Below are positions 1 to 38,374 of a stretch of 38,374 nucleotides of DNA, piece after piece. Position numbers and translations under genes: made by a program. This stretch comes from a virus, in IMG/VR virus record IMGVR_UViG_3300042560_001209, positions 1-38,374 of that record, one strand, 5' to 3'. Positions within the stretch are counted from its first letter, which is position 1, and each line of letters starts with the position of its first letter. Under the pieces are notes generated by a model. That model was not told the DNA's origin. It saw only the letters and a list, made by a program, of their open reading frames with translations, and made no database searches.

Positions 1-215
1 GCCTCGACAGCCAAGGCCCACCATTGGGGGCAGAGGGCATCTGCCGGTATCGGCAAAGTGGTGGTAGGTACCGTCTCAGGCGCAATAGGAAGCGTTATAA
101 GCGTCGTTACAGGGGTGGGGGTAGGTGTGGGAGGGGTTGGTTCGGACATCCCCCAAAAGCCCACAAGGGCGAACGTTGCCGTCAAGCCTGCGAACAGGCG
201 GATAATCCACTCCAT
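1..215 (-). CDS. Partial membrane-anchored cell-wall lytic enzyme (lysozyme/transglycosylase-like), C-terminus missing
   Basis: Only the first 71 codons lie in the window; the gene runs off the left edge. The product opens with a hydrophobic signal or anchor segment (about residues 4-23), then a Pro/Thr linker rich in PTP repeats (about 27-58), then DALCPQWWALAVE. A Cys-Pro-x-Trp-Trp start followed by LAVE resembles the first helix of lysozyme-like transglycosylase domains in actinobacterial and actinophage proteins, but the catalytic Glu would lie outside the window. The start ATG at 213-215 follows an AAAGGGGAAA ribosome site and sits 21 bases after the upstream stop. A secreted wall hydrolase is the inference; a membrane protein of other function remains possible. 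Confidence 0.6.
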   Translation of the reverse strand, partial: MEWIIRLFAGLTATFALVGFWGMSEPTPPTPTPTPVTTLITLPIAPETVPTTTLPIPADALCPQWWALAVE

Positions 216-236
216 CTATTTCCCCTTTACCTTAGT

Positions 237-485
237 TCACGACCACTCGTGATCCGGCCAAGACCTTTCTACCAGCGAACCCAACGCTTGCAACACCATT
301 CTTGTCACCTCAGCCGGAGACGCACCAATCATTACCGCATCCAACTCGTCCTCCTCGAACCCTTCGGGGCCAGCAGCAGCAACGAGGGCAGCCATACCGA
401 TGATGCAGGTGGCAGCCTCAAAGTTTCGGACTTGTTGTTCGATTTCGGTTCCGTCGTCGGGGTTACGCCCGAAGTAAAGCTTCAC
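237..485 (-). CDS. Hypothetical acidic protein, 82 residues
   Basis: I do not recognise this protein. It starts at GTG (483-485), overlapping the upstream stop as GTGA, so it is probably translationally coupled to the nuclease-like gene before it. The sequence is acidic in the middle (EGFEEDELDAV), mostly helical, and without membrane segments or Cys motifs. Its place at the end of the recombination operon suggests an accessory of DNA metabolism, but nothing in the sequence shows that directly. Confidence 0.65.
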   Translation of the reverse strand: MKLYFGRNPDDGTEIEQQVRNFEAATCIIGMAALVAAAGPEGFEEDELDAVMIGASPAEVTRMVLQALGSLVERSWPDHEWS

Positions 486-928
486 GCAAGAAGACTAACA
501 AGGTCACTGAACTCATCCAAATCCATGAGAATAATGCCTTTCGTTGTCCCGTCTGGCATCGCTACCATTACGAACGGGCGAATGTCGCCCAACGCCTTCG
601 CCGCATCAGACTGGGCTTTAGCGGCGTAGAAACGGGTAGCAATCGGACCGATCTGTAAGCCGGCTTTGATTTCGGTACGAAAAGCACCACCCCAATTCTC
701 CTCGTGACGTGTAAGGTGACCGCCCAACCCCAACTTTTTACGGGCACGACGCGCCTTCGCATCCCCTTTAGTCCGATTTCTACGACCGCGAGCGGCAGGA
801 TCGGCACAGCCTCGTACGCGGCGTACGCCACGTCGGTCGGGTCTTCCCAAAGTGCCAAACAGCGGGCAGTTGTCCAAGGTACATCTGTCCTTATTGCCTT
901 GACATTCCCCTTTGCGTTCATCGGTCAT
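482..928 (-). CDS. Putative PD-(D/E)XK-like phage nuclease or resolvase
   Basis: The 148-residue product has an N-terminal Cys cluster (C9, C16, C21, C41), a strongly basic middle (about residues 45-66, many Arg and Lys), and a C-terminal half that reads like a compact restriction-endonuclease fold. The segment FRTEIKAG (83-90) supplies an E-x-K pair, followed by a helix with AKAQ and the strand RPFVMVAMPD. These are the usual elements of small phage Holliday-junction-resolvase-like nucleases. The expected Asp just before E-x-K is not obvious. The ATG at 926-928 overlaps the stop of the annealing protein (ATGA). An alternative frame across the same bases lacks such order. Cleavage of recombination or replication intermediates is inferred from these motifs and from the neighbours. 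Confidence 0.55.
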   Translation of the reverse strand: MTDERKGECQGNKDRCTLDNCPLFGTLGRPDRRGVRRVRGCADPAARGRRNRTKGDAKARRARKKLGLGGHLTRHEENWGGAFRTEIKAGLQIGPIATRFYAAKAQSDAAKALGDIRPFVMVAMPDGTTKGIILMDLDEFSDLVSLLA

Positions 929-1779
929 CCCGCCCTCGCATCAAGAATCTCAATCACTTGCGACGCCTCACCCTGATTCATCTGTTCCATCTTGTTGATA
1001 GGACGGTTGATGAGATCGGCACACACCTCAGTCTTCTCCGTGAAGGATGCGACACCTGATGCGTTGAGCAGCGCACGAATCTTACCTATCTGTGCTTTCG
1101 TTGCCGGCTCGCTGGGGTTCTTCGGGTACGGGCCTTCGTGTTTGGTTTCTGCTATCACTTTGACTTGCTCACCAAACACGTTCTTCACCGCCTCCACAGG
1201 GTCAGCAGGTTTCTGCTCTGCCTGTTTGAACGCGTCCCGCAGTTTTGGTGCGTCCTCGTCGGTGATTGCGTCAAGGTTGACGCCAGCATCTTTGGCTACC
1301 TGGTCAGCGTCAATCCCTTTCTTGGTGCAGGCTTCACGGAACTTGGCAACGAAATCTTGCGACACTGGCTTCGGCTCGGCAGGTTTGCGTGGCGTAGCAG
1401 CCTGCTCCTCCCACTCCGACTTCGACCACAAGCTGAGGCTGATGCCGAATCGCATTGCTGCGTTGCGTAGGAAGTCTCCAATGAGTTCCTTGTCAAGGTC
1501 TGGTTTGTCGTGGCGGGCTGAGCCGACACCCAACCTGGTTTGACCTAGCACTGTGAGCTTGCCCCACATCACAGCCATACCGTTCACCGTGTTGATAGCG
1601 GGACGCCCATCGGTAGTCCATGCCACCGGTTCCCATGACCAGTTCGGGTCAACCTCAATCAGAATCTTGGTAATCTCAGCGTGTCCTACGAAGTCGAGGG
1701 TAATGCCGCCTCGTGGGAGTTTGCCGACGATAGACGGGTCGGGCACCCCATAGTTGGTGAGGATGTCTTGCAGGTTCAT
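925..1779 (-). CDS. Rad52/Sak-like single-strand annealing recombination protein
   Basis: The 284-residue product has the look of Rad52-type phage annealing proteins in its first 150 residues: KLPRGG, then LDFVGHAEIT, EVDPNWSWEPVAW, then GSARHD and DFLRNAAMRFGISLSLW. Such proteins coat single-stranded DNA and anneal it to a complementary strand in phage recombination. The middle is Lys/Glu/Pro-rich, and the last 80 residues form a small helical domain (PATKAQIGKIRALLNASG onward). I chose ATG 1777-1779 because it follows GGAG at a good distance and makes an ATGA overlap with the upstream gene; a longer reading from further upstream is possible but has no support. The pairing with the exonuclease gene next to it supports the role. 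Confidence 0.7.
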   Translation of the reverse strand: MNLQDILTNYGVPDPSIVGKLPRGGITLDFVGHAEITKILIEVDPNWSWEPVAWTTDGRPAINTVNGMAVMWGKLTVLGQTRLGVGSARHDKPDLDKELIGDFLRNAAMRFGISLSLWSKSEWEEQAATPRKPAEPKPVSQDFVAKFREACTKKGIDADQVAKDAGVNLDAITDEDAPKLRDAFKQAEQKPADPVEAVKNVFGEQVKVIAETKHEGPYPKNPSEPATKAQIGKIRALLNASGVASFTEKTEVCADLINRPINKMEQMNQGEASQVIEILDARAG

Positions 1780-1949
1780 TGGTTGTTCTCCTTTTTCAGT
1801 TGGTTGTTGATTTCTTCTATTACATCTGGACGGTTCTCCACGAGCCATAGCCACGCAAGTTTGCGTTTCGTTTGGAGTCGCTGGTTTGCCCGCTTCTGTT
1901 TAGCTTTACCTGCGGGTGTGTCATAGTAAGCCTTGTTGTAGGTGGTCAT
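1776..1949 (-). CDS. Small basic helical protein, 57 residues
   Basis: This short gene is bounded by ATGA overlaps on both sides: its ATG (1947-1949) overlaps the exonuclease stop, and its stop overlaps the annealing-protein start. The product begins MTTYNKAYYDTPAGKAKQKRANQ, is rich in Lys, Arg and Gln in the first half, and ends in an acidic then basic helix (DVIEEINNQLKKENNQ). Similar Tyr/Lys-rich mini-proteins occur in phage DNA-metabolism operons, but I cannot name the family. A nucleic-acid-binding accessory is a guess from charge and position. Confidence 0.6.
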   Translation of the reverse strand: MTTYNKAYYDTPAGKAKQKRANQRLQTKRKLAWLWLVENRPDVIEEINNQLKKENNQ

Positions 1950-2881
1950 TTGCCTGACACCCTGAACGTGCGTACCGGTGATGACTTGCGATACTTTTCC
2001 CACAACGCTGGGTGATCCTTCTGGAACTTCTTGGAGTCGAACGATTCGCGTTGCGTCGTTTTCCATGTGCATACAAGTTCATCTTGGATGAGGCCGTATT
2101 CGGCGTCACCCAAGATGGCGCACAGTTCTGCTTTGCACGCATCCTCTGACGCTTCCGCAGCTTTGATTTGCTCCTTGGCTAGTAGCAGTCGCTCGATGGT
2201 GGCGAGTGCTGACATTGGGAGTTCGACTTCTTTCTTGGCTGTGCCTTCTGGGTGGCGGTCTTGCACGTGACGGTATTCAAGTACGGCGTCATCGGGCATG
2301 ATGCCCATGTCGATGGCTGCGAGGAATCGTCGGCACGCCTCAATGTGGGTTTGTTTCTCATCGCTTGACACCGGCTGAATGTGGAAGTGCAGGTCAAGGG
2401 TGGAGTCAAACACGACCCACGTAATCTCTGAGACACCGGTGCAGATGGCTTGCTGTACGCCCTGCCAATACCAGTAGTCGGGCAGTTCGCCACGCCAAAT
2501 CTTGTTCGTCGTCTTCTGCTCAAACACCCTGCCGTCTTTGCTCATTGAGTCAATGGTGGCAATGAGGCGTACGCCTGGTTCGTCCCAGCAGTAGAGGGTT
2601 TGTGGTTCGGTGAGTGGATGTCCGAGCAGTTGGGCTGCCCAGTCACGGATCGGTGCTTCAAGGGTGGTGCCTCGCAGCATCGCAGAGTTCTGCTCCTTGG
2701 GTTGCGGTGGCGTCTCGGAGAGCAGTTCATTGGCGAGGTCTGCAACGGTGATGAACGGGTGTTGTCCGTGGACTGCGGCGCAAGCTGAGGCTGCGATGCG
2801 GGCTTCACCGTTGTCGTTACGCCATCTGACTTCGAGCCACGCGTTTGAACCGTGGGCAGGTTTGTTTATCTGTGTGAGCAT
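1946..2881 (-). CDS. YqaJ/lambda-exonuclease-type recombination nuclease
   Basis: This 311-residue protein matches the lambda-exonuclease-like PD-(D/E)XK family, which resects double-stranded ends 5' to 3' to give single strands for an annealing protein. Visible elements in order are an N-terminal RIAASACAAVHG helix (28-39), RGTTLEAPIRDW with E75 (70-81), an IATIDSM strand with D111, VFEQKTT with the catalytic pair E121 and K123, and YWYWQGVQQA with Q140. Length is normal for the family. Its ATG follows AAAGGGGATAAGCA and a promoter, so this is the first gene of the recombination operon. The annealing partner lies two genes downstream, as in Red-type systems. Confidence 0.82.
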   Translation of the reverse strand: MLTQINKPAHGSNAWLEVRWRNDNGEARIAASACAAVHGQHPFITVADLANELLSETPPQPKEQNSAMLRGTTLEAPIRDWAAQLLGHPLTEPQTLYCWDEPGVRLIATIDSMSKDGRVFEQKTTNKIWRGELPDYWYWQGVQQAICTGVSEITWVVFDSTLDLHFHIQPVSSDEKQTHIEACRRFLAAIDMGIMPDDAVLEYRHVQDRHPEGTAKKEVELPMSALATIERLLLAKEQIKAAEASEDACKAELCAILGDAEYGLIQDELVCTWKTTQRESFDSKKFQKDHPALWEKYRKSSPVRTFRVSGK

Positions 2882-2910
2882 TGCTTATCCCCTTTGGTTG
2901 TTGTGATTAC

Positions 2911-2938
2911 ATTATCCACCATACAGGTGGGGTGTCAC
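2911..2938 (-). promoter_or_regulatory. Sigma70-like promoter of the recombination operon
   Basis: In the 61-base gap between the 91-residue protein and the exonuclease gene, the minus strand shows a -35-like GTGACA (2933-2938), a 16-base spacer and a -10-like GATAAT (2911-2916); shifted one base, ATAATG gives a 17-base spacer. Transcription would begin about 20-25 bases before the ribosome site. The hexamers match consensus well, but no start site has been measured. Confidence 0.5.
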
Positions 2939-2942
2939 AAAG

Positions 2943-3218
2943 TCAAATATTCCAGTCAGGCTCACCAAGGATTGACACACGCTGCACCATCCCCTGAGGA
3001 ATGTGCGTCACCATACCCACCGTATCCAACTCCGGTTCTTCACCAGGACACCACGAACAGGTCACCGACACATACCCGTCGAGTAGGTCGGGCCATAGCC
3101 AACCGACCGATACGACGTGCTGGGTTTTAGGTTTGTAGTCCTTGGTGTTGATCCAACCGTTGCTGGAATCGAACGCGTCTATCCAATGCACGGCGACCAG
3201 CGACCATGGGCAGGACAT
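2943..3218 (-). CDS. Conserved phage hypothetical protein, 91 residues
   Basis: The product starts MSCPWSLVAVHWIDAFDSSNG and contains the order D-A-x(5)-G-W, then VVSVGWLWPDLLDGYVSV, then IPQGMVQRVSIL near the end. Small phage proteins with this W-x-D-A, V-G-W and I-P-x-G-M-V pattern recur beside phosphoesterase and recombination genes in actinophages, with no known function. It begins 2 bases after the phosphoesterase stop and ends just before the promoter of the next operon. No membrane segment or metal-binding cluster is evident. Confidence 0.65.
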   Translation of the reverse strand: MSCPWSLVAVHWIDAFDSSNGWINTKDYKPKTQHVVSVGWLWPDLLDGYVSVTCSWCPGEEPELDTVGMVTHIPQGMVQRVSILGEPDWNI

Positions 3219-3220
3219 GG

Positions 3221-4282
3221 CTACCAGCGTTCCTTTTTGCGGTCAGCAGAAAAGATTGGTGCGTGGAACGTGATGTTGTGTTTCGGTGTCACGACTGCCA
3301 ACGCCTGCTGTGGTTGCTCAAACTGGAAGTTGTTGATGAACGCATACTCATCGTAACCCTTCAAGCTGCCGTTGACGACAAGGTGTGGGGATGGGAGGTA
3401 TTGGTGCCAGTGTCCGATCCAAAGTGTCGAAAAATCTTGTCCGGTGGTGAGGTACCGTTGGGCTTTGCGTGCCCGCATCCGCATGATCGGCGGATAGATA
3501 CCACCGATACCGCCACCGCCAGATACCTGGTCACCGTGGGATAGCAGATGGTTCCACTCGTAGATAGACACCAACGCATCCGTACCCTCGGGGATGTCAA
3601 AGGTGACGCGTTTGTCTTTAGCGAAATGCTTCTCGACCATTTTGCCGAGCAGCCAATCGAAGTTTGTTTTGGCTCGCAGTTTCATGCGCGGCTTACGAGA
3701 CATGCGCCCGTGGTTGCCGACAACGACCGGCACATGGACTTTGCCGAACTCGTTCGCCAACACATCCACAGCCGCAGCCACCTGCTCAGACCAGAACAGG
3801 ACTGAGGAGATCATGGTGTCCTCGTTGGTTTGGGCTAGTTCTTCGTGGATGTCTCCAGAGAAGATGTCGCCACCCAACATGAGTACCACCCCGTCGTAGT
3901 CCACACCGGCAAGGTAGTGGCGTGCGACGTTCACGGTGTTCGTTGCCCACTTGTGGAGACGCATGACCGCTATCTCACGGTTGTATGCGTTCAACCCTTC
4001 CACCTCATCGGGGTTCACCACTTCATCAAAGTGGGTGTCTGAGAGCATGAGGAGCAGGGTTGCTGCTGATGGTTTGGGTTTTGCTGGGGTCATCCACTTT
4101 GGTGGTTCCAGGCGTGTCTGCTCAACGGAGGACACGATGGATAGGGCACGGTTCGCAGCGTCAAGTTCTTCCCGTATGCGGGTCAACTCTTTCGTTGCGA
4201 CGTCTCGTTCACGTCGAGCCTTGATGAGGTCAGCTTTTGCTAGTGCCTCGTTATCGTCGGATAGTTCGTCTTTGAAACTCAT
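3221..4282 (-). CDS. Calcineurin-like metallophosphoesterase
   Basis: The 353-residue product carries the metallophosphoesterase signature in order: SDTH (81-84), GGDIFSGD (137-144), GNHG (189-192), SHGD (248-251) and GHWHQ (290-294). These residues bind two metal ions and hydrolyse phosphodiesters or phosphomonoesters. The first 60 residues are a charged predicted coiled coil before the catalytic domain. A Gly-rich loop (QVSGGGGIGG, about 252-261) follows the fourth motif. Phage relatives sit in DNA-metabolism regions, so a nucleic acid or nucleotide substrate is likely, but the true substrate is unknown. Its ATG overlaps the stop of the 78-residue gene (ATGA). Confidence 0.8.
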   Translation of the reverse strand: MSFKDELSDDNEALAKADLIKARRERDVATKELTRIREELDAANRALSIVSSVEQTRLEPPKWMTPAKPKPSAATLLLMLSDTHFDEVVNPDEVEGLNAYNREIAVMRLHKWATNTVNVARHYLAGVDYDGVVLMLGGDIFSGDIHEELAQTNEDTMISSVLFWSEQVAAAVDVLANEFGKVHVPVVVGNHGRMSRKPRMKLRAKTNFDWLLGKMVEKHFAKDKRVTFDIPEGTDALVSIYEWNHLLSHGDQVSGGGGIGGIYPPIMRMRARKAQRYLTTGQDFSTLWIGHWHQYLPSPHLVVNGSLKGYDEYAFINNFQFEQPQQALAVVTPKHNITFHAPIFSADRKKERW

Positions 4283-4515
4283 CGGGTGGCCAACTGACGA
4301 AGGTAGTCGCGTCGCAGTTCGCTGATGGTGCCGGTGCCGATGTGGACACCGCGTTTGGCGAGCGCCCTACGCAACGATGCTTGACTGATCTTGGGTTCTT
4401 GTAACGCTTCGCAGAACTCGTCAAAGTCTTTCTTGTCAAGTTTCTCTTGTATCTCTGACCACTTGTTGCGGCGAGGGGTGTTGATTTCACCCATCAGTTC
4501 GTCCATCATCCCCAT
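4279..4515 (-). CDS. Small helix-turn-helix-like DNA-binding protein, 78 residues
   Basis: The product begins MGMMDELMGEINTPRRNK. Its second half (about residues 44-73) reads as two helices around a turn: SQASLRRALAKRGVHIGTGTISELRRDY. This is the pattern of a helix-turn-helix in which the second helix contacts DNA. The ATG follows AGGAGATTCAAC and overlaps the end of the upstream gene by 10 bases. It could be a phage regulator or a DNA-tethering partner of the phosphoesterase it overlaps. The fold is inferred from sequence pattern only. Confidence 0.6.
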   Translation of the reverse strand: MGMMDELMGEINTPRRNKWSEIQEKLDKKDFDEFCEALQEPKISQASLRRALAKRGVHIGTGTISELRRDYLRQLATR

Positions 4516-4874
4516 GTTGAATCTCCTGTCTTGTAGTGCTTGTGTAACTGGTCGAACACTCGGTCAATCTCTGACTGTTCTTCGCGCTGCTTTCTGCGCA
4601 CCATGTTCAGGCAGCCGAGGTAGCCGATGGCGTCTCGCGTGTTGTCGGGGACGTTCAGTTCGTTTATCAACTCGTTCGCCAGACGAGACAGTTTCATTGA
4701 CACCATGAACATAATGCCTTCTTCTGCGCTCAGGTTGATTCCTGTGATGGCACGGAAGATGTCTACTGTGCGTGAGTAGTCCTCTAGCGGGTGGTCGTAA
4801 TCGTTTTGGCGTTGACCGGTGATGAGGTTGTATGCCTCACTTATGATCTCCGCGCCTGCGGTTGCTGGTTCCAT
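4506..4874 (-). CDS. DUF6378-like phage protein
   Basis: The 122-residue product (starting MEPATAGAEI) carries the pattern of the phage DUF6378 family: ITGQRQNDYDHPLEDY near the N-terminus, then FMVSMKLSRLA and NTRDAIGYLGC. The charged helical fold and the D-Y-x-H-P motif recall all-alpha nucleotide pyrophosphohydrolase-like proteins, but the activity of this family is not established to my knowledge. I chose ATG 4872-4874 for its AAAGGGGAAAC ribosome site; a longer frame runs upstream without one. It overlaps the preceding small gene by 38 bases. Confidence 0.7.
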   Translation of the reverse strand: MEPATAGAEIISEAYNLITGQRQNDYDHPLEDYSRTVDIFRAITGINLSAEEGIMFMVSMKLSRLANELINELNVPDNTRDAIGYLGCLNMVRRKQREEQSEIDRVFDQLHKHYKTGDSTWG

Positions 4875-5007
4875 GTTTCCCCTTTGTGAGTTGTTCGGTT
4901 TTCTCAATCAGGTTCCACAGCTCGTCTTGATCTCCGACGCCTGGATAAACCTTCCTAAGAAACTTTGCTAGTTGCTTCAACTCCATTTTGGTGAACTGTT
5001 CGCCCAT
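4837..5007 (-). CDS. Small charged helical protein, 56 residues
   Basis: The product begins MGEQFTKMELKQLAKFLRKVYPG, continues with an acidic helix (DQDELWNLIEKTEQL) and ends in a basic tail. The ATG at 5005-5007 follows GGAGGGG about 10 bases upstream. It overlaps the upstream membrane protein by 53 bases and the downstream DUF6378-like gene by 38, unusually long for this genome. A shorter reading from an internal ATG (4984-4986) has no clear ribosome site. Function unknown. Confidence 0.5.
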   Translation of the reverse strand: MGEQFTKMELKQLAKFLRKVYPGVGDQDELWNLIEKTEQLTKGKHGTSNRRRGDHK

Positions 5008-5239
5008 TGTCAAGTATCCCCTCCGAGGCATGTGAATCTAGGTGGCTGGTGAGCCGTTCGTCAACTCGGTCCACTTTGTCTTCGACTCGCATCTGGGACT
5101 TGCGTAGCACCTGCAACAGGCCGACAACGATCTGGTGGTCGGTATGGTTTTCCTTCTTGAATTGTTGGAGGACTGCGACGATAATCCCGCCGACCGCCGT
5201 CACGACGGCAGCAAGGACAAGCGCCCAACCCCCGTCCAC
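4955..5239 (-). CDS. Single-span membrane protein, DUF2746/holin-accessory-like
   Basis: The 94-residue product starts at GTG (5237-5239), overlapping the endolysin stop as TAGTG. It has one N-terminal membrane span (WALVLAAVVTAVGGIIVAVL, about residues 5-24), then a short basic stretch with ENHTDHQIVVGLL and a charged coiled coil ending HLDSHAS. This layout, with GGIIVA followed by a Lys-Glu-Asn-x3-His element, matches DUF2746-type proteins encoded beside actinophage lysins. A role as holin or holin partner is inferred from that position. The C-terminal 20 residues overlap the next gene. Confidence 0.65.
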   Translation of the reverse strand: MDGGWALVLAAVVTAVGGIIVAVLQQFKKENHTDHQIVVGLLQVLRKSQMRVEDKVDRVDERLTSHLDSHASEGILDNGRTVHQNGVEATSKVS

Positions 5240-5790
5240 TATGCCTCAGCAGGCTTGTTTGCTAGCCACTCTTTGACACGTGTAGGGGCATTGTCACCGG
5301 CGACATAACGCAGATGCCATGGCTCGGACTGGACTTCCCATGAGAAGCCGAATGACTGTGCGTGTTTGAGTAGCCACTCCAAGCGTTTGCCGCTGGCGTT
5401 AGCAATATCAACAGCAATACCAAGGTTATGGTTGGAGGTCCCTGGGACCGCCATTGGTGCTACGCCTTTTTTGAGGTACCACGCTTTGTTTTTGTAGATG
5501 CGCGGCGTTTGCTTGAGGAGCTTTTTGTTCGGCTTGTCTGTGTACCTTTGGTAGAAGCCGTACTCTTGGGTTTCGAGGGAACGGTACGTGTCGGCTTGGC
5601 TGGTTGGGGAGAGGTCGATACCGTCGGCGTTGGCTGCTGCGTCCATTGCTTCGTATGCGTCAGCCGCACAATGATGGAGTTTGCCTTTGCCTTCAATACC
5701 GCGAAGGAGCGACGGATCGAGTTCACCAGGTTTTACCCCTTTCAGGTGAGAACACAGTTGTACTTTGACTACCGGATATTTGTCGGGCAT
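5239..5790 (-). CDS. Endolysin, M15-family L,D- or D,D-peptidase
   Basis: The 183-residue product carries the zinc-binding motifs of VanY/M15 peptidases: S-N-H-N-L-G-I-A-V-D (119-128, with H121 and D128) and E-P-W-H-L-R-Y (156-162, with E156 and H159). Such enzymes cleave peptide cross-links or stems of peptidoglycan and serve many phages as endolysins. There is no signal peptide, so it would need a holin for export. It is preceded by two small membrane proteins and followed by another, a typical lysis cassette. The N-terminal 45 residues may be a short extra domain. Start and stop form TAATG and TAGTG junctions with its neighbours. Confidence 0.88.
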   Translation of the reverse strand: MPDKYPVVKVQLCSHLKGVKPGELDPSLLRGIEGKGKLHHCAADAYEAMDAAANADGIDLSPTSQADTYRSLETQEYGFYQRYTDKPNKKLLKQTPRIYKNKAWYLKKGVAPMAVPGTSNHNLGIAVDIANASGKRLEWLLKHAQSFGFSWEVQSEPWHLRYVAGDNAPTRVKEWLANKPAEA

Positions 5791-6044
5791 TACTTCTTCC
5801 CGAACGCCTCTTGGATTTCTTCACTGGTCAACTCGCCGTCAGTTGAGGCGGAGGCAAGCTTTTGGATGACCTGAACAACAGCCATGAACCCTGCGAGCAA
5901 TGCAGACTTGGCTACCGAGACGCCGATTACGGCGCCACCGGTGACTGCTGGGAGGGCGTTGGCGAGGAACAGGGAGAACAGGCGTTGTCCCAAGTCCAAG
6001 AACTTGGCGACGGTTGCGTTGGCTTTGAGCATGATGTCAGTCAT
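5790..6044 (-). CDS. Small membrane protein, putative holin
   Basis: The 84-residue product has an amphipathic N-terminus (MTDIMLKANATVAKFLD), a hydrophobic stretch over about residues 20-60 with Gly-rich ALPAVTGGAVIGVSVAKSAL and AGFMAVVQVI, and an acidic C-terminus (DGELTSEEIQEAFGKK). Size, hydrophobic core, charged tail and position directly before the endolysin suit a holin, which would permeabilise the membrane at lysis. It overlaps the preceding 55-residue gene by 8 bases and the endolysin start by TAATG. Confidence 0.65.
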   Translation of the reverse strand: MTDIMLKANATVAKFLDLGQRLFSLFLANALPAVTGGAVIGVSVAKSALLAGFMAVVQVIQKLASASTDGELTSEEIQEAFGKK

Positions 6045-6204
6045 CTTTCCCCCCTGTGAAGGTCAGGACTGAGTGTAGCACCAGTGCTACGCCTGTGATC
6101 CAGAGAGCTTGACGCAATGTTGGACCCGAGAGGGTGATAAGTACTAGCCCTGTGCCGGCTAAGGTCCACGAGTTTTCGGTGATGTAGTCCAGTATGCGTT
6201 TCAT
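6037..6204 (-). CDS. Small two-span membrane protein, 55 residues
   Basis: Reading the minus strand from ATG 6202-6204 gives a 55-residue protein starting MKRILDYITENSWTLAG and ending TFTGGKDD. Two hydrophobic segments (about residues 13-25 and 32-50) are separated by a short loop with one Arg. It joins the upstream PA14 gene as TAATG and overlaps the putative holin by 8 bases, so the spacing is that of a real operon gene. A holin or antiholin partner is a reasonable guess, based on topology and place. Confidence 0.65.
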   Translation of the reverse strand: MKRILDYITENSWTLAGTGLVLITLSGPTLRQALWITGVALVLHSVLTFTGGKDD

Positions 6205-7526
6205 TATCGGCGTATCCTAGTCGCTCCTGCGGCGGTGATGGCTGCGCCGATGGCGATGAGGGCGCGGCGTTCTCCGACGGGGATGTTGGAGCCTGTCGGA
6301 ATATAGTCATCCAGTCCTTCTTTGAAGATGTCTACCTTCTCCTCGAACGCTTCTCTGACTTCGGTGGGGGCGTCTTGGACTACGGCGACCAGTTCCGCCA
6401 CCTGTGTCTCGTCCAATGTGCCGAGGTCGAGGGCTTCAAAGATTGCTTCGGCTTCTTCGCTGCTGATCGTGGCAAGCACCTCTGGGCTGCTGGCTAGGGC
6501 TGCCGCTTGGTCCGATGTCGGTTCCTCGGGTATGGTTGATTGTGATGATTCTTCTTCTGTTTCCGGTTCTGGGAATGTTTCTTCTGGTGTCGTTTCTGTT
6601 TCTAGCGTTGTTTCGGGTTGAGGCATTTCAGGCTCGGTTGTCGGAGGAGTCTCAGGAGTTGAGTCCTGTGGCTCGTCGTCTTCTGGCTGAGGAGGCGTGC
6701 TGTCAAGGGGAGGCGCTTCCTCCTCGACAGGTTCCGTAGTCGTTGTAGTTTCTGGCTCGGGTTCTGGTTCGGGTTCGGGTTCTGTGGTGGTGGTTGCTGG
6801 CGGCACATAAACAGTCGTCGTCGTAGTCGTCGTAGTAGTTGTGGTCGTGGTTTGTTCAGTGGTTGTCGTAACCAACTCTGTGGTCGTGGTGACAGGCTCA
6901 GTCGTAGTCGTCTCAGGCAGTGTCGTCTCAGGCAGTGTCGTCTCAGGAATGGTTGTCTCCGGCACGCTAGTTGTGGGGATCGTGGTGGTTGGTGGGGTGG
7001 AGGTTTGAGTAAACGCCTCATCAGGGACGATGGCCCAACCTTCGTTGTCAATGTTCCAGGCGAGCATGTAGCAGCTTCCGCCTCCCCATTCGAAGAACCA
7101 GCCGTCTAACGGATACGTGCCAGCCCCAACATCAAGGCTGACTTGCTGGCTCCATGAGCAGCCTTTGATGTCCCATGTGCCGAACTCGGTGTCTGCGATT
7201 TGTATGGTGCCGCCGTCGTCGGCTGCGACCATGAACTGAATCGTGTCGTGTTCGGGGAGGGTGATGAATCCTGTGTAGTGAACCATAAAGAGGTCGTAGC
7301 CGCAGTCTTGGAATGGTTCGCCGTTGAAGTTGCGGTTGATGTTGTTTTCTGTCTCTGACCCGCAGGTTGGGTAGAGGTCGTCTACGCGGAGGGGGATGCC
7401 TGTCGGTTCATAGGTGTAGCCAACGGCGTTGAGTCCTGGTTGTGCGTCGGCTTTGGCTGGGGCAGCGAGCGCGAGGATTGCTGCTGGCAGGAATATCAGC
7501 CATCGAAGGCTGTTATTCGGACGCAT
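6204..7526 (-). CDS. Secreted PA14-like protein with Thr/Pro/Glu stalk and C-terminal anchor
   Basis: The 440-residue product has four parts. A signal peptide (about residues 1-29) has a basic start, hydrophobic core and AKADA end. A PA14-like beta domain (about 35-165) is marked by VAADDGGTIQIAD, FMVHYTGFI and paired cysteines. A long low-complexity stalk (about 175-345) is made of ETTLPETT repeats, a run of Thr, then Pro/Glu repeats. The helical C-terminal part ends in a short hydrophobic segment and a basic tail (ATRIRR). PA14 domains often bind glycans. The layout is that of a wall-spanning surface protein rather than a normal virion part, which is odd between adhesin and lysis genes. The ATG at 7524-7526 is chosen over an upstream TTG; neither has a clear ribosome site, and it overlaps the previous gene by 14 bases. 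Confidence 0.75.
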   Translation of the reverse strand: MRPNNSLRWLIFLPAAILALAAPAKADAQPGLNAVGYTYEPTGIPLRVDDLYPTCGSETENNINRNFNGEPFQDCGYDLFMVHYTGFITLPEHDTIQFMVAADDGGTIQIADTEFGTWDIKGCSWSQQVSLDVGAGTYPLDGWFFEWGGGSCYMLAWNIDNEGWAIVPDEAFTQTSTPPTTTIPTTSVPETTIPETTLPETTLPETTTTEPVTTTTELVTTTTEQTTTTTTTTTTTTTVYVPPATTTTEPEPEPEPEPETTTTTEPVEEEAPPLDSTPPQPEDDEPQDSTPETPPTTEPEMPQPETTLETETTPEETFPEPETEEESSQSTIPEEPTSDQAAALASSPEVLATISSEEAEAIFEALDLGTLDETQVAELVAVVQDAPTEVREAFEEKVDIFKEGLDDYIPTGSNIPVGERRALIAIGAAITAAGATRIRR

Positions 7527-7848
7527 CCTCAACAACAGGTGCTAGGAACACGTCATTGGCTGCATCGTAAATGTCGCCAATGGTTGCATACTTTCCCCTG
7601 AATGGGGTTTTGCCAAGACGATGTTTGCTATTGGTTTGCGTAACACCAATAGGTTCACCGCTGGCATCGTAAATTGTTTCGCCGTCATAGTACGTGTTGT
7701 ACGAAGTGCGTTTGCAAATCAAACCAGGGCGTTTGCTTGCGTAATAGGTTTCCCAATCGTTGATTCCGCCAGTCGTGTCTGTTTCGTCACGCCCGACGAT
7801 GACTTCAACAACTACGTTTTCTGAGTTGATAAATGCGTAATGTGCCAT
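7513..7848 (-). CDS. Conserved phage tail-fibre-region protein, 111 residues
   Basis: The product begins MAHYAFINSENVVVEVIVGRDE and has WETYYASKRPG, KRTSYNTYYDGET and, near the end, GKTPFRGKYATIGDIYDAANDVF. Proteins with this same order (AFI start, V-x-E-V-I-V-G, CKRTSYNT, PFR-x-x-Y-A-x-I-G) are widespread in aquatic phages, usually beside tail fibres or adhesins, so a tail-associated or fibre-assembly role is likely. The exact function is not known to me. It starts 2 bases after the glycine-rich adhesin stop. Confidence 0.7.
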   Translation of the reverse strand: MAHYAFINSENVVVEVIVGRDETDTTGGINDWETYYASKRPGLICKRTSYNTYYDGETIYDASGEPIGVTQTNSKHRLGKTPFRGKYATIGDIYDAANDVFLAPVVEDASE

Positions 7849-7850
7849 AG

Positions 7851-8747
7851 TTAGAACTTGATGTTTCCTGTTCCCGCAGTGAACGAGTAGACACGGTAGC
7901 CAGCCCTGCTACCTGTGCTAACCGAATAAGTCAAACCAACATCAATGGTCTTTATCGGACCAAACGTGCTTGGGTAAGCAATGATGACAACACCAGATGC
8001 ACCGTTAGCACCTCCAGGGGTTGTGTTTCCGTTCGAGCCGCCACCGCCACCGCCACCAAGGTTGGCTGCGCCTGAGCCGCCAGATGCTGCAGTGGTCGTG
8101 TCTTTCCAGCCGCCTTCACCGCCCTGCGCTCGCGTTACTGATGCACCAGTGATGGAAGATGCGCTACCTGCACCTTGCGCTCCGCCAGCGGGGTTGCCGC
8201 CGTTGCCACCAGCGCCACCGGCACCGCCGCCGCCACCGCCTGTTTCTTGACCGTTGTTATTGAGGCCGCCGTTGTTGCCTTGACCGGCAGTTCCAGTGCC
8301 ACCTGTTTTGCCTGTTGAACCACCACCACCTGATCCACCGTTTTCGCCAACAAGGTTTCCGCCGCTGTTGCAACCACCGCCACCGCCTCCGCCTGTTGCG
8401 GTGACACTGCTAAACACTGAGTTTGTGCCGTTGCCGCCTGATAGCCCAGAGTTGTTGGCTCGACCCGCGCCGCCAGCGCCAACGGTCACCGTCAAATTGG
8501 TGCCTGATGTGACCGCGAAAGATGCGCTTGTTAGGTATCCGCCTGCGCCACCACCGCCACCTGCTCCGTTGGTGTTGCGTTGTCCGCCGCCACCACCTCC
8601 GCCAGCAAGAATCAGATACTCAACCTCTTTCACGGTCTGTACGCCTTGCCAAAGTTCGTTGATTTGCCCTGCCGAAGAACGCCTTGTGCGTGGCGCAAGC
8701 GTTGTCGCCAACGACTGCCCAGAACGGTTCTTGATGTAGTCAGGCAT
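7851..8747 (-). CDS. Glycine-rich tail adhesin (receptor-binding candidate)
   Basis: The 298-residue product has a short N-terminal domain (1-40), the signature EVEYLILAGGGGGGG (41-55), then about 200 residues of Gly-rich sequence with GAGGYLTS, runs of four to seven Gly, and Asn/Thr turns. It closes with SGVVIIAYPSTF and a short domain ending VYSFTAGTGNIKF. This is the architecture of polyglycine-sandwich phage adhesins, in which Gly-rich helices pack together and the loops between them contact the receptor. The gene is followed by a fibre-region protein and preceded by minor structural genes. A receptor-binding role is inferred from that family and context. The ATG has AGGTGAGCG upstream. 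Confidence 0.78.
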   Translation of the reverse strand: MPDYIKNRSGQSLATTLAPRTRRSSAGQINELWQGVQTVKEVEYLILAGGGGGGGQRNTNGAGGGGGAGGYLTSASFAVTSGTNLTVTVGAGGAGRANNSGLSGGNGTNSVFSSVTATGGGGGGGCNSGGNLVGENGGSGGGGSTGKTGGTGTAGQGNNGGLNNNGQETGGGGGGAGGAGGNGGNPAGGAQGAGSASSITGASVTRAQGGEGGWKDTTTAASGGSGAANLGGGGGGGSNGNTTPGGANGASGVVIIAYPSTFGPIKTIDVGLTYSVSTGSRAGYRVYSFTAGTGNIKF

Positions 8748-8754
8748 CGCTCAC

Positions 8755-9117
8755 CTATGCGGTGATGCGGTTCACATAACCGAAAATGTTGATAGCACTA
8801 GTCGTAGCAGCAAAAGCGGCAACAACCAACGGAGTCGCATTGCCTTTGATAATCAGACCAGGCACTATCAGATACAAACCTGATTCGGCAGGAACAGTGA
8901 ACTCCATGATGTCGCCACCAGCAGTTGCGCCACCCCACTCAATCGTCAACTTGCGGTCAGTCGTATCATAATTCGCTGCATACAACCAAATCTCATCAAC
9001 CGTTGTTGCTGTAGACGAACCAGTATGAACTGTTTTTCCTGGCGTCGCATCATCGTTGATGTGGATACCACGACCATCCGTGGAACCGCTGAGAGGAATC
9101 TTGCTGAATGTTGCCAT
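8755..9117 (-). CDS. Minor structural protein, 120 residues
   Basis: The product starts MATFSKIPLSGSTDGRGIHIN and includes VDEIWLYAANYD, LTIEWGG, a VPAESGLYLIVPGL strand pair and FGYVNRITA at the end. Short beta-rich proteins with this opening and closing are common in marine and freshwater phages within tail genes. I cannot place it more precisely than tail or baseplate-like structure. It has AGGAGACAC before the ATG and lies between a fibre-attachment-like protein and the glycine-rich adhesin. Confidence 0.65.
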   Translation of the reverse strand: MATFSKIPLSGSTDGRGIHINDDATPGKTVHTGSSTATTVDEIWLYAANYDTTDRKLTIEWGGATAGGDIMEFTVPAESGLYLIVPGLIIKGNATPLVVAAFAATTSAINIFGYVNRITA

Positions 9118-9129
9118 GTGTCTCCTATG

Positions 9130-9669
9130 TTAGCCGAAGATTTGGGAAGATAGTACGAACTGGTCGTCATGGGCAATCCCAGCCACCAATTTGGCGACAG
9201 TTACCGCACCATCAGCAATATTGGCAGTAGCAATAGTCCCCCACGACGGGTCAGTGCCATTAGATTTCAACACCGTATTCGCCGCACCGACAGCCAAACG
9301 CGTCGGGTCCACCGACGAGTTCATCGTCAACAAATCACCGCGAGCCGTCATCGCAGACGTGAACTGATTTGCCTCATCCGCATCATCCGCCGTGAACACG
9401 GGGTAGATGGTTGCACCAGAAGCGTGAGATTGGGCGGTTGTGTCGTCTTGTGCGCGGGTCAACGTCAACACAGAACCAGAAATCGTGGCTCGACACTTCT
9501 CCTCAGAAGCAGTCCCAGGACTAATAACAACAAAGAACGGAACACCTGCCGTTGAAGGCCAGCCTGTAGTCGCAGCCAACGTAGCCGACGTGTCACCAGA
9601 CGCCAAAGCGTTCGTAATCGTCGTCTGCGCCGCCGCGCCCTTGTACTGTCTACGAGTTACTGCTGCCAT
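9130..9669 (-). CDS. Minor tail protein with repeated beta module, 179 residues
   Basis: The first 95 residues form a beta module: LASGDTSATLAATTGWP, then FFVVISPGTASEEKCRA, VLTLTRAQDDTTAQSHASGA and TIYPVFT. A similar order (SGDTS, VERGYAGTTATSHASGA) occurs in the tail-tube-like protein at 11534-12418, so the two share a domain. The second half (about 100-179) has TMNSSVDPTRLAVGAANTVL and the V-L-K-S-N-G-T-D-P-S-W-G phrase common in phage fibre or spike shafts. A role linking tail and adhesin is inferred. The gene starts 7 bases after the upstream stop. Confidence 0.65.
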   Translation of the reverse strand: MAAVTRRQYKGAAAQTTITNALASGDTSATLAATTGWPSTAGVPFFVVISPGTASEEKCRATISGSVLTLTRAQDDTTAQSHASGATIYPVFTADDADEANQFTSAMTARGDLLTMNSSVDPTRLAVGAANTVLKSNGTDPSWGTIATANIADGAVTVAKLVAGIAHDDQFVLSSQIFG

Positions 9670-9676
9670 CGGCTCA

Positions 9677-11530
9677 TCATCTTACACTACGCATAACCAC
9701 AATAGCCGTACCCTCAAAATCGTTCGTTCGATGGGCGTTCACCAACTGGGCTATCCGCATCTGCACATTCTCAACCACCACCGCAAACGTCTCCTCGTTC
9801 TCCTGATAGGTCACCACCCGAGGGTTCTCCACCAAATCACGCAAATAGCCGAGTTCACGGTCCACATCCTGCCAGTATTCCCGTCCGTTGATAGACAGCT
9901 TGTGGTGCATGATGAGGGGGACGGAAAAGATTTGGGATCGTAGCGGGGCGGCATAGGCACGAGCCATCCAACGGGTAAGGGTTGGACCGGTGCTGGTAAC
10001 GGCGTCACGGTTGAGGGTCACTTTGATTTCGGCTTCGAACACCTTGTCTTCCAACCCGTCAAACGTCTTCTCCTTCACATTCGCCGTAGTCAGGGTGGCA
10101 AAGTCAAAGAAGTCTCCGCCGTCTGATGCCACCGACATGGTGACCGAACCCTTCAACGGCAAGCAACGCAAGTCAAGTTTGGGGATGAACTTGGCGTCCG
10201 GTACACCCCAACGGTAGATACCTGATCGTAGATAGCCCGAGGCGACCAGGTTCGTGGCGTGGGGTGTGAACACGCCGACACCTGAGACGGTGAAGAGTGG
10301 CTTGTTTTGAAACTCGTGGATTGACTGCACCGTACCTTGTGCGGTGGCCATCAGATCGGTTGCGTATGCCGGCTGGTTTGGGGAGATGAATACGGAGATG
10401 TCCATGCGTCCGATGCCTGTGGAGGTGGAGTCAAAGTTGGACCATGAGAAGTAGACGTATTGACCGATGCCTGCCATCGCTCCGACTGCTGCACCTGTTT
10501 GTACGAGTGGTCCGACGGTGAGGTTGCCGTCGGTGTCCGACGAGCAGAAACGAAATCCTGTGGTCGTACCCAGGATGATGTAGCCGAGGTAGCCGTAGAT
10601 GGATTGGACGATTTCTCCGAGGGGTAGTTCGGCGGCTGCGGTTGGGATGGCAAGTGCTGTGCCATCGGCTTGGATTTGCGTCTTGTAGATAATGCTCGTA
10701 TTGCCTGCGTAGCCCGCGGCATAGATGTGGGTTTGTCCAGCAGCGAAACCGACCCACGTCCAGTTCGTGTTCGGATGCGTATAGAGCGCAGTCGGGTTGT
10801 TGGCTGATGAACCTGCCGCGGTGGTGATGTTCCAAATCTTGCGCTTATCGGTACCCTGCCCAGCGACCATCAGACGCCCCCTGACGTAAGCCAGGACTCC
10901 AGCCTCAATACCGGTAATGTACGCCGAAGAAGTAGAGATGCCAGCGTTCGTCTGGTCAATGTCGCCGTTGGCGTACGAGTAGAACACGTTGTAGCCGTCA
11001 GACGTAATCGAATACAGGTTTGATGTTTTGGTACCTGTCACCGTTGTGACCGTCACGAAATCGCTGGTGTACTTGACGCTTTGTCCGTCTGTCCCATAGA
11101 GGCGACCGTCAGCAGTCACTGCGTACAGATTGGTTCCGGAAGTCGGGTACACATTGGACGTGTCGCTCAGCAACGACAGACGACCCTTGGTCCACGGGTC
11201 CACACCCTTGCTTGAATAGAACCTGTACGCCTCAGCGTCAGCCGTATCCGAATACTGTTGCCCCGCACCGTAATGCCACGATGACTGCGAACGACGCCAC
11301 AAACCCTGCGGGTTCAACGCCGACTCGCCAGGTTCCGTTGACTGGTCAACCGAATCACGAACACGCGCATCAAACTGGCGACTAAACTCATTCGCCTTCA
11401 TATCCAACATGTATGGGCGCCCGTTGATCGCAACAGGGAACACATCAGGAACGAGCTGTGTCGCACCCGTACCGGTGTAGAAACTTGACGCAGGTTTGAA
11501 AGCGTCTTTGAAACGCGTCAGCGTAGCCAT
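9677..11530 (-). CDS. Tail-tube B-like structural protein, probable beta-propeller
   Basis: The 617-residue product is beta-rich, with repeated strands of the form LYAVTADGRLYGT, YSITSDGYNVFYSYANG and HIYAAGYAGNTSIIYKT, typical of a propeller. Its N-terminus has DVFPVAINGRPYMLD and a conserved-looking SALNPQGLWRRSQSSWHYG block (about residues 72-90). In short-tailed phages the nozzle protein (gp12 in T7) is large and beta-propeller-like and is encoded after the gatekeeper protein, which fits the position here after the 294-residue gene. Homology to that family cannot be proved by eye. AGGAAGTAGCC precedes the ATG. Confidence 0.6.
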   Translation of the reverse strand: MATLTRFKDAFKPASSFYTGTGATQLVPDVFPVAINGRPYMLDMKANEFSRQFDARVRDSVDQSTEPGESALNPQGLWRRSQSSWHYGAGQQYSDTADAEAYRFYSSKGVDPWTKGRLSLLSDTSNVYPTSGTNLYAVTADGRLYGTDGQSVKYTSDFVTVTTVTGTKTSNLYSITSDGYNVFYSYANGDIDQTNAGISTSSAYITGIEAGVLAYVRGRLMVAGQGTDKRKIWNITTAAGSSANNPTALYTHPNTNWTWVGFAAGQTHIYAAGYAGNTSIIYKTQIQADGTALAIPTAAAELPLGEIVQSIYGYLGYIILGTTTGFRFCSSDTDGNLTVGPLVQTGAAVGAMAGIGQYVYFSWSNFDSTSTGIGRMDISVFISPNQPAYATDLMATAQGTVQSIHEFQNKPLFTVSGVGVFTPHATNLVASGYLRSGIYRWGVPDAKFIPKLDLRCLPLKGSVTMSVASDGGDFFDFATLTTANVKEKTFDGLEDKVFEAEIKVTLNRDAVTSTGPTLTRWMARAYAAPLRSQIFSVPLIMHHKLSINGREYWQDVDRELGYLRDLVENPRVVTYQENEETFAVVVENVQMRIAQLVNAHRTNDFEGTAIVVMRSVR

Positions 11531-11533
11531 CGG

Positions 11534-12418
11534 CTACTTCCTAAACTTGATTGGGTACTGCGCCTTCAAACGCCCAGCCTCAGCGATAACACGCTCACGA
11601 CGCAACCGTTGAATGTTCGCAATCGAGTTCGCAACCGCACCAGCCTGCACCTCATCAGGGCGACGAGTATCCCCCTGCGACTCAGTAAAGTTCCGTTTGA
11701 TTTCACGGCCAGCCATCAAACGCATCACAACACCCATCTCCACAATGTCATCACACGTCGCAGGCAAAAAACAATCAGTCGTCAAATCCGACGACTCTGA
11801 ACTGGCACGAGTAAAAGGAGCTTTGTAGCGCACACGTACCGTGCCAGCCATCACCGGCTCATCAAACACGAGCGTGTTCCCTGACGCGAAATCGGAGGTC
11901 GGCAAACCAGTCTGCAAACGCACGTAACTCAACACGGGATGGTCGTCAGCCAAATAACGCAGACGCACATCCAACAACTCCAAAATCGTTCCCGACCCAG
12001 TAATGTTGATTTGGCGATCCGAACCGTTGTACGTCAAATCAACGCTCACCACACGAAACAAACCGTTCGCCGTAGAAGACAAATCATCAAGGTCTGCGTT
12101 CAACGCATCCAACATCTGTGCCCGAGGGAACCGTGGGCTGAGCGTTACTATCGCTCCCGAAGCGTGGGATGTCGCAGTCGTGCCTGCATAACCGCGTTCG
12201 ACCGTAAGTGTTTTCGTCGCAGGGTTCGCATCCCAAACATAGAAAAGTTCTGATCCGACCTCGAATACAGAACCAGTACGAAGGCCGCCAACATCGTAAG
12301 AAGTGACAACACTCGTGTCACCACTCGTGAGACTTGCAGCCAACTTGTTGCGTTCTTCAACGACCCCTGCCAACATCTGCCGCGAAGCCCTGTTCAGGAC
12401 CGTCGCAACCGTAGTCAT
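11534..12418 (-). CDS. Tail-tube A/head-tail connector-like protein
   Basis: The 294-residue product begins with a helix (MTTVATVLNRASRQMLAG), then a beta module (LTSGDTSVVTSYDV ... GYAGTTATSHASGAIV, about 28-105), a helical LDALNADLDDLSS segment, a long beta domain, and a C-terminal helix pair rich in Arg. Size and mixed helix-sandwich-helix order suit the gatekeeper or adaptor that joins portal to nozzle in short-tailed phages. It directly precedes the propeller-like protein, matching the T7 gp11-gp12 order. Its ATG directly follows the preceding TAG. Confidence 0.55.
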   Translation of the reverse strand: MTTVATVLNRASRQMLAGVVEERNKLAASLTSGDTSVVTSYDVGGLRTGSVFEVGSELFYVWDANPATKTLTVERGYAGTTATSHASGAIVTLSPRFPRAQMLDALNADLDDLSSTANGLFRVVSVDLTYNGSDRQINITGSGTILELLDVRLRYLADDHPVLSYVRLQTGLPTSDFASGNTLVFDEPVMAGTVRVRYKAPFTRASSESSDLTTDCFLPATCDDIVEMGVVMRLMAGREIKRNFTESQGDTRRPDEVQAGAVANSIANIQRLRRERVIAEAGRLKAQYPIKFRK

Positions 12419-12574
12419 CTAGTAGACGTACCCTCCGTACCCTGGGAACGAACCTGCTTGTGCTTTCGCAGAAGACTTCATCGTGCGCTTACCCTTCTTG
12501 CGTTTCGGGGCAGGACGATACTCCTTAGCGGGAGCGCCTTTCACGGAAGACTTCTTGTTCTTTGGAAGTGGCAT
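12419..12574 (-). CDS. Tiny Lys-rich protein, 51 residues, aromatic tail
   Basis: This gene reads MPLPKNKKSSVKGAPAKEYR at the start and ends AGSFPGYGGYVY. The body is rich in Lys and Arg (PAPKRKKGKRTMKSS) and the last residues alternate Gly and Tyr. The ATG (12572-12574) forms TAATG with the gene before it. This is the last of five consecutive small basic proteins here. A nucleic-acid-binding or capsid-interior role is possible; none is shown by the sequence. Confidence 0.7.
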   Translation of the reverse strand: MPLPKNKKSSVKGAPAKEYRPAPKRKKGKRTMKSSAKAQAGSFPGYGGYVY

Positions 12575-12687
12575 TACTTTTTCTTCTTGCCTGACTTCAT
12601 TTTCTTGCCAGTCTTCTTCGCTTCAGCCTTCGCCATAGCCATACCCTTTGCGGTGTATGAGAACTCTTTCTTTCCAACTTTCGGCAT
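12574..12687 (-). CDS. Tiny Lys-rich protein, 37 residues
   Basis: The product is MPKVGKKEFSYTAKGMAMAK followed by a Lys/Ala stretch ending SGKKKKK-like (residues 21-37). About two in five residues are Lys. AGGAG lies five bases before the ATG (12685-12687), an excellent ribosome site, and the stop joins the next gene as TAATG. The F-x-Y-T-x-K-G-x-A-x-A phrase is seen in small phage proteins near structural genes. Function unknown. Confidence 0.7.
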   Translation of the reverse strand: MPKVGKKEFSYTAKGMAMAKAEAKKTGKKMKSGKKKK

Positions 12688-12724
12688 AAAACTCCTGTCT
12701 AGTAGTTGGCTAACACCTTACCAC

Positions 12725-12985
12725 TTAGCAGTCCCACTTACGTAAAGCCAAAGCCTTACGCGTTGGACGACCCTTGCTGTCTTTCATCGGGCCAGGCATC
12801 CCACCCATGCGGGCACAAAAGGATCGGCGTCGAGCAGCAGCTTTCGGTGACCGTTTCGCTTGAGCAGCCGACACAGGCGGCTTCAGATTCATACCCTGAC
12901 GTTTAGCAGACGCACGACCCTTAGCGTTCAAACCACCCTTCGGGTCTTTACCTTCTTTGCGTTGCCACGCCGGAGTCTTAGCCAT
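12725..12985 (-). CDS. DUF6321-like small basic phage protein
   Basis: The 86-residue product begins MAKTPAWQRKEGKDPKGGLN and contains KGRASAKRQGMNLKPPV, ARRRSFCARMGGMPGPMKD and GRPTRKALALRKWDC at the end. This order is that of DUF6321, short basic proteins found in phages of aquatic bacteria, with no assigned activity. I start at ATG 12983-12985, where the family pattern begins, rather than further upstream. It overlaps the previous gene by 8 bases. The Arg/Lys content suggests contact with nucleic acid. Confidence 0.75.
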   Translation of the reverse strand: MAKTPAWQRKEGKDPKGGLNAKGRASAKRQGMNLKPPVSAAQAKRSPKAAARRRSFCARMGGMPGPMKDSKGRPTRKALALRKWDC

Positions 12986-13142
12986 TACGTTTCGCCCACG
13001 CGTTATCAACAAGATTCGGATACGGGCGACCAGCATCAGCGGCACGTCGCTTCGCAGCAGACTTCTGCTTCGGACTCAACGGCTTAGATTTCTTGTTCGG
13101 ATTCTTTTTGTCCCAGAACGCTTTCTTACTTTTTCTTTGCAC
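12978..13142 (-). CDS. Small basic protein starting at GTG, 54 residues
   Basis: The start is decided by GGAGG seven bases before GTG (13140-13142). The product has KAFWDKKNPNKKSKPLSPKQ, then KSAAKRRAADAGRPYPNLVDN. The FWDKKNP and GRPYPNLVDN phrases recur in small phage proteins of unknown role. It overlaps the upstream 46-residue gene by 17 bases and the DUF6321-like gene by 8. Like its neighbours it is Lys/Arg-rich. Confidence 0.7.
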   Translation of the reverse strand: MQRKSKKAFWDKKNPNKKSKPLSPKQKSAAKRRAADAGRPYPNLVDNAWAKRNG

Positions 13143-13266
13143 GGCGAGCCTCCGACAATGCGATAGCAACAGCCTGCTTGCGCTTGGTTACCTTTTTACC
13201 TGATGACGACTTCAGCGTTCCACGCTTATATTCGCCCATAACTTTTTTGACTTTGTTCTTTTTCAT
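13126..13266 (-). CDS. DUF6496-like tiny basic protein, 46 residues
   Basis: The product reads MKKNKVKKVMGEYKRGTLKS, then SSGKKVTKRKQAVAIALSEA and RRAKKK. The G-E-x-K-R-G-x-L-x-S-S-S-G and V-x-x-x-K-Q-A-x-A-I-A-L-S-E-A order is the DUF6496 pattern, a family of short basic proteins in bacteria and phages. Its ATG (13264-13266) overlaps the glycosyltransferase stop as ATGA and follows AAAGGACAACC. A DNA-binding role is an inference from charge. Confidence 0.75.
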   Translation of the reverse strand: MKKNKVKKVMGEYKRGTLKSSSGKKVTKRKQAVAIALSEARRAKKK

Positions 13267-14360
13267 GGTTGTCCTTTGTCGATATAGCCTGCGTGCCACA
13301 ATACCTCAAACACGCCTTCGGATTCAACATACTTGACCCCAGGGGAGAAACGGAACTCCTTGCCGTTGACCGATGCATCGGTCGCCCGATTCACCTCAAA
13401 CTGTACTTTGCAATCAATCGGCACAAACTTGTGGTCCGTCAACAAGTGGCCCTTGGGTACGGCAGCAGCAAGTTTCTGGGATGCTTTGAGCCACGAGAAC
13501 TCGGTAACTGCCGCATCCCGTTTTGATGCCGCCACCTGTTTTGCTGCCTCAAAATGGTTGTAGTGATAGGTAATCATTTCCGCTAGGGCGTGCGGGTCGG
13601 ATTCGTCCCAGCGTCCAGGGCCACCCGATGCAGACTTCCAGTGCGGTAGGACGTCAAGGGCGTGATGGGCGAACTGTGCCTGCCCAGACGTAGCGGTAAT
13701 GATCGTGGGTTTGCCGCAAGCTATGGCTTGCAACGGAATCAGTCCGAACCCCTCACCTCTTGATGGGCAAACCCACAGGTCGGCTTGGTTGAAGAACTGC
13801 AACTGGTCGTCTTGGCTCATCCAATAACGATGGAACTGGACTTCCGGCATTGTGTCTAGTGGCGGGTTGTCACGTGCGTGCGGGGCAAGTTTGATGTGGA
13901 GTTCGTGGTCAAACTTCAGGAGTCGGCAGGCTTGAACGAGTATGTCCAACCCTTTACGTTTCCACAATGAGCCGCCGCCGTGGATGCGGAACCGTTTATT
14001 CGGCTCAGTCGCCACAGGATGCCACATGTCCCCATCCACCCCCAGCGGCACATACGACACGTTCAAATGATGCTTGGAAAACAACTCGACGTTATGTTCG
14101 CAGGGGACGATTATCTGGTCGTATTGCGGTATCCACGCTATGAACCTGTGGTGTAGGACGTCCGTTTCCCACATCGTAAAGTTGACTTTCCATTGGCCTT
14201 CCAAAAATCCTTTGGTTGCAAACGGAACCCCCATGTGGATTGCGACCGATGCCCGTTCATCTAACTTCACACCTTTAGGGATGTGGTCTAAGAATCCATT
14301 TACCATTGACCCGTACCCGAATCTGCCGTCGGTCAAACCGTGCCAATGCTGATAGTTCAC
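13263..14360 (-). CDS. GT4-type glycosyltransferase
   Basis: The 365-residue product is a GT-B-fold glycosyltransferase. The nucleotide-sugar-binding half shows GGGSLWKRKGLDILVQA (128-144) and the E-x7-E-like block EGFGLIPLQAIACG (203-216) preceded by WVCPSRG. The acceptor half contains MGVPFA and VNFTMWETD. A C-terminal extension after about residue 310 is not part of the usual fold and may bind the acceptor. The gene ends a three-gene set (GT2, nucleotidyltransferase, GT4) with ATGA overlaps, inside the structural operon. Transfer of a sugar to a virion protein or to a wall-type polymer is the likely role; donor and acceptor are unknown. Confidence 0.8.
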   Translation of the reverse strand: MNYQHWHGLTDGRFGYGSMVNGFLDHIPKGVKLDERASVAIHMGVPFATKGFLEGQWKVNFTMWETDVLHHRFIAWIPQYDQIIVPCEHNVELFSKHHLNVSYVPLGVDGDMWHPVATEPNKRFRIHGGGSLWKRKGLDILVQACRLLKFDHELHIKLAPHARDNPPLDTMPEVQFHRYWMSQDDQLQFFNQADLWVCPSRGEGFGLIPLQAIACGKPTIITATSGQAQFAHHALDVLPHWKSASGGPGRWDESDPHALAEMITYHYNHFEAAKQVAASKRDAAVTEFSWLKASQKLAAAVPKGHLLTDHKFVPIDCKVQFEVNRATDASVNGKEFRFSPGVKYVESEGVFEVLWHAGYIDKGQP

Positions 14361-14815
14361 GGCATCCGAAGGGTGAGCATCGTTGTTGAAATCTGTTTGG
14401 TGTACGGCACATAGGCAATCTGGATGTCTCGGTCACGCAGCCATGCGTCATCCCAACCCATCTGCGTGTTGTAATCCCGCTGCTGCCAATCGTCACCGAC
14501 GACGACATAGTTTGGGCGCACCGAATCAACAATCATGCGAGAGTCTGCCCCACCCCAGTTGATGACAACCTCATCCACGTAGCGGCACGCTTCAACGACA
14601 GCGAAACGTTCCTCCAGCGTGCAGATGGGTTTCCGTTTGTATGACTCTGCGAATGAATCCGTATTCAACCCCACCGTCACCGTGCCTGTACCGGCGATCT
14701 CTCGACATTGGCGCAACAAGTTCACGTGACCCAAATGGAACAAGTCAAACGTGCCACCTGTGTACACATCAAAATGGCGTGGCGACCACGCACCCGAATG
14801 AAAGATTTCGGTCAT
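14357..14815 (-). CDS. Cytidylyltransferase-like nucleotidyltransferase (TagD/RfaE class)
   Basis: The 152-residue product carries the nucleotidyltransferase signature GGTFDLFHLGH (20-30, HxGH at 27-30), then VGLNTD (48-53), the E-E-R-F segment (69-71 region), VVVGDDW (104-110) and a closing I-S-T-T (142-145). This matches glycerol-3-phosphate or sugar-phosphate cytidylyl/adenylyl-transferases, which make an activated donor such as CDP-glycerol. The start at ATG 14813-14815 gives the normal family length and an ATGA overlap with the GT2 gene. It probably supplies a donor to one of the adjacent transferases; which substrate cannot be told. Confidence 0.78.
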   Translation of the reverse strand: MTEIFHSGAWSPRHFDVYTGGTFDLFHLGHVNLLRQCREIAGTGTVTVGLNTDSFAESYKRKPICTLEERFAVVEACRYVDEVVINWGGADSRMIVDSVRPNYVVVGDDWQQRDYNTQMGWDDAWLRDRDIQIAYVPYTKQISTTMLTLRMP

Positions 14816-15513
14816 GCGTTCGTATAGTTCCAGTTGTTTGCATCTTGCATTGTGAATGGGATTTGATTCCCGACACGTAGACGTAACGCTGCTAGGTACA
14901 TGTTCATTGAGCGAGTGAAATATGGGAACGGGAATGGATGCCCACGACCTACCCGAACATACGGCTGGTTGGCGACGGTGGTGGTATGGGCGTTGATGCC
15001 TGCCCAACACATGACGTTGCGCGTGTCTAGTCCTCTGATGCCTTGCGCGGCGTCAAGGATTGCTGTGCGCCACACATTCATTGAGCAAAGCGTGGAGGCC
15101 ACGACCATAGATTTGTCTTGAACGCTGTCCATCCAATCGGCTGTAGTTCCATCAAAACCGAACGGCACTTCACCGTGCTGTTCCCCCACGTGAACGATTC
15201 GGTCTTGTCCTTGCATCATGTCAAGGGTTGCTTGAATTGCACCTGGAAGCATGATGTCATCGTCTCCGAAGACCCACAAGTAGTCGTCGTTGGTGACGTT
15301 GATGGCTCGTAGACAGTTGCCGTCTGCCCCAACATTGAGATAGTTGTGGCTGTAAAGGATGCGTGCGTCTTGGCAGTATCGGCGGGCTGATTGTTCGGGG
15401 TCGTTGTCCGAAACAATCACTCGACAATCCTGGGTCAACTGCGGCAGGATGGATGCGAGGCAGTCAACGAGTTCGGGGCGTTGAAACGTGGGGATATAGA
15501 TAGTTAGCCGCAT
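14812..15513 (-). CDS. GT2-family glycosyltransferase
   Basis: The 233-residue product has the GT-A features of family 2: YIPTFQRPELVDCLASI at the N-terminus (6-22), VIVSDND (32-38), GADGNCLRAI (62-71) and the metal-binding VFGDDD (81-86). The C-terminal third, rich in Trp, Tyr and Phe, likely shapes the acceptor site. Length is short for the family but complete. It overlaps its neighbours at both ends (ATGA with the nucleotidyltransferase; a one-base overlap with the upstream gene at 15513). Confidence 0.82.
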   Translation of the reverse strand: MRLTIYIPTFQRPELVDCLASILPQLTQDCRVIVSDNDPEQSARRYCQDARILYSHNYLNVGADGNCLRAINVTNDDYLWVFGDDDIMLPGAIQATLDMMQGQDRIVHVGEQHGEVPFGFDGTTADWMDSVQDKSMVVASTLCSMNVWRTAILDAAQGIRGLDTRNVMCWAGINAHTTTVANQPYVRVGRGHPFPFPYFTRSMNMYLAALRLRVGNQIPFTMQDANNWNYTNA

Positions 15514-15746
15514 CAGTCAACCGTTTTTTCAATACGTGCAGAACCGTCAATCTTTATTGGTTGCCCACCAGTTTTGCGTATCCGTTTGTATGCGTCCATG
15601 TCTTTGCCCCATTGTTTTTCTTTTTCGCTCAACGCGGAAACATTGTGGCGTGTCGGCATCGCCGTGCCAGACATTCGGACATGGCTGATGCGACACGCAA
15701 AACAGCCTTCAACGTCGAGTGTCGGGTGTGTTTCTGCGTGTTTCAT
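15513..15746 (-). CDS. Conserved small phage protein with Cys pair, 77 residues
   Basis: The product opens MKHAETHPTLDVEGCFACRIS, so C15 and C18 with nearby His residues may bind a metal. It then has AMPTRHNV, a KEKQWGKDMDAYKRIRKTGG helix and PIKIDGSA. This C-x2-C, A-M-P-T-R and D-M-x-A-Y-K-R order recurs in actinophage structural regions. The ATG follows TAGGGGAAA. No function is known to me. Confidence 0.7.
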   Translation of the reverse strand: MKHAETHPTLDVEGCFACRISHVRMSGTAMPTRHNVSALSEKEKQWGKDMDAYKRIRKTGGQPIKIDGSARIEKTVD

Positions 15747-15752
15747 TTTCCC

Positions 15753-16037
15753 CTACGAAATGTATGCGCCGTAACCTGCCGCAGTAAGACTAACAACCTC
15801 ATCAGCCGACACTTGATTATCTGTCCCACCCCAATACACCTTGGCAATCGTCGCAATCTCATTCGGTTCGTTCTCGGTGTAGGTGCCGTTGGTAAGTAGG
15901 AACACGTTCCTACCGCGAGGTTCGGCATCGAAATGGCGGAACAACGAATACGCCAGTCGTACCTCTTGGGAATCGAACTCCTTGGGTGGGATACCCAACA
16001 CTAGGAAGTCGTCGGTTGGTGGTCTAAAGATGCTCAC
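15753..16037 (-). CDS. Minor structural protein, paralogue of the repeat protein's C-terminal domain
   Basis: This 94-residue protein aligns over its whole length with the last 90 or so residues of the 360-residue gene just upstream: FRPP start, a Y/LFR core, G-x-N-V-F/Y-x-L-T-x-G-x-Y-T, I-A-K-V/I-Y-W/Y-G-G and AAGYGAYIS/DYVS end. Such modules appear in actinophage structural genes. It overlaps the upstream gene as ATGA. A tandem duplication followed by loss of the repeat region is the simplest reading. It may cap or attach the fibre-like repeat protein. Confidence 0.7.
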   Translation of the reverse strand: MSIFRPPTDDFLVLGIPPKEFDSQEVRLAYSLFRHFDAEPRGRNVFLLTNGTYTENEPNEIATIAKVYWGGTDNQVSADEVVSLTAAGYGAYIS

Positions 16038-17116
16038 GAGACGTAATCACCATAGCCTGCCGCAATCAGGTCGGCCTTCTCCTCGGCGGTCACAAAGTTC
16101 TGGGAACCGCCGTAATAAATCTTGGCAATCAACGAATAGTCCCTCTGCTCCACCGTCGTATAAGAACCATCAGTCAATTTGTAGACGTTGCTACCGGCAT
16201 AGGTGGGTTCGGCGTAGCGGAACAGGCGGCCAGCAATCGACATGTCGTGGCGATCTGCTGGGGCAATCTCGGTGGTTGCGGGTGGGCGGAACAGCAGCAG
16301 TTTGACTGTGGTGGTGGATTGGCTGCTGGTGCCTGAAGCTGTGGCGGTGCGTTGTGCGACACGAGCCGACACAATCTCCCTGCCACCCGTACCTGATGCT
16401 GAGGCGGTACGGAAACGGGTAATGAGTTTGACGACCAGCGAACCGCCTGTACCGGTGCCTGTAGCGGTGCGTGGTGCGATGTGCAGTTGGCTGACACTCG
16501 ATGCGCCAGTCCCCGAAGCGGTGCCCATACGTGCGCGGGTAACCGCACCCGCAGCCGTCTGGGTGCCTGTGCCTGCGGCTGTGGCGGTGCGTGGCACGAT
16601 ACGAAGCCCTGTGGCGGTCTGGGTGCCCGTACCTGAGCCAGATGCGGTGAAGGCGCGGGTGACCACGCCAGACGCGCTAGAAGCCCCTGTGCCTGCGGCT
16701 GAGGCTGTACGTGGTGCGATATGCAACCCGACAGCACCACTCCCTGTAGTCCCTTGACCACTCGCAGTAGCGGAGCGTGGGACGACACGCTCACCCTCAG
16801 CGGTCTGCGTACCTGTGCCAGCGGCGAGTGCCGTGCGCTTAGCAACCAGCACCGTAGTAGTCGATGATGCACCTGACCCTGAACCTGTCGCAGTACGCAG
16901 CGATAGAACTAGACGTTGCGCAGTTGACGACCCTGTACCTGCTGCTGAAGCAGTACGGTCAACGACGACTAGACCGCGATAGAAACCTTGCGTCGTCTTA
17001 TAAGGGGAAGCGAAATAGACGACCTTGCGGTACGTGTAATTCGGTACTTCCTCAAACTCTCGAAACCCAGGAGAGTCGGTGAACCCGAAACTGAAATCGG
17101 TGACTCCAGTAGCCAT
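16034..17116 (-). CDS. Fibre-like protein with eleven ~20-residue Thr/Ala/Gly repeats
   Basis: The 360-residue product has an N-terminal domain (1-50, PNYTYRKVVYFASPYKTTQG), then about eleven repeats over residues 50-275 of the form (I/V)(A/V)PRTATAAGTGTQTA, each 18-22 residues, and a C-terminal domain (about 275-360) like the whole of the next gene. The Thr/Ala/Gly/Ser repeats alternate in a way that suits a beta-helical or fibrous shaft. GAGGTGAGG lies before the ATG. A virion fibre or head decoration is inferred from location between capsid and tail genes and from the shaft-plus-tip layout. Confidence 0.68.
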   Translation of the reverse strand: MATGVTDFSFGFTDSPGFREFEEVPNYTYRKVVYFASPYKTTQGFYRGLVVVDRTASAAGTGSSTAQRLVLSLRTATGSGSGASSTTTVLVAKRTALAAGTGTQTAEGERVVPRSATASGQGTTGSGAVGLHIAPRTASAAGTGASSASGVVTRAFTASGSGTGTQTATGLRIVPRTATAAGTGTQTAAGAVTRARMGTASGTGASSVSQLHIAPRTATGTGTGGSLVVKLITRFRTASASGTGGREIVSARVAQRTATASGTSSQSTTTVKLLLFRPPATTEIAPADRHDMSIAGRLFRYAEPTYAGSNVYKLTDGSYTTVEQRDYSLIAKIYYGGSQNFVTAEEKADLIAAGYGDYVS

Positions 17117-17130
17117 ATGGCTACCTCACC

Positions 17131-17493
17131 TCAATCCAATGTCAGCGTCAGCGAAGTGATCTGAAAAGTGTCACCAGCAGTCACCGCAGCAGACGACGAC
17201 AACGCGCCAGTCCACAAACAGTTACCGGCAGTGGAGTTATCCCACAGCGAAAAATGCGAATAGGTTTCCGTGGTGGAAACGTTCGTCCACTCAACGGTCG
17301 CAGACGACGCCATCGAACCAGACGATGCAGCAGAGAACGTGACTTCCTCACGGGTTGTCTCTGTGGCTGCGTTGCTCGTGCCCGCTTCACCAGGGTCACC
17401 GGTGTGCAGCTTCACGTAGACGTTGCTCACCGAGAACGATTGAGCGCGAAGGGTATCGAGCAGTTTGTTCTCTGCGTAGTTAGAAATCGACAT
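17131..17493 (-). CDS. Conserved phage structural protein, 120 residues
   Basis: The product starts MSISNYAENKLLDTLRAQSF and has VYVKLHTGDPGEAGTSNAA, TTREEVTF, WTNVSTTETYSHFSLWD and DTFQITSLTLTLD. This L-H-T-G-D-P-G-E pattern followed by a beta-sandwich marks a very common phage structural family, usually annotated only as a tail-fibre-like or head-tail protein. It is the first gene after the capsid terminator. Confidence 0.72.
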   Translation of the reverse strand: MSISNYAENKLLDTLRAQSFSVSNVYVKLHTGDPGEAGTSNAATETTREEVTFSAASSGSMASSATVEWTNVSTTETYSHFSLWDNSTAGNCLWTGALSSSAAVTAGDTFQITSLTLTLD

Positions 17494-17520
17494 CAGTTAC
17501 CTCGCGCAAAATGATAGCAG

Positions 17521-17569
17521 AAAAAACGAAGGAGGGGTGGCCGACCAGGGGAACGTCGAACCACCCCTC
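17521..17569 (-). terminator. Rho-independent terminator after the capsid gene
   Basis: On the minus strand the arm GAGGGGTGG (17561-17569) pairs with CCACCCCTC (17532-17540), a 9-bp stem with a 20-base loop, followed by CTTCG and a run of six T (17521-17526). It lies 30 bases after the major capsid stop, so it should end or thin out transcripts before the later structural genes. Confidence 0.75.
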
Positions 17570-17580
17570 ACAATCGTTGA

Positions 17581-17598
17581 CTGAACTGGTTAGTTCAG
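17581..17598 (-). other. Stem-loop just after the capsid stop codon
   Basis: CTGAACT and AGTTCAG form a 7-bp stem with a 4-base loop starting directly after the major capsid stop (17599-17601). No T run follows, so it is more likely a 3' stabilising hairpin or part of a two-step termination zone with the next hairpin than a terminator alone. Confidence 0.5.
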
Positions 17599-18570
17599 TT
17601 ACGCGCCGAGCGAGGACGCCGACTCAATGCGACGCAGCGAAGCCTCGCGGAATCGTGCGTAACCGCCGAGCCAGTACCAGCCGACCGGCTGGAAGCGCTG
17701 GAGGACGTCCACCACTGGACCGCGCACAACGCGTGGGAACGCGCCGTTGCCATCCACGATGCTGTGCGCCTTGGCGAGTGCCTGACGGCCTGCGATGTGC
17801 GTGCAGTACACGTCCACCGTTGCCGACGAACCCGTCGAAGAACCAGAGCCATCCGAGGCGTTCTCAAAAATCTTCGCACGTGGCGTCTCAATGAAACGCA
17901 CACCTTCGAAGGCTCCGATTTCGCCGTTGTAGATGTTTGCTGGATCGCTGTACACGTGTGGGTCACGCCACGAAGCCACGCCAGTCTCCGAACGAAGGTC
18001 GTAGCTCACGTCGGGGTGAATGTAACCCATGTACATTCCGTTGAACGAAACGGCGTTTGCCTTGCGGAGAGCAGCAACAACGCGACGAACATCGTTCGCC
18101 TCGATCTTGTCTTCCGGCTGAACCGTCGCACGCGACGTTGGGGTGCCAGTTCCGCCGCCACCGTACACCACGTGGGTGCCAGCCGACAACACATCACGGA
18201 TCACTCCGTCGATGCTGATACCGGCGTTGTAGCCGACGAGGTTTGCGGCTGCCGCATCCACGTCAAGGAACGACGTGCCACGCAGCTTGGCGGTCGTGTT
18301 GACCGCGTTGCCGTATTCCTCAAGGGTCACTTCAATCTGGGAGTCACCCATCACCACTGGGGTGACGTCGGTGTCCTCAGTCAAGGTGCTGGTCTTCTCG
18401 CTCAGGTCATTGAAAATGGTGAACTTCACCGATGATCCTGGCATTGCTTGTGCGACTGGCATCACGTCTGCAACCGCGTCGAACAAAAGTTCGCTGCGGA
18501 GTGCGAAGTACGCAATCCTGTCAAATGCAACCTGGTCTGTGAGCAGGTTGCTCGTTTGTGTCTTGGTCAT
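17599..18570 (-). CDS. Major capsid protein, N4-gp56 type
   Basis: The 323-residue product looks like the N4-gp56 major capsid family: MTKTQTSNLLTDQVAFDRIAY start, GSSVKFTIFNDLSEKTSTL, LRGTSFLDVDAAAANLVGYN, then MYMGYIHPDVSYDLRSETG and ASWRDPHVYSDP, and a C-terminal PVGWYWLGGYARFREASLRRI. The I-H-P-x-x-x-x-D-L phrase is a hallmark. This subunit would build the icosahedral head. It directly follows the scaffold gene; AGGAA is close to the ATG and GGAG lies further upstream. Terminator and stem-loop follow, consistent with a separately controlled, highly expressed gene. Confidence 0.82.
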   Translation of the reverse strand: MTKTQTSNLLTDQVAFDRIAYFALRSELLFDAVADVMPVAQAMPGSSVKFTIFNDLSEKTSTLTEDTDVTPVVMGDSQIEVTLEEYGNAVNTTAKLRGTSFLDVDAAAANLVGYNAGISIDGVIRDVLSAGTHVVYGGGGTGTPTSRATVQPEDKIEANDVRRVVAALRKANAVSFNGMYMGYIHPDVSYDLRSETGVASWRDPHVYSDPANIYNGEIGAFEGVRFIETPRAKIFENASDGSGSSTGSSATVDVYCTHIAGRQALAKAHSIVDGNGAFPRVVRGPVVDVLQRFQPVGWYWLGGYARFREASLRRIESASSLGA

Positions 18571-18609
18571 TTCCTGTGGTTCTTTCTCCCACAGGTTTAT
18601 GCCCGTGGG

Positions 18610-19062
18610 CTAGATGTTTTCTGCTTCTTGTCTTGCTTGAGCCAAAATCTGCATGACCTCTTGCTCGTTACGAGCCTGGTTGATTTTGGTTGACCAATCG
18701 ACCACAGGATCACTTGACTCACCGGCACGTTGAGCCTTCGTAATACGGCTCCACGCATCAGCCTCAGATTTGGCTTGCGCCGTCTCTGCTGCTTTCGCGA
18801 TGAGATTCGCTTCCTCCGCTGCTAACCGGATTGCCTCTGGTGTTACTTCACCGTCGTAGCCTTTTACGAAATACTTCGAAACAGGATTATCCATTGGGAC
18901 TCCTGCTTTGATGAAAGCCATTTCGCGTTTGACTGCTTCGGCTTCCGCAATCTGTTTCTTCAGCTCTGCGGATTCCTTTTCCAGTAGACGCATCCGTGCC
19001 CGCACGGGGTCTTTCGGTGCCTCGTCAACATTGTCGTCTTCGAACTCGTGGACATTGGACAT
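18610..19062 (-). CDS. Capsid scaffolding protein
   Basis: The 150-residue product is highly charged and helical, with an acidic start (MSNVHEFEDDNVDEAPKD), a coiled coil (RMRLLEKESAELKKQIAEAEA), then FIKAGVPMDNPVSKYFVKGY and further Ala/Glu-rich helices. That composition, and place immediately before the major capsid gene, fit a scaffold that guides procapsid assembly and is then released. AAAGGAGTGAGCC precedes the ATG. It is the first gene behind the capsid promoter. Confidence 0.75.
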   Translation of the reverse strand: MSNVHEFEDDNVDEAPKDPVRARMRLLEKESAELKKQIAEAEAVKREMAFIKAGVPMDNPVSKYFVKGYDGEVTPEAIRLAAEEANLIAKAAETAQAKSEADAWSRITKAQRAGESSDPVVDWSTKINQARNEQEVMQILAQARQEAENI

Positions 19063-19081
19063 TGGCTCACTCCTTTACCCA

Positions 19082-19104
19082 CACCAGGTTGGAGGTTCCT
19101 GGTG
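19082..19104 (-). other. Leader hairpin of the scaffold-capsid mRNA
   Basis: CACCAGG and CCTGGTG form a 7-bp stem with a 9-base loop, about 25 bases after the predicted transcription start and 20 bases before the scaffold ATG. It may protect the 5' end of the message, as leader hairpins do on other abundant phage transcripts, or act on translation. Confidence 0.5.
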
Positions 19105-19128
19105 GCTGTGTCTGATATGACAACTACC

Positions 19129-19156
19129 AGAGTAGCAGTATGACTACTTTTGTCAA
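19129..19156 (-). promoter_or_regulatory. Promoter of the scaffold-capsid unit
   Basis: The minus strand shows a perfect -35 TTGACA (19151-19156), a 16-base spacer and a -10-like TACTCT (19129-19134) preceded by TGC, an extended -10. It lies in the only roomy gap (101 bases) of the late operon, directly before the scaffold gene. Confidence 0.65.
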
Positions 19157-19163
19157 GGGGGTG

Positions 19164-20252
19164 CTATTGGGCCATGCCTGCACCGGTTTCAACGGTGCGG
19201 GAGGTGGCTCCTGTGGTGCGTGCGAATGATCCGCCGCCAGCGAACTCTCCGATGCGTTGGGCTTTGCGACGTTCAATTTCTTGTTGTGATGCGATGTCGA
19301 AGCCGAACGCTGCCCCAACCTTTTGTTCTTGGGTAAGCATCTGTTCGCCGGTCATTTCGCTATACAAGCCGGATAGTTCACCGACCTGTTGGAACACTTG
19401 TTGGGCTTGGGATGGGGTGTAGCCACGGGCAATCAGGTCTTCTGCGGTGGTGGCACCGAGTTGGAAGCCTGCTTGTTCGCGGGCGCGGGCAGCAATCTGG
19501 GCGGCTTGGGCTTGGCGGGTGAGGACTGGGGCGCCTTTGGCTGGGTCTAGGAAGTAGCCGACGAGTTCTTTTTCTCCGACGTCGTAGAGGCTTTGCATCT
19601 GGCGTTTTACTTCTGGGTCGGCTTCGGCTACGAGACGGTATCCCTGGTTGATTCGTTCTTGAAGTTCAGCATTGGAGACGTCGCCTTCGATGAGTTTGCG
19701 GAAGTCGTCTGGTTCGTCGTAGGCACTGAACATTTCTGGGCCGAGGTTTCGGCGTAGGGTTTCTCGATACTGTTCTTCCAACCCGATGTAGGTGGCTGGA
19801 TCAAGTTCGGGGAGTCCCTTTTTGGCGCGTGCTTCGTTGGCTTTGAAACGGGTGCGGAACGTTTCGGTGTCACGCAACTGGAACAAGATGGCGTCTCCGT
19901 CGGTGATGCCGCGAGCAATGGCGTCACGGACGTTGCCTTCCAATGCGCCCAAACCGTAGCTGTTGAGTAATTTTTGTAGTTGGGCAAAAGCGTCGGTACG
20001 GCGTTGCTGGGCGGCTGCTGCTTCAGCGGCTTGGGTTGCGGCAAACTCGGCTGCGCGCTGTTCTCGGTCCAAACGGGCGATGCGTTCTGCTTCTGTTTCT
20101 CGTGGCTCAGTCGGCTCAACAGGTCGTTCTGCTTCCACACCCAACGCTGCCCGTAGCGCAGCAGCCTGCTCTGGGGTTTGGTTAGCCAACGCCTCATCAA
20201 GATAACGACGCAACTCAGGCGACTCAATAGGGCCAAGTGGTACGTTGCTCAT
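19164..20252 (-). CDS. Probable internal virion protein, 362 residues
   Basis: The product is Ala/Gln/Glu-rich. Residues 1-95 form a charged helical region, then come a conserved-looking core with NSYGLGALEGNVRDAIARG, LPELDPATYIGLEEQYRETL, DDFRKLIEGDVSNAELQERI and GEKELVGYFLDP, and a C-terminal helical part ending in a Gly/Ser/Thr-rich tail. Actinophage virion proteins of this type sit between portal and capsid genes and may be ejected with the DNA. No enzymatic motif is visible. It overlaps the 498-residue gene as ATGA. Confidence 0.6.
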   Translation of the reverse strand: MSNVPLGPIESPELRRYLDEALANQTPEQAAALRAALGVEAERPVEPTEPRETEAERIARLDREQRAAEFAATQAAEAAAAQQRRTDAFAQLQKLLNSYGLGALEGNVRDAIARGITDGDAILFQLRDTETFRTRFKANEARAKKGLPELDPATYIGLEEQYRETLRRNLGPEMFSAYDEPDDFRKLIEGDVSNAELQERINQGYRLVAEADPEVKRQMQSLYDVGEKELVGYFLDPAKGAPVLTRQAQAAQIAARAREQAGFQLGATTAEDLIARGYTPSQAQQVFQQVGELSGLYSEMTGEQMLTQEQKVGAAFGFDIASQQEIERRKAQRIGEFAGGGSFARTTGATSRTVETGAGMAQ

Positions 20253-21745
20253 TTACGGAACCCGAAAGCCTTCTCCAAAGTAGACACAATGCTAGACACC
20301 TCTTGCTCAGCCTGCGGCGTGAACTGATAGCCGTACCGTTTATCTGACTTGATTTTGAACAACCAGTCATTCAACGACAACTGGCCCTGATCCTTACTGC
20401 CGAACGCTTCAGCCCACTTCGGATCATTCACCCAGTCAATCTCAGACGGGTCCACCCCGAGAGTGCGCGCAGCGTAAGCCTTGTAGTTGTAGAAGATGTC
20501 TTCCAAAGAAACACCGGCATCTATCTGGTCCGCAAGGTGACCGTATTGGCCTTTTGCAGTGCGTTGAGCTTTCTGCAAAATGGAGTCCTCGGTAACCATC
20601 ATCCCGTTGTATGGGGTGTTTGTCAATGCGGCTTTTAGTTCGGCATCAGATACGACATACCCGTATGCTCGACCAGCGTTGCGGATACGGTCAGCAATCT
20701 CTGATTGCATCGCAGTAGTCGGTTTCGCACCATACGCATAGTTGTAGACCCCAAACTTGAGGTCGTCGCCAGACCAACCTTTGCGGGCTGCGTCACGGGC
20801 AACAGCATCAAGTTGTGCGGTGTCCAACTGAAGATCGGCGTATTGTTTGGTTATCTCGTTCTTTTTGACGCGAATCAGTTCGGCTTGTTTTGCTGGGCTG
20901 AAATCAAATGCTTGTTCGGCTTCGCTTGTGCGCTGACCGTACTCCGTGAGTTCGATGTCTCGTCGTAGAGATTCTTTTTCTGCATCTGTTTCAATCAAAC
21001 CATAGGCATCTTCGATTACGCCTTTTTTTATGATTTCTACGACGCCTGATCCAAAATAGTCAACGAACTGTTGTTCTTTTTCTCCGCCATCAAAACTGGC
21101 TGCAAATTGTGGGAACAGGGTGCGGATTTCTGCTCGCAGCGCGTCGGTAATTCCCATCGGACCAGTGCCGGCTACCGCTTTCTTCTTTTTCTTTGTGGTC
21201 GTTGGCGGAGTTGCACCACCACCGCCAGTGCCACCAGTCTGTTCAGTGGTTGGTTCAGTTACGGGTTCCGTGGTTACTTCACCCGTTGGTGCCGAAACTA
21301 CGGTGGCGCGTTCACCGGCACGCAACTGTGTACGAGCCGCGGCAACCTGACCAGGAGTTCCGCCAGGAGGAAGCACTGTTGGCTGGGTAGTGGTTCCAGT
21401 CAACGAATCCAATGTTGCTTGTGCTTGTGCCAAGTTTTGTTCTGAAGCGGCAAGTTCTTTTTCGCTGATGTTGCCTTTTGCAAAAGCGTTCCGGTTTCGG
21501 TCCAAGATTCCTTTGAGGTCTTCAACCCGTGATTTGGCTTGTCTGATTTGGGTTTGGGTATCGGCAAGAATCGAGCCAGCTTGCTGCTCGGCTTTTTTCT
21601 CTGCCGCCACTTCTTTCTTCAGGCTAGGAATCAGTTGGTCACGCAACTGAGTCAGCGTATAAGTTTTACCTTTGTAGGTGTACGACTTTACGGTTGGATC
21701 GTTGAGCGCATCTTGCGCCTTCTTCAGTTCGTCCTGTGCAGCCAT
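20249..21745 (-). CDS. Probable internal virion protein, 498 residues
   Basis: The product has an N-terminal coiled coil (about 1-140, rich in Lys, Glu, Ala, Gln), a Thr/Pro/Gly linker with TTEPVTEPTTEQTGG and a KKKKK patch (about 155-195), and a helical C-terminal domain with GWSGDDLKFGVYNYAYG, ADQIDAGVSLEDIFYNYKAYA and SLNDWLFKIKSDKRYGYQFT. The last phrases resemble the C-terminal domains of large phage internal or tail-lumen proteins. Its start joins the previous stop as TGATG. A structural, DNA-ejection-linked role is inferred from position. Confidence 0.6.
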   Translation of the reverse strand: MAAQDELKKAQDALNDPTVKSYTYKGKTYTLTQLRDQLIPSLKKEVAAEKKAEQQAGSILADTQTQIRQAKSRVEDLKGILDRNRNAFAKGNISEKELAASEQNLAQAQATLDSLTGTTTQPTVLPPGGTPGQVAAARTQLRAGERATVVSAPTGEVTTEPVTEPTTEQTGGTGGGGATPPTTTKKKKKAVAGTGPMGITDALRAEIRTLFPQFAASFDGGEKEQQFVDYFGSGVVEIIKKGVIEDAYGLIETDAEKESLRRDIELTEYGQRTSEAEQAFDFSPAKQAELIRVKKNEITKQYADLQLDTAQLDAVARDAARKGWSGDDLKFGVYNYAYGAKPTTAMQSEIADRIRNAGRAYGYVVSDAELKAALTNTPYNGMMVTEDSILQKAQRTAKGQYGHLADQIDAGVSLEDIFYNYKAYAARTLGVDPSEIDWVNDPKWAEAFGSKDQGQLSLNDWLFKIKSDKRYGYQFTPQAEQEVSSIVSTLEKAFGFRK

Positions 21746-22542
21746 CAGCCACCACCCAAGATTTCAAGAATACGACCAACACGCATCGCGGCAGCACGAT
21801 TCGGGTCAATACCAGCAACCTGCATCTGTGCAGCAGTCTGCACCGAAGGAGAATCCTGCGACGAAGCAGCACGCTGACGCTGCTGATTCTGAATACCAGC
21901 AATAGCCTGCTGCAACTCGGTCTTCGTCAAATTGCGACCCAACTGACGGAACGACTCCTCACGCAAATAGACGCCCAAATCCTCAGCAGACGTAACACGC
22001 ACACCAGCACCACCACCAACACCCTGCGTTGCTGGCATCACCGTAAGTTCTGCATACAACGGTTCCCACGTCACACCGCGAGAGTTCGCGTAATACAACA
22101 AGTCTTCCATCGCTTGCAAATCTTTCGACTCGAAACGGGTGCCGGCAAGTGCTGTTGCGGAAGGTTTGCCGTTGGTGCCATAGAAACCTCGTGACGCCAA
22201 CAGATTCAACACGGCACCGCCAACAGCAGTACCAGCAATTTTGCTCAACTCGACACGAGCATCTTTGGTTGGGTCGTATGGGCTGCGGGCGATGTTGCCG
22301 TTTTGGTCAACGAGAAGATGGCCTCCGTAACGCATCGGGCGGTCAACCGATCCGCTACGGCGAATGTCGGGGAACGCAATCTGTTCCAACCCTGGTGCGA
22401 TACCGGTAACCTTGCGAGTTGCGTAAGGATAGTTGGCGCCGAGAGGTAGTTTGTTGGTTTGGCTGGCACCAGCAGCCTGCTGCAACATGGCTGCAAAATC
22501 CTGATTTGTCGGCTGAGTGTCCTGATTATCTCCGTTTGCCAT
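21745..22542 (-). CDS. Probable virion protein, 265 residues
   Basis: The product starts MANGDNQDTQPTNQDFAAML at ATG 22540-22542, which overlaps the stop of the 1642-residue gene. It has an N-terminal disordered part, a middle with ATRKVTGIAPGLEQIAFPD and MRYGGHLLVDQNGNIARSPY, a helical segment around LLASRGFYG and a Gln-rich C-terminus. I do not recognise the family. Its place in the run of internal proteins suggests a virion component. A start 12 codons earlier lacks support. Confidence 0.6.
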   Translation of the reverse strand: MANGDNQDTQPTNQDFAAMLQQAAGASQTNKLPLGANYPYATRKVTGIAPGLEQIAFPDIRRSGSVDRPMRYGGHLLVDQNGNIARSPYDPTKDARVELSKIAGTAVGGAVLNLLASRGFYGTNGKPSATALAGTRFESKDLQAMEDLLYYANSRGVTWEPLYAELTVMPATQGVGGGAGVRVTSAEDLGVYLREESFRQLGRNLTKTELQQAIAGIQNQQRQRAASSQDSPSVQTAAQMQVAGIDPNRAAAMRVGRILEILGGG

Positions 22543-25500
22543 TAGTCCTCGACCTGTTGTGCCAATAAGCGTTGCCACACGCGGGAGAACCCAGGCTCCC
22601 GTTGCGCCAACGCTTCACCAATACTAGCCATAGCGCTCCTCAGAGGCGCCGCAGACTTCGCAGTAGCAAAACCTGACGGCTGACCGCCACGCGACACATA
22701 CGTTCCAACAGCCTGATCAAGATACTCCAAGTATTCGCTGACAGCTTTGGCGGTCGGATTCTCCGCAACACGAGGATCGGCCACCAGGTTGCGTAGTTCC
22801 TCAACGTCGTTTTCGAACTTACCGACAGTGAACTCGGCTTTTAGCGGGAAACCTGGGTACTGTTTGTGCAGGTATTCGCGGTAGGTGCGCAGAATGTTCT
22901 GCTGTTCTTCGTTCGGGTATGGTCCGACGAGGCGGCGTGCGGCACGGTATTTGGCTGAGCCGATGCGCTGTTGGGCAATAGCGACCACTTCTCGGTCGGT
23001 GAGACGTTCACGTTTGCCTTGCTGCAACTGGCGTTGCCAAACCGTGAAGTTGAACTCTGAACCTGCTGGCGCAAGATAGGCGGCAGTGTTCTCGTATTGG
23101 GCTAACAGGTCACCGTTTTGGCGTTCCCAATCGGAGAACTCCGCGGTCGCCTCTAAACCTTCCTGCAAAGAACGGGTCTTGGATGCCACGTAGAGGGTTA
23201 CTTCGTCGCCGTACAGTTCCAAGAACTTCGGTACAGCGGTGTCATAGTCTTTGGCTTGCAGATCGTAGAACTCTTTGACGAGTGCCGATACGAACTGGTC
23301 GCCCTGTTCGGTGGGGATGACGAACTCGGTGGCTCCTGCGGTTGGTCCCAAGAACTGTGATGATGCGCGCATCAACGTCAAAATGCGGGCTTTGGCTTTC
23401 GCATCCTTGTACAACTGGTTCGTTGAGTTCGGGTCATCCAAGTCATAGTCACCTGATGCCGATAATGCTCGCAAGGTTTCGATGTAGGTGTTGCCGAATA
23501 CGTTGTCAAGTTTGCCGGTGTCAGCACGTATGGCTTGAATGAACTTATCGGTCCACTGGGGGACTGGGTTGAACGCGCTCCCAACGCCTTTTTCTCCGTA
23601 GGGGAGCAGGAAGTCTTTCACGGCATCAAGTTGTGGGGCGTCAGGCAACTGTGATGCGGCCACCTGCATCATCGGTCCAAGAGACGGATACGCGTTGATA
23701 CCTTGCGACAAACGCTTCACCGGAGCTTCCAACGGCGCGTTGATACCAGTCAACAATTTGGCGAGTGTGCCAGAACCAGGGAACGCAAACATCATCTGAT
23801 TTGTAGTTGGGTCACGATAGAAGAATCCGCGACCATCGTTGTCGTAATCGGCACCCAACGCACCCGAATACACGCGCTGGAACGAACGAACAGTGTTGAC
23901 TGGGTTACCTTTCAGGAAGCCGATGTATGTGCCCAATACTTCACGCCAAGCAGGTGCGAACGGCATGATGATTCGCAACGCGTCTTCAAGGTTCGACTTA
24001 TTGGATGCATCATAAAGAAGTTCTTTGGTTTGCTGAACCGCCATGAAACGGGCATATTCATCAAGTTCTTCTGCGGTTGCAGTACCGCGAGTCATCGTGG
24101 ATGCCTTCAATACTTCCAACGTTTTTTTGCTACCAAGATATTGGGCTTCACCAATACCTAACGCTTTGGCGTTGTCGCTGATTTGCTTTAGGAGTTTTTC
24201 TGCTTCTTCTGGGCTGAGCATGTCGGCTTGTTCAGCGATGATTTGGGCGTAATACTGGCGGAATGTTGGTGAACGATCAAGAATGTTGGATGCTTTGCCA
24301 GCAATCTCGTTGAAGAACCAGTTGATGCTTCTATCAAACGCTGCGGTCAAGCCGTTTTTTTCTTCTTTGCGTTCCATGATTTCGCGCTTGACAATCGCAG
24401 GCAAACCAGTCTTGGTGGTTTCGTCCCACAATGGCAAACTTTGGACGATTCGACGTGACTCATCAACGCCTTGACCTTGTGCGCCAGCAGCAACTTCGCC
24501 AGTTACCGGCACAACAGTCGCAAACTTCTTGCCCTCGAACTCGATAACGCCGTCACCGAACGCGTCAACGATGACGCGGCCTTCTTCGTCACGGAACGAT
24601 GTCACGACACCTACACGGTCTTCACCAATCTGTACCAGGCTGCCTATGCGGTGGATGCCATCGTCTTTGCCTGCGCCACCAACAATTGTCAGTTCACCAA
24701 CAGCACGTTCAACCGTGGGGACACGCACGTGAACACCTTTTTTGATGGTGGTAAGGGGTATTTGGTTGAACGCGGCCATGAACTGCACGTCTGGCAGATT
24801 GCCTGTTTGAACCTGAACGTTGCCCAGTACGACGCGGCGCATGTGTTGACCAAGGAAAATGTCAAGGTCGTCTGTGCGCATCTGGTTGAAAGGAACGAAA
24901 CCTTTCGCCTTGGCTGTTTGTGCATTATCGGGGTTGACAACGGTGAAACCTTCACCACCGCCGTAGTACATGTCTTCAATGTCGTCAAGAATCTCTTTCT
25001 TTGATTTGGCGTAGGCAACCAGTCGGGCAACCAAGCCGTCTTCGGTTCCGCCACCGGCAAGATGTTCGGCGGCCAAACGCTGCAACTCATCGCCATGTAT
25101 CAACGCAACATTGTTCAACACTCCATCGGTGTGGAACTGCATCCCGTTCACGTCACCTCGGCTGGCTCGCGCCCAAGCGTTAGTTTTTTGCAAATGGTCG
25201 GCTGCACCGACAGCATCCAAACCTTGCTCGCGCATACCGAAACGGAGGTTTTGGCGCATTGCCTGTTCAATTTCTGACAGGTTGGCTTCCGCAATCATCT
25301 CCAGTTTGTCCCCACCTAAGAGGCGTGACGTGCCGTTTACGATACGGTTCCAGACCACGGGGGCTTTGCGACCAGTTTGCGCATAGCTGATGGTGACAGC
25401 GCCTTGAATGGTGCGACGCTCAGCCTGACCCAAAACGAGCATCAAATATTGGAATGGGTGGGTGAGCGCAGAGTTCAATCCGGCAAACGCCATACGTACT

Positions 25501-27470
25501 TGTGCATCAAAACCGTTTCGCACCACATAGCCACCAGTAGCGAGCGCCAAAGGTTTCCATATTTCGTTCTGTATCCGATCTATCGCTTCGATAGCAAAAC
25601 GTTGTTCACCGGTGTTGACGCGTCGCTGGACTACGGTGCGGGCATCTTGCACCGTTTTTTGTAGTGATGCGACTTCTTCCGCAACCGTTTGCGGCATCGT
25701 GGACTTCTTCGGGTATTGGTCGGCAATAGCAGACAGGCGACTTACCGCTTGGTCGTATTGGTCTTTCATTTCGGGTTTGATGACAGTGAACTCTCGAAGT
25801 GCGGTCTTGGATGCGCCACGTACTTTCGTCAACCTGGACAGCCAAGGGTTGCTGGTTGCTCTGCGGATTTGTCGTACGTCTGGCAGGAAATGGACGCGAT
25901 TTAGCAACTCTGATAGTTGCATTGGGCCGCTAATCTGCAAGTTCTTTGGGTTGCCCAAAGCCTCAATCAACGATTCGATTTCTTCTGTGGGCAGATAGTC
26001 AAGGTTCTTGTTTGCAACGAATGAATACATCTTGTTGTCGGTGTTCATGCCTTGACGGTTCAGCATGTATTGGCGCAGATTGTCAATGCCGCCGTTGGCT
26101 TTCTTTATCATGTCATCAGCGAGTTCAATATCCATACCGTTCGCGGTCAAAGCTGCTCGGACAGCACCATTGAACGTGTCCAGTACGCGTTTCTTACCTG
26201 CGGCAGTGGTGCCTTGGGCAAGGTTGCGGATTGCTTCGCCGCCGATTGCCTCAACTTTGGCGTCATCAACCCCAGCAGCTCGCAAAAAACGGATGATGTT
26301 CAATGCGCCTTTACGGTTGTCTTCGTCGGTGCCGTTGATAACGATGGTGTTCTCTGGCATCGTTTGAAACCAACGTGATTTACGGATGCCGTCAGCAAAC
26401 GGGATTCGTTGCACAATCTCACCGATTCTGCGTGACGGTGAAATGACCGACTTTTGGTATCGGCGCACGTCACGGAATAGTGAGCCGTCTTCCATTGTCC
26501 AGCCGCCAGCCAATGCGTCAACAACTTCGTCACCGCTTTGGGCATCAGCCAACGCTGCGACCACTTCGTTATCAAGACGACCTTCAAATCGTTCCAAGAT
26601 TTTGACTGGTGATGTTTCAGTGGTGAGATAGTCCACGAGTTGTTTGGCGCGAGGGTTCTCGTTCCAGAAGCGAATGAACTTTTTGCCTTCAACGGTGACA
26701 CCGGCAAGGTTGGTGGCGACACCTGCTTCATCTGCCAATGCTGCGGCTTCTTGTGCCAACGCGCCTTTTGTCAACAATGGCACCATGTATTTTGGCGCGG
26801 TAAAAGCTTTGTATGCCTTTGTCAATGGTCCTGTCGGGTCGGCTTTCAACATGACCATCGCATCAAGGACGCCAGACAAAATGTTGTACGGCTTCGTGTT
26901 CGGTTGTAGGTTGACAAGATTGGCGGCTCCACGTCCAACTGTCCATGCCGATCCGTTGATGGTGCCTCGATAACGGCGGGCGCGTTCAGCCTGTTTCTTC
27001 ATTCCTTCTTCGGAGAGGAAGAATCCTTCGCCGCGCAACTCGGGGTTTTCAATCATCGTTCCTAACGACGTTTGAATAAACCAGCCGTCGATGTCATCGT
27101 TTTTGTCAAACAGTTGAGCCGCAGCACCCTGCACGGATTCAGGCAAAAAGTTGAGTGCAGCGGTACCCCAACGTGAAACAGCTTTGATGTTGTCATAAAT
27201 CTGTGTCGGCAAAGCACGAGGCGGCTGCGAAACCTGCGCCTCAGCAATCTGCTTCGCCTGCAAACGACCAGCAGCGTCAATAACTTCATCTGTTGCGTTT
27301 GCTTTCGCTAACGCCAACTGAGTTTGTGGTGTCAACCAACCTGCACGCTGTTTTACTCGCGTCAGATTCGTTGCAACATCAGGACTCAACGCTGGTTGTG
27401 GTTGCGCCCCCTGATTTTTTTTCAGGTAGACGTCATTAGAAAGCGGATCGAGGTTCGCTTCCCATCTCAC
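22542..27470 (-). CDS. Giant probable internal virion protein, 1642 residues
   Basis: This is the largest gene in the window, 4.9 kb, starting at GTG (27468-27470) in a GTGA overlap. The product is mostly helical, with an early segment WGTAALNFLPESVQGAAAQL, a middle with a small beta domain (VHVRVPTVERAVGELTIVG, RIGSLVQIGEDRVGVVTSF) and a late conserved-looking part with IIMPFAPAWREVLGTYIGFL and YDNDGRGFFYRDPTTNQMMF. I saw no lysozyme, protease or polymerase motif. Giant proteins of this kind in short-tailed phages are packed in the head and ejected with the DNA; that role here is inferred from size and position between portal and scaffold genes. Confidence 0.7.
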   Translation of the reverse strand: MRWEANLDPLSNDVYLKKNQGAQPQPALSPDVATNLTRVKQRAGWLTPQTQLALAKANATDEVIDAAGRLQAKQIAEAQVSQPPRALPTQIYDNIKAVSRWGTAALNFLPESVQGAAAQLFDKNDDIDGWFIQTSLGTMIENPELRGEGFFLSEEGMKKQAERARRYRGTINGSAWTVGRGAANLVNLQPNTKPYNILSGVLDAMVMLKADPTGPLTKAYKAFTAPKYMVPLLTKGALAQEAAALADEAGVATNLAGVTVEGKKFIRFWNENPRAKQLVDYLTTETSPVKILERFEGRLDNEVVAALADAQSGDEVVDALAGGWTMEDGSLFRDVRRYQKSVISPSRRIGEIVQRIPFADGIRKSRWFQTMPENTIVINGTDEDNRKGALNIIRFLRAAGVDDAKVEAIGGEAIRNLAQGTTAAGKKRVLDTFNGAVRAALTANGMDIELADDMIKKANGGIDNLRQYMLNRQGMNTDNKMYSFVANKNLDYLPTEEIESLIEALGNPKNLQISGPMQLSELLNRVHFLPDVRQIRRATSNPWLSRLTKVRGASKTALREFTVIKPEMKDQYDQAVSRLSAIADQYPKKSTMPQTVAEEVASLQKTVQDARTVVQRRVNTGEQRFAIEAIDRIQNEIWKPLALATGGYVVRNGFDAQVRMAFAGLNSALTHPFQYLMLVLGQAERRTIQGAVTISYAQTGRKAPVVWNRIVNGTSRLLGGDKLEMIAEANLSEIEQAMRQNLRFGMREQGLDAVGAADHLQKTNAWARASRGDVNGMQFHTDGVLNNVALIHGDELQRLAAEHLAGGGTEDGLVARLVAYAKSKKEILDDIEDMYYGGGEGFTVVNPDNAQTAKAKGFVPFNQMRTDDLDIFLGQHMRRVVLGNVQVQTGNLPDVQFMAAFNQIPLTTIKKGVHVRVPTVERAVGELTIVGGAGKDDGIHRIGSLVQIGEDRVGVVTSFRDEEGRVIVDAFGDGVIEFEGKKFATVVPVTGEVAAGAQGQGVDESRRIVQSLPLWDETTKTGLPAIVKREIMERKEEKNGLTAAFDRSINWFFNEIAGKASNILDRSPTFRQYYAQIIAEQADMLSPEEAEKLLKQISDNAKALGIGEAQYLGSKKTLEVLKASTMTRGTATAEELDEYARFMAVQQTKELLYDASNKSNLEDALRIIMPFAPAWREVLGTYIGFLKGNPVNTVRSFQRVYSGALGADYDNDGRGFFYRDPTTNQMMFAFPGSGTLAKLLTGINAPLEAPVKRLSQGINAYPSLGPMMQVAASQLPDAPQLDAVKDFLLPYGEKGVGSAFNPVPQWTDKFIQAIRADTGKLDNVFGNTYIETLRALSASGDYDLDDPNSTNQLYKDAKAKARILTLMRASSQFLGPTAGATEFVIPTEQGDQFVSALVKEFYDLQAKDYDTAVPKFLELYGDEVTLYVASKTRSLQEGLEATAEFSDWERQNGDLLAQYENTAAYLAPAGSEFNFTVWQRQLQQGKRERLTDREVVAIAQQRIGSAKYRAARRLVGPYPNEEQQNILRTYREYLHKQYPGFPLKAEFTVGKFENDVEELRNLVADPRVAENPTAKAVSEYLEYLDQAVGTYVSRGGQPSGFATAKSAAPLRSAMASIGEALAQREPGFSRVWQRLLAQQVED

Positions 27471-27823
27471 AGTTCGTCTCCATACGCATCAACAGCATCC
27501 AACAAATCATCCAACTGGTATGCGACAGCAATCTGACGTAGTTCGTCGACGGCTTGTTGTTGTGGGGTAATCATCGGGATGCCGGCTGCGGCTGGACCTG
27601 GACCAGGGCCGAATGGTGCGCCAGCAGTGATCGGTTCTTGTGGGCGTCCAGTTGGTGCAAACAGGGAACCTGCCGGCATCGGGCGAGCAAACTGTTGTGT
27701 TTCTGTTGGCGAACGACGCATAGGTACTGCTTGTTGTGCTTGCATCTGTTCTTGGCGTTTGCCGTAGGTTTGGCCTCGTGCAGCCATCATTGCTGGACCT
27801 TCGTTGTATGCAGTGTCGCTCAT
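27467..27823 (-). CDS. Small Pro/Gln-rich structural-region protein, 118 residues
   Basis: The product opens MSDTAYNEGPAMMAARGQTY and has EQMQAQQAVPMRRSP, a Pro/Gly/Ala-rich middle (GPGPGPAAAGIPM) and a helical acidic end (LDDLLDAVDAYGDEL). It is encoded between portal and giant virion protein, with the stop overlapping the next start as GTGA. A linker or assembly factor bound to portal is possible; I cannot name a family. Confidence 0.6.
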   Translation of the reverse strand: MSDTAYNEGPAMMAARGQTYGKRQEQMQAQQAVPMRRSPTETQQFARPMPAGSLFAPTGRPQEPITAGAPFGPGPGPAAAGIPMITPQQQAVDELRQIAVAYQLDDLLDAVDAYGDEL

Positions 27824-29578
27824 TTATGCCCCCAGTTGTGCGAGTAGTGCCTCGATCGGTGGCGGGCCTGCTGGTGCGGCTGCGGGTGCTTCAGCGCCCA
27901 TACCTGGCATTGCTAGTCCTGGCATGGTTTCTGGTGAGCCTGCTGGCATCGCTTGTGCTTGTCGTTCGCGTGCCCGTTCATCGGTGCGACGTACCGCATC
28001 GAATAGTGGGACGTCTTGTTCTACGACGAGGCGGGTGAGGTAGGCGAGGTCGTCTGGCTGGTATGGGCCTTCAGGGTTGGCTGCCTGCTGTTGGATGGAT
28101 TGCAGGAGTGCAGCTTCAACGCCTTCTGCGATGATGCGATCATGCTCTAGGTCTGGGTCGGAGATGAGTGGGTCGGCTTCGCGGGCAGATTCTTTTGACA
28201 TCAAACCGACACCTAAACGTTGTCCAAGTCCGATGATGAGCGAGTTCACATCCGAGCCTGCTGCCGAGTACGCGACATAGTGGAAGTCGGTTTGCCACAC
28301 TTTGTTCGGCGTGTACGACTCTTGGCCTTGTGTCGTACGACCACTCAAGAAGAATGTTTTTGGTTGTTCACCCCAATACGCTTTTTCGAGTGCGATGGCG
28401 ATTTTATCTTCGTGGAGTAACGAGTTGGCGAAGGTTTCTTGTGCTTCTTGTACACGGTAATCCACGGTCGCAGAAAGAACGGCTTCGCCTCGGCGTCCGG
28501 TTCGGATGTTGGTTGCGGATTCGCCACCGAACTCTGCGGGTATCGCGCCTTCAAGACGTTCTTGGCGTTCCAAACGGTCAAGGGCTGTGTCGGTTTTGTA
28601 ACCAGGATTTAGTTGCAACTGCTGGATGTCGCCACCTTTGACAACACCCAAGATGCCGGCTTTGCCGTCGGCAAGTTGCATAATCTCAGGGTTTTCTCCT
28701 GGGCGTGCAACCAAATATTCTTCAGGGAAGATGCCGCGCTCAATAGCAATCTCGGTCAACGCTTGGAGACGGGCACGCGTGTAGTACATGCCGAGTACGC
28801 CGTCGAATTGGCCGCGTGGTTTATCGAGGGTGATGCGTTGTGGTACGACTGCGAGTGGCATACCGGTGCGATTCGGGATTGCTTCTAGAAGGATTGCTTC
28901 CAAACCTGCACGCTCAGACTGTGACAGCTCAGGGTTGTCTTCGGCACCCAAGACGATGAGTTGCATGGAGTCTCCGCATACGTATTCGAGGAGTGTGTAG
29001 CGGGAGTCGGAGTCAACGCGACCGAAACGTAACTGGTCTGAGACGAGTGGCCCATAGTTTTTGAGAAGCCATGATGCGGTGACGCGTGAAGTGAAGATGC
29101 AGTTTTCTGGTACAACGTCATCGTCTTCCATTGGGGCAGCGAACGTGTCCAACGGGTTGCGTACAACCCATTTGGGGGTGAGGGTGGCGAAGTCTGGTTT
29201 GATGAAGACTGGGGAGGATGAGTAGGCGAGGAGGTGTCGTGCGCGGCGACGCAGTTTCATCTGCATCTTGTTCTCATCCCAGAACGACAGCAATGCTTTC
29301 TTGCGCATACGCGCATACTTCTTGGCGTTCTCCGAACCTTCCTTCACTGGAGGGAAGAACGGTGATGGCATCGTGGACGATACGCGCATCGACATCTGAT
29401 CCAAGCCTTGTACGAGCAGGTTGGCGACGTTGGTTTTGGCGTTGCGGTCTAACTCGTTGAGTGGTACTACGACGTCACCGTTGGCGAGGTCGCGTACGCG
29501 ACGCATCTGCTCATGTACAGGTCCAGCCGCGAGCCGGCGCTGGTGGTAGAGTTCAACGATTTCGTCTAGTGAGCGCAC
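27824..29578 (-). CDS. Portal protein
   Basis: The product of about 584 residues matches phage portal proteins by size, composition and place directly after the terminase. Visible elements are an N-terminal helical part (MRRVRDLANGDVVVPLNEL), VANLLVQGLDQMSMRVSST, the WVVRNPLDTFAAP strand and a C-terminal Pro/Ala-rich tail (GMGAEAPAAAPAGPP). It would form the ring through which DNA enters and leaves the head. The start is uncertain: GTG 29576-29578 has GGAG just upstream, while a TTG three codons earlier has no ribosome site; I chose the former. Confidence 0.82.
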   Translation of the reverse strand: MRSLDEIVELYHQRRLAAGPVHEQMRRVRDLANGDVVVPLNELDRNAKTNVANLLVQGLDQMSMRVSSTMPSPFFPPVKEGSENAKKYARMRKKALLSFWDENKMQMKLRRRARHLLAYSSSPVFIKPDFATLTPKWVVRNPLDTFAAPMEDDDVVPENCIFTSRVTASWLLKNYGPLVSDQLRFGRVDSDSRYTLLEYVCGDSMQLIVLGAEDNPELSQSERAGLEAILLEAIPNRTGMPLAVVPQRITLDKPRGQFDGVLGMYYTRARLQALTEIAIERGIFPEEYLVARPGENPEIMQLADGKAGILGVVKGGDIQQLQLNPGYKTDTALDRLERQERLEGAIPAEFGGESATNIRTGRRGEAVLSATVDYRVQEAQETFANSLLHEDKIAIALEKAYWGEQPKTFFLSGRTTQGQESYTPNKVWQTDFHYVAYSAAGSDVNSLIIGLGQRLGVGLMSKESAREADPLISDPDLEHDRIIAEGVEAALLQSIQQQAANPEGPYQPDDLAYLTRLVVEQDVPLFDAVRRTDERARERQAQAMPAGSPETMPGLAMPGMGAEAPAAAPAGPPPIEALLAQLGA

Positions 29579-29599
29579 AGTCTCCAATACGATAGCAAA

Positions 29600-31576
29600 T
29601 CATATCCAGGTTGGGCGCCACATGCGTGGTGGACGCTTCACCGGACCGAGTTGAGGCATGTGGAGTTCTGCGAACCAGTGTGCCATTACGAGGTCGGTTC
29701 CGTTCTTTTTGTTGCGAGTCCAACTGGACATTTCCTCAATGAAGGCGAGCGTCTTCCAGTTTTCTCTCATCGTCGGCAAGCGAACCTGCCCTGCTCTCCA
29801 CAGGGGTGGCAGTAGTGCTTCGACACCTAGGTTTTCGTCTAGTTTGTTGCGGGAGGTCGTATGAGGAACAACCATGACACCGTGGAGGGCTTGCCACTTG
29901 CGAACGAAGTCGTGAGCCAACAGGAAGCGTTGGGCGGCGTTGACTTCCACAATCCAATGGGAGATCGGGTAGCCCATCTCGAACGACCTGTTCTGCCAAA
30001 CCTCCATTATGCCGCCGTACTGTCGGCTAGACGTATCAAAACCAAGTAGCTCCTCAGCAGTCAACTTGGTTCGTTCAACGTCTATCAGGTAGCGCAGGTT
30101 GGTGTTGGGTTGGAATAGCCACCATTGGACTGCCCAAAAGTTTGTGGGGCTGGGGTCTACGGATGCAATTGAGATGATTGGGGGTTCTAGGCCGCCTGGG
30201 ATGTAGCCGGCTTTGCGGTCACCGTCAATGCACCCTGGGTATAGTACGCCGTCGTTGCCCATGCCGCCTGTTGCCCATACGCGTTCAATCAGGTATTGGC
30301 CTTGTGCCATGTCTTCTTGCTGGTAGATGACTTGGAACTTGGCAGGCGTCGAATGTTTCAGGTACGAGAGGTCTTTCCATGACAAGCGGTATGGGTCGAG
30401 GAGTGGTCCGTTGGGCCATGGTGGTGCCGTAGTCTTACGAGATTCTCTGCCGGTGTCCAGTTCGTCGTAGTAAGCCTTGTAAATGAAATGGGTGTACTTG
30501 GATTTTTTTTCTGGTTCTTTGACGTCGGAAATGTCGGTGACGTCGGATCCGTCGTACGCGTCAGGGTCCTCCTCGTAAGTCACTTTGGACAAACAGTGGG
30601 CGTAGAGATCACCTGGCCCGAGACGCTGCCCGATGACAGCGAGCAAGCCACCTGGGTCGACGCGTGCCTCAGCGACGGTATCCCACCGTTCCAGAAGTTT
30701 GTCGCGGGCAACGGACTCTTTGGCGTTCTCTGGGGTTGCCACGTCGTCGAACAAACAGAGGTCGGCACGATGTCCGATGAACTCTGAGTCAATACCATAC
30801 GACGACACCGTAGGTTCCTTGTTATCCAAACCAGATAAGTCTTCTTGTTCGACGATGAACTCCTCGGCACGCCACAACGCACCGCTTGATGACGGTTTGA
30901 AACGCCCATAGTCGATAGAGAGGCAGCCTTCGGCGTTGAGCGCCAACCCTTTCTCCACAAGAATCGGATCAGGGCTGAGAGGGAATGGTCGTTCCAACGT
31001 TTCCCTGATACGACGGCTGTACATCTTCGCCAACGTTTGCGTAGCCGAACCAATCAGCACACGAATCTTACGATTCCGTACAATCATCCAACACGCAAAG
31101 TCGTGAAACAATGTCGACTTGCCTGCCCCTGGGGGACAGTTGATGCAAATGAACTCTTTCTCCGGTGATTCCAACATTTGCACAATCTTGTACGCAGCAT
31201 CTACCTGCCACGGGCTAGGAACCCTCCCCAAGTATCGTCGACGGAAGTAATCAAAATCATCCCAACCACGCTGCGCCTCCGGACTAAGACGCTCATAAGG
31301 GATAACAGGTGGCAGATCAGCGACATCCATCGCATGTTTCCACGCATCATTCTGCACACCACCCTGCTTTTTGCGAACCTGCCCGACTTCTACTTCAGCA
31401 AGTTTGATTTCGGCAGTAGCTTTACGTCGTTTTGCTTCCCACTGGGATGCAGTGTTGGGGTGGATGCCAGCAATTTTCGCCGCATCCTGAATACTCATCC
31501 CTGATGCTCTGGATTGCCAGTAGCGGGCTACGTCTTGTGGCGGGATTTGCCGTCTCCCCGAACGACCAGCAGGCAT
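29600..31576 (-). CDS. Terminase large subunit with N-terminal HTH
   Basis: The 658-residue product carries a Walker A motif CPPGAGKS (147-154), a Walker B LCLFDD (273-278) and a C-terminal nuclease domain starting IISIASVDPSP with D474 and later IVEVNAAQRFLL. It packages phage DNA, using ATP, and cuts it. Residues 13-50 read as a helix-turn-helix (DVARYWQSRASGMSIQ, then DAAKIAGIHPNTASQWEAKR), which is more typical of a small terminase subunit. Length is above the usual 450-600 because of this part. The start joins the previous stop as TAATG. Confidence 0.9.
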   Translation of the reverse strand: MPAGRSGRRQIPPQDVARYWQSRASGMSIQDAAKIAGIHPNTASQWEAKRRKATAEIKLAEVEVGQVRKKQGGVQNDAWKHAMDVADLPPVIPYERLSPEAQRGWDDFDYFRRRYLGRVPSPWQVDAAYKIVQMLESPEKEFICINCPPGAGKSTLFHDFACWMIVRNRKIRVLIGSATQTLAKMYSRRIRETLERPFPLSPDPILVEKGLALNAEGCLSIDYGRFKPSSSGALWRAEEFIVEQEDLSGLDNKEPTVSSYGIDSEFIGHRADLCLFDDVATPENAKESVARDKLLERWDTVAEARVDPGGLLAVIGQRLGPGDLYAHCLSKVTYEEDPDAYDGSDVTDISDVKEPEKKSKYTHFIYKAYYDELDTGRESRKTTAPPWPNGPLLDPYRLSWKDLSYLKHSTPAKFQVIYQQEDMAQGQYLIERVWATGGMGNDGVLYPGCIDGDRKAGYIPGGLEPPIISIASVDPSPTNFWAVQWWLFQPNTNLRYLIDVERTKLTAEELLGFDTSSRQYGGIMEVWQNRSFEMGYPISHWIVEVNAAQRFLLAHDFVRKWQALHGVMVVPHTTSRNKLDENLGVEALLPPLWRAGQVRLPTMRENWKTLAFIEEMSSWTRNKKNGTDLVMAHWFAELHMPQLGPVKRPPRMWRPTWI

Positions 31577-31944
31577 TATTTACCTCGAAGAATCGAGCCG
31601 CCCCCGCCAGCACCACGACCACCCTGACCACGACCCAAACCCTGCGCACCACCACCGCCACGCATCGGAGAGTTGATTACTTTGCGCAACGAATCCAACG
31701 ACGACTTGGTACCAGCCTCAACCGTACGACCATCCAACAACTGATTCAAACGATTCGAGTGCGCAATACGAACACGCTCCAACTTCGGTACCTGATAACG
31801 CAAACGAGCATCAGCCAACCGGCTACCAGCCATCTCCGACTTGAACTCATTCTTCGCAACCTTCGCAGACAAACTTTCAAACCGGCGAGCCAAACGCTCC
31901 AACTCACGATCAGGAGGAACAGGAACATTACGTTTGTGTGCCAT
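31576..31944 (-). CDS. Small basic protein before terminase, 122 residues (small-subunit candidate)
   Basis: The product begins MAHKRNVPVPPDRELERLAR, has a long Arg/Lys-rich helix region (about 15-80, including LADARLRYQVPKLERVRIAH), then a Gly-rich tail (RGGGGAQGLGRGQGG). It is the first gene of the late operon and directly precedes the large terminase, the usual place of a small terminase subunit, but no clear HTH is visible. ATG 31942-31944 is taken because of good reading downstream; the longer frame upstream has little support and only a weak AGG lies before this ATG. Confidence 0.6.
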   Translation of the reverse strand: MAHKRNVPVPPDRELERLARRFESLSAKVAKNEFKSEMAGSRLADARLRYQVPKLERVRIAHSNRLNQLLDGRTVEAGTKSSLDSLRKVINSPMRGGGGAQGLGRGQGGRGAGGGGSILRGK

Positions 31945-31966
31945 CGTGCCTGCTAGCATACACGCT

Positions 31967-32022
31967 GCCGGTCGGCGTTGATCGCATATGGGTTGTGCGA
32001 CGGGTTGTTGGCGTCGACCGGC
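31967..32022. repeat. Inverted repeat, 8 bp arms, before the late operon
   Basis: GCCGGTCG (31967-31974) and CGACCGGC (32015-32022) are exact inverted copies 40 bases apart, ending 23 bases before the first late gene start. The arms could bind a dimeric regulator or a terminase. Confidence 0.45.
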
Positions 32023-32488
32023 ACCTGCTACACTCAACACGCCACGTCGAGAGACGCGCACAACACCCAAAGAATACGGACCCTAAACGATTACATTCCT
32101 CCTCACCACAACTATCGGTGAGGGCAGCATGGTTAGATCGCACGGGACAAGTGGCCTGAAAAGGGGACCGATGGTGGTCGCCTTCTTTCGGTATCAAGAC
32201 AGACGGGTTCAGGCGTAAAACAGAACTTGGGGGGGCTAAAGAAATGCCTGACGCCTCGCATACGCTCGTTGTCCTAGCGCCCTCACATACGTTCGGTTGC
32301 TACCACTGGTGCTCACACGACCTCGATACCAGGCGCAGCTCACCGCAGCACAAAAGATAACATTCACCCCCCACCTCCACCCCTCCCCTCCGTGCATACA
32401 CGGCGCGCCACGTGACCCAACCACAAAAATGACCACACACAAAACCACTAATACATACTCTCTGGCGCCCTGGCCTCGGCATACCCTC

Positions 32489-32512
32489 GGGGTGTGGGGT
32501 GGTGGGGTGGGG
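32489..32512 (+). other. Four-tetrad G-quadruplex motif
   Basis: The plus strand has four GGGG runs at 32489-32492, 32496-32499, 32504-32507 and 32509-32512, with loops TGT, TGGT and T. Four G runs of four with very short loops should fold into a very stable quadruplex. Late and early transcripts are read from the minus strand, so the plus strand is their template. Confidence 0.8.
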
Positions 32513-32684
32513 CATGGTGCCGGCCTCTCGTGTTCGGTGTGGCCGGTGTCAACGCGGGCGACATTGCTCGACGCGAGCGGGCTTCGCGACACCGGCATTG
32601 CGACAAGTAGGTGTCGACGGTAGTTGGGTAGCGGGCTGTTGGCGTCGCCTACTGCGTGGGGCTGTTGGTGGCTGGATACGGCAA

Positions 32685-32710
32685 GGCCACCGGCGTTGCC
32701 ACCGGTGGCC
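32685..32710 (-). terminator. Strong hairpin after the early block (terminator-like, no T run)
   Basis: GGCCACCGG (32702-32710 on the minus strand) pairs with CCGGTGGCC (32685-32693), a 9-bp all-strong stem with an 8-base loop, 26 bases after the clamp stop. No T run follows, but C-rich, G-poor RNA just before it (CACAACACCCAAACCCCCACG) could serve factor-dependent ending. It likely separates early from late transcription. Confidence 0.55.
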
Positions 32711-32735
32711 TGCGTGGGGGTTTGGGTGTTGTGGG

Positions 32736-33383
32736 TTAGTGGCGTCTGCGTGGCATGATCAGTACGCGGGCGGTGAGTGTGTCGGTGTTGAGGGTGTAGA
32801 CAAGTGGCCGGCGTGGGTCGGGTTTGTCGTCGGTGTGGGCCATTGTTGCGGCTTCGACGTGATCGGTGCCAAGGTGCTTGGCTAGTTTGGCGAGGCGGGC
32901 GAGCATGGGGGCGCCGATCAAGTGTGGGGCGAGGCTGTTTCGTTGGTCTTGCCATAGTCCGTAGGTGTTGGGCCATGTGTGTTCGCCGGCTGTTGGTCCG
33001 GTGTTGGTGTGTTGGCCGGTGGTGAGTGTCCAGGCTTCGGCGGTGAGGGTGAGCGTGGCCTCGCCGTGGTGCTTGGTTTCGGTGCGCTTGGGCATGGCTG
33101 CGAGGATTGCGGCCGGGTCGATGAGAGTCGGATCGGTGAGCGTGTGTGGCAGCTCGGCGGTGATTTCGACTAGCTCGGTGCTGTTGGTGGCCTCGAATCG
33201 TAGTGCTGTGGGTGCTGGTGTGGTGGCGTCGGTCTGCTCGACGATGATCGGTGTCAGGCGTGCGAGGGTGAGCGCGGCACGGTGCTTGTCCGGTGACGTG
33301 TACTCATCGAGGGCCGTGAGAATGGCTCTGAGTGTTTCTGGTGGTGCCGTGAGGCTGGTGGTGGTTTGGGTTTGGGTGTTCAT
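32736..33383 (-). CDS. Compact sliding-clamp-like (DnaN-like) protein
   Basis: The 215-residue product reads like two clamp domains: a first helix (PPETLRAILTALDEY) and strands with TALRFEATNSTELVEIT, IDPAAILAAMPKR, LTLTAEAWTLTTG, then W-P-N-T-Y and an APMLARLAKLAKHL helix, ending in RVLIMPRRRH. The final strand and M-P-x-R tail match the end of bacterial beta clamps. It is much shorter than the 365-residue three-domain clamp and closer to the roughly 228-residue phage T4 type. Thr is unusually frequent. ATG 33381-33383 follows AGGAGAAACC. Tethering a polymerase is the likely role; identification is by pattern only. Confidence 0.5.
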   Translation of the reverse strand: MNTQTQTTTSLTAPPETLRAILTALDEYTSPDKHRAALTLARLTPIIVEQTDATTPAPTALRFEATNSTELVEITAELPHTLTDPTLIDPAAILAAMPKRTETKHHGEATLTLTAEAWTLTTGQHTNTGPTAGEHTWPNTYGLWQDQRNSLAPHLIGAPMLARLAKLAKHLGTDHVEAATMAHTDDKPDPRRPLVYTLNTDTLTARVLIMPRRRH

Positions 33384-33396
33384 GGGTTGGTTTCTC

Positions 33397-33576
33397 CTAT
33401 TGGTTGTTGGTTGTTGTTCGTGGCCGGTTGGCCGCGATTTTGTGGGCGCGTCGGCGGTTGTTGCGTTGGCGTTCTTGGTCGATGCCGGCGTCTTTGCCGA
33501 CGAAGTAGGCCGCGATAATGAGCGCCGACATGACAAAGACGCCGGCAAGGTTCATTACGTAAATGTCGGGGTTCAT
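33397..33576 (-). CDS. Small single-span membrane protein, 59 residues
   Basis: Starting MNPDIYVMNLAGVFVMSALI, the product has one hydrophobic span (about residues 8-26, ending AAYFVG) and a basic tail (ERQRNNRRRAHKIAANRPR). Its ATG (33574-33576) overlaps the upstream stop as ATGA. The orientation by charge would put the tail in the cytoplasm. Unknown function; it could alter the host envelope early in infection. Confidence 0.65.
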   Translation of the reverse strand: MNPDIYVMNLAGVFVMSALIIAAYFVGKDAGIDQERQRNNRRRAHKIAANRPRTTTNNQ

Positions 33577-34025
33577 TGTGGGCCCATTTCGTCGGCGAGG
33601 TCGTCGAGGGCTGCGGCGAGAGCTGGTGCCCATACGCGCACGCTGTCCACCGGTTGGCCGGCGTCGTAGGTGTTGATTTCGATGATTTGGCCGTCGGTGC
33701 TGTCCCGGATTATTTCGCAACGTGGGCCGCCACATGTGCGCAAGATTTCGACGCGGGTTTTTTTGTAGTCATCGCGGCTGCTGTTTGTGGCGAGCCATGT
33801 CACTTGGAGCGCGTAGTTGTTGAGGTAGTCCGCGAGAATGTCGGCGGGATCATAGTCTTGGGGTAGTTCTAGCTCGTTGAGGGCGTCGCGGTAGTTGGTG
33901 TGTTCCTCGTCGGCCTCGTCGATGTCGTTGGGGTCGAAGTGCTGCGGGCGGCCTTCGAGCAGCGTCTCAACGGCGAGGACCTCGCCGGCGATTATTTGCG
34001 AATAGGTGCGGGTATCGGTGTTCAT
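33573..34025 (-). CDS. Acidic early hypothetical protein, 150 residues
   Basis: The product is acidic, with EGRPQHFDPNDIDEADEEHT, LPQDYDPADILADYLNNYAL and a C-terminal beta-like part (RTCGGPRCEIIRDSTDG, then VRVWAPALAAALDDLADE). I do not recognise the family; small acidic proteins of early phage operons can mimic DNA and block host enzymes, which is only a thought here. AAGGAAACCAACC precedes the ATG. Confidence 0.65.
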   Translation of the reverse strand: MNTDTRTYSQIIAGEVLAVETLLEGRPQHFDPNDIDEADEEHTNYRDALNELELPQDYDPADILADYLNNYALQVTWLATNSSRDDYKKTRVEILRTCGGPRCEIIRDSTDGQIIEINTYDAGQPVDSVRVWAPALAAALDDLADEMGPQ

Positions 34026-34047
34026 GGTTGGTTTCCTTTCGGGTTGG

Positions 34048-34287
34048 TTATTGGTTTCGGTGTAGGTGTTCTATGGTAAAACGCATGTCGGCTCTGGCCG
34101 CTTGTAGTTTGTGGCAGTAGCTCATTAGTAGTTGTTCGGTTTGGTCCATGAGGCGCACGGCTTCGGTGAGGGAGGTTGAGGTGCCGAAGTAGGCCAGGGC
34201 GTTTATGGTTTCTACTAGGTTTTTTAGTTGGGTTCGGTCTTTTTGTAGTTGTTTTTCGTTTATTAGTTGGTGTCTGTTGTTTGTCAT
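34048..34287 (-). CDS. Helical early protein, 79 residues, probably leaderless
   Basis: The product (MTNNRHQLINEKQLQKDRTQ ...) is entirely helical with two heptad-like stretches, LKNLVETINALAYF and LTEAVRLMDQTEQLLMSY. The ATG (34285-34287) lies six bases after a -10 box, so the message probably begins at or next to the start codon; no ribosome site is visible. A TTG further upstream would extend the frame but falls in the -35 zone of a distal box. Confidence 0.65.
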   Translation of the reverse strand: MTNNRHQLINEKQLQKDRTQLKNLVETINALAYFGTSTSLTEAVRLMDQTEQLLMSYCHKLQAARADMRFTIEHLHRNQ

Positions 34288-34293
34288 AAGGTT

Positions 34294-34323
34294 ATCGTAG
34301 GGTGTGGTTGGGCCACTTGTCAA
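34294..34323 (-). promoter_or_regulatory. Early promoter 1
   Basis: Minus strand TTGACA (34318-34323), 18-base spacer, TACGAT (34294-34299). A second CTTGACAA copy begins exactly 27 bases upstream (TTGACA 34345-34350). Early promoter 2 has the same spacer and the same upstream copy. Confidence 0.65.
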
Positions 34324-34336
34324 GCGTTGCCGGCGT

Positions 34337-34423
34337 TTATTTTTTGTCAAGCATGGCGAGGACGTCGGCGCGGGTGCCGTGGGTCAGATCGAGCGTCGAG
34401 GACGTCGGCGGGAATAGTGCCAC
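34337..34423 (-). CDS. Possible 28-residue protein before early promoter 1
   Basis: From GTG 34421-34423 the frame reads MALFPPTSSTLDLTHGTRAD and ends VLAMLDKK. The ribosome site is weak. It is listed because the preceding gene leaves an otherwise empty 190 bases and the end (LDKK, TAA) resembles that of the 36-residue gene before early promoter 2 (LDEK, TAA). It may equally be chance. Confidence 0.25.
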   Translation of the reverse strand: MALFPPTSSTLDLTHGTRADVLAMLDKK

Positions 34424-34527
34424 GATCACGCCATGATCGGCGGCTCATACGCGAGCCGCGTCAAGCGTGGAGAATGGGCCGAATGACATCGGACCGCCGC
34501 CGGCCCGAGGATCCGTTTCGATGCAGG

Positions 34528-34737
34528 TTAGTCGGTGTCGGTATCGGTTGCGCCGCGAGCGAGTCGGCGTCGCTGGTGGTAGCGGTGCCACGCCAGGTAG
34601 CTGACGGCGAGTGAGCCAACGAGCCTTGCGGCCCACACTCCGTAGCCGTCGGTAGGGCTACCGGTGGTGATACCGAGTATGAGGGTGGCGGCGAGCGCGG
34701 TAGCCCACGCGTCGGTGAACGTCGTCCTACCGTTCAT
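34528..34737 (-). CDS. Two-span small membrane protein, 69 residues
   Basis: The product starts MNGRTTFTDAWATALAATLI, has two hydrophobic segments (about residues 10-25 and 32-48) divided by a Gly/Ser/Asp loop, and ends in a basic then acidic tail (HQRRRLARGATDTDTD). It overlaps the upstream gene by 11 bases. Unknown early membrane function. Confidence 0.65.
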   Translation of the reverse strand: MNGRTTFTDAWATALAATLILGITTGSPTDGYGVWAARLVGSLAVSYLAWHRYHQRRRLARGATDTDTD

Positions 34738-34894
34738 CGCGGCCCGTAATCTGTACGTCGTCGTAGCCTTCGTCGATGTATCCGGCGGCGAGAGTGTGCG
34801 CGTCGGACCATGACAGTAGGTAGTCGTTCACTTCGATGTCACCTACCCACACCGAGTAGGTGCGGGGTGTTGCGTGGATACCTTCGGGGTTCAT
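34727..34894 (-). CDS. Small conserved phage protein, 55 residues
   Basis: The product (MNPEGIHATPRTYSVWVGDI ...) continues VNDYLLSWSDAHTLAAGYIDEGYDDVQI. The pattern V-W-V-G-x-x-E-V-N-D-Y, a helix of the form ...A-x-x-L-A, then G-Y-D-D-V is frequent in early operons of actinophages. ATG 34892-34894 overlaps the zinc-binding gene's stop as ATGA. Function unknown. Confidence 0.65.
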   Translation of the reverse strand: MNPEGIHATPRTYSVWVGDIEVNDYLLSWSDAHTLAAGYIDEGYDDVQITGRDER

Positions 34895-35076
34895 GAGCGC
34901 TCCTGCCATTGGCAGTTTGAGCAACGGCCACGTCTCATTGAGCCTCGGCGTCGTTTGCCGGTGACGCGTGCGAGGGTGAGGCACGGGTCGTCGGTGGCGT
35001 GGATCGGGCATAGGAGTGTTGTCCTGGTGCCGTCGGTGTTGGTTGCGCACGCGCATTGGGCGAGGGTGGTTTCCAT
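34891..35076 (-). CDS. Small Cys-rich, probable zinc-binding protein, 61 residues
   Basis: The product has CAC near the start (C8, C10), LLCPIHATDDPC (C23, H26, C32) and CSNCQW close to the end (C52, C55), with an Arg-rich stretch between (GKRRRGSMRRGR). The pairs suit one or two zinc sites. The ATG has AAGGAGACAACTA upstream and overlaps the preceding stop as TAATG. A nucleic-acid-binding role is likely from charge, not shown. Confidence 0.65.
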   Translation of the reverse strand: METTLAQCACATNTDGTRTTLLCPIHATDDPCLTLARVTGKRRRGSMRRGRCSNCQWQERS

Positions 35077-35282
35077 TAGTTGTCTCCTTCGGTGAAGTAA
35101 TCGGAATAAATGTTGTCATTGACCATGTTTGGGTTGGCAGTCTCCGTGACGCACACGTACAGGTCGTTGTCAACGCGGCGTACCACTACGGTAAATAGCT
35201 CGTCGATGTAGCCTTTGCGTTGTAGGCCGACGCTAATACACTGGCCACCGCCGATCAACTTGTGTGTTGCTTTCAGTTTCAT
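35076..35282 (-). CDS. Hypothetical early protein, 68 residues
   Basis: The product is small and beta-like: MKLKATHKLIGGGQCISVGL, then YIDELFTVVVRRVDNDLYVCV and an acidic end (SDYFTEGDN). It is enclosed by TAATG overlaps on both sides, so it is almost certainly translated. Unknown function. Confidence 0.65.
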   Translation of the reverse strand: MKLKATHKLIGGGQCISVGLQRKGYIDELFTVVVRRVDNDLYVCVTETANPNMVNDNIYSDYFTEGDN

Positions 35283-35896
35283 TAGTTGCCGCCTTCGCCG
35301 TTGTCGTCGGTCCAGAACGGTGTTGGCGCGAACTCGCCTTCGTCGGTGAACCGGCGGGTTAGTTCGTAGATGTCGCGGTATGCGTCAAGCACGTAGCTGG
35401 CACTTGTGTAGCCGTCGCATTGCTGTTGGGCGAACCGGTACAACTTGCGGTTGAGTTTTTGGATCATGTCGGCTGTTGCGTCGAATAGTTCGCCGCCGTA
35501 GATTTCCTGCTCGTCGGCGGTGCTTACGTATTCGGGGTAACTGTGGTTGCCGCGACCCGTCGTGACGACCCTGGCGTGCTCGACTCCTTCGGGCCATGCG
35601 AGGTTTGGTAGTTCTGATCGGCGCAAGTATCCCTCGATGGCTGCGAAGTCCCCTTGCCCGTATGCCACCTGCCAATAGATACGCACGCTATGGTTCTCGT
35701 ACAGTTCTTTGTTGCTGACGACTCCGTTGTTGGTGCCGGTTCCGAGTTCGACCAGGTAGGCGTTGAGGTCCTCGGACACCATGTCGGAGTCGAGTGACTC
35801 CCACGCTTCCTCGGTGAGTTTCTCCAACGCTCGTTTCTGTGCGTCGGGTGGTAGCTCGTCGTAGGTGTAGACGTCGCGGGTTGCTGTTACTTTCAT
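35282..35896 (-). CDS. Phage protein of the 'antitoxin of TA stability system'-like family
   Basis: The 204-residue product begins MKVTATRDVYTYDELPPDAQ and has KRALEKLTEEAWESLDSD, then VRIYWQVAYGQGDFAAIEGY. The order (Y-x-x-x-E-L-x-x-x-A-x-x-x-A near the start, then a strand with x-Y-x-Q-G-D-x-A-x-x-E-G) is that of a widespread phage family often named as antitoxin-like, though no toxin partner is visible here. AAGGAGAAACAACCC precedes the ATG. It is the first gene behind early promoter 2. Confidence 0.6.
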   Translation of the reverse strand: MKVTATRDVYTYDELPPDAQKRALEKLTEEAWESLDSDMVSEDLNAYLVELGTGTNNGVVSNKELYENHSVRIYWQVAYGQGDFAAIEGYLRRSELPNLAWPEGVEHARVVTTGRGNHSYPEYVSTADEQEIYGGELFDATADMIQKLNRKLYRFAQQQCDGYTSASYVLDAYRDIYELTRRFTDEGEFAPTPFWTDDNGEGGN

Positions 35897-35943
35897 GGGT
35901 TGTTTCTCCTTGGGTTGTTCCCGTTCGTGACGGGCTACCACTC

Positions 35944-35973
35944 AGGATAAGGGTATCCTTGGGGTGTTGTCAA
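35944..35973 (-). promoter_or_regulatory. Early promoter 2
   Basis: Minus strand TTGACA (35968-35973), 18-base spacer, TATCCT (35944-35949). A TTGACG copy lies 27 bases upstream (35995-36000), inside the end of the 36-residue gene. The leader to the next ATG is about 40 bases and includes a strong ribosome site. Confidence 0.65.
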
Positions 35974-35986
35974 GTACCCTGCCGAT

Positions 35987-36097
35987 TTACTTTTCGTCAA
36001 GCCCCAACTCACGCCGCCACTCCCCCACGATCACCGCCAGCTCCTCATCGGACCACCATTCCAACGGCAACTCCACCTGGCGAGGATCGTCACTCAC
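35987..36097 (-). CDS. Tiny acidic protein, 36 residues, GTG start
   Basis: From GTG 36095-36097, overlapping the zinc-ribbon stop as GTGA, the product reads MSDDPRQVELPLEWWSDEEL and ends AVIVGEWRRELGLDEK. The overlap and the well-formed acidic/amphipathic sequence argue for a real gene; W-W-S-D-E-E-L looks like a protein-interaction helix. Function unknown. Confidence 0.55.
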   Translation of the reverse strand: MSDDPRQVELPLEWWSDEELAVIVGEWRRELGLDEK

Positions 36098-36228
36098 TTC
36101 GCCACCATCACCACCGGCGTCGAGCCATGCGCCTGCGGATTACGACAGACCGGCGGCGTCGAAGGCCGCACGTGAAGCACCACCGTCTGACCACAACGCG
36201 GGCATCGGTAGCTGGTAGTTCTACGCAT
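36094..36228 (-). CDS. Zinc-ribbon mini-protein, 44 residues
   Basis: The product is MRRTTSYRCPRCGQTVVLHV, then RPSTPPVCRNPQAHGSTPVV. C9 and C12 (CPRC) with C28 and H34 form a likely zinc site. Its ATG (36226-36228) joins the methyltransferase stop as TGATG. Small zinc ribbons of this kind follow DNA-modification or regulatory genes in actinophages. Function unknown. Confidence 0.7.
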   Translation of the reverse strand: MRRTTSYRCPRCGQTVVLHVRPSTPPVCRNPQAHGSTPVVMVAK

Positions 36229-38066
36229 CAGTCGGTAGCACCTGCGTCGGTAGCGGTAGCGGTATCGGTAGCGATAAGGATTTCACCGATCCATTGTGCG
36301 ACGGGTGAGGCTACGCCGTTGCCGCATTGTTTGTATCGGTGGGTGTCTGATTGTGGTGTGCCGTCGGCTTTGGTTGCTGTCCAGTTGTCTGGCCAGCCCA
36401 TGAGCCGTTCGCATTCAAGTGGGGTGAGGCGACGCACCGCCATTGTTGGTGTGAGGACTGTTGGTTCGATGCCGTTCATTTGTGATGTGAGTGTTTGACT
36501 TGTGCCTTCTTGGTATCCGATACCGCCTGCACCAGCACCTTGACCAGCTTTGAATCCTGCTGCCTCAATGGGTTGGGCAATGAAGTCTGATGAGTCTCGT
36601 CCGATTCTGATGGTTACTGATACATCGTCTTCGTAGAGTCGCTGGTTGTATCCGTCGTATTGGACAACTCCGTGGCGGTCTGTTGAGGTGAGGCTGAACA
36701 TCGGGTCGTTGGGGTGGCTGATGCCTGCGCCTTGTGGCCCGTTGTGGTCTTGTCTGCCAATCATGTTGCCTTGCAATCCGTAGGCGATGGCTTGTGCACC
36801 TGTTTGGTCGATGGTGTACGCAGGTGTGCCATCGTCTGCTACGCCGATGCCGTTCTGGTTCTTTTCCATTTCGCGTCCGTCTTGTATGGGGAAGGCGACG
36901 TAGGTTTGTTGGTTGGTGCCTGGTTCTGCGCTGAGTGCGACTGCCTTGTCGTCGAGTTCTCTTACTTCTGCTCGCTGATTAGTAGCGAAGGCGATGGATG
37001 GTGATTGTTGGGATGCTTTGAGTGGTGGTGCTTTGTCTTCGTACACTTCGGCGTTTGAGCCGAATTGGGTGTCAAAGCTGTAGTTGACGGATTGTGCGAC
37101 CATTGGTGTGTTGCCTCCACCGGTGCCCATTTTGCTGGTGAGTGTTTGGGTGATGCCGTCTTCTGCGATACGTGCAGCGTCACGATATGAGTTCTCAAAC
37201 ACGATGGCTGTGGTGGTGCGTGTGTCGCCTTGGTCGAAGGCGTTGAGTGTGGGGTTGGGTTGGTTGGCGACCCATGTTTCGTCGTCGGTTGCTGTTTGAG
37301 GCCGCTTCGATTTGGTGAACGGTTCAATAACCATGTGTCCGTTGTTGACATCTTGATTTACGACGGTTGATTTGTGATAGAGGCTGGCTCCGATGGTGTT
37401 TGCGATGTCACTACCGCTTCCAAAGCTTGCTGCAGTCTCGCCGGTAACTGTTTGCCTCGTCGTGTGGCTCGTCGAAGGATGCCACTGCACGCCTTCGCTG
37501 ACAGGTAGTAGCGGGTCGGGACATCGTGTTGCGGTTGCAGTATCAAAGATAGAGATGAGGAACACTCGTCGACGCCGTTGTGGGACTCCGAAGTATTGTG
37601 CATCCAGGACTCGCCATTCTTGGACCAGCGCCCCTGCTTCAGCCATTTCGTTGAGGATGACCCCGAAGTCAGCGCCTCGGTTGGAGTTGAGTGCTCCGTA
37701 GACGTTTTCCCAAATAGAGATTCTTGGGTATTCATTGTTGGTTTCCTTTCGTAGTTCTTTGATGATTCGTACACCTTCATGGAATAGTCCTGAGCGTGAC
37801 CCTTCTAGGCCTGCTCGTTTGCCTGCTACGGAGAGGTCTTGGCATGGTGATCCCCACGCAACGACGTCTATGACGGGTGCGTGGGCGAGGATGTGTTTGC
37901 CGGTGAGGGTGGAGATGTCTCCCCATCGTGGAACGTGAGGCCAATGTTTTTCGAGGATGTTGGTGGCGTGTTTGTCCCATTCGCATTGGAACACCGTTTC
38001 CATACCAGCGGCCTCTAAGCCGAGGTCGAATCCGCCGACACCTGAGAACAGTGATAACACTTTCAT
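36228..38066 (-). CDS. Cytosine-C5 DNA methyltransferase with long repeated insertion
   Basis: The 612-residue product has all main C5-methyltransferase motifs: SAM-binding LFSGVGGFDLGLEAAG (6-21), catalytic GSPCQDLS with C75 (72-79), ENV (120-122), QRRRRVFLIS (163-172) and the C-terminal GNGVASPVAQWIG (582-594). It transfers methyl to cytosine C5, probably to shield phage DNA from restriction. Between motif VIII and the C-terminal part lies about 350 residues (190-540), far longer than a normal target-recognition domain, with some nine degenerate repeats such as QTLTSKMGTGGGNTPMV and QTLTSQMNGIEPTVL. No partner endonuclease is seen, so it is an orphan. The start joins the previous stop as TAATG, with AAGGGGAAAT upstream. 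Confidence 0.9.
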   Translation of the reverse strand: MKVLSLFSGVGGFDLGLEAAGMETVFQCEWDKHATNILEKHWPHVPRWGDISTLTGKHILAHAPVIDVVAWGSPCQDLSVAGKRAGLEGSRSGLFHEGVRIIKELRKETNNEYPRISIWENVYGALNSNRGADFGVILNEMAEAGALVQEWRVLDAQYFGVPQRRRRVFLISIFDTATATRCPDPLLPVSEGVQWHPSTSHTTRQTVTGETAASFGSGSDIANTIGASLYHKSTVVNQDVNNGHMVIEPFTKSKRPQTATDDETWVANQPNPTLNAFDQGDTRTTTAIVFENSYRDAARIAEDGITQTLTSKMGTGGGNTPMVAQSVNYSFDTQFGSNAEVYEDKAPPLKASQQSPSIAFATNQRAEVRELDDKAVALSAEPGTNQQTYVAFPIQDGREMEKNQNGIGVADDGTPAYTIDQTGAQAIAYGLQGNMIGRQDHNGPQGAGISHPNDPMFSLTSTDRHGVVQYDGYNQRLYEDDVSVTIRIGRDSSDFIAQPIEAAGFKAGQGAGAGGIGYQEGTSQTLTSQMNGIEPTVLTPTMAVRRLTPLECERLMGWPDNWTATKADGTPQSDTHRYKQCGNGVASPVAQWIGEILIATDTATATDAGATD

Positions 38067-38317
38067 TATTTCCCCTTCGGTTTAGGTTTCTTTTTCTTCC
38101 AGTTGTTGTCTGCTGATGTCAGTTTGCCCATACGGTATGCGTGGCAAGGGCAACCGCAAGTGTCATGTATCTGTTGAGGGAGTGGTGTCAGTGCTCTCTC
38201 GACCGTCCCGCAGTGGAGGCAGGTTCGCCAAATCCCACCATTGGTCGCCCCAAATGGAGGCTGGGTGCAGTCCCATTCGGACTGCAACTTTGTCTGCTTG
38301 CGGTTCGGGGATGCCAT
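38066..38317 (-). CDS. Cys-rich protein overlapping the HTH gene, 83 residues
   Basis: The product has WRTCLHCG (C33, C36) and HDTCGCPCHAYRMG (C54, C56, plus His), a likely zinc site, and ends in a Lys-rich tail (WKKKKPKPKGK). Its 5' part shares 155 bases with the end of the HTH gene in another frame, unusual for this genome. A later start is possible but would need a non-ATG codon. The stop joins the methyltransferase start as TAATG. Function unknown. Confidence 0.6.
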   Translation of the reverse strand: MASPNRKQTKLQSEWDCTQPPFGATNGGIWRTCLHCGTVERALTPLPQQIHDTCGCPCHAYRMGKLTSADNNWKKKKPKPKGK

Positions 38318-38374
38318 GTTTTTTCCAGTTCCAAATAGTTCCGGAGTTCACTTGTGCAACTTCCGCCAAATCTT
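38163..38374 (-). CDS. Partial HTH DNA-binding protein, N-terminus outside the window
   Basis: The visible 69 residues open DLAEVAQVNSGTIWNWKKHG, a helix-turn-helix, then IPEPQADKVAVRMGLHPASI and WGDQWWDLA. The A-D-K-V-A-V-R-M-G-L-H-P-x-x-I-W phrase recurs in small actinophage HTH proteins. The frame is open at the right edge, so the real start lies beyond it. The last 20 residues, rich in Thr/Ser/Asp, overlap the next gene. Likely a transcription regulator. Confidence 0.65.
   Translation of the reverse strand, partial: DLAEVAQVNSGTIWNWKKHGIPEPQADKVAVRMGLHPASIWGDQWWDLANLPPLRDGRESTDTTPSTDT

Follow-up and report, generated by a model that had tools for sequence, protein, structure and literature searches.

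Does a short sequence that stands at the same distance upstream of two phage promoters, P1 and P2, serve a regulator as half of a paired operator, as a first-pass annotation of this locus had proposed, or does it belong to the promoters themselves? The DNA analysed, referred to here as the window, is an IMG/VR viral record of 38,374 bp with a G+C content of 54.8%, the minus strand of which codes for terminase, portal and major capsid genes. The capsid protein has ~45% identity to the capsid of Streptomyces phages, and related phages encode WhiB, a marker for actinobacterial hosts (PMC6802176); the source of the window is an uncultured actinobacterial phage. The phage collection contained no close relatives, at the DNA level, of the region or of the element.

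Two promoters and their upstream box

In both promoters, as had been described, TTGACA and a -10 box are separated by 18 bp. Both lie on the minus strand. On that strand P1 reads CTTGACAAAAAATAAACGCCGGCAACG followed by CTTGACA, with 18 bp from TTGACA to TACGAT, and P2 reads CTTGACGAAAAGTAAATCGGCAGGGTA followed by CTTGACA, with 18 bp from TTGACA to TATCCT. A second box placed exactly 27 bp upstream was correctly recognised, CTTGACRAAAARTAAA being found at both promoters with 27 bp from CTTGAC to CTTGAC, as was its location in the last codons of small frames ending Leu-Asp-x-Lys-stop (LDKK-stop at P1 and LDEK-stop at P2). The features are as follows.

34048..34287, minus strand: 79-aa gene behind P1, without a confident family
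34294..34299, minus strand: P1 -10 box TACGAT; RNA start predicted at 34287
34318..34323, minus strand: P1 -35 box TTGACA, from a promoter scan
34336..34351, minus strand: P1 upstream box CTTGACAAAAAATAAA, predicted at -64 to -49; 15/16 identical in G001, G002, G006 and G007
34337..34489, minus strand: small-gene remnant with an in-frame TGA, the last codons of which (LDKK-stop) hold the P1 box
35282..35896, minus strand: 204-aa gene behind P2, phrog_5162 (a family of unassigned function), with ribosome site AAGGAG
35920..35934, minus strand: hairpin where the 5' end of the P2 transcript is predicted
35944..35949, minus strand: P2 -10 box TATCCT; RNA start predicted near 35937
35968..35973, minus strand: P2 -35 box TTGACA, from a promoter scan
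35986..36001, minus strand: P2 upstream box CTTGACGAAAAGTAAA, predicted at -64 to -49; 16/16 in G001, G002 and G007
35987..36097, minus strand: 36-aa gene ending GLDEK-stop, its last codons forming the P2 box
36094..36228, minus strand: 44-aa zinc-ribbon-like gene (weak matches only), overlapping the start of the 36-aa gene
38163..38372, minus strand: HTH-like protein, cut by the contig end; a related protein occurs in group 2 (see below)

Because the predicted RNA start at 34287 is the A of an ATG, the P1 mRNA is probably leaderless in the window phage. The P2 transcript has a predicted 5' leader with the ribosome site AAGGAG, and the P2 leader of the related phage G007 carries a hairpin of like form and different sequence. 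In 30000-38374 the scan returned no sigma70-like sites other than P1 and P2, and this count does not exceed that of shuffled sequence (2 versus a shuffle mean of 3.0). A tandem-promoter arrangement was considered and rejected, as a convincing -10 box is absent 16-18 bp after the upstream TTGAC.

The resemblance between the two boxes is hard to attribute to chance. They are identical at 14 of 16 bases at the same offset, and such sharing within 60 bp was seen in only 7 of 200,000 random pairs of window positions; the shared 16-mer is thus above chance expectation. The window holds these two sites in total, with no other copy within two mismatches, and its other two promoter-like sites lack the box. 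The part of the earlier proposal that set chance aside is therefore upheld, whereas the part that made the boxes a paired operator is not, since the distances vary and CTTGAC is not truly repeated.

Two further observations concern the neighbouring genes. The small gene before P1 is interrupted by the in-frame TGA at 34445-34447 (minus strand), and G001 and G002 have an uninterrupted homologous frame. Upstream of P2, between two small zinc-ribbon-like genes, lies a gene for a 612-aa DNA methyltransferase (36228-38066, minus strand); the matching interval of G001 is only ~0.5 kb, so the region upstream of P2 looks like a swap site.

Conservation in close and distant phages

The first-pass annotation had tied its reading to conservation of the upstream copies in relatives, and the pair does recur, in at least four related IMG/VR phages. 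Scans of IMG/VR found it in G001, G002, G006, G007 and G008 (group 1), the last of which seems to be another record of the phage represented by G001. The paired layout is present at P1 in G001, G002, G006 and G007 and at P2 in G001, G002 and G007. The period at P1 is 27 bp throughout the group, with a -35 box of TTTGACA in G001, and at P2 it is 27 bp except in G007, where it is 26 bp. Over five phages, 15 of the 16 columns of the P1 box are invariant, versus 28 of the preceding 48 nt; between G007 and G001 the corresponding identities are 16/16 and 34/48. At P2 the values are 16/16 in the box and 43/48 in the preceding nucleotides, in phages too similar for a telling contrast.

What follows P1 is less constant. 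The first gene encodes the 79-aa protein in the window and a member of a 150-aa family in G001 and G007; the P1 operon of G002 and G006 begins with an antirestriction gene of the ArdA type. Such genes are usually expressed first. G003-G005 possess the gene behind P2 and lack the P1 and P2 promoter modules; in G003 and G004 the window's other two promoter-like sites are nearly unchanged.

Relaxed scans revealed a second group of phages, G009-G014, the proteins of which mostly share 30-50% identity with those of group 1, some tail-region proteins being more similar. Several group 2 promoters carry the box 24 bp before the -35 box, in four types, CTTGACAAAAAGTAAA (G2a), GTTGACGAAAAGTAAA (G2b), GCTGACAAAAAGTAAA (G2c) and CTTTACAAAAAATCAA (G2d), and many others are without it. 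The G2a box lies outside any gene, after the stop codon of an upstream gene that differs between G009 and G010, the G2b box lies across the TGA of a zinc-ribbon gene, and the G2c box forms the codons ADKK-stop. Related A-tracts at 26 bp occur at two promoters of G015 (47% G+C), one with TTGAC and the other with TTTGC. Because the box keeps roughly the same position in distantly related phages while the reading frame around it changes, it is a real part of the promoter. Its sequence, conservation, position and independence of reading frame are observed properties.

Two details of group 2 are recorded here in their own right. G009 has promoter copies at 17763 and 18295 that are identical from TTGACA through the -10 box and beyond, with the box only at 17763. 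In L080, at ~10109-10160, a short hairpin is predicted immediately before an ATG, with the ribosome site AAAGGAG in its loop.

As a control, TTGAC was scrambled to CAGTT, and a scan of the same collection then returned 18 stretches, all at or below 48% G+C; with the real box, A+T-rich contigs yielded a comparable background, and both G+C-rich groups (55-60% G+C) were recovered as well. The analysed contigs were also searched for the decamer RAAAARTMAA without a requirement for TTGAC. In G+C-rich contigs, TGAC or TTAC precedes the decamer in all six promoter contexts and in none of four non-promoter contexts, a test that is only partly independent because group 2 itself was found by a search requiring TTGAC. 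An A+T-rich phage with an exact pair, L019, was set aside as a probable chance match. The 23 matches in a scan of bacterial genomes, mostly Bacillota/Clostridia with A-rich promoters and periods of 22-25, include no Actinomycetota record and are read as a background of strong A-rich promoters. Two MAGs of Oscillospiraceae and Clostridia (L095, L102) both have TTGACGAAAAATAAA 22 bp before a -35 box, preceding what seems to be the same gene start, and could be another lineage with this layout.

Candidate readings of the box

The P1/P2 box may well be a conserved upstream activating element, most likely a UP-like site for the C-terminal domain (CTD) of the host RNA polymerase alpha subunit, a proposal that we hold at about even confidence. 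P1 and P2 would then be host-type (sigma70/sigmaA) early promoters with a ~15-bp upstream activating element, TTKACRAAAARTAAA, the A-tract of which, at about -58 to -46, would be read by the alpha CTD, and the TTGAC at the left edge of the box may extend the alpha contact or serve a helper protein. The genes before P1 and P2 would end Leu-Asp-Glu/Lys-Lys because the element overlaps their last codons. We infer from the sequences compared here an early role for the promoters, activation by the box and its recognition by alpha.

Several observations are consistent with a UP-like site. The A-tract is the most constant part of the box, four A's being invariant in eight box types, and it falls within the UP zone (about -38 to -59), with RAAAARTAAA at -58 to -49 in P1 and P2 and at ~-55 to -46 in group 2. 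Either UP subsite can work alone, and phage Mu Pm needs -57 to -52 for UP contact (PMC4390567); mycobacterial RNA polymerase is stimulated ~threefold by a UP element in vitro (PMC5511352). The 3-bp variation in distance would be easier to reconcile with an alpha CTD on a flexible tether than with a rigid operator pair. Nor do regulators track the box: G003-G005, which are box-less, also encode WhiB and the HTH protein, and a search for a regulator gene confined to the box-bearing phages of both groups found none. An A-rich proximal subsite next to the -35 box is absent: P1, P2 and most of group 2 have G+C-rich DNA in the adjoining 8-11 bp. The box would be at most a distal or partial UP element.

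Other features speak against a UP-like site. TTGAC is better preserved than a pure UP element would require, with its C present in 8/8 and its G in 6/8 of the box types; the stretch from -48 to -37, as a rule the stronger of the UP subsites, is rich in G+C; and many group 2 promoters dispense with the box. Common descent could also keep a box without function, yet divergence is seen both in the 8-11 bp that separate the box from the -35 and in the -35/-10 spacers.

Because TTGAC is kept and the stretch next to the -35 box is G+C-rich, a site for a dimeric regulator of phage or host origin stays a serious though less likely alternative. The box would here form an imperfect inverted repeat, TTKAC-N5-RTMAA, around an A-rich centre, from which an activator or modulator would work at ~-55. 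In three of the eight box types the arms TTGAC/GTAAA agree at 4/5 as an inverted repeat; in the others they do so only at 2-3/5, without compensating changes. In group 2, a box at L080:1784 lies between two divergent promoters and on the other strand reads TTGATTTTTTGTAAAG, keeping the arms with T rather than A in the centre, and TGAC or TTAC stands before every promoter-linked A-tract in the G+C-rich contigs. Against these points are the variable distance to the -35 box (24, 26 or 27) and the lack of a regulator gene that marks out the box-bearing phages of both groups. It is possible, though doubtful, that the box is the site of a sequence-specific activator which defines an early regulon in at least two actinobacterial phage groups.

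The paired operator, in which one regulator binds a direct repeat of CTTGAC over the -35 box and 27 bp upstream, is unlikely. Both TTGAC copies are there in most cases, and every group 1 promoter except one has the 27-bp period; however, the phase is not fixed as had been supposed, with periods of 26 at P2 of G007 and in G015 and of 24 in group 2. Nor is CTTGAC a true direct repeat, since the upstream copy may be CTGAC, TTTAC or TTTGC, or the -35 copy TTTGAC (TTTGACA at P1 of G001), while the A-tract stays. The downstream copy lacks an A-tract, equals the -35 consensus and is simply the -35 box. The string that had been suggested for scanning, CTTGACR-N20-TTGACA, is off by one and gave zero matches, as N20 precedes CTTGACA. 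A search of ten related contigs, which are possibly incomplete, for a tyrosine integrase found none, and no clear repressor came to light; regulators common to both groups also occur in box-less relatives. Given the variable distance, the lack of a true repeat and of a regulator that tracks the box, and the negative search for a tyrosine integrase in these contigs, an upstream promoter element fits better.

That the box was kept merely through the copying of promoter segments, with no function of its own, is quite improbable. The promoter cores of G009 were visibly copied, being identical from TTGACA through the -10 box at 17763 and 18295, but the second copy is without the box, so that boxes and cores move separately, and flanks diverge where the box does not. 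Least probable is a coding artefact, two small proteins that happen to end Leu-Asp-Glu-Lys and so share codons, which had been allowed as a partial explanation: the box coincides with the end of an open frame at P1, P2 and G2c, but group 2 has it outside genes or in another frame, which excludes codon sharing as a general cause and already largely refutes this reading, and such C-termini (frames of at least 60 codons, 16 contigs) occur only at box promoters.

Significance and comparison with known systems

To our knowledge, almost no promoters have been mapped in phages that infect uncultured Actinobacteria, and UP elements have hardly been documented in this phylum. An element of 15 bp found at presumed early promoters of two distant phage groups offers a handle for finding early genes, which here include an ArdA-like antirestriction gene and small proteins of unassigned family, and would allow alpha-CTD use outside mycobacteria to be tested simply in vitro.

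The Cluster A stoperator consensus has a GTCAAG core, and the operators and stoperators of these mycobacteriophages appear to resemble the present site in lying over an early -35 box and in carrying, on the opposite strand, that core. They are far more numerous, with 26 sites in TipsytheTRex (PMC9283540) versus two in the window. They differ further in that a tyrosine integrase was not found here and in that the upstream site runs into an A-tract. In WhiB7-type promoters an AT-rich stretch directly adjoins the -35 box; they share A-rich DNA upstream of the -35 box, and the related phages encode WhiB, but here the A-rich part is 8-11 bp further up, the adjoining bases are G+C-rich, and WhiB also occurs in phages without the box. 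The operator of the phage BPs repressor is likewise a two-part recognition site with a variable spacer at early phage promoters (PMC4557955), yet its half sites are 12-bp palindromes and its PR operator lies between -10 and -35, neither of which holds here. The UP elements of rrnB P1 and phage Mu Pm lack the conserved TTGAC flank and the G+C-rich gap by the -35 box of the present candidate element; what the two have in common is an A-tract upstream of the -35 box at ~-46 to -58 that is optional and tolerant of distance.
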